From Chryseobacterium gleum (lineage in GTDB: Bacteria; Bacteroidota; Bacteroidia; Flavobacteriales_F; PHOS-HE28): a DNA stretch of 44,605 bases. This document shows, piece by piece, positions 1-44,605 of the stretch (its first letter is position 1; the number at the start of each line of letters is the position of its first letter). Position numbers and translations under genes: made by a program. The notes below the pieces were generated by a model. It had not been told where the DNA came from, ran no database searches, and saw nothing but the letters and a program-made list of their open reading frames with translations. The stretch lies in contig CAMCAZ010000028.1 in assembly GCA_945872795.1 (NCBI GenBank), positions 1 through 44,605 on the forward strand, given 5' to 3'.

Positions 1-2
1 TC

Positions 3-251
3 TTCATCGTGGACGAAGCACAGAACCTCACTCCGCTGGAGATCAAGACGGTCATCAGTCGGGCCGGGGAGGGGACCAAGATCGTCTTCACCGGTGATGT
101 GCACCAGATCGACACGCCCTTCCTGGACACGGAGAGCAACGGTCTCAGCTACCTCATCGACAAGGCCAAAGGCGATCCGCTGTTCTCGCACATCACGTTG
201 GAGAAAGGTGAGCGCAGCCCCTTGGCGAACCTGGCGAACGAACTGCTTTAG
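3..251 (+). CDS. PhoH family ATPase, C-terminal part (cut by window edge)
   Basis: Only the last 82 codons are present; the reading frame runs in from the left edge with no start. The fragment begins [20 protein letters not shown], which is the Walker B segment and following helix of PhoH-type P-loop ATPases. It continues with [11 protein letters not shown], the conserved sensor-like TGD motif of that family. Residues such as NGLSYLID and [18 protein letters not shown] match the usual end of the longer PhoH proteins that carry an N-terminal PIN nuclease domain, but that half lies outside the window. PhoH proteins are cytoplasmic ATPases linked to RNA metabolism. The family call is firm; the presence of a PIN domain cannot be judged. 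Confidence 0.88.
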
Positions 252-266
252 GCTGATCGTCGGGGC

Positions 267-467
267 CTACAGCCCCAGCTTCTTCACGATCTTGTTCACC
301 TCCGCTTCGGTGCTGCGCAGCATGTCGTTGCAAAAGGTGATCAATTCGGCAGCACGTTTCACCTTGGCCGTGAGCGCGTCCACGGAGATCTTGTCCTCCT
401 GCAGTTCCTGCATGATGGCCTCCAGTTCATCGTACGCCTTCTCGTAGGTCATTCGTTCCTCAGCCAT
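267..467 (-). CDS. xseB: Exodeoxyribonuclease VII small subunit
   Basis: A 66-residue helical protein starting MAEERMTYEKAYDELEAIMQ, the typical start of XseB (YEEAxxELExIvxxLE). Its length is normal for the family. XseB binds several-fold to the XseA coiled coil to form exonuclease VII, which degrades single-stranded DNA to short oligonucleotides in the cytoplasm. The ATG at 465-467 lies inside the end of xseA (stop 460-462), an 8-bp overlap that points to translational coupling. Longer upstream frames are out-of-frame shadows of xseA. The gene converges on the PhoH gene, with about 15 bp between the stops. Confidence 0.92.
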   Translation of the reverse strand: MAEERMTYEKAYDELEAIMQELQEDKISVDALTAKVKRAAELITFCNDMLRSTEAEVNKIVKKLGL

Positions 468-1836
468 GGGGCTCAATGGTGTTGATGGTGGACCATGCCC
501 GGCCCTGTGCAAAGGTGGTCTCCAGAACGTCGCCCACCTGCAGTTCATCGGTGGTGGTGACCACGTTACCCTGGTGCCTGGCCACGCTGAAGCCGCGTGC
601 CATGGTCTTTTCCGGATCCAGTAGTCGGATGGCATCGCGCATCCCGTTCACGCGGTCTAGCAGGGAGCGCAGGCCCGTGTGGGCGAGCTGGTCCAAGGTG
701 AGCTGCATTTCACGGAGCAGCGGTTCCTCCACCTGTTTCATCCGTCGCAAGGGGAACACGCCGAGGGCGTGCACATGCTGGTCCATCTGTCTGCTGCGGC
801 CCTTCATCTGTTCCGTGGCGTTGCGCGCGAACTGTCCCACGGAGGTGTGGAGGTCGCCACGCTGCTGCTGGCAGAAGGACCGGGGCCGCTGGCGCAGCAT
901 CTCGGCGAAGGTGCTCATACGCTCCTTGCGTTCGGTGAACGTATCGCTCATCACGCGCTGGATGCCCACCAGGAAAGCGTTGAGGCTGGTCTCGAAATAG
1001 AGGCATTTGTCGATCAGGTGGTCCGCAATGGCCGTAGGGGTCTTGTGCGGGCTCTTCGCGATCATGTCCACCACGGAAACATCCACGTCATGCCCGATGC
1101 CGGTCATCAGGGGGATGGGGAGCAGTGCCACGTCGCGGCACAGGGCCAGGTCGTTGAACGCCTCGAGGTCAAGCTTCGATCCCCCGCCGCGGATCAACAC
1201 CACCGCATCGAAGAGGGTCGTATCAATGGCGGCCAACGCCGCGCGGAGTTCCTGCGGGGCATGATCACCCTGAACGGCTGAGGGGAAGACCTGAACATGG
1301 AACTGGTATCCGTGCTCATTGGTCCTCAGGTGCTGCACCAGGTCCGTGTAGGCGGCCGATCCCACGGAGGCGATCAGGGCGATCCGTTGGATGACCATGG
1401 GTTCGGGCAGTGCGCGATTGAGGTCGAACAGCCCCTCGGCGCGCAGGGTATCGATCGTGGCGCGTTTCCTGCGCTCCAGTTCCCCCAGGCTGTAGGAGAG
1501 GTCCACCTCCTCGATGTGCAGGCTGATGCCGTACACTTCGCTGTAATGCACACTGGCCAGGAACAGGATCTCCGCGCCCTGACGGAGGATGTTGGGAAGC
1601 TCATCGCCCAGAACGTCCCTGATCGCGCGCAACCGGTACTGCCAGATGATGCCACGCAGAACAGCCACGCGGGCACCTTCGTGGTGCTGGACCAGATCGA
1701 GATAGATGTGTTTCTGTGCATTGATGCCCGCGACCTCCGCCTTCACCCAGAAGGAGCGCCCCTCCGTGCCGGCCTCGATGCGCTTCTTGATGGAGGCACA
1801 GAGCTGTTGGAGCGTGAAGAATTTTCGGGGTTCCAT
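460..1836 (-). CDS. xseA: Exodeoxyribonuclease VII large subunit
   Basis: About 458 residues, normal for XseA. The N-terminal OB-fold (about 1-110, FFTLQQLCASIKKRIEAG onward) binds single-stranded DNA. The catalytic region follows (about 125-300) with IALIASVGSAAYTDLV, the glycine-rich VVLIRGGGSKLDLEAFND and GIGHDVDVSVVDMIA. A coiled coil (about 300-400) and the small C-terminal barrel (RGFSVARHQGNVV) complete the protein. I chose the ATG at 1834-1836 (MEPRKFF); an in-frame ATG at 1863 would add nine residues (MCACWMVHP) that do not look conserved. A CTATTTTAG promoter-like box lies about 20 bases before 1863, so the longer form cannot be excluded. Its 3' end overlaps xseB. Confidence 0.93.
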   Translation of the reverse strand: MEPRKFFTLQQLCASIKKRIEAGTEGRSFWVKAEVAGINAQKHIYLDLVQHHEGARVAVLRGIIWQYRLRAIRDVLGDELPNILRQGAEILFLASVHYSEVYGISLHIEEVDLSYSLGELERRKRATIDTLRAEGLFDLNRALPEPMVIQRIALIASVGSAAYTDLVQHLRTNEHGYQFHVQVFPSAVQGDHAPQELRAALAAIDTTLFDAVVLIRGGGSKLDLEAFNDLALCRDVALLPIPLMTGIGHDVDVSVVDMIAKSPHKTPTAIADHLIDKCLYFETSLNAFLVGIQRVMSDTFTERKERMSTFAEMLRQRPRSFCQQQRGDLHTSVGQFARNATEQMKGRSRQMDQHVHALGVFPLRRMKQVEEPLLREMQLTLDQLAHTGLRSLLDRVNGMRDAIRLLDPEKTMARGFSVARHQGNVVTTTDELQVGDVLETTFAQGRAWSTINTIEPHG

Positions 1837-1949
1837 GGGATGCACCATCCAGCAGGCACACATGAAGAGCGTGCGGCGCGAGGCCTAAAATAGTGCAGGT
1901 GGGCGGTCAGCCTTGACCAGGCAGCCTGGCTTCGAAAGAGGCGCCGGAC

Positions 1950-2342
1950 TCAGAAAAGCTCGTTGACCTCGATGAAGGCGAAGTCGAGCCGGAAGAAGCT
2001 CTGGTAATCCTTGCCGGTCTCGGCCATCTCGTCGTCGCCGCTCTCGAAATGCCAATTCACCTGTACCTTCTGTCCACGCTCGCTGATGGCATCGAGCTTC
2101 TGGAAGATGTTGTACAGGTGCTTGCTTGAGCTGGTGTCCAGGTAGTCGAGCTTCAGGTTCACCGTGGTCTCTTCCTTGGGTTCCTGAAGGTATTCATCGA
2201 GCCAGCGGTAGACACGGGCGTAGAACTGTTCGGAATTGTAGGGCAGGGACCTTCCGATGAATTCAATGGACCCCGATTCCAGGTCAAGGTCGACCTGCGG
2301 AGAGGTCTCCGTACGATCGATGTGAAAGCGCTTGGTGGACAT
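1950..2342 (-). CDS. SiaC family regulatory phosphoprotein (DUF1987)
   Basis: A 130-residue acidic protein with the DUF1987/SiaC pattern: an N-terminal beta-rich stretch with IEFIGRSLPYNSEQFYARVYRWLD, then TVNLKLDYLDTSSSKHLYNI. In SiaC proteins the threonine/serine in the YxxTSSS loop is the phosphorylation site, controlled by a SiaB-type kinase and a SiaA-type phosphatase, and the protein tunes cyclic-di-GMP signalling and biofilm formation in Pseudomonas. Here the site reads YLDTSSSK, so the phosphoacceptor is kept. No kinase or phosphatase partner lies in the window. A CAACTTTG promoter-like box lies 28 bases upstream of the start. The role in Bacteroidota is inferred from family membership only. 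Confidence 0.85.
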   Translation of the reverse strand: MSTKRFHIDRTETSPQVDLDLESGSIEFIGRSLPYNSEQFYARVYRWLDEYLQEPKEETTVNLKLDYLDTSSSKHLYNIFQKLDAISERGQKVQVNWHFESGDDEMAETGKDYQSFFRLDFAFIEVNELF

Positions 2343-2370
2343 GTAGGGGCCGGTGCGGATGGCAGAGGCT

Positions 2371-2378
2371 CAAAGTTG
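2371..2378 (-). promoter_or_regulatory. Bacteroidota -7 box upstream of the SiaC-type gene
   Basis: On the minus strand this reads CAACTTTG, close to the Bacteroidota -7 consensus TAnnTTTG, and lies 28 bases before the ATG at 2342. No clear -33 element was assigned. Inference from motif and position. Confidence 0.4.
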
Positions 2379-2446
2379 CATGACCAAGGGTGGGTGCCGC
2401 ACCGGTCATGGAGCCGATGTTCAACAGGGTATGGTGTATAAGCAAC

Positions 2447-2470
2447 AAGGGCCGGTTGTGACCGGCCCTT
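2447..2470 (-). terminator. Hairpin terminator after the small secreted protein gene
   Basis: A perfect 10-bp stem AAGGGCCGGT/ACCGGCCCTT with a 4-base loop lies 21 bases past the stop of the 2492-2902 gene. It lacks a long T run on either strand. It separates that gene from the SiaC-type gene and probably ends the transcript. Confidence 0.6.
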
Positions 2471-2491
2471 GCATGGTTCTGTTGAATGGTG

Positions 2492-2902
2492 TCACCGTTG
2501 CCGATATTCCGTGATGATCTCCTGGTCGGTGGGGATGTTGGTCTCCGTATCATTCACCCGGCGCACCCAGTACATGTACCTGCCGGTACCCACACAGGCA
2601 AAGGCGTTCAGGGTCTCATTGGGTGCGAGGGCCTTCAAGGGAAAAGTCCGCCACTGGCCGTTCTTCTCCTGCATGGCCACCTTCACCTCGATCAGTTCGT
2701 TGCAGGCATTTTTCAGGTCCACCTGATAGGTGGAGCTGAAATCGCGCTTGAACCCTTCCTTGTAGATCTCGCACTTCTCGCATGGTGCGCCCCATTTGCT
2801 GGAGACTTTCATCAGGCAATCGGCATAGCTCTGGTCCTGGGCACCGGCCCAGAACCCAATGGAGACCAGGATGAGGAGAAGAAAGAGGCGCTTCGGGCTC
2901 AT
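2492..2902 (-). CDS. Small secreted protein of unknown function
   Basis: 136 residues with a clear N-terminal signal peptide (KRLFLLLILVSIGFWAGAQ) and a cleavage site before DQSYADC. The mature part has five cysteines, with a CEKCEIYKEGF segment, and a C-terminal beta-rich region (KALAPNETLNAFACVGTGRYMYWVRRV). I do not recognise the family. The ATG at 2900-2902 overlaps the stop of the upstream TPR gene as ATGA, which fixes the start and shows the two are co-translated. A hairpin terminator follows. It is probably periplasmic and probably works with the TPR protein, which is an inference from the overlap only. Confidence 0.75.
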   Translation of the reverse strand: MSPKRLFLLLILVSIGFWAGAQDQSYADCLMKVSSKWGAPCEKCEIYKEGFKRDFSSTYQVDLKNACNELIEVKVAMQEKNGQWRTFPLKALAPNETLNAFACVGTGRYMYWVRRVNDTETNIPTDQEIITEYRQR

Positions 2903-3429
2903 TTGCAGCGATTGTTGGTCAGAATGATGCGGGCCTCGGCATTGCCCATTTTCCGGCTTGTGGTCCAATCCCGGCAAGCAGCGTCCATATCGCCCAGTGC
3001 CTTGTGTGACCATCCCCGGTTATTAAGTGCCTCCTCGTTCCGGGGATCCAGTTCCAATGCACGGTCAAGGTCGGCTATGGCCTCCTGGTGCCGTCCCAAT
3101 TTCGAACGGGATGCACTACGGCAGGTATATGCCCAGAGGTGATCGGGCTTGCGTTGGATCACCTGGTCGAGGTCTTTCACGGCCGATCCATGGTCATTGA
3201 GCATGGCATGGCAGAACGCCCGCTGCAGATAAGCGTTCAAGTGTTCGCTGTCCCGCGCCAACACGTCATTGTACTCCTGGATGGCCCGTTCGTGATCGCC
3301 CGCTCGGTAGGCTTGTTCGCCTCTGCGGAAGGTCTCCTCCATGGATCCCTGGCGGGTGTTGTCAGCCAGGTATTGCGCACCGGCCCCGTGAAAGGCACAG
3401 AGGAGGATGGACAGGAACATTGTTCGCAT
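2899..3429 (-). CDS. Secreted TPR-repeat protein
   Basis: 176 residues: signal peptide (MRTMFLSILLCAFHGAGAQ) followed by about four tetratricopeptide repeats. The TPR pattern is visible in EQAYRAGDHERAIQEYNDVL, in LDQVIQRKPDHLWAY and in AIADLDRALELDPRNEEALN. A final half repeat contains ALGDMDAACRDWTTSRKMG, a Sel1/TPR-like tail common in Bacteroidota. TPRs form a protein-binding scaffold, so a periplasmic adaptor role is likely. A CATCTTTCG box ends a few bases before the ATG. It overlaps the downstream secreted protein gene by 4 bp. Confidence 0.8.
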   Translation of the reverse strand: MRTMFLSILLCAFHGAGAQYLADNTRQGSMEETFRRGEQAYRAGDHERAIQEYNDVLARDSEHLNAYLQRAFCHAMLNDHGSAVKDLDQVIQRKPDHLWAYTCRSASRSKLGRHQEAIADLDRALELDPRNEEALNNRGWSHKALGDMDAACRDWTTSRKMGNAEARIILTNNRCK

Positions 3430-3577
3430 GCAGGTCCGAAAGATGAGTGTGACGAAGCGGTTTTACGCGTCGGTCCGTGGTAGGTTACGAACATGTCGAA
3501 GCGAACCTTGAAGGATGCCTGGACGTAAACGGGCGTCCATGAACTGCGCACTTCCCATGTTCACGCACCCGCTTTTG

Positions 3578-4744
3578 ATGATCAGACCGATCCTGATGGT
3601 CTGCGCACTGTTGCTCGCGATGGCGTCGATGGCTCAGGGCCGCTTCACGGTCAATGGCCGCATGAAAGTCGATGGAAGTGATATGTCCGGGACCCGCGTA
3701 GTGGTCTACAAGAATGGGGTCAAGGAGCGCACGCTCACCAGCGGTCTGGCCAAGTTCAGCCTGGATCTGGACCTGCAGGCCAGCTACATCCTCTCTTTTG
3801 AGAAGGACGGGTTCGTAGCGAAGAAACTCTCCTTCAATACCAAGGTTCCGGGTGACGCGGCGGGCGATGCATTCACCCCGTTCGACTTCGCCGTTTCCAT
3901 CTTCAAGCAATATGATGACGTGAACATCGTGGTCTTCAACCAGCCCGTGGGGGTGATCAGGTACGAAGCTGGCATGGGCGATTTCGACTACGATACGGAC
4001 TACACCAAGTCCATTCAGTCACAGTTGCAGCAGACCTTGGCGGCGGTGGAGAAGAAGCAGAAGGAGGAGGCCAGCAAGAACGAAGAGGAAGCCAGGAACA
4101 AGGAAAGGTTGGTAGCCGAAGCGAAGAAGCAGGCTGAACTGCAGGCCAAGGCCGATCAGGCAAAGGCACAGGCCGCGCTTAAAGCAGAAAAGGAACAGGC
4201 CGCAGCCCAGGCACGCCAGGAGGCTGAAGCACGAAAAGCCGACCAGTTGGTGCAGACCCAGAAGGTGGCCCCTGCAGCGATGGCGCCAGTGGCGGTCGTT
4301 GCCACACCTCCTGTGGTGATCGCCGAGCGTAAACCTGCCGCACCGAAGCATGAACCTCGCACACCTGCCGTACCCCGTGACGGAGTTGGAGCAACGGCCC
4401 ACGAAGGCGGAGATCTGCGCAGGACCACCGCGCCGGTCGTGCAGGAGGAGTCATCCCCGTTGATCATGGCCCGAACGGCCCAAGGGGAGGAGACCCGACC
4501 GGAGAACGTGGTGGAGGAGGATCATCCTGTGCGCCATGAGGAACTGGTGGTGGAACCCACCAAGGTGATGACCATCGTGAGATTGGAAATGGGCGGGACG
4601 GTCACCGAGTACCGAAAGGTCTTCCACAAATGGGGCGGTACGTTCTACTTCAGGAACGGGGAGGCCTGCAGCCAGTTGGTCTATGAGCAGGAGGCCCGCC
4701 CTGAACAGTTGGCCGGCGCTACGCCGCGTGGCAAGTTGGACTGA
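3578..4744 (+). CDS. Exported coiled-coil protein with N-terminal beta-sandwich domain
   Basis: About 388 residues from the chosen ATG (MIRPILMVCALLLAMASMAQG, a good signal peptide); in-frame ATGs at 3557 and 3539 would only lengthen the pre-sequence. After the signal comes a beta-sandwich resembling carboxypeptidase-regulatory or SpaA-like domains (VNGRMKVDGSDMSGTRVVVY to LSFEKDGFVAKKLSF). A long charged Ala/Lys/Glu/Gln coiled coil follows (about residues 150-225), then a Pro/Ala-rich linker and a conserved-looking C-terminal piece (TEYRKVFHKWGGTFYFRNG). The layout recalls TolA-like spanning proteins, but there is no TonB/TolA C-terminal motif. I cannot name a function. It is monocistronic, ahead of vsr. 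Confidence 0.75.
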   Translation: MIRPILMVCALLLAMASMAQGRFTVNGRMKVDGSDMSGTRVVVYKNGVKERTLTSGLAKFSLDLDLQASYILSFEKDGFVAKKLSFNTKVPGDAAGDAFTPFDFAVSIFKQYDDVNIVVFNQPVGVIRYEAGMGDFDYDTDYTKSIQSQLQQTLAAVEKKQKEEASKNEEEARNKERLVAEAKKQAELQAKADQAKAQAALKAEKEQAAAQARQEAEARKADQLVQTQKVAPAAMAPVAVVATPPVVIAERKPAAPKHEPRTPAVPRDGVGATAHEGGDLRRTTAPVVQEESSPLIMARTAQGEETRPENVVEEDHPVRHEELVVEPTKVMTIVRLEMGGTVTEYRKVFHKWGGTFYFRNGEACSQLVYEQEARPEQLAGATPRGKLD

Positions 4745-4764
4745 ACCGGCGCCTACCTTGTGGC

Positions 4765-5214
4765 ATGGAGCCACGGAAGTACCTGCGTGACGGACGTGCA
4801 CCCGTGCCCGTGGATGCGCGCACCAGCGCCACCATGAGCCGCATCAGGGCGCGCAACACCAGACCCGAGCTGGCGCTACGCCAGGCCCTGAGGGCATTGG
4901 GCTGGACGGGTTATCGCCTGCACTACAAGAAAGCCTCCGGCCGACCCGATATCGCCTTCGTGGGCCGAAGGGTGGCCGTGTTCGTGCACGGTTGTTTCTG
5001 GCACGGCTGTCCATACTGCTCTCCCCCAAGACCCAAGAGCCACACGGACTTCTGGAATGCGAAGCTTGATGCCAACAAGGCTCGGGATGCCCGGGCGGTG
5101 AGGGCCTTGAAAGCCGAAGGCTGGCGTGTGGTCACCTGCTGGGAATGCCAGCTCAGGAAAGATCCGGTCGGCCAGGCAAAGCGGGTGGTCCGCCACTTGG
5201 ATGAAGTGTCCTAA
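4765..5214 (+). CDS. vsr: Very short patch repair endonuclease
   Basis: 149 residues with the Vsr fold signatures: TSATMSRIRARNTRPELALR at the N-terminus, then SGRPDIAFVGRRVAVFVHGC, the metal-binding Asp (D62) and the His residues at 75 and 80 of VHGCFWHGC. After that come FWNAKLDANKARD and GWRVVTCWEC near the end. Vsr nicks T:G mismatches made by deamination of 5-methylcytosine, usually next to a Dcm-type methyltransferase. No methyltransferase is in the window, so its partner would lie elsewhere or be absent. The ATG at 4765 sits a few bases after TACCTTGTG, a promoter-like box. The stop overlaps the convergent DUF6787 gene by 4 bp. Confidence 0.93.
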   Translation: MEPRKYLRDGRAPVPVDARTSATMSRIRARNTRPELALRQALRALGWTGYRLHYKKASGRPDIAFVGRRVAVFVHGCFWHGCPYCSPPRPKSHTDFWNAKLDANKARDARAVRALKAEGWRVVTCWECQLRKDPVGQAKRVVRHLDEVS

Positions 5215-5537
5215 CGACGGCCCAACAGCCTGTTCAGGAAGCGTTTCTCGAATTCCCAGAAGAACTGGAACTGTCCGAACAGGGCTCCGTAGATCAGCAG
5301 GATCAGGTTGTAGACCGGAAGGATCAGCAGGTAGTAGGCCACGGAGAACCAGATCGATGCATCGCCGACGCCTGAGACCCAGGTCACCACGGGTCGTTTG
5401 AGGAACATCACGGTGAACCCGGTACAGGCGAACACCAGCAAGATCACAAGGACCCGGGTCGGCGAAACTCCCCACCGACGTCCAAGGCGGTCCATCCACC
5501 CATTGCCGGAACCACCATTACCGAGTTCCTGCTTCAT
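5211..5537 (-). CDS. DUF6787-like small membrane protein
   Basis: 108 residues: a short polar N-terminus with DRLGRRWGVSPTRVLVILLV, then three hydrophobic stretches (about 27-45, 60-72, 73-88) and an aromatic/basic C-terminus (FWEFEKRFLNRLLGRR). This matches the small Bacteroidota inner-membrane family I know as DUF6787; no function is established. It begins 19 bases after the stop of the PD40 lipoprotein gene and is probably co-transcribed with it. The last 4 bp overlap the end of vsr on the other strand. Confidence 0.7.
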   Translation of the reverse strand: MKQELGNGGSGNGWMDRLGRRWGVSPTRVLVILLVFACTGFTVMFLKRPVVTWVSGVGDASIWFSVAYYLLILPVYNLILLIYGALFGQFQFFWEFEKRFLNRLLGRR

Positions 5538-5556
5538 GTCCGATCACGGATCTGCA

Positions 5557-6675
5557 TCAGTCTTGCCATTCGGCCAGGAACAGGTTGGTCTCGCGTGTTC
5601 CGCCGTTGTTGCGATTGCTGCTGAAGACCAAATATCTGCCGTTCGGGCTGAATACGGGAAAGGCATCGAATGTATCCCCGTAGCTCACCTGTTCCAGTCC
5701 TGTGCCGTCCACGTTGATCAGGAAGAGGGTGAAGGGGAACCCTCGGGGGCTTTTGTGATTGCTGGCGAAGAGGATCTTCTCTCCACTGGGGTGCCAATAG
5801 GGCGCCCAATTGGCCTGACCCAGCGTGGTGATCCTTCGGGCATCGCTTCCATCCGCGTTGGCCACATAAAGTTCCATGTCCGTTGGCTTTACCAAGCCTT
5901 CCTTCAACAATGCTTTGTACTCCTCGATCTCCTCGTTCGTACCGGGTCGGCTGGCGCGCCAGAGGAGCTTGGTCCCATCGGGGCTGAAGAATGCACCTCC
6001 ATCATAACCCAAGGTGTTGGTCACCCGCTTGACGTCGGTGCCATCGATGTTCATCGTGTACAGTTCCATGTCGCCATCGCGCATGCTGGTGAAGACGATC
6101 CGGTCACCTTTCGGGCTCACGGTAGCCTCGGCATCGTATCCTGGGGTGGTGGTCAGCTGTTTACGGATGATCCCCTTCAGGTCGCTGACATAGATGTCGA
6201 AGCTGGGGTAAATGGGCCACACATACTTTCCGTCCGAGCGACGCTCAGGACGTGCCGGGCAGGAATGACCGCCTTCGTGAGTGCTACCGAAGAGCACCAG
6301 ACTATCGCCCGGGAGAAAATAGCTGCAGGTGGTGCGGCCACCATTGATGCTCACTTTGGGAGGAGGAGTGTTCCTGAGGTCATCCGTGAACGGGTTGAAC
6401 ACGTAGATCTGGTCGCAACTTTCTTCCCAGCCGGGATTGTTGGATTGGAACACCAGCTTATCGCCCGAAAAGCTCCAATAAGCCTCCGCGTTGTCCCCGC
6501 CGAAGGTCAATTGTTTCAAGGTCTTGAAGTGCCGCTCGTCGGGATGGATCAGCGTGTCCCGGGTGGCCGTGGTGTCGGACGCAGGGGCCGTAGCGCTTTG
6601 ATCGGTGGAGGGGGCATCGGAACAGCCTACGGACAGAAGAGCAAGAAGAAGGAGCGTTCGCGGCATCGTGGGCAA
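5557..6675 (-). CDS. TolB-like PD40 beta-propeller lipoprotein
   Basis: 372 residues with a lipoprotein signal (RTLLLLALLSVGC, lipobox SVGC). The mature protein is a WD40-like/PD40 beta-propeller: repeated blades end in patterns such as YWSFSGDKLVFQSNNPG, VSPKGDRIVFTSMRDGDMEL, FSPDGTKLLWRAS, HPSGEKILFASNH and FSPNGRYLVFSSNRN. Such proteins sit in the periplasm and bind other proteins or peptides, as TolB does; the true TolB N-terminal domain is absent, so this is not the Pal-Tol component itself. A TACCTTTA box lies about 20 bases upstream of the ATG. It leads a two-gene unit with the DUF6787 protein. Confidence 0.82.
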   Translation of the reverse strand: MPTMPRTLLLLALLSVGCSDAPSTDQSATAPASDTTATRDTLIHPDERHFKTLKQLTFGGDNAEAYWSFSGDKLVFQSNNPGWEESCDQIYVFNPFTDDLRNTPPPKVSINGGRTTCSYFLPGDSLVLFGSTHEGGHSCPARPERRSDGKYVWPIYPSFDIYVSDLKGIIRKQLTTTPGYDAEATVSPKGDRIVFTSMRDGDMELYTMNIDGTDVKRVTNTLGYDGGAFFSPDGTKLLWRASRPGTNEEIEEYKALLKEGLVKPTDMELYVANADGSDARRITTLGQANWAPYWHPSGEKILFASNHKSPRGFPFTLFLINVDGTGLEQVSYGDTFDAFPVFSPNGRYLVFSSNRNNGGTRETNLFLAEWQD

Positions 6676-6747
6676 TTCGTTCTGGCCGTAAAGGTATCCG
6701 GCAGATCGTCAGAGGAATGTCAGGGGATCGCCTTCGATGAGTCGTTT

Positions 6748-7343
6748 GTGCATTCCCTGATCGACAAAAAGGACGTCAAGGGGCGGGGGCCAAGGCGCAG
6801 GTGCACAACCGCTTCATGGCTCAGGAACGAGGTGTTTTCGAACCGGAGGGGATCGATGAGGAGGACGAGGAGGTGGTGCCAACGACCTTCATCGGGACCC
6901 ACCCCCGCACGATCGTGAACTGGGTGGATAGTGCCGACCTGCCGTTCCATTGGAGCCTGAACCCATACCTAGTGTCGCAACCCGTCATCCCGGTGCATGT
7001 GATGATCGCGCCGATCATCCCCACGCTGAACGAGCCGGAAGTACCGGCCCTGTTGAAAGCCGCGGCCCAGGCCGGAGCGCGCACGGCCAGTTACACCGTG
7101 CTGCGGACCAATGGTGCCGTGGAACCCGTGTTCAGGGCTTGGTTGGAGCGCCATTTCGCGGATCGGGCCGCCAAGGTCATCGCACAGACCAGCTCCCTGC
7201 ACGGCGGCCGGATGCACGATGGACAGGCAGGGCGAAGGATGAAAGGCGAGGGTCCCTATGCCAGTTCCATCGCACGGCTCTTCCATGTGCTGCGCAAACG
7301 CTCTTTCGGCGATACCCGGATCGAGCCCTTGGACCGTTCGTAG
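6748..7343 (+). pseudogene. PA0069-type radical SAM protein lacking its catalytic core
   Basis: The intact frame (6801-7343, from GTG) has the N-terminal and C-terminal parts of the PA0069 radical SAM family joined directly. The N-terminal part runs through HNRFMAQERGVFEPEGIDEE to LPFHWSLNPY, which in the family is followed at once by GCxHGCxYCYAR, the cluster-binding motif. Here it jumps to LVSQPVIPVHVMIAPIIPTL, the last barrel strands, and continues normally (ARTASYTVLRTNGAVEP, LHGGRMHDGQAGRRM, GEGPYASSIARLF). About 165 residues, including all three cluster cysteines, are missing at about 6970. Upstream, the family's KGRGA motif is split by a 1-base shift in a G5 run at 6785-6789. The product cannot bind the 4Fe-4S cluster. 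Confidence 0.8.
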
Positions 7344-7344
7344 T

Positions 7345-7905
7345 TCAGCCCGCCACCTCTGGGCCCAATGGACCTCTTCCGCTAAGCGGCCAGGTGGCCA
7401 AGGGGTCGTGGACCGACCCTTGCTCTCCCGGCTTAGACCGGAACAGCGTCAGTTCTCGCAGCATTAGTTCCTTCACCAGCACAGGACCATCGACGATCTC
7501 CGGTGGCTTGCCTTTGGAACGCCCCATGGTGATATGCGGCCAATAGGGGATGTAGTGTGATGGTTCCACGCCGAATTCGGCGGCCAGATCATGGTGAAGC
7601 TGGGTCAACCCGGGGTGAGGTTGAAAACGGGTCCAGAGCATCGTCGGGTCGGTCTTGGGCATGGTCACCATCCGTCCTTCGACCAGTTCGATGGGTGGGG
7701 TTCGTTCAGCCACGCGCGCTACTTTGATCCGGTAGTCCTCCAGATAACGGGCATCGCGTTCACCCAGGAACAAAGCGGTGACATGCCACTGGGCCAGGGG
7801 AGCGATGCGCCAACACGGTGCGCTAAACTCAGCCCCGGCAGCATGCTCCAAACACTTCGCCTGTTCGATGGAAACGACCGTGCCGATGAACAGACGGATG
7901 ATCAT
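7345..7905 (-). CDS. thpR: RNA 2',3'-cyclic phosphodiesterase (2'-5' RNA ligase family)
   Basis: 186 residues with the two HxTx signatures of the 2H phosphoesterase family: WHVTALFLGE near residue 40 and YWPHITMGRSKG near 130. The protein opens MIIRLFIGTVVS, the usual first strand. The family hydrolyses 2',3'-cyclic phosphates on RNA and can ligate tRNA halves through 2'-5' linkages in vitro. The start was set at the ATG 7903-7905; an in-frame start at 7962 would add 19 unconserved residues. The stop abuts the radical SAM remnant on the other strand with 1 bp between them. Confidence 0.88.
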   Translation of the reverse strand: MIIRLFIGTVVSIEQAKCLEHAAGAEFSAPCWRIAPLAQWHVTALFLGERDARYLEDYRIKVARVAERTPPIELVEGRMVTMPKTDPTMLWTRFQPHPGLTQLHHDLAAEFGVEPSHYIPYWPHITMGRSKGKPPEIVDGPVLVKELMLRELTLFRSKPGEQGSVHDPLATWPLSGRGPLGPEVAG

Positions 7906-8041
7906 GGAAGATGAAGGCTTGGCATGGGGTCGGACAATTGTGTTGGAATCAAAGATGGCCAAGAAAATTACGAGGGTCAGGACTTGACAAATGTCGACGA
8001 AAGCAATAATATTATCGATAGATTGAAAAATACCATAGACG

Positions 8042-11000
8042 ATGTCGATAGTTCACGCCCGTTCGGCCTGGCACCTGAGCAACACTTTTCTCTTGTCATC
8101 GGTCGCCCTGTTCGTGGCTTTGGGCCTGCGCTCCGGAGCAATACAGGCGCAGACCCTGCCACCCAATTTCAGCGATGCGTTGGTGATGGGAGGTTGGAGC
8201 GAGCCTGTGGGCGCCACTTGGGATGACAACGGGCGGACCTATGTGTGGGAGAAGCGTGGACGGGTCTGGATCATCGAGAACGGTGTGCGGCTCGCTCAGC
8301 CACTGATCGATATCCAGCCCGAAGTAGGGAACTGGCGCGACCACGGATTCCTGGGATTCGCGTTGGATCCCCAGTTCACCACCAACGGGCGCATCTACAT
8401 GATGTATGCGGTGGACCGTCATCACCTGATGAACTTCGGCACGGGCGCTTACAATGCCGCCACGAACGAGTATTACGCCGCGACGATCATGCGGATCACG
8501 CGCTACACGGCCATCGGCCCGTCCTACAATACGGTGGATCCGGCGAGCCGCGTTGTGCTGCTGGGGGAGACCCGTCAGACCGGTGTCCCATTGTTGCATG
8601 AGTCACATAGCACTGGTTCACTGATGTTCGGCAGGGATGGCACCCTGTTGGCCACGGTGGGCGATGGGGCCAGTTACGGCAGCACGGATGTGGGAAGCGC
8701 GTCGGAGACGTACTGGTCGCAAGCCCTCACCGATGGCATCATCCGCCCCTCGGAGAACGTGGGTGCGCTGCGTTCACAGATGGTGAACAGCTTCAACGGC
8801 AAGGTGCTTCGCCTTGATCCGGAAACAGGGGACGGACTGCCCAGCAATCCGTGGTACGATGCCTCCGCCCCACGCTCGCCCAAGTCGCGCAGCTGGGCTT
8901 TGGGCCTGCGCAATCCCTATCGTGCCGCGATCCATCCGGGCACAGGAAGCACCGATCCCACCGCGGGTGACCCCGGCACCCTTTACATCGGCGATGTGGG
9001 CTGGAACGTATGGGAGGACCTGAACGTGTGCTATGAGGGGGGCATGAACTTCGGATGGCCGCTTTACGAGGGCATGGACCTGCAAGGCTCCTATGGGAAC
9101 ACACAGGTCGCGAACTTGGATGAGCCCAACCCACTGTACAACGGCATCACCTGCACCCAGCAGTTCTTCCGCTTCATCGACCTGCTCAAGCAGGACACGC
9201 CCATCCACCTGAACGCCCACCCCAATTCCTGTTCTCCCGGCGTACAGATCCCGAACAGCACTGCCAAGCACTTTCACGCGCGTCCTGCGATCGACTGGCG
9301 GCACGGCAATCAGGCCCGGAGTGCTGGCTTCAGTGGAAGCACCGCCGTCTCCTTTGACCTCAATGCACCCGGTGCTCCTGTACCCGGCCCACTTTTCGGC
9401 GGCTTCGCGGCCATCGCCGGGCCGCACATGGCGGGCCAGAACATGCCCGCCGGATATCAGAACAGCAGCTTCCATGGCGACTACGCGGGCGGGTGGATCC
9501 GCCGGTTCAAGTTCGACGCGAACGACCAGCCGGTCAGCGTGCATGATTTCGCCACAGGGCTGGGTGCCGTCACCTGGATCGGCGGCGGCCCGGACGGCTG
9601 TGTGTGGTACATGAAATACAACACGAACGAGATCCGTCGGATCTGTTACACCCTTGCGGTGAACCTTCCGCCCGTTGCGGTCGCTCAACAGGACGTTCAG
9701 TACGGACCAGGCCCCCTTTCAGTTCAATTCACGGGAAGCAACAGTTCCGATCCGGAGAACGGGGCCCTGAGCTATCTGTGGAACTATGGCGATGGGAACA
9801 CGAGCACGCAGGCCAACGGCACGCATGTCTTCACTGCTCCGCCCGGTGTACCCACCACGTACAATGTGACGCTGACCGTCACGGACAATTTGGGTCAGTC
9901 AGCGGTCTCGCAGCTCCTTGTATCCGTGAACAATACGCCACCGGCTGTGGCGATCACGAGCTTCCTGAACGGGGGCACCTATCCGATCGGGGTGGATACG
10001 GTCTACCAATTGCAGGCCGCTGTCAACGATCTGGAGCATAGCGCCGGGCAGCTCACCTACGCTTGGCGGACCACGTTCCATCACAACACGCACACGCATC
10101 CCGAGCCCATTGACGTCACGCCGAGCACCAGCACAGTGATCAGCGGTGTGGGCTGTGATGGGGAGACCTACTTCTACAACATTTCACTGACCGTCACCGA
10201 TGCTGGCGGCCTTTCCACCACGGTGGAGCACTTGCTTTATCCGCGTTGCCAGGTCATCGCGCCCACTGCGATCATCTCCGCTTCCGTGAGCGCGGGGCAG
10301 GGGCCGCTGGTGGCGAACCTCAGCGGCACCTCTTCCTATGATCCAGGGACGATCGTGAGCTACCTATGGGATTTCGGCGATGGCACCTCGAGCAGCTTGC
10401 CGGCTCCGGTGAAGACCTTCACGGAGAGCGGAGATCACTATGTGACGCTGACCGTGACGGATGATGATGGGCTGACGGGCCAGGCCACACGGGTGATCAC
10501 CGTGGTGACACTTGATCCGCCCCAATGTGTGGGGGCCACGGGCAGTGTGCTCCGGGAGTACTTCGCCGGCATAGCGGGCACCACGGTCGCCGATCTGGTG
10601 AACAGCCCGAACTATCCGAACAACCCGACCTCCACGTCCTTCCCGACATCCTTCCAAGTGGGAACCTCCGTGCAGAGCAACTTCGGAACCCGGATACGTG
10701 GTTATATCATCGCTCCCACAACGGGCACGTACGTCTTCACGGCCACCTCGGATGATGCCTCCGTGGTATACCTGAGCCCCAATGCCGATCCCTTGTTGAA
10801 GCAGATCATCTGCAATGTTCCCGGTTGGACAGAGCAGACCGAGTACAGCAAGTACAGTTCACAGACCAGCGCACCGATCCAGTTGGTGGCCGGTAAGTTC
10901 TACTACGTGGAGATGCTCCAGAAGGAGGGAAGTGGGGGCGACCACCTCGCACTTCGCTGGCAGACACCCACCAACGGCACCCGCGTGGTGATCCCCGGAT

Positions 11001-11767
11001 CGGCTTTGGCCCGCTGGCAGAACTGCCTGCCCGGTGTTTTGGTCCGCACACAGTTGCAGGGTTGTTGGGATCCGACCACGGCCCTCATGCGCAATGACCT
11101 TCGCACGGCAGGGCTGGTGCCCACCACAGAACCCTACACATCACTGGGATACGCCCATGTGGGTGGAGGCGGGGAGACCGCAGGTGCCCCGGTCCTTGCC
11201 CAGACCGGCAAGAACGCGGTGGTTGACTGGGTGGTGGTCGAACTGCGGAACAAGCTTAACCCCAGCGTGCTGGTGGCCACCCGCAGCGCCCTGTTGCAGT
11301 GTGATGGGGATGTGGTCGGCACCGATGGTTATGCACGGCTGCTGTTCAACGTGCCGGCCGATCAGTATTACGTGGCCGTTCGTCATCGTAATCACCTGGG
11401 TGTGATGAGCGCCGCGCCATTGGTCTTCGGTGCGGACCCCGTAGGCCTTGATCTTACGCTGGCCACCCAGGCCACCTTCGGCACGGAGGCGCGCGCCCCC
11501 CTGGTCAACGGCAAACGTGCGCAATGGTCCGGCAATGTGAATGCGGACGATGCGCTGCGGTATACGGGCCAGAACAACGATCGCGATCCCATCCTGCAGG
11601 CCATTGGAGGCACAACCCCCACGGCGACCGTCGGCGGATACCTCAGTGCCGATGTCAACATGGACGGTCTCGTGAAATATACGGGCCAGGGGAACGACCG
11701 TGACCCCGTACTGAGCAACATCGGTGGAACGATCCCCACGAACATCCGCGAGGAACAGCTTCCCTGA
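8042..11767 (+). CDS. Large secreted sugar dehydrogenase-like protein with PKD and PA14 domains
   Basis: 1241 residues. A signal peptide (1-37, ending GAIQAQ) leads to a glucose/sorbosone dehydrogenase-type beta-propeller (about 38-538) with HGFLGFALDPQF, GSLMFGRDGTLLATVGDGAS, ALGLRNPYRAAIHPGTG and GTLYIGDVGWNVWEDLN. Next come a PKD domain (about 542-631, SYLWNYGDGNTST), an Ig-like linker (632-738), a second PKD (738-822, SYLWDFGDGTSSS) and a PA14 domain (about 830-980, GTYVFTATSDDASVVY). The C-terminal 240 residues hold two dockerin-like repeats, NADDALRYTGQNNDRDPIL and DVNMDGLVKYTGQGNDRDPV. PQQ would be the expected cofactor of the propeller and PA14 suggests carbohydrate binding. No canonical T9SS tail is visible (it ends REEQLP). 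It converges on the TonB receptor gene, 10 bp apart. Confidence 0.88.
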   Translation: MSIVHARSAWHLSNTFLLSSVALFVALGLRSGAIQAQTLPPNFSDALVMGGWSEPVGATWDDNGRTYVWEKRGRVWIIENGVRLAQPLIDIQPEVGNWRDHGFLGFALDPQFTTNGRIYMMYAVDRHHLMNFGTGAYNAATNEYYAATIMRITRYTAIGPSYNTVDPASRVVLLGETRQTGVPLLHESHSTGSLMFGRDGTLLATVGDGASYGSTDVGSASETYWSQALTDGIIRPSENVGALRSQMVNSFNGKVLRLDPETGDGLPSNPWYDASAPRSPKSRSWALGLRNPYRAAIHPGTGSTDPTAGDPGTLYIGDVGWNVWEDLNVCYEGGMNFGWPLYEGMDLQGSYGNTQVANLDEPNPLYNGITCTQQFFRFIDLLKQDTPIHLNAHPNSCSPGVQIPNSTAKHFHARPAIDWRHGNQARSAGFSGSTAVSFDLNAPGAPVPGPLFGGFAAIAGPHMAGQNMPAGYQNSSFHGDYAGGWIRRFKFDANDQPVSVHDFATGLGAVTWIGGGPDGCVWYMKYNTNEIRRICYTLAVNLPPVAVAQQDVQYGPGPLSVQFTGSNSSDPENGALSYLWNYGDGNTSTQANGTHVFTAPPGVPTTYNVTLTVTDNLGQSAVSQLLVSVNNTPPAVAITSFLNGGTYPIGVDTVYQLQAAVNDLEHSAGQLTYAWRTTFHHNTHTHPEPIDVTPSTSTVISGVGCDGETYFYNISLTVTDAGGLSTTVEHLLYPRCQVIAPTAIISASVSAGQGPLVANLSGTSSYDPGTIVSYLWDFGDGTSSSLPAPVKTFTESGDHYVTLTVTDDDGLTGQATRVITVVTLDPPQCVGATGSVLREYFAGIAGTTVADLVNSPNYPNNPTSTSFPTSFQVGTSVQSNFGTRIRGYIIAPTTGTYVFTATSDDASVVYLSPNADPLLKQIICNVPGWTEQTEYSKYSSQTSAPIQLVAGKFYYVEMLQKEGSGGDHLALRWQTPTNGTRVVIPGSALARWQNCLPGVLVRTQLQGCWDPTTALMRNDLRTAGLVPTTEPYTSLGYAHVGGGGETAGAPVLAQTGKNAVVDWVVVELRNKLNPSVLVATRSALLQCDGDVVGTDGYARLLFNVPADQYYVAVRHRNHLGVMSAAPLVFGADPVGLDLTLATQATFGTEARAPLVNGKRAQWSGNVNADDALRYTGQNNDRDPILQAIGGTTPTATVGGYLSADVNMDGLVKYTGQGNDRDPVLSNIGGTIPTNIREEQLP

Positions 11768-11777
11768 TGGTGGCCGA

Positions 11778-14366
11778 TCACAGCCTGAACCGGACCCCTG
11801 CCTGCACGGTGCGTGGCAGTCCCGGACGGGCGCCGGCGGGGACCAGGGAGACCATGTACACCTCATCGGCCAGGTTCTGGACCGTGCCGAACACCTCCAT
11901 CTGCTTGGAAAGTCGGTAGGTTCCGCTAATGTCGAGCACCGTGAACGCAGGTATCTGTTGCTGCGCATCACCTGCACCTGGACCGGCCGAGGAGGCCATG
12001 GCCCCCATGTGGTTAAGGTTCAATGACACGTTGCCTTGTGATCCTTCGAGCGTGATCCGTACGTTCACTTGGTGCTCGGCAATGAAAGGTATCCGGTCAC
12101 CCTCCACCACGCTGCCCCATCCTTCAAAGGTGCTCTGGAAGCTCGATCCGAAGCGTGCATCGGTGAACGTGTAGCCCACCGCGATGGGAAGCCGGATGCC
12201 CAGGTCACGGCGCATCAAGGGGTCGTAGCTGGCAAAGAACTCCACACCGGCCACGGTGGCCCGACCTCCATTGAACATGTCGCCGGAGCCATCGCCACCG
12301 CCAGCGGCCATGTCCGATCCAAGCAGTTCGCTGTAGTCGTTGAAGAACGCGATGACCTGCAGATCAAGCGAGCGGACCTGGTGACGGGTGCCCAGCTCAT
12401 AGTTCACGCTGTTCTCCGGGCGCGTTTCGGGGTTGGTGCCGGGAGGGGAGAATCCGCGGTGCACACCCATGAACACCATGGTCGTCGGAGTGACATCCAT
12501 ATCCACGCTCATACCGGGAATGAGCACGTCTACCGTATTCTCGGCGGTCCGCAGGTTGCTGCCACTGCGGTCCGGGTCCTGGGTGCCATAATTATCCTCG
12601 GCCATGACGATATGCTCGTGACGGATGCCGGGATGCACGCCCCATCGACCCAGTTGTAGGTCATACATGGCGTGGGAGGCCAACGCATCGGCGCTGGAAA
12701 CGCGATTGCTCTCCGTACCGGCACGGCCTGAACTGGTGCGCAGCATGGTGCCTTGTTGCATGCGATAGCCGTCCGTCCACTGGAACCGGTCCATAAGGTC
12801 ATTATGCAGGCGGACGCCCAGTTCGAGATCATGTACGGCCTGCTCACGCTTGATCGTATGCGTGGCGATCACCTGCAGGCCGGATGTCTGGTAGTTCCTG
12901 TTGTTGGACTTCACGCGCAAGGCATCGTCCTCGCTGTCCCCTCCGACCACGGTGGAAAAGGCGTTGCCAGTTTCCCCGGGCCGGTCCAGAAGTTCTGCAA
13001 TGTCCACACGCGTACCGCTGCTGTCCACCACCTGATCCAGTTTGTACCAATTGCGGTAGGTGTTCGTGCGGTAAAGCGTCGCCACGATCTTGGGCCCTTT
13101 CGGCAGGGAGATGGCATACTGTGCGGTGAGGAGGTCATGGTCCACATCCATCCGGTCGAACTGGGAACCGGCATATCGCCGGAACGGGGTGTCGGCGAAG
13201 TCGGCACGTGACAGACCCAGGTAGGTCTCATCACTGGTCTCACGGGTGGTGTTCGCCTTCAGCGCCACAGCGTGTTGCACGCGGGCCGCAGCCTTGCTGT
13301 GCCAATTCAGCTTGATCAGGTTGTCACCCTTGGTGAAGCCCGTCGGTCCATCATTGTCCAATACCTTGAACCCGTCTGATGCTTGCTGGAAGGTCTCGAG
13401 CAACACTCCGAACTGTCCCACCTCGGTCCCAGCTCGCGCATGCAGATTCCGCGCGCCAAAGGACCCTCCCCATGCCGCGACCATCCCGCTGGTCCGTTCA
13501 GGAACGGGTGTGGACAGGAAGTTGATGGCACCACCGGTGGTGAGCGGACCGAAGCGGACCTGGCTGCTTCCCTTGACCACCTCGATGGCGTTCATCCGTC
13601 CCGCAGTGGGGAAGTAGTACGCTGCCGGTGCGGAGTAAGGGGCCGGTGCCACCAGAATACCATCCTCCATGACCGTGATCTTCGAGGTCCGTTCCGGTCC
13701 TGCTCCGCGCAATCCGATATTGGGACGGAGGCCGAAACCATCCTCCTCCTGGATGTTCACCCCGGGCACACTCCTCAGCATGCGCGACACATCCGTGTAC
13801 GCAAACTGCTCGATCTCCCTGGGGCCGATGTACCAGGCGGAGCCCCCTTCCTTTCGTGCGGTGGCAGCTCCACCGGTCATGCTGTTCTGTACGGTGAACA
13901 CGGGGAGGTCCACCACGCGCTCCTCGAGGATGATGCGCAGGTCAACGGCCCCGGGGATCCGGGTGGTCACCTTCCCGTTCTGCCGGCCCACCATGGTGGC
14001 CAGCACCGTGTATTCGCCATCTGCGAGGTCGGTGAAGGAGAAGGCTCCCACCTTGTTGGTCGTGGTTCCCAGCAGCGTACCTTCCAGTACGATGTTCACG
14101 AACGGCAAAGGCTCTCCACCTGGTGTGACCACAGTTCCGGACAGCGTGCCCGATCGGGCCTGAGCAACGCTTGCGAAAAGCAATGGGAACAACAACGGAA
14201 GCAGGAGCAGGGCAATGTCCTTGGTGGCTCTGAGGTAGGCCTCGAGGGCCTTCCCGCGCTTCTCACTGAGGACGGCATCGAGCACGGCCCGCGTACGTCG
14301 GTCCACTATCCTGGGCGAGGACTTGTCGTGGGTCCGTTGGATGAAGCGTTTGCCGATCGTGGTCAT
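11778..14366 (-). CDS. TonB-dependent receptor, FecA-like, with carboxypeptidase-regulatory domain
   Basis: 862 residues from ATG 14366; a TTG at 14393 would add nine. After an unusually long charged leader (about 45 residues) comes a hydrophobic segment DIALLLLPLLFPLLFASVAQ. A carboxypeptidase-regulatory domain follows (GTVVTPGGEPLPFVNIVLEG), then the plug (MLRSVPGVNIQEEDGFGLRP, RGAGPERTSKITVMEDGILV, IEVVKGSSQVRFGPLTTGGA). The 22-strand barrel fills the rest and ends VRFRL. The plug wording is closest to FecA/iron-citrate receptors, so uptake of a ferric or other metal chelate is likely, but substrate is not provable. It does not lie beside a TonB system or the Fur boxes. A GACTTTTG box lies upstream. 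The long leader suggests either a later start or an atypical signal. Confidence 0.9.
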   Translation of the reverse strand: MTTIGKRFIQRTHDKSSPRIVDRRTRAVLDAVLSEKRGKALEAYLRATKDIALLLLPLLFPLLFASVAQARSGTLSGTVVTPGGEPLPFVNIVLEGTLLGTTTNKVGAFSFTDLADGEYTVLATMVGRQNGKVTTRIPGAVDLRIILEERVVDLPVFTVQNSMTGGAATARKEGGSAWYIGPREIEQFAYTDVSRMLRSVPGVNIQEEDGFGLRPNIGLRGAGPERTSKITVMEDGILVAPAPYSAPAAYYFPTAGRMNAIEVVKGSSQVRFGPLTTGGAINFLSTPVPERTSGMVAAWGGSFGARNLHARAGTEVGQFGVLLETFQQASDGFKVLDNDGPTGFTKGDNLIKLNWHSKAAARVQHAVALKANTTRETSDETYLGLSRADFADTPFRRYAGSQFDRMDVDHDLLTAQYAISLPKGPKIVATLYRTNTYRNWYKLDQVVDSSGTRVDIAELLDRPGETGNAFSTVVGGDSEDDALRVKSNNRNYQTSGLQVIATHTIKREQAVHDLELGVRLHNDLMDRFQWTDGYRMQQGTMLRTSSGRAGTESNRVSSADALASHAMYDLQLGRWGVHPGIRHEHIVMAEDNYGTQDPDRSGSNLRTAENTVDVLIPGMSVDMDVTPTTMVFMGVHRGFSPPGTNPETRPENSVNYELGTRHQVRSLDLQVIAFFNDYSELLGSDMAAGGGDGSGDMFNGGRATVAGVEFFASYDPLMRRDLGIRLPIAVGYTFTDARFGSSFQSTFEGWGSVVEGDRIPFIAEHQVNVRITLEGSQGNVSLNLNHMGAMASSAGPGAGDAQQQIPAFTVLDISGTYRLSKQMEVFGTVQNLADEVYMVSLVPAGARPGLPRTVQAGVRFRL

Positions 14367-14515
14367 GTGCAGGGTTCCCGGAAGCGAGGTCAAAAGTCCC
14401 GGTACCCTCTGTAGCGGACAATACTATGATCGTGGTATTCGGGTAGGGCGCTGTCCACGGCCGATCGTGGAAGGACGAGCCGCCGCCGCTATGCCGCGAT
14501 GGCTAGTTTCGCGTC

Positions 14516-15166
14516 ATGCAGCGCGAGCGTTCGGTGGTGGTCTTCCTGGTGGGCGGTGTCGTCCTTTTCGTGCCAGGCCTGTTGATGGTCCTGAACACGG
14601 AGCAACTGGCCCTGCACGCGTGGATCAACGCCCGTCACCTTCCGTGGGCGGACGTCCTGTTCCGCTACGGCACGCACCTGGCCGATGGACTCGTGCCCAC
14701 TGTGCTGTCCTTGCTGTTGCTCGGGAAGGACCTTCGATCATTCCTGATGATGGGATTGAGCTGTGGGTTCAGCGCCATCATCACTCAGTTGCTGAAGCGG
14801 CAGGTCTTCGATGGTCATGATCGTCCGGCGATGTTCCGTGCCGAGTTGGGTGAGATGGACTGGGTGTCGGGTCTGGAGCTCAACAACCACTTCAGCTTTC
14901 CCAGTGGCCATGCGACGGCGGCTTTGGCGATGTGTTTCGCTCTGGCGGTCATCATCGGAAAGCCGGGGTGGTCCTGGGTCATGATCGCCCTTGCCGGCCT
15001 GTTGGCCTTTTCGCGGGTATACCTGTCCCAGCACTTCACGGAGGATATCCTCGCCGGTACTGTGATCGGTACGTTGACCGCCTGGGCGGTCTATCGTTGG
15101 CTGTACATTTCAGCGTTCAGCGAACGTCCCTTCCTTGAGCGCAGCATCTTCGAGCGGAAGCAATGA
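14516..15166 (+). CDS. PAP2 family phosphatase, membrane-bound
   Basis: 216 residues with about six transmembrane helices and the three acid-phosphatase motifs: KRQVFDGHDRP (motif 1), FSFPSGHATAA (motif 2) and SRVYLSQHFTED (motif 3) with the catalytic histidines. PAP2 proteins dephosphorylate lipid phosphates such as undecaprenyl pyrophosphate or phosphatidylglycerol phosphate at the membrane's outer face. A TAGTTTCG box ends a few bases before the ATG. It is divergent from the TonB receptor with about 150 bp between, and stands alone. Substrate not resolvable from sequence. Confidence 0.9.
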   Translation: MQRERSVVVFLVGGVVLFVPGLLMVLNTEQLALHAWINARHLPWADVLFRYGTHLADGLVPTVLSLLLLGKDLRSFLMMGLSCGFSAIITQLLKRQVFDGHDRPAMFRAELGEMDWVSGLELNNHFSFPSGHATAALAMCFALAVIIGKPGWSWVMIALAGLLAFSRVYLSQHFTEDILAGTVIGTLTAWAVYRWLYISAFSERPFLERSIFERKQ

Positions 15167-15227
15167 GGAAGCTGGTCGGTGGGGCATGTTGAGGTGGCCA
15201 CTGCTTGTGGCTTGATCCTTGGTCCGG

Positions 15228-16400
15228 TCAGAAACCGTTGGCGTTCCTGCGGATCAGCATCACCTGCCTGCCTTGGGCCTCGAAGGCCCAGCCACACGCC
15301 ACAAAACCGTCCTCCAGCGCCTGGATGCCGATCAATCGCTCCGACCGCCCCAGATCGAACACCCGCTCCCATAGGAGTTGCCCCAACGGATCGAAGCGGA
15401 GGACCAATGCTTCGGATGAGGTGGCCGTGTAGCGTTCGCCGCTCAGAAGCAGATCGCCATTGGGCGCCACATCCATCGCGAACGCCCGACGGCCCTGGTC
15501 CGCGTCACCATAAGCCCTTGTCCACAGGGTATCGCCGTTGAGCTGCACCTTGGCGATGAACACATGTTCCTTGCGTTGGCCCTGCGGGCCAATGGGGCCA
15601 TAGCTCATGGAATGGCCCGCCACGACGAACGAGCCATCACCCGCAGGCACAATGCTCCGACCTTCCTCGTTGGCTGTTCCCCCGAGAAAATTCAACCAGA
15701 GCTGTTGTCCCTCCGATGTGTAACGGGCATATACAAGGTCGGTACTGCCGCTGAAATTGACGGTCCTTCCTGTCACCACACATCCTTGGTCACCAACCAG
15801 TGCCACGGCATGGTATTCCCGGTCGAGCGGCTCTTCCTCCACCACCTCCCAGAGCACTTCGCCAGCGGCCGAGAAGCGGACCAACAACGCATCGTGACCG
15901 GTACCATTGTTCTGCGTGCCGCACACCACCACACCGCCGTCCGCCATGGCCGCGGCACCCAGATAGAGCTGGTCCCCAACGCGCTCAGGTATGGCCGTCC
16001 ACACCACCTCTCCGGACCCGTTCACGCGGATGAGCGCACCATCATGTGTATGCATACCCGTACGGATGACACTACCGAGGAGGATCGCTCCATCATCGTT
16101 GGCCGAAAGGGATCCCTGAAGGAAGGGTGTTCCCGGTAGGTCGAAGACCTGCGTGGCCAACGCCTGGCCTGAGCTGTTCCGACGGTACAGATAGGCTTGG
16201 AACTTCTGCTCTTCCGTGTTGAACTCGCGCGAAGCGACCCAGAACTCCGATCCCTGTTGGATCACACCCACACCATCCTGCGCACCTGGTCCACCGAAGC
16301 TGGTCACGAATCCTTGACCACAAGCGATGATGTGGGTGGCAAGCAGCGCCAGTCCGGCGCCGAACGGTCGTACCTGATGAAAGCGCTCCGCTGCATTCAT
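15228..16400 (-). CDS. Exported beta-propeller-like protein of unknown function
   Basis: 390 residues. The N-terminus is hydrophobic and ends LLATHIIACGQG, which could be a signal peptide or a lipobox (IIAC). The body is built from repeats of the SBBP/delta-60 kind: FGGPGAQDGVGVIQQGSEFW, LGGTANEEGRSIVPAGDGSF, YGDADQGRRAFAMDVAPNGD, each followed by a strand ending in V(V/L)xG. This is a predicted beta-propeller of the type common on Bacteroidota surfaces, but no T9SS tail is present. It starts 34 bases after the stop of the DASH-type photolyase gene and could be the last gene of that transcript, although nothing in it suggests a light-related role. Confidence 0.7.
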   Translation of the reverse strand: MNAAERFHQVRPFGAGLALLATHIIACGQGFVTSFGGPGAQDGVGVIQQGSEFWVASREFNTEEQKFQAYLYRRNSSGQALATQVFDLPGTPFLQGSLSANDDGAILLGSVIRTGMHTHDGALIRVNGSGEVVWTAIPERVGDQLYLGAAAMADGGVVVCGTQNNGTGHDALLVRFSAAGEVLWEVVEEEPLDREYHAVALVGDQGCVVTGRTVNFSGSTDLVYARYTSEGQQLWLNFLGGTANEEGRSIVPAGDGSFVVAGHSMSYGPIGPQGQRKEHVFIAKVQLNGDTLWTRAYGDADQGRRAFAMDVAPNGDLLLSGERYTATSSEALVLRFDPLGQLLWERVFDLGRSERLIGIQALEDGFVACGWAFEAQGRQVMLIRRNANGF

Positions 16401-16434
16401 GGTGATGAAGATAACGGGGCACGTCGACTTGTGA

Positions 16435-17706
16435 TCAAGCGGACCAGTGTTCCACGAACCGGCCTTCGGGGTCGTACATGCCCGACTGTCTTTCGGGGTC
16501 GAAGCGACGCCCCTCGCGCGGATCGTTCCCGACCCCGGCCAGGTATTGCCAGTTGCCCCAGTTGCTGCACGGGTCGTGGTCGATCAGCAAGCGTTCGAAC
16601 CAATAAGCACCCATGCGCCAGTCGAGGCCCAGGTCGTGCACCAGGTAGCTGGCCACGTTCTGGCGACCGCGGTTGCTCATCCACCCGGTGGCAGCCAGTT
16701 CCCGCATGTTGGCATCGATGAAGGCTTGACCGGTGCGTCCTTCACACCAAGCCTGAAAGCGACGCGGATCATGGTTCCCTTGGAATGGTCTGCGGGCTAT
16801 GCCAGCACGCTTGAACAGGTCCGGGCCATGCTTCGCTGCGGTGAACTGGAAGAAGTCACGCCACAGAAGTTCGAAGATGAGCCAGTAGGTGCTTTCATTG
16901 GCGCCGTGCTCGGCCTCGTAGCGTTTCACTTCGTGATGGACCTCCCGTGCGGAAAGTGCCCCGGACGCCAGCCAAGGGCTGAACTTGCTGCTGTAGTCCG
17001 CGCCCAATAGGCCATTGCGCGTTGTCTTGTAGGTGGATAGTGCCCGGGTGTCCCAGAGGTAGTGCTTCAGGCGTCGAAGACCTGCTGCCCTTCCACCCTT
17101 GAAGGCCAACACACCGCGGGGGTCGGCAGGGTAGGGAGAGGTCGGAAGCTCATCCTCCGTCAGCGGTCGTTCACCCCAGTAAACCGGAGCAGGAATGGTC
17201 TCGGGTTCAGGCAACACATCGCGGACCGGACAGGACGGTTCCACCTTGGTCCGGAACGCGGTGAACACGTGCGGCAGCTTGTCCAAGGTGAAAGGAAGAT
17301 CGCCAGGCAGCAGGAGCGTGTTGGGGGCGTGCAGCCGAAGGTCAATTTCCGAGGCCACTAAGCGCTCCTGTTGCTGTTCCTCCCAGCCAAAGAGCCGCTG
17401 GGCGTGGACCACATCAGCTTTCCACAAGGTGGCCACCTGACGCAATGCTCTTGCCGGATCCCCGAAACGAACGCTCAACGCGCTGCCTTTGGAACGCAGC
17501 GCTGCCGCCAGGTCCAGGACACCCTCGTGGATGAAGCGGCGCCTGTATCTCCCGGATCGTTCGAACCCGAAGGGCGAAGGGCCGTGCTGCGCCGGATCGA
17601 TGACGAGCACAGGCAGCACTTCATCGTGTTCGGCCAGGGCCGCGGTCAGGGCCGTGTTGTCAACTAGGCGTTGGTCATTGCGGAACCAAAGGATGGCACG
17701 GCTCAT
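16435..17706 (-). CDS. DASH-type cryptochrome / FAD photolyase
   Basis: 423 residues. The N-terminal photolyase domain opens AILWFRNDQRLVDNTALTAA and the FAD-binding half contains STYKTTRNGLLGADYSSKFS, WLASGALSAREVHHEV, ELLWRDFFQF, GWMSNRGRQNVASYL, DWRMGAYWFERLLIDHDPCS and WGNWQYLAGVGNDPREGRRF, with FDPERQSGMYDPEGRFVEHW near the end. This order and wording fit the DASH group, which repairs cyclobutane dimers, mainly in single-stranded DNA, using blue light and FADH. The gene follows the FeS-type photolyase by 59 bp in the same direction. Confidence 0.92.
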   Translation of the reverse strand: MSRAILWFRNDQRLVDNTALTAALAEHDEVLPVLVIDPAQHGPSPFGFERSGRYRRRFIHEGVLDLAAALRSKGSALSVRFGDPARALRQVATLWKADVVHAQRLFGWEEQQQERLVASEIDLRLHAPNTLLLPGDLPFTLDKLPHVFTAFRTKVEPSCPVRDVLPEPETIPAPVYWGERPLTEDELPTSPYPADPRGVLAFKGGRAAGLRRLKHYLWDTRALSTYKTTRNGLLGADYSSKFSPWLASGALSAREVHHEVKRYEAEHGANESTYWLIFELLWRDFFQFTAAKHGPDLFKRAGIARRPFQGNHDPRRFQAWCEGRTGQAFIDANMRELAATGWMSNRGRQNVASYLVHDLGLDWRMGAYWFERLLIDHDPCSNWGNWQYLAGVGNDPREGRRFDPERQSGMYDPEGRFVEHWSA

Positions 17707-17765
17707 CGGTGGTGGGTTTGCGGAACATGATCGACGACCTGGAGGGTCGACGGTGCGAGAGCTTG

Positions 17766-19346
17766 TCAGAGTGTTTCCAGATCGGCCAGGATCTCGTCGC
17801 CCTTGTCCAGTAAGGACTGCCGTGTTGAGGCGTCCATCTTCTCCCAGGTCCGGTACACCATGCCCACGCGCATCATCGTTCCCGGACGTGCATCCGGGCT
17901 TTCGAGCCTTTCCCGGTTGCGGGCATGGAAGTGCCAGTACAGCGCATTGAACGGACAGGCCTTGGGTCCGGTGCGGTCCTTCACATCGTAATGACAGGTG
18001 CCGCAGTGGTGGCCCATCTTATTGATGTATGCGCCACTGCTCACGTAGGGCTTTGTGCCCACGATGCCGCCATCGGCGAACTGGCTCATGCCGCGCGTAT
18101 TGGTGATCTCCACCCACTCGATGGCATCGATGTAGATGCCCAGATACCAGCGGTCCACCGCGTCAGGGTCCACACCGGAGAGCAGCGCGAAGTTGCCGGT
18201 GATCATCAGCCGCTGGATATGGTGCGCGTATGCGTTCTGCAGACTTCCGGTAATGGCCTCCCGCAGGCAGGCCATTTTCGTCCTGCCGGTCCAGAACCAC
18301 CCGGGTAGTGCGCGGTCGTGACCGAAGAAATTGCTCGTGGCGAAGCCCGGCATCTTCGCCCAGTAGATGCCCCTCATGTACTCGCGCCAGCCGATGATCT
18401 GGCGGATGAAGCCTTCGGCCTGGGCGATCGAAATACGCCCGGGGGCGGCCTTCCACGCAGCTTCCACGGCTTGGCAGACCTCCAGTGGCGATAGCAACTT
18501 CACGTTCATACTGAAGCTCAGGCGCGAATGGTACAGCGCCCATTGATCGGGCATCAAGGCATCCTGGTAGGTTCCGAAATGGGGGAGAAGATGGTCGCAG
18601 AAGTAGGAGAGCAGCTCCAGGCTTTCGGCCCGGTCCAGGGGCCATTGGAAATGTGCCGCGTCCACGGTTCCCATGGTCCGGGCGCCGCTTTGTTCCACCA
18701 TGTGAAGGATCTCGCGAAGGTCATGGTCCAGAAGGAGCGGAAGCGGGGCCACATGCTGCTTCGGTGGCCTTCCGCGGTTCTCCTTGTCGAAGTTCCATTG
18801 TCCTCCCGCAGGCTGTTTGCCGTTCATCAACAGTCCGGTGCGTTCGCGTATCACATGGTAGAATCGCTCCATCAGGAACTGTTTCTTCCCCTTGAACAAT
18901 GTGGCCAGTTCGTCGCGCTTGGTGAGGAAGTGCTCCGTGTCGGCCACCTCCACACGTCGCCCGCATCCGGTTGCGAAGGACTTCAGCTGCTGATCCAGGC
19001 GATATTCATCGGGCAGTTGGTAGCCAAAGCGGGTGGCCCCGTGCTCTTCCATGATCCAACGCAGGTTGTCGGGAATGCGCTGGGTGTTCCGCGGATGGTC
19101 CAAGGGCAGGTACAGAACGCGGTGGCCCGATCGTTCAAGGTGTTCCGCGAAGCGCCTCATGGACGCGAAGAAGCCGAGCACCTTCTGGATATGGTGTGTG
19201 GCATAGTCCGTTTCCTGACGGACCTCCATCAGCACATAGAGCACCTCCGGGTCCGCACGTTCGAACCAACCATGTGCGGCATTCAGCTGATCACCGAGGA
19301 TCAGGCGGATGCATCCTGCTTGGACGTTTTCCTTTGGCTTCGGCAT
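17766..19346 (-). CDS. FeS-type bacterial cryptochrome/photolyase (PhrB-like)
   Basis: 526 residues, the usual length for the prokaryotic (6-4) photolyase group with an iron-sulphur cluster. The N-terminus reads [16 protein letters not shown], the family's opening strand (LILGDQL). The C-terminal half has [57 protein letters not shown] and [20 protein letters not shown] followed by [11 protein letters not shown]. The CxxC plus later Cys, with an upstream Cys (KMACLREAI), are the expected four 4Fe-4S ligands. The family repairs (6-4) photoproducts in light; some members act as photoreceptors. The first 46 bp overlap the end of a DUF2256 gene, its usual neighbour. Confidence 0.9.
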
Positions 19347-19468
19347 CGCTCGCTACAGTACTTCACCTCCTCCCACACCTTCTCCCATTTACGGCGCCAT
19401 TGAAAGGGAAGCCCGCAGGTGGTGCAGGTCTTCGATGGCCGTTCAGAGGGAGGTCGGTGGCGGGGCAC
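19301..19468 (-). CDS. DUF2256 zinc-ribbon-like small protein
   Basis: A 55-residue frame from GTG 19466-19468 to TGA 19301-19303 encodes [20 protein letters not shown], then [18 protein letters not shown]. This is the DUF2256 pattern: CxxC, FxWRKKWEKxW, then YCSxRCR, a likely four-cysteine zinc site. No ATG exists in the frame; GTG is the best start. It overlaps the photolyase start by 46 bp and begins 36 bp after the Fur gene stop. DUF2256 genes often lie next to photolyase/cryptochrome genes in many bacteria, but the role is unknown. The gene is easily missed because of its length. Confidence 0.82.
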
Positions 19469-19504
19469 GGAACAGGAACACGCGTGCCGGATGAAAGTTC
19501 CCCG

Positions 19505-19915
19505 CTATGCGCAGGCCTTGCAACTGCCTTCCAGTTCCAGGTGGCTGTCCTTCAGCCTGAAGCCCTTGGGCACCTTCACGTGGGGCAGTGGCACGGCCTC
19601 CAGGCAATAGATACCCCCGCAATCCGTACACCGGAAATGGGCATGCACATCATGGTGGTGCCCTGAACTGCAGGTGGCGGCGCAGGAAGCATAGCGGGCC
19701 ACACCATGGGCATCCATGACGCGGTGCGCCAGACCAGCCTCCTCAAAAGCCTGCAACACCCGGAAAAGAGTGACACGGTCCGCCTGGTCCGGAAGCGCGC
19801 GTTCCACATCACCCTGCGAAAGCGCCGTTTCGCTCCCATGCAGGAGATCCAGCACGGCGACCCGCGTGTCGGTGACCCGAAGGTGGTGTGCACGCAAGCG
19901 CTCGCGACTGTCCAT
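19505..19915 (-). CDS. Fur-family metalloregulator (probably Zur-like)
   Basis: 136 residues with the Fur fold: winged helix (RVTDTRVAVLDLLHGSETAL, ALPDQADRVTLFRVLQAFEE) and the metal-binding dimerisation domain SGHHHDVHAHFRCTDCGGIY. The second CxxC is near the end (GSCKACA). The HHHDxHxHFxC and the two CxxC pairs keep the structural zinc and regulatory sites. A perfect -7 box TATCTTTG lies 5 bases before the ATG, and palindrome 1 (19935-19949) sits just upstream of it, so autoregulation is likely. Divergent lipoprotein and MerC genes suggest zinc rather than iron, but this is an inference. Confidence 0.88.
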   Translation of the reverse strand: MDSRERLRAHHLRVTDTRVAVLDLLHGSETALSQGDVERALPDQADRVTLFRVLQAFEEAGLAHRVMDAHGVARYASCAATCSSGHHHDVHAHFRCTDCGGIYCLEAVPLPHVKVPKGFRLKDSHLELEGSCKACA

Positions 19916-19920
19916 GCGGG

Positions 19921-19928
19921 CAAAGATA
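19921..19928 (-). promoter_or_regulatory. -7 promoter box of the Fur-family gene
   Basis: Minus strand TATCTTTG, a perfect match to the Bacteroidota -7 consensus TAnnTTTG. Only 5 bases separate it from the ATG at 19915, so the messenger would be leaderless or nearly so. The palindrome at 19935-19949 occupies the spacer between -7 and -33. Confidence 0.65.
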
Positions 19929-19934
19929 ATTTAA

Positions 19935-19949
19935 TGCAACCGTGTTGCA
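19935..19949. promoter_or_regulatory. Palindrome 1, probable Fur-family operator
   Basis: TGCAAC-CGT-GTTGCA, a perfect 6-bp inverted repeat with a 3-base spacer, 19 bases before the regulator's ATG and 6 bases upstream of its -7 box. An identical 15-mer occurs 38 bp away. Size and symmetry suit a Fur/Zur dimer site. Confidence 0.7.
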
Positions 19950-19966
19950 ATTGTCAGCCTGTGTCG

Positions 19967-19974
19967 CATATTTG
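19967..19974 (+). promoter_or_regulatory. -7-like box for the lipoprotein/MerC transcript
   Basis: CATATTTG on the plus strand resembles TAnnTTTG and touches palindrome 2 (19973-19987), so repressor binding there would block RNA polymerase. Leader to the ATG at 20028 is about 50 bases. Confidence 0.45.
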
Positions 19975-19987
19975 CAACCGTGTTGCA
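19973..19987. promoter_or_regulatory. Palindrome 2, probable Fur-family operator
   Basis: The second exact copy of TGCAAC-CGT-GTTGCA, overlapping the plus-strand -7-like box. Centre-to-centre distance to palindrome 1 is 38 bp. It lies 40 bases before the lipoprotein start. Confidence 0.7.
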
Positions 19988-20027
19988 CTAATGCGCCATT
20001 CCAACATACATCCTCAACCCAGCACAC

Positions 20028-20609
20028 ATGAACTCCATTATGAAGAACCTGTTGCTCCTCATCGCCCTCGGTGGCTCATTGGCAGCCTGCAAGAAGGATG
20101 AGGAAACGCCTCCGTCCAACAACCCGCCCGTGAACGAGGAGGAGCTGATCACCACCCTGCTGCTCACCTTCACAGATCAGGAGATCTCGGCGAACGTGTA
20201 CGAGCTGCGTTTCACGGACGTGGATGGCGATGGAGGGATCGCACCGGTGATCCAGGGTGATACGCTTCCTGCCAACCGGGCATTCAACTTGACCGTGCGA
20301 GTGCTGGATGAGAGCGGAGCCACACCGGAGGAGATCACTGAGGAGATCGAGGCGGAGGATGAGGACCACCAGTTCTTTTTCCAACCAACGGGAACCACCC
20401 TGCTCGTGAGCTACGCGGACAGCGACGCGAATAGCTTGCCGGTGGGCTTGGTCAACACGGCATCAACGGCAGCCCCCGGGCTGGGCACGCTGACCGTCAC
20501 GCTCCGACACCTGCCGAACAAGACGGCAGCAGGGGTCAGCACGGGTGATATCACCAACGCCGGAGGTGAAACGGACATCGAGGTCGCCTTTCCGGTGATC
20601 GTCGACTAG
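20028..20609 (+). CDS. Putative metal-regulated lipoprotein
   Basis: 193 residues. The signal MNSIMKNLLLLIALGGSLAAC ends in a lipobox (LAAC), so the mature protein is lipid-anchored at Cys21, followed by a Lys/Asp/Glu-rich and Pro/Asn linker. The remainder is beta-rich and acidic (FTDVDGDGGIAPVIQGDTLP, ITEEIEAEDEDHQFFF, LTVTLRHLPNKTAAGVSTGD, ETDIEVAFPVIVD). I recall similar small lipoproteins in Bacteroidota annotated as periplasmic binding-like and placed beside TonB or metal genes, but I would not assign a function. A second ATG at 20040 would still leave a full signal. It lies directly downstream of two Fur-type palindromes, so metal control is likely. Confidence 0.8.
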   Translation: MNSIMKNLLLLIALGGSLAACKKDEETPPSNNPPVNEEELITTLLLTFTDQEISANVYELRFTDVDGDGGIAPVIQGDTLPANRAFNLTVRVLDESGATPEEITEEIEAEDEDHQFFFQPTGTTLLVSYADSDANSLPVGLVNTASTAAPGLGTLTVTLRHLPNKTAAGVSTGDITNAGGETDIEVAFPVIVD

Positions 20610-20734
20610 GTGATTCACGAACGAGGGGCGGCTGCGGGGGCCACAGGGGTTGAACGTCCTGGTGTACGGCTTCCGCAGCTGCCTGCCTTCCATGATCACT
20701 GCCTGATGGCTCAACTGCTCACATCTCCCGCACG

Positions 20735-21091
20735 ATGAAGTCCCGGTCCTCCCTTCTCAGCAGCGATACTTATGGCATGGTGAATTCAGCGCTCTGTATG
20801 GTGCACTGTCTGGCCATGCCCGTCATGGTCACCGTGGGGGCTTCGTTCCTTTCCCATCCTGCGGTGGAGCTGGCGTTCATTGGGTTGGCTGCCTGGGCGG
20901 TCCGTTCCGCCACGGGTGCCAGCACACCGGTCCATTTGAAGGTTCTGCTCTGGACGATGTGGTCCATCTTCACCGCATGCCTTCTGTTGGAGGATGTTCA
21001 TGAGGTGTTTGGTTTGCTTGGGCTTGGTGCTTCCGCAGGACTGATCGCCGGTCATGTGCTTAATCTTCGGACCCGTACGCGGGTTGCGTAA
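20735..21091 (+). CDS. MerC domain membrane protein
   Basis: 118 residues with four predicted transmembrane helices. The first pair of conserved cysteines lies in SALCMVHCLAMPVMV, the CxxHC metal-site pattern of MerC. A further Cys is in the third helix (WSIFTACLLLEDVHEVFG), where HE residues follow. MerC proteins import mercuric ion in mer operons, while the Bacteroidota homologues near Fur-family genes are thought to serve other metals. No merR, merA or merP is nearby, so mercury resistance is unlikely here. It follows the lipoprotein by 125 bp on the same strand and may share its promoter. Confidence 0.83.
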   Translation: MKSRSSLLSSDTYGMVNSALCMVHCLAMPVMVTVGASFLSHPAVELAFIGLAAWAVRSATGASTPVHLKVLLWTMWSIFTACLLLEDVHEVFGLLGLGASAGLIAGHVLNLRTRTRVA

Positions 21092-21167
21092 GCAGCATAA
21101 CGGATGGACCCGTGGGGTGGCACCGAGCACGGGCGGGAATGTCTACCAGTGGCAGAACGGGTCCCGA

Positions 21168-21737
21168 TCAAACGATGATGACACCTTCTGACTGATCACC
21201 GAACATCTTCGACCTCCCGGACCGATGGCGGTGACCGCTCAACCAGCACAGCCAGGCATCGGCCTCGTGCCTGTCCTTCGGAGCGGGAGGGGGAAGCGCG
21301 AACATACCGGCCATCAGGCGCATCGTGTGAGGTGGAATGACGCGTCCTGAAGGGATCTTCAGGTAGTCCCATTCTGAACGGATCAGCGCGGCGGGATACA
21401 CTTCGTGGACCGCAATACCTCGTGCGCGCCAGCGCTCCATGAGCCTGATGGCGCGCGCCGTCAGTCCTCCAAGGAACATGGGGCTCATACCTCCGGCCAG
21501 TCGATCGGCCCTCCGGAAGAAATGGTCCTCACCCTTGCCGAAGTAGGCTGCGGGAAGGCTCAAGGGTGCGTCGATGTAAACGGCGCCCGGTGCCATCTCC
21601 ATCACTTGCTGTTCCAGCCAGGCATCACTGTCCTCGCCTTTGGCACATCGCCGGAAGTGAAAGAGGCCTTTATCACGGTGACAGATAACGGTGTTGCCTG
21701 CAGTGCGTGCTCCGAAGTCGATCCCGATCAGTTCCAT
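21168..21737 (-). CDS. DUF429 protein, RNase H-fold predicted nuclease
   Basis: 189 residues. It opens MELIGIDFGARTAGNTVIC, the first strands of an RNase H/actin-like fold with an acidic residue (D7). AVYIDAPLSLP follows, then FFRRADRLAGGMSPMFLGGL and a late acidic helix HEADAWLCW, which together are the DUF429 pattern. Three acidic residues in this order suggest a metal-dependent nuclease, but activity has not been shown for most family members. It stands alone, with its stop facing the MerC gene (77 bp apart). A small inverted repeat, AACACC/GGTGTT (21750-21773), lies just upstream. Confidence 0.8.
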   Translation of the reverse strand: MELIGIDFGARTAGNTVICHRDKGLFHFRRCAKGEDSDAWLEQQVMEMAPGAVYIDAPLSLPAAYFGKGEDHFFRRADRLAGGMSPMFLGGLTARAIRLMERWRARGIAVHEVYPAALIRSEWDYLKIPSGRVIPPHTMRLMAGMFALPPPAPKDRHEADAWLCWLSGHRHRSGRSKMFGDQSEGVIIV

Positions 21738-21749
21738 GAATAGCCTGAT

Positions 21750-21773
21750 AACACCCCAGCGTGCCGAGGTGTT
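21750..21773 (-). terminator. Possible hairpin after the ABC remnant
   Basis: AACACC and GGTGTT are separated by 12 bases, 25 bases past the TGA of the unrecognised C-terminal remnant (21798-21800). There is no T run. Weak candidate terminator. Confidence 0.25.
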
Positions 21774-21797
21774 CCCTTGGCGAAGAACATCACACGC

Positions 21798-21958
21798 TCA
21801 GGCTTCGGCCAGGCCGGCCATCAACTGCCGGGTGCTTGCCTCATCAAAGCTGGTCACAGGTTGCGCCCACATGCGCACCAGTCGGTCACCCAGCAGTTCG
21901 CGTGATGTGCGTTCCACATTGCTGAAAAGCAGCGCCTTGGTGAAACCACTGAGGTGTA
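21798..21958 (-). pseudogene. Unrecognised C-terminal remnant joined to the ABC gene
   Basis: In the frame one base away from the ABC transporter, the minus strand encodes a plausible C-terminus: LHLSGFTKALLFSNVERTSR, then ELLGDRLVRMWAQPVTSFDE and ASTRQLMAGLAEA before a TGA. Codon use and helix periodicity look real, unlike the out-of-frame end of the ABC frame. I do not recognise the family; the text does not resemble the nucleotide-binding domain that should end an ABC exporter. It may be the tail of the gene that once followed the transporter, left by a deletion. Confidence 0.4.
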
Positions 21959-22410
21959 AGGATGATCTGCAAGGCGCTCACTGGAATGTCCAGCAGAACC
22001 TTGTCCAAGCCCTTTTGCACGGATATGGTGTCGAAGAAGCGGTTCACCAGTTCGGGCAGGTAGCGCCCATGGAGCTGGTCCGGCCGGATGTGCGGAAGAC
22101 GGTAGGCGAATTCCAGCGATGATCTCACGAACAAGCGCTGTTTGATGTGTTCGCTCAAGGTGATCTGCATCACCTGCATGGCCCCCGTGAAGGCGACGCC
22201 GATGGCGACGAACGCGATCAGTACGGCCCAGGACGTGGCCAACTGCCCGCCGCTGATCAGGTTGATGATGGCCTGGATGCCCAGCGGAAGGGTGAGCGTT
22301 ATGGTGCCGCCGACAAGGGCAAACAGATAGATGTAGATGATCTCCCTGCGATCAAGTCGGAGCAGTTCGAAGAGCCGCTTGAACGGCTTGGCGGCCTGTG
22401 GGGATCTCAT
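21886..22410 (-). pseudogene. Truncated ABC exporter, transmembrane half only
   Basis: 174 residues. The N-terminus (FKRLFELLRLDRREIIYIYL, then LTLPLGIQAIINLI) and the following helices match the membrane domain of the PrtD/HlyB-like exporters placed after TetR genes in Bacteroidota. Full-length members run to about 550 residues with a Walker A/B domain. Here similarity stops at ALQIIL; the frame then runs on as non-conserved TPQWFHQGAAF to a stop. The rest of the membrane domain and the whole ATPase are missing. Its ATG overlaps the TetR stop by 4 bp (ATGA), so it was once the second gene of that operon. Confidence 0.78.
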
Positions 22411-23087
22411 CGTGCTGGAGCGTTGATGGTGGCGAACACCAAGGCCACGAACAGGTCGGGGATCTTGTTCCGGGCGTTCTTCTCGCTCAGTGCAGGAATA
22501 TGCTCGGCGAAGTAGCGTTGCACCATCGATCCGTCCACGACATTACTGGCCATCAATGAAGGGTAGGGGTGGTCTGCCCTGACGTCCATGATCAATTCGC
22601 GCAGGCGGTCGCAGAGCCGTTTGAAGGAACTGAAACATCCTTCCTTGTGTTCGTCGTCCACTTCCTTGGTCATGTACGCCTTGCCCGACTCGCTGACCGC
22701 GATGCGGTAGAGTCCACGAAGGTCAAGGTAGCTGAAATTCCCCTTGTCCGTCACCGGTTCCGTGATGGACCGGATGGCCTTCTCCAAACGCACGGAGGCA
22801 TCGGCGATATTGGCGGTATCGAACACGAGCTTGTATTCGCGCCAGCTCCAATACCACCCCACCAGGTAGATCAACAGGCGATGCTTGTTCTCAAAATACC
22901 GGTAGATGCTGCTCTCTGCAGTTCCAAGCGCGGCGGCCAGTTTTCCGAAGGTGAAGGACTCGAGCCCAAGCTCGTCGATCAAGCGCACACTATGCTCAAT
23001 GATCCGTCGGCCCAGATCGGTGGCCAGCGGGTCCTTCAGGTAGACCGGTTCGGTCACCTGCACGTTCACTTGCATCAGTCGCTGCAT
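22407..23087 (-). CDS. TetR/AcrR family transcriptional regulator
   Basis: 226 residues. The N-terminal helix-turn-helix reads IIEHSVRLIDELGLESFTFG, KLAAALGTAESSIYRYFENK and HRLLIYLVGWYWSW, a standard TetR DNA-binding domain ending YRYFxNK. The C-terminal ligand domain is diverged and ends near VALVFATINAPAR. Start at ATG 23087; a second ATG at 23075 is possible. It overlaps the truncated ABC exporter, its probable target. A 27-bp imperfect palindrome (GGAACA..TGTTCC, 23108-23134) just upstream is a likely self-operator. Inducer unknown. Confidence 0.88.
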   Translation of the reverse strand: MQRLMQVNVQVTEPVYLKDPLATDLGRRIIEHSVRLIDELGLESFTFGKLAAALGTAESSIYRYFENKHRLLIYLVGWYWSWREYKLVFDTANIADASVRLEKAIRSITEPVTDKGNFSYLDLRGLYRIAVSESGKAYMTKEVDDEHKEGCFSSFKRLCDRLRELIMDVRADHPYPSLMASNVVDGSMVQRYFAEHIPALSEKNARNKIPDLFVALVFATINAPAR

Positions 23088-23107
23088 GGTCTATCGGGTC
23101 TGCGTAC

Positions 23108-23134
23108 GGAACAAAGGTTATCACCAAATGTTCC
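23108..23134. promoter_or_regulatory. Candidate TetR operator
   Basis: GGAACA and TGTTCC flank a 15-base centre, starting 21 bases before the TetR ATG. An AACCTTTG -7-like box (minus strand) lies inside it, and the outer GTTAT/ATAAC arms overlap. The whole 23088-23251 gap is AT-rich compared with its surroundings. Confidence 0.4.
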
Positions 23135-23251
23135 ATAACTTTCAATTGTGCGTGTGAATAAATGCAAATAGATAGGTATACTATCACTTTAGGGGCGCCG
23201 CGATCAGCCCCTCCCAGACCCAGGAACGGTTCCTCCCGCATGGAGGCGTTA

Positions 23252-24375
<1,124 letters not shown>

Positions 24376-24379
<4 letters not shown>

Positions 24380-24819
24380 TGGTGATCGTTGACCGGTACG
24401 ATGAGAACGGGTATGGGACTCTGTTCCAGCACCTGTTCGCTCACACTGCCCACGAACGCTTTGTAGAGGGCACCGCGCCCGTGTGAACCCATGATGATGA
24501 CATCGGCTCCTATCCGCTTGGCCTGTTCCAGGATGGACTCCGTGGTGGGTCCCTGGATCAGGAGGGCTTCGGCATCCGCGCCTGTGGAACGGGCCTGTTC
24601 GGCCATCTGCTGCAGATCGGTGTGCTCCTGTCGCAGCACTTCGGCACGGTGATCACGGATGTACTGGGGCCCGGTGCTGAAACCGACGAAATCAGGGTCA
24701 GGTGCGGCAACATGCAGGAACCAAAGCTTGGCGCTCAGAGAACGGGCCAGTTGCAAGGCCACGGCTTGGACCTTGTCACCGGTGCCGGCAAAGTCGACGG
24801 GGAGGAGGATGTTCTTCAT
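24376..24819 (-). CDS. Universal stress protein (UspA family)
   Basis: 147 residues from ATG 24819 (MKNILLPVDFAGTGDKVQAV); longer upstream frames are not conserved. The core keeps the ATP-binding signature G-2x-G-9x-G(S/T): IIMGSHGRGALYKAFVGSVS, then EQVLEQSPIPVLIVPV. The protein is a cytoplasmic nucleotide-binding stress factor in this family. It is followed by the sorbosone dehydrogenase-like gene with a 4-bp overlap, an unusual pairing that might link the dehydrogenase to stress or energy status. Upstream is a hairpin shared with the AT-hook gene. Confidence 0.9.
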
Positions 24820-24896
24820 GTTGCTTGACGTGTGGTATGTCCGAAGATAACTGCCGCTCGAACTGTGACAGATGATGGCGGCCACTGTAAACGAGA

Positions 24897-24918
24897 AAAG
24901 CGGCCAATGGCCGCCTTT
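24897..24918 (-). terminator. Terminator after the AT-hook gene
   Basis: GCGGCC/GGCCGC with a 3-base loop, flanked by an A run and a T run (AAAG..CTTT), 21 bases past the AT-hook gene stop at 24939. The symmetry would let it act in either direction. Confidence 0.65.
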
Positions 24919-24938
24919 CTGGTGAGTTGCATGAATGA

Positions 24939-25511
24939 TCACTCCGCAGTCAGGACCAGCTTCTCAAGATGCTGCTTTCGGAGCTTTCCACTGCTGGTGA
25001 AGAACCACTCCTTCAGTCCGTAATGGTAGCCACGACGCAGCCCCGAGCGGTGCGTGCCCAGCACCCCACGTCGACCGCTGAGCTTCTGAAGGATCCTCGT
25101 GAGCTTGGCCTCCACTTCCGCCTCTTTCATGGCCGGTTCGTTCTTGCGGGCCCAGGCCATCAGGTGCTTCAGCAGCTCTTCCTTGGGCTGAAGCTCGTTG
25201 GTCTTGGTGATCGCGTTGATGACCACGTTGTCCCATTCGCTCAGGCGATAACCTCCGCTCTTGATCGCGCGCCGCTTCCTGCGCCCGGATTTCCGGGCCA
25301 CGGCACCCTCAGCGGCCGTTTTGCGGGGGCGTCCGGGGCCAGGTTTCACCGGGGTTTCATCGCCTTCCTCTGTGTTGTCGCCGCGTACTTCCTTCAGCCC
25401 GCGGATGGCTTCGCGCACCGTTTCCAATTGGAACATCAGCCTGCGCCGTTCACTGCGATATTGGGTCAGGAGCTGATCTACCTCCTTGGGGTTCAGACGT
25501 TTCTTGGCCAT
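24939..25511 (-). CDS. AT-hook DNA-binding protein, unknown family
   Basis: 190 residues from ATG 25511 (MAKKRLNPKEVDQLLTQYRS). An N-terminal coiled coil (about 10-45) leads to an acidic linker and a classical AT-hook PGRPRKT, then a basic stretch KSGRRKRRAIK. The C-terminal half (GYRLSEWDNVVINAITKTNE to SGLRRGYHYGLKEWFF) looks like a winged-helix-type domain with a basic tip. It is probably a nucleoid or regulatory protein binding the minor groove of AT-rich DNA. I cannot place the C-terminal domain in a named family. A perfect TATTTTTG box lies 46 bases upstream, and a terminator follows, so it is monocistronic. Confidence 0.7.
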   Translation of the reverse strand: MAKKRLNPKEVDQLLTQYRSERRRLMFQLETVREAIRGLKEVRGDNTEEGDETPVKPGPGRPRKTAAEGAVARKSGRRKRRAIKSGGYRLSEWDNVVINAITKTNELQPKEELLKHLMAWARKNEPAMKEAEVEAKLTRILQKLSGRRGVLGTHRSGLRRGYHYGLKEWFFTSSGKLRKQHLEKLVLTAE

Positions 25512-25556
25512 TACAGATCGGTTCTTAGTGGATCTTAAAGTTGAATTGGAGCAGCG

Positions 25557-25564
25557 CAAAAATA
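25557..25564 (-). promoter_or_regulatory. -7 promoter box of the AT-hook gene
   Basis: Minus strand TATTTTTG, a perfect TAnnTTTG match inside an AT-rich 150-bp gap (25512-25661). It lies 46 bases before the ATG. Confidence 0.55.
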
Positions 25565-25661
25565 CGCTTTGTATCAAATCGTACGATAAAAGAGGCAGCG
25601 CCAATAGATCAAGGCTACTTATGAGGAATTGATTTGTAGTTGATAATTGCCATTACAGCGA

Positions 25662-26723
25662 TCATAAAACGTTGATAGTCGACAAATGATCTCGTTTGGT
25701 CATTCGTCCAATGATGCTGCCCGTGCGGCCGTGTTCCAGCAAGATGCTGGATACAAGTTCCTCCGATCCAGCAGCACAGGAAATGAGCAGACCACCGCTC
25801 GTTTGGGGGTCCGAAAGGACCATCATCCGCTCCATGGATGAAGCGCCGGCGACGAGGTGTCCATTGCTCTTCCAATTCCGGAAGGCGCCATCGGGATAAC
25901 ATCCCTTGGACAAGTAGTACAGTGCCTCAGGGATGATCGGGAGCTGCTCAAAGATCAATTGCGCATGCAGTTCACTGCCCACGCACAGTTCGACCAGATG
26001 CCCCACCAATCCGAATCCGGTCACATCGGTCATGGCGTGCACTTCGGAGCGCTCACCCAACGCGGTGCCTGCCCGGTTCAGTTCAGCCATGAGCTGAACG
26101 GCCACGTGGACATGTTCCTGCTGGAGAACACCCCTTTTTTGGGCCGTGGCCATGATCCCCACCCCCAGTGGTTTGGAAAGGATCAGGACGTCGCCGGCCT
26201 GTGCCGTGTCGTTCCGCTTGATGTTCGTGATCGGTACTTCCCCGGTGACCGCAAGCCCGAAGAAAGGCTCCGGTGCATCGATGCTGTGGCCTCCAGCCAG
26301 GGCGATACCTGCATCATGACAGGCCTGCCGGCCGCCTTCCACCACGCGCGCAGCCAGTTCGGGCGGCAACTTCTCGATGGGCCATCCCAGCACGGCAACG
26401 GCCATCAGCGGTCTGCCTCCCATGGCATACACGTCACTCAGGGCATTGGTGGCCGCAATGCGTCCGAATTCGAAGGCGTCATCGACGATGGGCGAGAAGA
26501 AATCGGTGGTGCTGATCAGCGCACGGCCGTCACCCAGGTCGTATACCGCTGCATCATCCTTGGAACCATATCCCACCAGCAGCCGGGGGTCGGGGAAGGT
26601 CCCCAGGTCGCTTTTCAGGATCAGATCGAGCACTGCCGGGGCGATCTTGCAACCGCACCCTGCTCCATGACTGTATTGGGTGAGACGGACCGGTTCAGTG
26701 CTGGGAGGCGGAGGTAGCGACAT
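25662..26723 (-). CDS. selD: Selenide, water dikinase
   Basis: 353 residues, the normal length. The glycine-rich N-terminus reads LTQYSHGAGCGCKIAPA, with the catalytic Cys23 and Lys26 of the family's GAGCGCK loop; position 23 is cysteine here, not selenocysteine. Then come KDDAAVYDLGDGRALISTTD, DDAFEFGRIAATNALSDVYA, GGHSIDAPEPFFGLAVTG and DVTGFGLVGHLVELC. The enzyme makes selenophosphate from selenide and ATP. Its start lies 29 bp inside the end of mnmH, so the two are translationally coupled and selenophosphate is probably used here for tRNA 2-selenouridine. No selA, selB or tRNA-Sec is in the window. Confidence 0.95.
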   Translation of the reverse strand: MSLPPPPSTEPVRLTQYSHGAGCGCKIAPAVLDLILKSDLGTFPDPRLLVGYGSKDDAAVYDLGDGRALISTTDFFSPIVDDAFEFGRIAATNALSDVYAMGGRPLMAVAVLGWPIEKLPPELAARVVEGGRQACHDAGIALAGGHSIDAPEPFFGLAVTGEVPITNIKRNDTAQAGDVLILSKPLGVGIMATAQKRGVLQQEHVHVAVQLMAELNRAGTALGERSEVHAMTDVTGFGLVGHLVELCVGSELHAQLIFEQLPIIPEALYYLSKGCYPDGAFRNWKSNGHLVAGASSMERMMVLSDPQTSGGLLISCAAGSEELVSSILLEHGRTGSIIGRMTKRDHLSTINVL

Positions 26724-27735
26724 GTTCCTTCAGGCGTTGGGCAAGGGCGCGAAGTTCGGTCGCTGCTGCCGGGAATCGCTTCACCCGTTGCGGATCACGC
26801 TTCGACGCTCCATGTGCATAGGTCTGGTCGTAATACCGCAAAGCTGCCATGGCCACGGTGAACAGGTCACCTGCATCGAGGGCATCCAGGGCCGCCTTAC
26901 AATGCTGGGGACCCATGCGCCTCTCGATCCGTTTCGTCGCGTCAGCCAGCAGTTCCTTGGGATATCGGCCATAGTCCTCCACCAGCCGCAAGGCGCGCTG
27001 CTGCATGGGCATCTCCACAAAAAAGAGCGGTGCGGCGCGCATTTGGGCATAGAACTCGTCGGGGATCTTGGCGCGGCCGATCATCAGGCTTTCATCCTCA
27101 AGCCAGATCGGTCTGGTCGGGTCGTTCCGGCGCAAGGCATGCCATAGCAGGTTCTCGAAATGCTCGGTGGTGGGTTGGGGAGCTTCACCGATCGCACCAT
27201 AGCTCGACCCCTTATGATGGGCCAGCGCCTCCAGGTCGATCACTTGTTCACCGAGTTCGCGCAGGTGGCCCAGCGTCTCGGTCTTGCCGCTTCCCGTATA
27301 TCCACCCAAAATATGGAGAAGCCTGGGTATGCAGACCTCCTGCAGAACGTGGTTGCGGAACGCCTTGTAGCCACCCTTCAGGACCAGGACATCCTTGAAG
27401 CCGGCTTTGTCAAGCAACCAGGCCACGCTGCCGCTCCGTTCACCACCACGCCAACAATGCACAGCGATGCGTCCATCCGGCGCCAGCGAACGAGCCTGTT
27501 CCACAATGGCCGCCAGTTTGGGTCCGACTATCCGCAGGCCTTCAAGGACCGCTGCTTCGCGACCGGTCTGCTTGTATAAGGTGCCCACCACAGCGCGTTC
27601 CTCATCTGTGAACAGAGGCAAAGCGTGTGCGCCGGGTATGTGCCCGCGCTCGAACTCTCCGGTGGAACGTACATCGATGACCACCGTGGAGCGCATGGCG
27701 TCCAGGAACTCGGCAACTGGCAATAGTCGAAGCAC
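26695..27735 (-). CDS. mnmH: tRNA 2-selenouridine synthase
   Basis: 346 residues if started at GTG 27733-27735. An N-terminal rhodanese domain (VVIDVRSTGEFERGHIPGAH, FTDEERAVVGTLYKQTG) contains the active-site Cys94 in VHCWRGGERSGS. A P-loop domain follows with GGYTGSGKTE (144-153) and GSSYGAIGEAPQPTTEHFEN. The enzyme (SelU/YbbB) replaces sulphur with selenium at wobble 2-thiouridine in tRNA, using selenophosphate from SelD. No ATG lies near the conserved start; the next ATG upstream (27852) would add about 40 unconserved residues. The 3' end overlaps selD by 29 bp. Confidence 0.92.
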   Translation of the reverse strand: MLRLLPVAEFLDAMRSTVVIDVRSTGEFERGHIPGAHALPLFTDEERAVVGTLYKQTGREAAVLEGLRIVGPKLAAIVEQARSLAPDGRIAVHCWRGGERSGSVAWLLDKAGFKDVLVLKGGYKAFRNHVLQEVCIPRLLHILGGYTGSGKTETLGHLRELGEQVIDLEALAHHKGSSYGAIGEAPQPTTEHFENLLWHALRRNDPTRPIWLEDESLMIGRAKIPDEFYAQMRAAPLFFVEMPMQQRALRLVEDYGRYPKELLADATKRIERRMGPQHCKAALDALDAGDLFTVAMAALRYYDQTYAHGASKRDPQRVKRFPAAATELRALAQRLKEHVATSASQH

Positions 27736-27853
27736 GGTCGAAGATATCGGAAGTCGAGGTTGAATCAGTTCGTCAGCTTCCGTGCAACACTTGAGTTGCC
27801 AAGATCGGCCAGCACGGCTGATCTGAGTGCACCCCTGAAGACCATCCATCGCA

Positions 27854-28204
27854 TCATGGCCGGACGAGAACAAGTGAAATTGGGAAGCGCCCCTGCCTCC
27901 TTCGCCGCCGGAGCGAGGTTCTTCGAGGTACCCCTGATTCAGCCCCCCAGTGGATTTCTGCGCCCTGGACCCTGGCCTGCGCAAGGGTCGCAGGAAAGTC
28001 CTCCTCCAACCAATTGCGTAGCGCGGCTGGTTGTTGCTCGTATGCCTTGGGCGGCAGCTTCTGTGGTGTAAGGACCCAGCGCTTGATGTATTTGCCCATG
28101 CTGCGCAAAGCCAGTTTTCGGTCGAATCGCCGTTCGGTCAACTCGTGCACTGCTTGACGCTCGTTGAGCTCCGACATAGACAGCTTCCTGCTATCTTCAG
28201 ACAA
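27854..28204 (-). pseudogene. IS630-type transposase fragment
   Basis: 116 residues: the middle part of an IS630-family transposase with ALRSMGKYIKRWVLTPQKLP, then PPKAYEQQPAALRNWLEEDF and ARVQGAEIHWGAESGVPRRT. In intact elements the last motif reads HWGDE(T/S)G, giving the first catalytic Asp; here it is Ala, and the sequence becomes arginine-rich junk directly after. The N-terminal helix-turn-helix and the rest of the DDE domain are missing, so it is inactive. No inverted repeats are seen around it. It sits between mnmH and the six-gene membrane operon. Confidence 0.75.
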
Positions 28205-28319
28205 GTGGACACGCTGCGAGCATACGTTGAGAGGCCGTTAGTTCCTCTACTCCGCAGGAGCACATCTTCGGGTCGACGTGGAACGGCAGATCATGGGCAG
28301 CGCAGCCCGGATCATCCGA

Positions 28320-29576
28320 TCATTCAAAACCGAACAGGAACGGGAACACGAATACCACAATGGCGGTCCAACAGGTGTAGATCGGTAGATAGCGGGCAAT
28401 GGCGAGTTCCACCGGCTCCAGGCTGGTGTTGCGGAACGCTGCGTGGACGAGGCGGTAGGTCACGAGCAGGAGGTTCACGAGCATGAGGACATTGCCGCCC
28501 AGCACGGCGAAGCGGTTCGGCGTGATGCCCCATTCGTTGATGCGGAAGAGGATGGCCATCAGCGCCACGCTGTTCACCAAGATGGTGAGGACCGCGAGCA
28601 GCAGGAGGATGACAGAGCCGATGCGGTTCTGCGTCGTACGGGCCGATCCCGCCACGGAAAATAGGATGATGGCCATCACACCGATCAGCAGCCCGTTGAA
28701 GGTGATGAGGAAGTCGCGGTCCATGAAGGGGTTCTTGCCCGAACCGATCATGGCCATCAGGTAGACAGTGAGTGTGATCAACACCAAGGGGCTGAAGATC
28801 TTGGCGATCATTGGTGATACGGCCTTCACCAGGTCGGGATTGCGCTGGACCACGTAGGTGGCCACGATGGGCGAGGCGGCGAGGCCGTACACGACCACGT
28901 ATTGCAGGTAGAACTCGGCGATGTCGAAGTCGATGACGCTGAAGAGCGCGATGGTCAAGCCCGTCAGGAGCGCACCGGCGATCAGGATGAGCGTGTTGAC
29001 GATGACCAGGTCGCCGAAGTAGCGCAGGAAGTCAATACGCCGCGGGACGGGCACCCCAAAACCACCCACATAGGTGAAGCCCAGCAACGACCACAGGAAC
29101 AAGGGCAGGTGGATGCAGGCCAGGAGCAGCGTATGGCTTTCGGGTTCGTAGCGTGGGCCTTCCGGCAAGGCGTTGATGAAGATGAAGGCCACGGCGGTCG
29201 CAACCGTCAGGATGCCGATCGTCAAGGGCTTGAGCGTGTTCTTCCAGGCGAAATAGGCCATTAGCAGTGGGAACACGACGAAGCCGATGTTACGCGGGTA
29301 GAAGAAGTCCTCGTCCACCGGCAGGAATTCAGGGACCTTGGCGATGGTGCCCGCCAGCAGCGAAGCAATGATGACGAAAGCCAGTTCACTGCTACTGCCC
29401 CATGAGATCCCGCTGCGTTCATGGTCCAGACGCTCTTTCCAGCAGGCCGCGATGGGGTTGTTCGCGATGTCCGGATATACCACGCTGAACGCTTGTTTGA
29501 ACGCTGCCTTGTTTCCGCGATACAGCGTTTCCAGCTGCTTGGGCTCGTTGATGCTCGCGAGAATTTCGTTCCTCAT
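28320..29576 (-). CDS. DUF4153-like multi-pass membrane protein
   Basis: 418 residues from ATG 29576 (MRNEILASINEPKQLETLYR); the frame extends further upstream but that part is a shadow of the next gene. After a soluble 60-residue N-terminus with conserved-looking text (AFSVVYPDIANNPIAACWKE) there are about ten transmembrane segments. The middle (GFGVPVPRRIDFLRYFGDLV, then IVNTLILIAGALLTGLTI) and YVVVYGLAASPIVATYVVQR match the family I know as DUF4153. It is probably the last gene of the membrane operon, 32 bases after the preceding stop. Function unknown. Confidence 0.72.
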   Translation of the reverse strand: MRNEILASINEPKQLETLYRGNKAAFKQAFSVVYPDIANNPIAACWKERLDHERSGISWGSSSELAFVIIASLLAGTIAKVPEFLPVDEDFFYPRNIGFVVFPLLMAYFAWKNTLKPLTIGILTVATAVAFIFINALPEGPRYEPESHTLLLACIHLPLFLWSLLGFTYVGGFGVPVPRRIDFLRYFGDLVIVNTLILIAGALLTGLTIALFSVIDFDIAEFYLQYVVVYGLAASPIVATYVVQRNPDLVKAVSPMIAKIFSPLVLITLTVYLMAMIGSGKNPFMDRDFLITFNGLLIGVMAIILFSVAGSARTTQNRIGSVILLLLAVLTILVNSVALMAILFRINEWGITPNRFAVLGGNVLMLVNLLLVTYRLVHAAFRNTSLEPVELAIARYLPIYTCWTAIVVFVFPFLFGFE

Positions 29577-29608
29577 GGTACTGTTATGGTGCGATGGGAA
29601 GTGGGTGT

Positions 29609-30331
29609 TCATCGATCGTTGTCCAGTTCGGTCCAAGCGGTCCTGATGCTTCGCCACATACGCAGCAGTCCGGCCACGGACAGGACAAAACCCGCTGAGA
29701 ACCAGGGCCAGGGAAAAGTCTCCGGCACGTAATCGCGTCCGTTGGTCAGGGCTTCGCCGTGGCTGGCCATCAGTTCGTTCACGCCGAAGGAGCGTGTCAT
29801 CGGGTCGATGGTGAAGGAGACGATCATCAGCAGCGCGCCGCTGATGAGCAAGGCCCAGGAGCGGGGAGCGATGCGGAAGGCAGGGTTGTGCGAACGGCCA
29901 TGGAGGATCACCAGCGCTGTGGCGATGAGCCCGAGCGAGATCACACAGGGCGCCCAAACGGGGCCGACCCACGGCACAGGAATGAGGAAGAGCAGGTCGC
30001 GGGAGAAGAGGCTCGAAGGCCAGTCCAGCAGCACCTTCAGCCACACGTAGTAGAAGATGTCCCACACCCCGAAGCCGAAGCAGAACCACGCGAAACGTTC
30101 CAAGGCGGAGCGGGTCACCAAGGCGGGCACGGCCAGCAGCATAAGGATGGTGGCAGCCTCGCGACCGAGCTCGGTGCCCACCAGCGTATTATCCATGGTC
30201 ACCAGTGGGAAATCGAAGCCCTCGGGGTAGTAGAGCGCGCGCAGGTACATCACCACGGCACTTTCGAGGAAGGCCATGGCCATGAAGAAGACGCTCATCC
30301 AGACAAAGAGGCGGCTCAGATCAGGACGCAT
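29609..30331 (-). CDS. Six-helix membrane protein of unknown function
   Basis: 240 residues with about six transmembrane helices. Aromatic/charged segments between them include YYPEGFDFPLVTMDNTLVGT, ERFAWFCFGFGVWDIFYYVW and FLIPVPWVGPVWAPCVISLG. The last soluble loop contains DPMTRSFGVNELMASHG. I do not recognise a family. The first 11 bp overlap the 3' end of the EEP hydrolase gene, so it is translationally coupled in the operon. Confidence 0.75.
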   Translation of the reverse strand: MRPDLSRLFVWMSVFFMAMAFLESAVVMYLRALYYPEGFDFPLVTMDNTLVGTELGREAATILMLLAVPALVTRSALERFAWFCFGFGVWDIFYYVWLKVLLDWPSSLFSRDLLFLIPVPWVGPVWAPCVISLGLIATALVILHGRSHNPAFRIAPRSWALLISGALLMIVSFTIDPMTRSFGVNELMASHGEALTNGRDYVPETFPWPWFSAGFVLSVAGLLRMWRSIRTAWTELDNDR

Positions 30332-31256
30332 GGGCGGGCAGGTGTATGTCAGCTACAAGCCCCCTGTGGTCGCTTCCCGGAATGGTGAAACGTTGTACAG
30401 CGGTAGCACCAAGACCGGGCGAGATCATCAGGTGGTCAAGCGGTATCAGGGCGATGGGCCCGATGCTCGGCCAGGTGCGCATCGCGGTACCGTTCAGGGG
30501 CTGTAGGCCACTGCGCGCGCGGAAGTTGCGGTAGGCGCGGTCCCAGTGCACGGTGTTCAGATCGCCCACGAGCACGGTGGGCATGGCACGCGCTTCGATG
30601 GTCTTGGCCAGGTGCTTCAGCAGGGCGTTGCGCCGCTGGAAGTGGGCGTAGCTGATGGGTGAGGTGGCATGCACGCTCACGATCCGTACCGGACCCTGCT
30701 CGGCCCGCACGATGGCCTCAATGAAGGGTGCGCCTTCGATACCCGAGGTCTGCATGTGGGAAAGAGGTAGCTTACTGAAGAGCGCGATCCCGTAGCAGTT
30801 GTTGCGCGCTTCCACATGACTGTACGGATAAGTGGGAGCCAGTCCTGCACGCAGCGCGTCGGCCCACTCATCACTCACTTCCTGCAGGCTCAGGACATCG
30901 GCACCGCTGGCGATGGCACTGCGCAGTACCTCGTCGTGGCGCCGGTTCATCTGGTACACGTTGAGGTGTGCGATGCGCAGCGATCCCTGACCGGTGGGAA
31001 CATCATGTGTCGTCACCGGTTGGTGATACTGGGGCAGGATCAGCAGACATCCCAACGCCGAACTGAGGGCCGTCCACCGCAACTTGCGCCATAGCAACAG
31101 TACCGCCAACCCCACGAACAGCGCAGACCATTGCAGCAGGAAGGCACGCGCCAGCATGGGCAGGTAGGCATCGGGGGAGAAGGCGAGGGCAACGGCAACG
31201 GCCAGGAGCAGGGTGGCCGGAAGGAGTTCGCGGTGAGGGGAGGAGGTGGTGATCAT
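30321..31256 (-). CDS. Membrane-anchored endonuclease/exonuclease/phosphatase family hydrolase
   Basis: 311 residues from ATG 31256. Three transmembrane helices occupy the first ~75 residues. The EEP domain then starts with LRIAHLNVYQMNRRHDEVLR and has the family motifs ADVLSLQEVSDEWADAL (catalytic Glu), VRIVSVHATSP, PTVLVGDLNTVHWDRAYRNF and a terminal IPGSDHRGLVADIHL (catalytic Asp-His). Such proteins hydrolyse phosphodiesters in nucleic acids, phosphoinositides or related molecules; the active site is likely exoplasmic. The start overlaps the stop of the upstream gene as ATGA. Confidence 0.85.
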   Translation of the reverse strand: MITTSSPHRELLPATLLLAVAVALAFSPDAYLPMLARAFLLQWSALFVGLAVLLLWRKLRWTALSSALGCLLILPQYHQPVTTHDVPTGQGSLRIAHLNVYQMNRRHDEVLRSAIASGADVLSLQEVSDEWADALRAGLAPTYPYSHVEARNNCYGIALFSKLPLSHMQTSGIEGAPFIEAIVRAEQGPVRIVSVHATSPISYAHFQRRNALLKHLAKTIEARAMPTVLVGDLNTVHWDRAYRNFRARSGLQPLNGTAMRTWPSIGPIALIPLDHLMISPGLGATAVQRFTIPGSDHRGLVADIHLPAHAS

Positions 31257-32116
31257 CGATGTGAACGGGGATGCATGCTGTCGAGGCATGGCTGTTGTTC
31301 CAAACGAAAGGGTGCGTGAAGAACTCCGGCCAGGATAGGAAAGACTTCTCCCACGATCGCGGTCGAAGGAGCTTGCAACAGGTGTTCCTCTTTGCTGATG
31401 CCATCTTGAACTCCGGCTGCGACACCCTCCGTATGGCGGGTCGGTAATGCCATGCTGGCTTTAATGCCCTTCGGGGCATATGCTGCGACCCCGTCGGGGT
31501 CGGTACCATTCCTCATCTGCGGGTTCCGACCCTGAAAGGGTCGCAGCATGTTGAAATTGCTGGTACATATGGAGTTTCGACCCCGAAGGGGGTCGCAGCC
31601 GGTGTTGGCTTCCTTTCCTTGATCACGATGATCCTCCAAACGACCGATCGCGCGCAGCACGATCCACAGCGGCACGGCGCCGATCACGCCAAAGGCCGCG
31701 TCCACACAGCGCCAGAAGAAGGGGATGCCGCGCAGGGGCGCCCAGGTGAAGGCCATCAGCACCACCAGCGCGCAGCACCAAAGCCCCCATTCCACCACCC
31801 AGCGATTGCGCACCGGATCGCGCCATGGACCGATGAAGGCCAGCGCGATCACCACGTGCGCGAAGGCCAGCCAGTCCGTGCCGTAGAGGAGGATGGGGTA
31901 GGTCTCGGCGGTGACGGCCACGGCCTCTGCCGCATGCGCAGCCCATGCCGCCAGAACACCACCGAGCGGTGCTGTCGATTCCGCGAAAAGTCCGGTGAGC
32001 CACACCAGCGGCACCGCGGTGAGCCCACTGAACAGCAGGGCCACCATGAAGAAGGCCAGCCAGCGGCGGATGATGCGGACCTGTCTGCGGGAGGCAGAGG
32101 CGTTCGAGGTTTTCAT
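31253..32116 (-). CDS. Membrane protein with a repeat-derived C-terminal extension
   Basis: About 287 residues from ATG 32116. The first ~165 form a normal four-to-five-helix membrane protein (RRWLAFFMVALLFSGLTAVP, YGTDWLAFAHVVIALAFIGP, MAFTWAPLRGIPFFWRCVDA, VPLWIVLRAIGRLE). From EANTGCDPLRGRNS onward the frame runs through a composite palindromic repeat (31461-31600) and further unconserved text to a stop at 31253. The extension is not protein-like, so the repeat was probably inserted into the 3' part of the gene. The final ATGA overlap with the EEP gene is intact, so coupling may survive. The core is unrecognised. Confidence 0.6.
   Translation of the reverse strand: MKTSNASASRRQVRIIRRWLAFFMVALLFSGLTAVPLVWLTGLFAESTAPLGGVLAAWAAHAAEAVAVTAETYPILLYGTDWLAFAHVVIALAFIGPWRDPVRNRWVVEWGLWCCALVVLMAFTWAPLRGIPFFWRCVDAAFGVIGAVPLWIVLRAIGRLEDHRDQGKEANTGCDPLRGRNSICTSNFNMLRPFQGRNPQMRNGTDPDGVAAYAPKGIKASMALPTRHTEGVAAGVQDGISKEEHLLQAPSTAIVGEVFPILAGVLHAPFRLEQQPCLDSMHPRSHR
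31461..31600. repeat. Composite palindromic repeat element (copy 1)
   Basis: An inverted repeat, ATGCTGCGACCC (31480-31491) and GGGTCGCAGCAT (31538-31549), flanks smaller GACCCCGTCGGGGTC and CCGACCCTGAAAGGGTCGC palindromes. It is followed by TTCGACCCCGAAGGGGGTCG. The layout resembles REP/BIME-type elements. A similar arrangement recurs at 39495-39612. Confidence 0.75.
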
Positions 32117-32120
32117 CGTG

Positions 32121-32408
32121 TCAAGGTTTGGGCAGCAGTCCTTCGATAGCATCCAAGTGTGCACGGAAGGCCTTGCTACCAGCGGCACTGGCCTTGTAGC
32201 TCGTGTTGGGCCGTTTGCCGACGAAGCGCTTGCGCACCTGCACGTACTTCGCATCCTCCAGAGCAGATAGGTGGCTCGCGAGGTTGCCGTCGGTCACGCC
32301 CAGCAGTTCCTTCAGCTGCGCATGGTCCACCCAGTCGTTCACGGCCAGCACGGCCATGATGCCCAGGCGCACACGGCTTTCGAAGAGCTTATTGAGCTTC
32401 TCGATCAT
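32121..32408 (-). CDS. Winged-helix transcriptional regulator
   Basis: 95 residues: LNKLFESRVRLGIMAVLAVN, DWVDHAQLKELLGVTDGNLA, SHLSALEDAKYVQVRKRFVG, then KRPNTSYKASAAGSKAF. This is the short ArsR/MarR-like winged helix found as the only soluble regulator of small membrane-protein operons in Bacteroidota. It overlaps the preceding membrane gene by 4 bp and precedes the next by 4 bp. The CAAAGT/ACTTTG palindrome at the operon promoter is its likely binding site, so the operon is probably self-regulated. No metal-binding cysteine motif is seen, so the signal is unknown. Confidence 0.87.
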   Translation of the reverse strand: MIEKLNKLFESRVRLGIMAVLAVNDWVDHAQLKELLGVTDGNLASHLSALEDAKYVQVRKRFVGKRPNTSYKASAAGSKAFRAHLDAIEGLLPKP

Positions 32409-33067
32409 GCCTCGTCGATGCTTGGGGTACTGCGTTCGTGACGCAGGTACATGAGGCTTCCGTAGAAGATGTGCAGCACGCCGAAGCCGAGCGCCCAGAA
32501 CAGCAGACCGGCCCCCACCCAGAAGGATGCCGCGAGGCCAAGCATCACTTCGCTCAAGCCCAACCAGCGGATCTCATCAAGGGTGTACTTCGAGGCGTTG
32601 AGCAGTGCCAGTCCGTAGAAGAGGAGCGTGGCCGGTGCCACCAGTCCGGGCAGGCCATGCCAGATCAGCGCCAGGCAGAACAGGCCACCGGCCGCCAAGG
32701 GCATCGCGAGGTTGATGACCATCCGCTGCGCTGACGCATCCCACAGGCTTTGGCCCGTATGGCGGCTGCGTCGAAGGGTGAACCAGAGCGCTCCGACGAT
32801 CGCGAGGACAAGCACGGTCACCGCGATGCCACCCAGGTTGAGCACATGTGCCCAGTAGGCTTCGGCCAGCAGGCCGGCATCATAGGTCATCGGGTCGGTC
32901 CGCACCACGGCATGTTGGTCCATGTACCAGCGTGCCACTGCTGCTCCAGCCAATGCCAGAACCCCTGCGATCACCCCGCTCAGCCCGCTCAGGCTCAGGA
33001 ATCGGGTGCTTCGGTCCATCAGCCCACGGATGTGGGCGAGCTCTTCATGCGGCTGTTTCGGGGGCAT
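32405..33067 (-). CDS. First membrane protein of the six-gene operon
   Basis: 220 residues from ATG 33067 (MPPKQPHEELAHIRGLMDRS). The N-terminal amphipathic segment contains ELAHIRGLMDRSTRFLSLSG, a wording I have seen in Bacteroidota membrane proteins paired with winged-helix regulators. Five to six transmembrane helices follow, ending FGVLHIFYGSLMYLRHE. The ATG sits 2 bases from a palindrome that contains the promoter box, so the transcript is nearly leaderless. It overlaps the regulator gene by 4 bp. Function unknown; a sensor or partner for the regulator is plausible. Confidence 0.78.
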   Translation of the reverse strand: MPPKQPHEELAHIRGLMDRSTRFLSLSGLSGVIAGVLALAGAAVARWYMDQHAVVRTDPMTYDAGLLAEAYWAHVLNLGGIAVTVLVLAIVGALWFTLRRSRHTGQSLWDASAQRMVINLAMPLAAGGLFCLALIWHGLPGLVAPATLLFYGLALLNASKYTLDEIRWLGLSEVMLGLAASFWVGAGLLFWALGFGVLHIFYGSLMYLRHERSTPSIDEA

Positions 33068-33069
33068 AT

Positions 33070-33092
33070 CAAAGTACTTTGTATGGCAAAGT
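33070..33092. promoter_or_regulatory. Operator/promoter of the six-gene membrane operon
   Basis: CAAAGTACTTTG (33070-33081) is a perfect 12-bp palindrome; ACTTTG-TATGG-CAAAGT (33076-33092) forms a second, overlapping inverted repeat. On the minus strand GTACTTTG and TTACTTTG resemble the -7 box. It ends 2 bases from the ATG, so binding would block both promoter and start. Confidence 0.65.
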
Positions 33093-33224
33093 AACGACAT
33101 CGTCCGATCGGTATTGCATGACGATGAAAAGATCTGCTGCTAGGATCACAACTCCCGCAGCGTCTCCTGATGCAGGAGGGGACAGGGCGGGAGGCCGAAC
33201 GGTTCTTGCAGGCGACTTTTCGCC

Positions 33225-33334
33225 ATGGTCCATCTGCTTCCACTTGGACTGCTGGTGATGGCATGTAACACCACCGCTCCGATCAAGGAGCCGAACGTCG
33301 CAACCAAGGTCGTCGATCATCCGCCCCACGGTGG
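33225..33334 (+). pseudogene. Lipoprotein gene fragment cut by an IS3 remnant
   Basis: The plus strand encodes MVHLLPLGLLVMACNTTAPI, a short lipoprotein signal with lipobox VMAC, followed by KEPNVATKVVDHPPHGG, which looks like a real linker. A CGACTTTTCG box with a small GGCGA/TCGCC hairpin ends at the ATG. At about 33335 the sequence becomes the reverse of an IS3 transposase, so the rest of the gene is gone. I see no continuation on the other side of the element. Confidence 0.5.
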
Positions 33335-34060
33335 AAAGGTGCGCAGCTTGCTGCCGGCCAGCAGCCCGTCGGCCATGAAATCCATGCTCCAGGTAATGTT
33401 CGGTCCGATCGGCAAGCACAGGGGCCCTTTCACCCGGTCGGGCGCGCGCTTCTTGGAGGGGCGGCGCATATTCAGTCCGGCCGCTAGGTAGAGGCGGTGC
33501 AAGCGCTTATGGTTCACCACACGTCCATCCTTGCGCACACGGATGTACACCTTCCAGAAGCCCCAGGTCGGCTTCTTGGCCACCCACTGGTTCATGTGCT
33601 CGATCACTGCGATATCGTCCTTCGGATTGGGCTCTTAGCGATACACGATCTGGCTCAAGCATAGCAGCTTGCAGACCCACCGAACACTACGCTTGCACTG
33701 CGTTACAAGCCAGTGTGCCTTCTCACGCTTCTGGCCGAGCCCTAACGCTTATTTCCGAGGATCTCCTTGAGGATGTCCAGGATCGTGTCGGCCATCTTGA
33801 GCTTCAGCTTGGTGTTCTTCACGCGCAATGCCCGTAGCTCCTTGAGGTCGCTTGCGCCCATGCCGCCATGCTTGGCCTTCCATTGGTAGAACGTGGGCTA
33901 ACTCACACCCTTGCTCCCTGCAGATGTCCGCAACATTTCGGCCCTGCTCATGCACACGCAGCATCGCTACGATCCCGCGAGCGGGACAGGTCCTGTGGTT
34001 CCGTCCATTTGCTCTTCTGCATTGTCCCAAAGTTCAGGTGTGTTGTGGGTTTCTATTATC
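33335..34060 (-). mobile_element. Decayed IS3-family insertion sequence
   Basis: The minus strand carries both transposase reading frames in broken form. orfA pieces are VAMLRVHEQGRNVADICREQ and, one frame over, FYQWKAKHGGMGASDLKELR then ADTILDILKEI before a stop. The orfB start (CKRSVRWVCKLLCLSQIVYR, then a stop, then MNQWVAKKPTWGFWKVYIRV) runs to WSMDFMADGLLAGSKLRTF and ends abruptly. At least two frameshifts and one stop lie inside, and the catalytic second half of orfB is missing. No inverted ends could be assigned. The element is dead and interrupts a lipoprotein gene. Confidence 0.8.
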
Positions 34061-34123
34061 CCATGAACCTGATCTTGGAGGAGCTTACAAGGACCGTTCC
34101 ACCACGAAGTTAGAAATAGGGCC

Positions 34124-34882
34124 TTAGAGCGGATCGAGCCGATCACGCACCTTGCCCAGGAAGGACCCACCGATGGTGAGCTTACGGGGGATGTTCTCCA
34201 AGGTGATCTCGCCTTCCTCCACGGAGTGGATCTTGTCCAGCCGAACGATGAACGAGCGGTGCACCCGCATGAACTGCTTGGCCGGCAGACGGCCCTCCAT
34301 ATCCTGAAGCGTGGCATGCACCACGTAGCGCTGGGATCCGACATGGATCCCCACGTAGTCCTTCAAGGCCTCGAGAAAAGCGATCTCACTGAAGCGCAGG
34401 CGGACCATGCGCCCCTTGCTCTTCACGAAGATGTGGTCGCTGTTCACGCTCTCCTCCACCAGGTCGTACAGCCGCTCCACCTCGCTGCGCACCTTCATCT
34501 CCTCATCGTGCTTGGCCATCGCGATCTCGATCGCCGTGTGCAGGGCCTGGTCGCTGAAGGGCTTCACCACGAAGCCGTAAGGCTCGGCGATCTTGGCCTT
34601 GCTCAGGGTATCATCGTCGGAGTTGGCGGTAAGGAAGATCACGGGCAGTTCCAGCTCATGCCGGATCCGCTTGGCAGCATCCACTCCGCTGTGCCCGTCC
34701 AGCAGGTGGATGTCCATGATCACGATGTTCGGCCGCAGCTCATGGGCCTGTTCCAAGGCCTCGTCACTGGAGCGCGCGAAGCCCACCACCTCATGACCAC
34801 GCGCCTTCAGGCGCTGTGCGATGTCGCGGCCGATGATGGGTTCATCTTCGACGACCAGGATACGGATGGGCTCTTTGCTCAT
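34124..34882 (-). CDS. LytTR-family response regulator
   Basis: 252 residues. The receiver domain (1-120) has the acidic pocket VVEDEP (E12, D13), phosphoacceptor D57 in IVIMDIHLLDGHSG, T85 in FLTANSDD and K107 in FVVKPF, so all key residues are kept. The LytTR DNA-binding domain follows (about 148-248) with HIFVKSKGRMVRLRFSEIAF, VHATLQDMEGRL and FMRVHRSFIVRLDKI. It probably receives phosphate from a LytS-type or other histidine kinase not in the window and activates target promoters. A TAACTTTA box lies 9 bases before the ATG. The IS3 remnant lies just downstream. Confidence 0.93.
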   Translation of the reverse strand: MSKEPIRILVVEDEPIIGRDIAQRLKARGHEVVGFARSSDEALEQAHELRPNIVIMDIHLLDGHSGVDAAKRIRHELELPVIFLTANSDDDTLSKAKIAEPYGFVVKPFSDQALHTAIEIAMAKHDEEMKVRSEVERLYDLVEESVNSDHIFVKSKGRMVRLRFSEIAFLEALKDYVGIHVGSQRYVVHATLQDMEGRLPAKQFMRVHRSFIVRLDKIHSVEEGEITLENIPRKLTIGGSFLGKVRDRLDPL

Positions 34883-34891
34883 AGGCGGACC

Positions 34892-34899
34892 TAAAGTTA
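34892..34899 (-). promoter_or_regulatory. -7-like box of the LytTR gene
   Basis: Minus strand TAACTTTA, one mismatch from TAnnTTTG, 9 bases before the ATG at 34882. Confidence 0.45.
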
Positions 34900-35081
34900 C
34901 TTCGCAAGGGGAGGGTCTCCGATGGATCTTCTCCGTTCATTGACCCTTTTCGCCCGTGCGCAATGACTTGCAACGTGAGGAGGTCCCGTGGAGTTTCATC
35001 GGCACCATGCCGCCTGATCCGCACCGCTGCAAGCCACTCCTTGGCGAAGCCCTTATCTTCACCTCACATTCCCACCGTTCC

Positions 35082-37532
35082 ATGAGCGTTCGAACGCTAC
35101 GCACCGTTCTGCCCCCGGCCTGCCTGCTCACCCTGTCCCTGTGGTCCCAGGCGCAGACCAACCCCTACGGCTGCCACTACTTCCGCAATGGGCGACCGCA
35201 CCCCGTGGCCACCGCTGCGGACCGCAACCAGATCGAGGAGACCATCGCGCGCAGCGACACCTTCGACATCCTGCACTACGACATCCAACTGGACGTGACC
35301 GATTACGGGGGATCCACCATCAAGGGGATCACCACCGTGGACCTCCGGGCGCTTCAACCGGACCTCACACACATCCGCTTCGACCTGTTCGAGCTCACCG
35401 TGGATTCCGTGGTGAGCCCCTCGGGTCCGCTGACCTTCACCTACGATGGACAGTTCCTGCGGGTGGCCCTGCCGGCGACCATGGCCGAGGGCGACGAGGC
35501 GGAGCTGACCGTGTACTACGGCGGCGACCCGCACCGCGACCCGGAGTGGGGGGGCTTCTACTTTGTGAGCAACTACATCTATAACCTGGGCATTGGCATC
35601 AGCTCCATCCCGCCCAACTTCGGAAAGGTGTGGTACCCCTGCTTCGACAGCTTCGTGGAGCGCGCCACCTACACCTACCACGTCAAGAGCGCCGGCACCT
35701 TCCGCCTGCAGGGCCAGGGCAACTTCATCGGGGAGGTGCAGCTGGGCGGCGACACCGTTATCCGCAGCTTCGACCTGCCACAGGCCATCCCCACGCACCT
35801 CAGCGCCATTGCCGTGGCAGACTATGCAGAGCATGCCTACACCCACACCGGGGCCTTCGGCGATATACCGGTGACCCTGCGCGCGAAACCCGCGGACCTC
35901 ACCCCGATGCTATCGCGCTTCGGAAACCTGGGCGATGCCATCGACGCCTGCGAGTTCTGGTACGGCCCCTATCCCTATGACAAGGTGGGCTATGTGCTCA
36001 CAACGGACGGTGCGCTGGAGATCCCCACCAACGTGGCCTATCCCCAGTTCATGACCACCCAGACCAACGCCAACAATCGCGGGCTCTACACCCACGAGCT
36101 GGGCCACCATTGGTGGGGAGATCAGGTGACCCCCTTTGTGCACAACGACATGTGGCTGAAGGAAGGCCCGGCCGAATACAGTGGCCACCTCATCGAGGAA
36201 TGGATCGGTGGGCAGGAAGGCCTGTTGCAGGCGGTGAAGGACAACCATTTCCGGGTGCTGCGCGAGGCCCACATCGACGATGAGGGCTTCCAGGCCCTAT
36301 CGCCCATGCCGGATGCGCACATCTATGGCACGCACACCTACTACAAGGGCGCATCGGTGATGCACAACCTGCGCGGCTACCTGGGCGATGAACTCTTCCG
36401 GCAGGGTATGCGCGGTGTGCAGATATCCCTGGCAGAACGCACCATGACGCCCCAGCAGTTCCGCGATTCGCTGGAGGCCGCGACCGGCGCCGATCTCGAT
36501 GCCTTCTTCGATGCCTGGGTCTTCGCCCCGGGCTACAGTGTCTTCGTGGTCCGAGACCGCACATCCACCCCGGTGGGCGATGCCTTCGAAGTGACCATCG
36601 ATGTGGACCAGAAGCTGCGCGGCACCGAGGTCTTCCATCAACAGGTCCCCCTGCAGGTCTCCTTTGTTTCGGCGGAAGGAGAGGAGTTCCTCGCAGACAT
36701 GGTGGCATCCGGCGCCAATGGCCAGTACACCTTCACCGTGCCCTTCGACCCTGCACTGGTGATCCTGAACCGTTACAACCGCTTGAACCAGGCACGGACC
36801 GCACATGAACGGTTGCTGGTGCCGGGCGTTTCGTTCGGCAGCACCCAGCCTTTTGTTGACCTGATCGTGTACCAGACCAACTTGGTGGACAGCACCCTGC
36901 TGCGCATGGAGCATATCTGGGCCGGTGCAGGGGAGGACCCGGCCGCACCCGACGTGATCGAAGTGTCCAACACCCACTATTGGGACATCGGCGGCCTGTG
37001 GCCCGAGGGCACCCTCCTCCGCGGCCGCCTGACCTATGCCGGGTCCTCGGAGGAACAGTTGGACGTTGACCTGGTGGCCGGCGATGAGACGGACATGCTG
37101 ATGGTGTACCGGGAGACCCCCTTGGACCCTTGGACCGTGTATCCCGACCAGACCGTGCTCAGTGGCGACCTTTTCAATGGCAATGGGATCGTGAACCTCG
37201 ATGTGATGCGCAAGGGGCACTATGCTTTCGCCAAGAGCTCCACCTCCATCGGGCTGAGCGAGATCTCCGATCGGGTGGGTGGGCTGAGCCTGTTCCCGGT
37301 GCCGACAAGCGATGAACTGACCGTGGTCCTGGACGTGCCCGGCCAGGGAACGCTTCGCTTCGATGTGCTGTCACTGGACGGCAAACTGGCGATGCGCAGC
37401 CTGCGTTCCGCCACGGCCGATGGTCGCCACCTGCTCTCCGTTTCGGACCTGCCCGCTGCACAATATGTACTGCAAGTGACGGACGCAACAGGCCGGCCGG
37501 TGGGTGCACGGAAGTTCGACGTGCTGCGCTGA
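35082..37532 (+). CDS. T9SS-exported M1 family aminopeptidase
   Basis: 816 residues from ATG 35082 with a signal peptide (RTLRTVLPPACLLTLSLWSQ, cleaved near AQ). The N-terminal beta domain (YDIQLDVTDYGGSTIKGITT) leads to the catalytic domain. There, DGALEIPTNVAYPQ replaces the usual GAMEN exopeptidase motif, and the zinc site HELGHHWWGD (H338, E339, H342) has its third ligand E361 in WLKEGPAEYSGH. The C-terminus is a T9SS sorting domain (GGLSLFPVPTSDELTVVLDV, AQYVLQVTDATGRPVGARKF), so the enzyme is secreted or surface-bound through the type IX system. It probably trims peptides. The next gene starts 13 bp later. Confidence 0.93.
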   Translation: MSVRTLRTVLPPACLLTLSLWSQAQTNPYGCHYFRNGRPHPVATAADRNQIEETIARSDTFDILHYDIQLDVTDYGGSTIKGITTVDLRALQPDLTHIRFDLFELTVDSVVSPSGPLTFTYDGQFLRVALPATMAEGDEAELTVYYGGDPHRDPEWGGFYFVSNYIYNLGIGISSIPPNFGKVWYPCFDSFVERATYTYHVKSAGTFRLQGQGNFIGEVQLGGDTVIRSFDLPQAIPTHLSAIAVADYAEHAYTHTGAFGDIPVTLRAKPADLTPMLSRFGNLGDAIDACEFWYGPYPYDKVGYVLTTDGALEIPTNVAYPQFMTTQTNANNRGLYTHELGHHWWGDQVTPFVHNDMWLKEGPAEYSGHLIEEWIGGQEGLLQAVKDNHFRVLREAHIDDEGFQALSPMPDAHIYGTHTYYKGASVMHNLRGYLGDELFRQGMRGVQISLAERTMTPQQFRDSLEAATGADLDAFFDAWVFAPGYSVFVVRDRTSTPVGDAFEVTIDVDQKLRGTEVFHQQVPLQVSFVSAEGEEFLADMVASGANGQYTFTVPFDPALVILNRYNRLNQARTAHERLLVPGVSFGSTQPFVDLIVYQTNLVDSTLLRMEHIWAGAGEDPAAPDVIEVSNTHYWDIGGLWPEGTLLRGRLTYAGSSEEQLDVDLVAGDETDMLMVYRETPLDPWTVYPDQTVLSGDLFNGNGIVNLDVMRKGHYAFAKSSTSIGLSEISDRVGGLSLFPVPTSDELTVVLDVPGQGTLRFDVLSLDGKLAMRSLRSATADGRHLLSVSDLPAAQYVLQVTDATGRPVGARKFDVLR

Positions 37533-37545
37533 TCGTGGGCGGACG

Positions 37546-38571
37546 ATGACCTTCAACACCATCGCGCAGCGGAAACCACTGTTCCCCGTCGGCCAGGAAT
37601 TGCTGGCCTACCTGGAACGGCAGGGGAGGTTGACGCCGGTGGAGGTGAACTATGCCGAGCTGCGCCGCTATGATGGCCTGATGCCGCACAACGACATCCA
37701 CGGCCACCCCACCCATTGGAACACCGTGCTCTTCCGCCCCAGTGAGCGCGAGGACCTGTACGATCGCCTGGTGGAGACCTACCAGACCCTGATCGCGGAC
37801 GGGCGCCAGATCGGTCACCTGCAGGTGGCGGGGGTGGATTTCTGCGCCTACGGGAACTCCCAGCCCTTCCGCATCAAGATCCTGAACAGGATCAACGACA
37901 ATCACGACTACTTCTACATCAAGCAGTCGGACAGCAGCCGGATCTACGGCCTGGAGCTGGAACACCTGCTCTCGCCCAACCGCATCAGCTACATGGTGGA
38001 CGGCCCCACCCTGGTGGAGGAGCACATCATCGGCGTGCCCGGCGATGCCTTCATGCAGGCGCCATACCTCTATGGCGGGGCCCTCAACGAGGTGCGCCTC
38101 AGCAAGGAGTTCGTGAAGTTCAACGAGCGCTGTTTCGTGCGCCTGCTGGGCGACATGCGGGCCTATAACTTCGTGGTGGACGTGATCCATGACCTGGACC
38201 AGGTGCAGTACCGCATCCGCAGCATCGACTTCGACCAGCAGAGCCACGAGGGCCGGGTCCGCATCTACCTGCCCCAGTTCTACAAGGAGAACCTGCCCTT
38301 TGTGCAACTGGCACAGCGGGTCATCGGCATGGAGACCGCCGAACAGTATCGCCACGAAGAGCGCGCCCTGCTGCGCCGCCGGTACAAACATGCTGAGGAG
38401 GTGATCAACGACCTGCTGAACGTCCTCAGCAACGATCCCATCAGCACCCCGGAACAGGCCCGCGAGCTGGCCGCAGGTCTGGGCAAGCTGCACGGCACAC
38501 GGGCCTTCGATGGCCTGCACACCATGGGCGAGGTCCTGAGGACCCAGCTCCATACCTGTTTGCTGCCTTAA
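37546..38571 (+). CDS. Conserved-looking protein of unknown function
   Basis: 341 residues, no signal peptide or membrane segment, so cytoplasmic. Notable segments are NAELRRYD-like text (VNYAELRRYDGLMPHNDIHG), PHNDIHGHPTHWNTVLFRPS, FVKFNERCFVRLLGDMRAYN and YRIRSIDFDQQSHEGRVRIY. The IRSIDFDQQ motif recalls the DFD/DFG metal-binding loop of kinase-like folds, but no ATP-binding P-loop-like lysine motif is clear. I do not recognise the family. The ATG at 37546 lies 13 bp after the aminopeptidase stop, so co-transcription is likely even though that enzyme is exported and this protein is not. Confidence 0.7.
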   Translation: MTFNTIAQRKPLFPVGQELLAYLERQGRLTPVEVNYAELRRYDGLMPHNDIHGHPTHWNTVLFRPSEREDLYDRLVETYQTLIADGRQIGHLQVAGVDFCAYGNSQPFRIKILNRINDNHDYFYIKQSDSSRIYGLELEHLLSPNRISYMVDGPTLVEEHIIGVPGDAFMQAPYLYGGALNEVRLSKEFVKFNERCFVRLLGDMRAYNFVVDVIHDLDQVQYRIRSIDFDQQSHEGRVRIYLPQFYKENLPFVQLAQRVIGMETAEQYRHEERALLRRRYKHAEEVINDLLNVLSNDPISTPEQARELAAGLGKLHGTRAFDGLHTMGEVLRTQLHTCLLP

Positions 38572-38627
38572 GCGGTGCTCGTTGCGTCGCCCGTGAAACC
38601 TTAATCGTCGAATGCACGTTTCGGACC

Positions 38628-38652
38628 ATCGGACCCCACAAGAAGGTCCGAT
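38628..38652 (+). promoter_or_regulatory. Perfect inverted repeat just before a start codon
   Basis: ATCGGACC and GGTCCGAT flank a 9-base loop (CCACAAGAA) and end 5 bases before the ATG at 38658. A stable hairpin here could control translation or be an operator. Confidence 0.45.
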
Positions 38653-38657
38653 GAACC

Positions 38658-39401
38658 ATGCGCAACGCCATCCGCACCCTTGTCCTGTTCCTCTCCCTTG
38701 CCGCCACCACGGCGCTGTTTGCACAGTCGGAGGTCATCCAGTACCAGTGGCTGAACCAGTGGTGCAGCAGCATCCTGGACTGTGATGAGGGTTGCATGGC
38801 CTGCAACCTGCCGGAAAGTTCAAGTGCGCAGTTCTTCGGGACCAACGTGGTCTGGATCGGCGTCGACATCTGCCCGCATCCGGTCGCTTCCGGGGACAAT
38901 GCTGTGGGTTCCTTCGGCTGGACCGATGAGGCCTCCACCTCCCGCTACATCATGCTCTCCGGCATCGCCACCAATGCGGTGCAGATCGACAGCGTCATCA
39001 TCCGCCACGCCCGCAGTGCTGCGGGCCCCGATCGTCTGAAGGTTGGCCTGACCCGTTCGGCGATGGAGCCCGTGGCGGAGGTGGCCGACCTGAACATCGA
39101 AAGCGACTTCAACACCGACATCCTCACCGATCTGGGCTGCCTCACCACAACGGATGACATGCCCTTCGGTAGTTTCCAGATCCAATTCACACCCTACGGC
39201 AGCAACGACGGTGGCTGGTACCTCGATGAGGTGCGTATTGTGGCCACGCCCTGCGACCCCATCATTCTGGGTGTTGGGGATTTAACACCCGATCGGTCGA
39301 CTTACACGGGTCCTTGGTTCGATGTACTGGGCCGCCCGGTATATGGCGATGTGGGTGCCGGTGTATACATCGGTGGCAAGCGCGAGGTGAAGGTGTTCTG
39401 A
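38658..39401 (+). CDS. Secreted protein, unknown, with short T9SS-like tail
   Basis: 247 residues. Signal peptide (RTLVLFLSLAATTALFAQ) then a Cys-rich start (WCSSILDCDEGCMACNLPES). The body is beta-rich (RYIMLSGIATNAVQIDSVII, FQIQFTPYGSNDGGWYLDEV), like a jelly-roll/CUB-type extracellular domain. The tail YTGPWFDVLGRPVYGDVGAG, VYIGGKREVKVF keeps the DxxGRxV and GVYxxxG pattern of type A sorting domains but is only about 30 residues, so sorting is uncertain. A perfect inverted repeat lies 5 bases before the ATG. Composite repeats follow. Confidence 0.75.
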   Translation: MRNAIRTLVLFLSLAATTALFAQSEVIQYQWLNQWCSSILDCDEGCMACNLPESSSAQFFGTNVVWIGVDICPHPVASGDNAVGSFGWTDEASTSRYIMLSGIATNAVQIDSVIIRHARSAAGPDRLKVGLTRSAMEPVAEVADLNIESDFNTDILTDLGCLTTTDDMPFGSFQIQFTPYGSNDGGWYLDEVRIVATPCDPIILGVGDLTPDRSTYTGPWFDVLGRPVYGDVGAGVYIGGKREVKVF

Positions 39402-39494
39402 GGGGTACCATCGCCCCTTGATCTGTTGTCGACATCAGCTCTGACGATCTACGCCCCAGCTGGGTCGTATACCGCCCTCTTAACGAATGGACAT

Positions 39495-39612
39495 GTGCTG
39501 TGGACCCTCTGGGGTCAGTAATGTGCACGCTGTTCCGGATCCGATCTTGCACCCAGAGGGGTCGCAGTGATCAGAATAAATGGCCCATTGCGGAATTCGA
39601 CCCCAACGGGCC
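39495..39612. repeat. Composite palindromic repeat element (copy 2)
   Basis: GTGCTGTGGACCCTCTGGGG and later CACCCAGAGGGGTCGCAG form the outer arms, then TTCGACCCCAACGGG. Order and spacing match the copy at 31461-31600, with an identical GACCC..GGGTC core style, so they belong to one family. It lies in the 238-bp gap between the secreted protein and xerD. Confidence 0.65.
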
Positions 39613-39639
39613 GCTGACATGGGGAGTGTCACCGGCCCC

Positions 39640-40548
39640 TTACCGCCGCTTCGCACGCGGATGGAACTGCAGGATATTGCTCCGCAGATACTCGCGGTCG
39701 AGGTGGGTGTAGATCTCCGTGGTGGTGATGCTGGCATGGCCGAGCATCTCCTGCACCGCGCGCAGGTCGGCGCCACCTTCCACCAGGTGTGTGGCGAAGG
39801 AATGCCGGAAGGTGTGCGGACTGATCGTCTTGCGGATCCCCGCCAGCACGGCCAACTTCTTCACCAGGCCGAACACCGCCACACGCGACAGCTGTCCGCC
39901 GCGCTGGTTGAGGAACACGATGTCCTCCGCCTTCTTCACCACCGGTTGATGGACGCGCACCTCCTGCTGGTAGAGGGTGATGCACTGCATGGCCTCCGGA
40001 CCGATGGGCACCAGGCGTTCCTTGTCGCCTTTGCCCACCACGCGGATGAATCCCTCGCTGAAGTGCAGCCAGGAGCGCCGCAGGCCGCAGAGCTCGCTCA
40101 CCCGCAGGCCACAGCCGTAGAGCGTCTCCACGATGGCCTTGTCCCGGTGCGCCATGGGCCTGCTCATGTCGATGGCCCTGACCATGGCATCCACCTCCTC
40201 CACGCTGAGGAACACCGGCAGTTTGCGCCCCAAGCGCGGGCTTTGGATCAGCTCGGCGGGGTCTTCCTTCACCTGCCCATCACGCCGCAGGCTGCGGTAG
40301 AAGGCCCGCACGGCACTGAGCAGCCGGGCCTGGCTGGTGGCGGCCAGTCCCGTCTTCGCGGCGTGCGTCAGGAAGTGTTGCAGGTCCTCCAGCGTCACGG
40401 CCGTGGGGGATAGGGGAGGCTGTAGCTGTTCGGCATATTGGCGCAGCTTGCCCAGATCGCGCAGGTAGGCCTCCACGGTGCGGTCGCTCAGCGAACGCTC
40501 CAGCTTCAGGTGCATGCGCAGTTCCGTCAGCGCCACGTCCCACTCCAT
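39640..40548 (-). CDS. xerD: Tyrosine recombinase XerD-type
   Basis: 302 residues from ATG 40548 (MEWDVALTELRMHLKLERSL); a GTG at 40554 would add two residues. The N-terminal SAM-like domain (YLRDLGKLRQYAEQLQPPLS) is followed by the catalytic domain with R149 (LYGCGLRVSELCGL), K173 (VVGKGDKERLVPIG), H245/R248 (ISPHTFRHSFATHLVEGGAD), H271 and Y280 (MLGHASITTTEIYTHLDREY). All catalytic residues are present. XerD with XerC resolves chromosome dimers at dif at the septum. A CACCTTTG box lies 5 bases before the ATG. No mobile element surrounds it, so it is the housekeeping enzyme. Confidence 0.92.
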   Translation of the reverse strand: MEWDVALTELRMHLKLERSLSDRTVEAYLRDLGKLRQYAEQLQPPLSPTAVTLEDLQHFLTHAAKTGLAATSQARLLSAVRAFYRSLRRDGQVKEDPAELIQSPRLGRKLPVFLSVEEVDAMVRAIDMSRPMAHRDKAIVETLYGCGLRVSELCGLRRSWLHFSEGFIRVVGKGDKERLVPIGPEAMQCITLYQQEVRVHQPVVKKAEDIVFLNQRGGQLSRVAVFGLVKKLAVLAGIRKTISPHTFRHSFATHLVEGGADLRAVQEMLGHASITTTEIYTHLDREYLRSNILQFHPRAKRR

Positions 40549-40553
40549 GCGCA

Positions 40554-40561
40554 CAAAGGTG
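40554..40561 (-). promoter_or_regulatory. -7-like box of xerD
   Basis: Minus strand CACCTTTG, close to TAnnTTTG, 5 bases before the ATG at 40548. It would give a leaderless transcript. Confidence 0.4.
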
Positions 40562-40661
40562 GACCGCTCCTCCGGCGTTGCCCCGCGCCGTCCGCTGCAA
40601 GTGCCAACGCATGATCGTGGATCGGCGAAAGACTTCCCATCTTCGCAGCACCATCATCCTC

Positions 40662-41090
40662 GTGAAGAAGCGCATCCTCCTCCTCAACGGTCCCAACCTC
40701 AACCTCTTGGGCAGCCGCGAAACGGCCATCTATGGGGCCGAGACGATGGAGAGCTGCCTGCAGCAGATCAGGGCGCAGTACCCCGATGTGGACGTGGTGC
40801 ACCAGCAGAGCAACGTGGAGGGCGAACTGATCGACGCCGTGCAGCAGGCCGATGGGCACTTCGATGGGGTGGTGCTGAACGCCGGTGGTTACACGCACAC
40901 CTCCGTGGCGCTGCGCGATGCCATCGCGGCGGTGAAGGTGCCCGTGGTGGAGGTGCACCTGTCCAACCTCCTTGCCCGCGAGCCTTTCCGGCATGTGTCC
41001 CTGACGGGCGCGGTCTGTGTGGGCAGCATCATGGGCCTGGGGCTCGATGGCTACCGCCTGGCGGTGGCACACCTGCTTCAGCGCGGCTGA
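40662..41090 (+). CDS. aroQ: 3-dehydroquinate dehydratase, type II
   Basis: 142 residues from GTG 40662 (VKKRILLLNGPNLNLLGSRE); the longer frame upstream is unconserved. Catalytic residues are Tyr24 in the flexible loop (ETAIYGAETM), N73 (VVLNAGGYTHTSVALRDAI), H99 (VVEVHLSNLLAREPFRHVS) and R110. The enzyme carries out the third shikimate-pathway step, anti-elimination of water from 3-dehydroquinate, as a dodecamer in the cytoplasm. It is divergent from xerD and its last 13 bp overlap the glycosyltransferase gene on the other strand. Confidence 0.94.
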   Translation: MKKRILLLNGPNLNLLGSRETAIYGAETMESCLQQIRAQYPDVDVVHQQSNVEGELIDAVQQADGHFDGVVLNAGGYTHTSVALRDAIAAVKVPVVEVHLSNLLAREPFRHVSLTGAVCVGSIMGLGLDGYRLAVAHLLQRG

Positions 41091-42112
41091 TCGAAGGCCT
41101 CCCGGTCCAGCTCGGAGAAGCGCGACCACTTCAGGATGAAGCGGTCGTAGGCGATGCTGCGGTGGTACATGCCCGTGAGGTCAGGCGAGCGTTCCGTGCG
41201 CAGCAGTTCCTCGCGCTGCCGCAGCACTTTGGGCAGGCGTGCGAAGTAGTGCCAGTGGGCGCGGGCCACCTGCCAGGCGTGGGCGGCATGCCCTTCCAGC
41301 AGGAACTTGGCGGCCGCGAAGCCGTCCAGCACCAGCCGCCGGAACAGCCAGTACCAGAAGCCGCCCACATGCAGGTTCTTCGTCAGCACGATAAGGCTGT
41401 TGCGGAAGTTGAGGTAGGTCTTCTGCGGACTGCCATAGCCCAGCGCACCGCCGCCCACGTGGTACACCGTGGCTCCGGCCGTATAGCCGATCCGTTTCCC
41501 CAGCCGGCGCAGGCGCCAGCACAGGTCGATCTCCTCCATGTGGGCGAAGAGCTCGGCATCGAAACCGCCCACGGCATGGAAGTCGGCGGCATTGATCATC
41601 AGGCAGGCACCGGTGGCCCAGAACACCTCCCGCTCGTCGTCGTACTGGCCCGCGTCCTCCTCCGTGATCTCGAAGATGCGGCCGCGGCAGAAGGGGTATC
41701 CGTTGCGGTCGATGAAGCCCCCGGCGGCACCCGCGTGCTCGAAGTGCGTGCGGTGGCCATGCGCCAGCACCTTGGGCTGGCAGGCCACCATGCCCGGTTG
41801 TGCATCCAGGTAGCGGTCCATGGCCTCCAGCCATCCGGCCGTGACCTCCACATCGGAATTGAGGAGCACATAGCGCTCCGCCTTCACCTGCTGCAGGGCC
41901 CTGTTGTAGCCACCGGCAAATCCGTGGTTCGCCCCCAGGTCGAGCAGCGTGATGGACGGGTACGTCGCGCGCAGCCAGGCCAGGCTGCCGTCCGTGGAGC
42001 CGTTGTCGGCCACCACCAGCAGGGCGCCCGGTGAGTGCAGGACCACGGCGGGAAGGAATCGTTCCAGCCAGTGCCTGCCGTTCCAGTTCAGTATGACGAC
42101 CGCGGTGCGCAT
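41078..42112 (-). CDS. Family 2 glycosyltransferase
   Basis: 344 residues from ATG 42112 (MRTAVVILNWNGRHWLERFL). The GT-A fold has the expected motifs: VVADNGSTDGSLAWL for nucleotide binding, YVLLNSDVEVTAGWLEAMDR (the DxD-like metal site) and FDAELFAHMEEIDLCWRLRR, the (E/D)xDLCxR motif that closes the active site. A C-terminal helical region (FRNSLIVLTKNLHVGGFWYW) probably docks at the membrane. It likely adds a sugar in polysaccharide or rhamnan synthesis, but no neighbours define the acceptor. A CACCTTTG box lies 9 bases upstream of the ATG. Confidence 0.9.
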   Translation of the reverse strand: MRTAVVILNWNGRHWLERFLPAVVLHSPGALLVVADNGSTDGSLAWLRATYPSITLLDLGANHGFAGGYNRALQQVKAERYVLLNSDVEVTAGWLEAMDRYLDAQPGMVACQPKVLAHGHRTHFEHAGAAGGFIDRNGYPFCRGRIFEITEEDAGQYDDEREVFWATGACLMINAADFHAVGGFDAELFAHMEEIDLCWRLRRLGKRIGYTAGATVYHVGGGALGYGSPQKTYLNFRNSLIVLTKNLHVGGFWYWLFRRLVLDGFAAAKFLLEGHAAHAWQVARAHWHYFARLPKVLRQREELLRTERSPDLTGMYHRSIAYDRFILKWSRFSELDREAFDQPR

Positions 42113-42170
42113 GAAGGAGCGCAAAGGTGCATCAATGCACCGATGCGCGCATCACCGGGGGCAGGGCTGA

Positions 42171-42352
42171 TGCATTGAACCACGGATACACACGGATGGC
42201 CCAAGTGGTAAGGCCTCCAGGAGCCCTTTCTGGCTGAATGCATTGAACCACGGATCGGCACCGATACACACGGATGGCCCCAGTGACGAGGCCTCGCAAC
42301 CCCAAAGCGCGCAAGACCCGGTAGGGGCTGAATTATCTGTGTCCATCTGTGG
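42171..42352. repeat. ACCACGGAT intergenic repeats (three units)
   Basis: TGCATTGAACCACGGAT occurs at 42171-42187 and 42239-42255, each followed by ACACACGGATGGCCC (42188-42202 and 42266-42280). An inverted relative, ATCTGTGTCCATCTGTGG, lies at 42335-42352. Nothing else is seen in the 42113-42407 gap. This wording is common in environmental bacterial genomes. Confidence 0.7.
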
Positions 42353-42407
42353 AAAAGGCCCTGCCAACCAGCGCGAATGCAGGGCGCGCCATCCCCCACA
42401 TCACCGT

Positions 42408-43862
42408 TCAGCGGGGATCGTTGTAGAACTCCCGCACCCGGTCGCTCTCCAGGGTGTTGGGGTCCTGGGTCTGCACGCCGGGCATGGCCACGTTGCGCTG
42501 GTGGAGGATGTTGTTCCACTGCGGGTTCTGGATCTCGCCCGGCACCTCGCTGTGCAGCAGCTGCATGCAGGTGTTCGCCAGGTCCGGCTGGTAGAACACG
42601 AAGCGGCGGTTGGTGTACTTGCCGGCCCGGTAGTAGTGCCAGATGGTGTAGGGCAGGGTGCCCATCTCGTTGAAGCGGTCCATCATCGTGTTGGGCGCAC
42701 CGTACTTCAGGTACACCATGCCGCGGTCCGTCTCGTAGCCCTTCAGCACCCGGCAGCCGAAGAGCTTGTTCACCTTCACCACCTGTTCGCGGTACTCGCG
42801 CCAGGCCTGTTCCGGGTCTGCGGAACGGTTGGCCCAGAAGCTGTAGAAGAAGCGCTTCATCAGGTCCATGTCCTGGTCCTTCAGACGATCGTCAATGATC
42901 TTGCGCTCCAGCGGATCGGCGATCGGGCGCATGCTGTTGATGTGCTCCACCAGGCTGTCCGCATCAGCGAAGGCCCCGGCGAATGTGTTGCTCAGGTCCA
43001 GGCGGTCCATGGCCTGCAGGTCGTAGTTGTAGCTCACCGGGTTGTTGCGCATGAAGAACTGCTCGCCGCGGCTCAGCAGCTCGCCCTTCTTGTCCCGCAC
43101 CTCGATGGCCAGCACATAGTTGCCGCTGGGCAGGTCCTTGATGTCGAAGCTGGCGATGATGGGCTCCACCTCCTTCGCCTTCGTGCGCGTCAGCCGCTTG
43201 AAGGCGCCGAAGACGGTCTTCTTCTCGAAGCTCTCGATCTGGTAGGTCAGCAGGTACAGGCTGTCCGCCCCGAAACGCTCCACCGCCCCATAGACCTCCG
43301 CATAGAAGTTCAGGGTGGTGATGGAACTGGGGTAGTAGTCGCTGAGGAGGGGCACCACCTGGTAACCGTACTTGCCCAAGGCCACCTCGGTGCTGGGGTC
43401 GATGCGTTCGGCCAGCAGGATGTTGCTGATGCTCAGCCCGGCCGGCAGGGCACCCACGGCCAGTGGCTGACGGTAGCGGGCCACGGCCGTGTCCCCTAGC
43501 ACCAGGTCCCGTGCTTCAATGATCAGGTCATAGGCCCCGGGCACCAGGTCGTAGTACTCCTGGTGCAGCAGGTCGGTCACGCTGGAATCGAGCCGCTCCG
43601 GACCCAGCACCTCGGTCTTCGAAAAGGCCTTCACCTGACCATCCTGCTCAATGATCGTGGTGATCTCCACCCTTGCCTGCATGAAGCCGCGCTCGTTGGG
43701 CACCACCAGCGCCGAGCCCGCCAGCACCGCCATGTTCACCTCCACGCGGGGCCCGCGTTTGGGGTGGTGGAACGTACGCGTCTCTAGGATAAGGTCCACC
43801 GCAGCCTGCCCCGTGAAAGGCAGGAGACAGAGCAGGGCGAGCAGGGTGAGGGTCGAACGCAT
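42408..43862 (-). CDS. GWxTD domain-containing exported protein
   Basis: 484 residues from ATG 43862 with a signal peptide (RSTLTLLALLCLLPFTGQAA). The N-terminal two thirds are beta-sandwich domains (VEVNMAVLAGSALVVPNERG, DLPSGNYVLAIEVRDKKGEL). The C-terminal third is the GWxTD-type domain: MKRFFYSFWANRSADPEQAW, KGYETDRGMVYLKYGAPNTM, PYTIWHYYRAGKYTNRRFVF and a final LESDRVREFYNDP. The role of this Bacteroidota family is unknown. It has a perfect TAACTTTG box 5 bases before the ATG, which points to a leaderless messenger. Confidence 0.87.
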   Translation of the reverse strand: MRSTLTLLALLCLLPFTGQAAVDLILETRTFHHPKRGPRVEVNMAVLAGSALVVPNERGFMQARVEITTIIEQDGQVKAFSKTEVLGPERLDSSVTDLLHQEYYDLVPGAYDLIIEARDLVLGDTAVARYRQPLAVGALPAGLSISNILLAERIDPSTEVALGKYGYQVVPLLSDYYPSSITTLNFYAEVYGAVERFGADSLYLLTYQIESFEKKTVFGAFKRLTRTKAKEVEPIIASFDIKDLPSGNYVLAIEVRDKKGELLSRGEQFFMRNNPVSYNYDLQAMDRLDLSNTFAGAFADADSLVEHINSMRPIADPLERKIIDDRLKDQDMDLMKRFFYSFWANRSADPEQAWREYREQVVKVNKLFGCRVLKGYETDRGMVYLKYGAPNTMMDRFNEMGTLPYTIWHYYRAGKYTNRRFVFYQPDLANTCMQLLHSEVPGEIQNPQWNNILHQRNVAMPGVQTQDPNTLESDRVREFYNDPR

Positions 43863-43867
43863 CCACA

Positions 43868-43875
43868 CAAAGTTA
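43868..43875 (-). promoter_or_regulatory. -7 promoter box of the GWxTD gene
   Basis: Minus strand TAACTTTG, a perfect TAnnTTTG match, 5 bases from the ATG at 43862. It is the clearest of several boxes placed immediately before starts in this window. Confidence 0.65.
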
Positions 43876-44155
43876 CGACCCGCCGATGCCCCGATGCGAC
43901 CGTTCACAGGATGGGAGGTACCGAAGGCCAAAGGGAGGGGGGCTAGCTTGGGCGTTGAGAGGTTCGGCTACTGGAGGCGACGCGGTATACGCCCTGCGGA
44001 TGTGTGATCAATGCGCGCCTTGGGCGCCGTAATTCGTGAAGCGAGGAAGATCACTACAATGGACCAAGGACATCCCAATGTTCTAATTGCGAGGGTAGTT
44101 CCTTCTCATTCTCTTGATAAGTGTGGTACTGGCATCTTCTTGAACCTTGAACCTT
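43876..44155. other. Gap with no recognisable gene
   Basis: About 280 bases without a convincing coding frame or RNA. The frames present end in the repeat region to the right and show no protein-like pattern. Nothing recognised. Confidence 0.5.
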
Positions 44156-44184
44156 CGCAGGGTCTCCGTCCTCGGGACCCTGCG
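44156..44184. repeat. Inverted repeat before the tandem array
   Basis: CGCAGGGTC and GACCCTGCG, 9 bp each, separated by 11 bases. There is no T run on either side. It sits at the left edge of the 144-bp repeats. Confidence 0.5.
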
Positions 44185-44187
44185 TAT

Positions 44188-44475
44188 TAAAGGTCGAGAT
44201 CGCGTGTCGAATGAAATGTCGGGATTGCGCGAAGACGCGCTTTCCCAGGAGGGAGGGCTTCAAGTTCATCCCTGTGAGCGCTTTGCGCTCGGGCCTTTTT
44301 CGTGCCCCGACTCGGCTCAAGCGAAGAGATGAAAGGTCGGGATCGCGTATCGAATGAAATGTCGGGATTGCGCGAAGACGCGCTTTCCCAGGGGGGGAGG
44401 CTTCAAGGATAGCCCTGCGAGCGCTGCGCGCTCGGGGCTTTTTCGTGCCCCGCCCCAGCTCAAGCGAGCTTGGCT
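44188..44475. repeat. 144-bp tandem repeat with terminator-like hairpins (two units)
   Basis: Unit 1 (44188-44331) and unit 2 (44332-44475) share AAGGTCG(A/G)GATCGCGT and TCGAATGAAATGTCGGGATT, then GCGCGAAGACGCGCTTTCCC. A hairpin GAGCGC/GCGCTC (3-base loop) is followed by a T5 run and CGTGCCCC. Unit 2 ends in a strong stem, GCCCCGCCCCAGC/GCTGGGGCGGGGC (44447-44485). No gene is supported here: frames across it only repeat the DNA period. Confidence 0.75.
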
Positions 44476-44488
44476 GGGGCGGGGCGCG

Positions 44489-44521
44489 AAAAAGCCCGGC
44501 CACTGCGTGGCTGGGCTTTTC
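44489..44521 (-). terminator. Rho-independent terminator after tRNA-Ser
   Basis: GCCCGGCCAC/GTGGCTGGGC with a 3-base loop (44494-44516), flanked by A5 and T4, so the minus strand has a stem followed by TTTTT. It lies just past the tRNA 3' end and is the strongest terminator in the window. Confidence 0.85.
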
Positions 44522-44522
44522 T

Positions 44523-44605
44523 TGGCGGAGAGGGAGGGATTCGAACCCCCGTTACCTTTCGGTAAAGCGGTTTTCAAGACCGCCGCGATCGACCACTCTG
44601 CCACC
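44523..44605 (-). tRNA. tRNA-Ser (anticodon UGA), 5' end cut by window edge
   Basis: The minus strand reads GGTGGCAGAGTGGTCGATCG through an anticodon stem GCGGT/ACCGC with loop CTTGAAA (anticodon TGA at 44574-44576). A long variable arm (TTTACCGAAAGGTAA) and T-loop TTCGAAT follow, then acceptor 3' strand CCTCTCC, discriminator G and an encoded CCA. The long variable arm and anticodon identify serine, decoding UCA/UCG-type codons. The first five bases (expected GGAGA) lie beyond the window. Confidence 0.93.

Follow-up and report, generated by a model that had tools for sequence, protein, structure and literature searches.

What are two identical palindromes doing between a gene for a Fur-family regulator and a divergent unit encoding a lipoprotein and a MerC protein, and to which metal would such a module respond? 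The locus lies within a 44,605-nucleotide stretch of Chryseobacterium gleum DNA, which we refer to as the window, and it comprises the following features:

19505..19915, minus strand: Fur-family regulator, probably of Zur type, 136 aa (PF01475; E. coli Zur ligand positions aligned)
19921..19928, minus strand (read 19928-19921): regulator -7 element, TATCTTTG, a perfect TAnnTTTG (consensus from PMC6847099)
19935..19949, no strand: candidate Zur box 1, TGCAACCGTGTTGCA, an exact palindrome with near-matches in the same place in congeners
19945..19950, no strand: TTGCAA, a possible two-way -33 element, tentative, from coordinates and spacers
19967..19974, plus strand: -7-like element of the lipoprotein promoter, CATATTTG, one base off TAnnTTTG and overlapping box 2
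19973..19987, no strand: candidate Zur box 2, TGCAACCGTGTTGCA, an exact palindrome, spaced 37-38 bp from its partner box in four congeners
20028..20609, plus strand: lipoprotein, 193 aa, with no named family in the searched libraries, often beside TonB receptors in relatives
20735..21091, plus strand: MerC-domain membrane protein, 118 aa (PF03203, 40.3 bits, cut-off 27.6)

The original prediction had placed two identical 15-bp palindromes 38 bp apart between a Fur-like gene and a divergent lipoprotein/MerC unit, and this arrangement is borne out: the two 15-mers (19935-19949 and 19973-19987) are identical, they lie 38 bp apart centre to centre with a 23-bp gap between them, and PF01475 and PF03203 are both matched above their cut-offs.

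When the regulator is aligned with E. coli Zur, its likely character becomes apparent. The protein matches the FUR domain (PF01475) at 40.4 bits, above the curated cut-off, and in the alignment its H64, C78, H91/H93 and E106 fall at the sensory positions H77, C88, H96 and E111, while C96, C99, C132 and C135 fall at the structural Cys4 site formed by C103, C106, C143 and C146. C88 is essential in E. coli Zur, where the C88S change abolishes the zinc response (PMC6103462). As judged from its sequence, the regulator has the Fur-family fold and domain, the structural Cys4 site and the sensory His/Cys/Glu ligands of a Zur protein; operators in front of zinc-uptake or zinc-sparing genes, a further mark of membership, were found in relatives and, in the source genome, at this locus only. 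Orthologues of the regulator are patchily distributed within the genus.

A different metal is the first alternative to be weighed, in which the regulator would be a Fur, Mur or Nur sensing iron, manganese or nickel, and the metal concerned would be imported by the lipoprotein-MerC unit. This is the sole Fur-family gene in the genome, its top PDB sequence matches include Fur proteins, and its top NCBIfam matches are Fur models, all of them far below cut-off in a library that does not tell Fur from Zur for this protein. We nevertheless consider the alternative unlikely, as Cys78 occupies the position of E. coli Zur C88, where P. aeruginosa Fur has no cysteine, and as COG0523, ZIP and MerC genes are found as neighbors. 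More fully, the genes that adjoin the regulator or MerC in relatives encode ZIP, CDF-like, MacB-like ABC, COG0523 and GTP cyclohydrolase I proteins, which, COG0523 aside, are connected with zinc through general zinc homeostasis. COG0523 proteins have been tied to zinc limitation and to Zur sites (PMC2770081).

The distribution of the palindrome in relatives points in the same direction. Exact boxes in the genus precede genes for a COG0523 GTPase (L079, L090), a TonB-dependent receptor (L091) and fur or lipoprotein-MerC genes (L080, L083, L094); the other exact sites inspected were terminator stems or lay in or beside unrelated coding sequence. A scan of 39 genomes of the genus returned 24 matches to the palindrome pattern against 2 to the same pattern read backward. 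Class-wide, where upstream sites matching at least 11 of the 12 arm bases were counted, the box was present upstream of CxxHC-type MerC genes (14/19), lipoprotein genes (9/29) and fur orthologues (10/19), and none of 179 permuted half-sites used as a control gave more than 1 upstream match in any gene set. Absence of the palindrome upstream of orthologues had been named in advance as an observation that would tell against the module; boxes do occur there. A search for TGCAAC-N3-GTTGCA before TonB and zinc genes, also proposed at the outset, succeeded in relatives, where COG0523, TonB receptor and MerC genes and lipoprotein-TonB operons carry it, and failed in the source genome, where exact boxes occur at this locus only. 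The claim of a self-regulated, zinc-type Fur-family module is thus favored by the comparative evidence of boxes before zinc genes in relatives, with zinc as its probable metal.

In one congener (L079 1902-2104) the boxed COG0523 gene is followed by a gene for an FAD/NAD(P)-dependent oxidoreductase, and in another (L083 1537-2523) the oxidoreductase gene is divergent from fur, with two boxes ahead of it; it may be a further Zur target. The box is also carried by homologues in one Rhodocyclaceae MAG and one Methylophilaceae MAG. In the betaproteobacterial homologues L031 and L033 the equivalent of Cys78 is absent though the same box is kept, and transfer or mis-binning are possible sources of the box and homologue in these MAGs.

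Within the 3.32-Mb source assembly, a search of the whole sequence found no exact TGCAAC-N3-GTTGCA sites besides these two. Five sites with one mismatch lie within ORFs, except for one in a terminator-like hairpin, and three-mismatch sites are no more numerous in the window than chance would give (18 against 21.9 expected), so that the signal of the palindrome resides in the exact sites and their conservation. Matches to relaxed patterns were likewise close in number to the backward-pattern control (32 vs 22), and additional Zur targets were not found with them: among the part of the two-mismatch sites that was inspected, all were internal to ORFs bar one intergenic site (L148), which adjoins no recognized metal gene. 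A search of the source genome for COG0523, run without a positive control, gave no match, and the source-genome orthologue of a TonB receptor (contig 58), which is syntenic with a boxed gene in the relative G024, has no box.

The MerC gene is the only one in the source genome, and the order of lipoprotein followed by MerC recurs in congeners. A consensus scan for terminator-like sites reported a single one, inside merC and against ~0.6 expected by chance, and none in the 125 bp that separate the two genes. The MerC domain match would also suit a unit centered on this protein that responds to mercury or toxic metals, a reading that we regard as very improbable: the boxed MerC genes are of the CxxHC type and have fur and COG0523 as neighbors, members of the other MerC group (CCFP motif, efflux-type neighbors) are without exact boxes, and no other mer-like gene was seen among the listed neighbors of the locus. 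This second PF03203 group, recognizable by an SPCCFPLFA motif, is often found beside efflux-type genes (L119, L120, L122, L126, L127, L131, L139-L141) and looks distinct from the CxxHC group.

The lipoprotein had been described as lacking an assigned function, and this still holds: residue 21 is a lipobox-like Cys, but Pfam, NCBIfam and the PDB gave no assignment, the PDB profile matches being marginal, and the AlphaFold model built from the single sequence had a mean pLDDT of 40, too low to be of use. The family is present in 102 of the 247 class genomes sampled and has invariant acidic and His positions. Its gene adjoins a TonB receptor in most of the inspected loci and a small His-rich protein in several. 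Given the frequent TonB receptor neighbors and the lack of a library match, our best guess is that the lipoprotein acts in outer-membrane zinc uptake, capturing metal for, or assisting, a TonB receptor. Since 20 of the 29 lipoprotein genes in the class set are without a box, the family is not always controlled by this regulator. The small His-rich proteins, which are probably secreted, are encoded ahead of lipoprotein-TonB or TonB receptor genes (L054, L059, L062-L064, L066, L106 4657-4995), and the single member tested had no Pfam match.

The placement of the boxes can be understood in terms of the promoter elements of the primary sigma factor of Bacteroidota, for which the -33/-7 consensus is TTTG/TAnnTTTG (PMC6847099). 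As originally proposed, a perfect -7 box (TATCTTTG, 19928-19921) stands by one palindrome and a -7-like box (CATATTTG, 19967-19974) touches the other; at the latter element ATATTTGCAAC is invariant across six aligned congeneric promoters. Box 1 is situated at the -33 region, and the lipoprotein promoter has box 2 lying across its -7 element. Box pairs spaced by 37-38 bp are found again in four fur-divergent promoters of congeners and at COG0523 promoters (L079, L090, L118, L121), an arrangement that would suit one dimer lying on the -33 region and a second on the -7. The self-complementary TTGCAA that overlaps box 1 supplies a TTG at a distance of exactly 19 bp from either -7; since the -33 motif is weak (PMC6847099) and TTGCAA is not conserved in relatives, a single -33 element common to both divergent promoters is offered as a suggestion only. 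The -7 element of the regulator ends 5 bases before its ATG (window 19913-19928), close enough that the regulator mRNA may be leaderless or nearly so.

A reading of the palindromes as repeats arisen by chance, or as terminator stems, without any regulatory role has a negligible probability and is rejected, for although the same sequence forms terminator stems in the genus (L084, L088, L089) and occurs inside ORFs, the permuted half-site control, the recurring 37-38-bp pairing and the divergent-promoter position contradict it. Whenever genomes are scanned with this motif, such stems can turn up as false positives.

On the observed boxes, genes, cross-genome conservation, aligned ligand residues and promoter spacing, we infer the metal, the repression and the roles of the lipoprotein and MerC. 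The locus very probably represents control by Zur, the zinc-uptake regulator, of its own gene and of a lipoprotein-MerC uptake operon in Bacteroidota, and zinc is the best inference for the metal sensed. In the mechanism that we propose, dimers of the zinc-loaded regulator would occupy both TGCAAC-N3-GTTGCA boxes. With box 1 placed at the -33 of the two divergent promoters and box 2 across the -7 of the lipoprotein-MerC promoter, the regulator's own gene and the uptake operon would both be shut when zinc is sufficient. As zinc falls, the regulator would leave the DNA and the lipoprotein and MerC would be made, the former capturing metal or assisting the TonB receptor and the latter carrying Zn2+ across the inner membrane. 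It is possible, though short of probable, that the lipoprotein family is an outer-membrane zinc-uptake component acting with the TonB receptor and that CxxHC-type MerC is a dedicated zinc importer, giving a zinc route of Bacteroidota under Zur with boxes spaced onto the -33/-7 promoter of the phylum.

The literature searched says little about how Bacteroidota regulate zinc. We found no published Bacteroidota Zur box or zinc-linked MerC in the open-access literature; the kind of control system is already known, while the operator and the lipoprotein family are without a description that we could find there. With a defined operator, the regulon could be predicted throughout the phylum, and a widespread lipoprotein family and a MerC subtype would be tied to zinc uptake.

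Several known systems offer comparison. P. gingivalis PgFur, also a Fur-family protein of Bacteroidota, likewise carries two CxxC zinc motifs, but it reportedly has no histidine-rich regulatory-metal motifs (PMC6613475), whereas the present regulator contains a segment rich in His and Cys as well as ligand positions like those of Zur; by description, the two are set apart. The mercury transporter MerC shares its domain (PF03203) with the protein described here, which instead adjoins a Zur-type regulator and its boxes, at a locus near which no mer operon was seen. The zinc-linked COG0523 GTPases (PMC2770081) are preceded by the same box in the congeners L079 and L090. With the Zur regulons of E. 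coli, Caulobacter and others (PMC6103462, PMC4176598), the system has in common a Fur-family repressor whose sensory Cys is conserved, palindromic operators, COG0523 and TonB receptor targets (in relatives) and an autoregulatory layout; it differs from them in its operator, TGCAAC-N3-GTTGCA, in a spacing matched to the Bacteroidota -33/-7 promoter, and in its MerC and lipoprotein targets.
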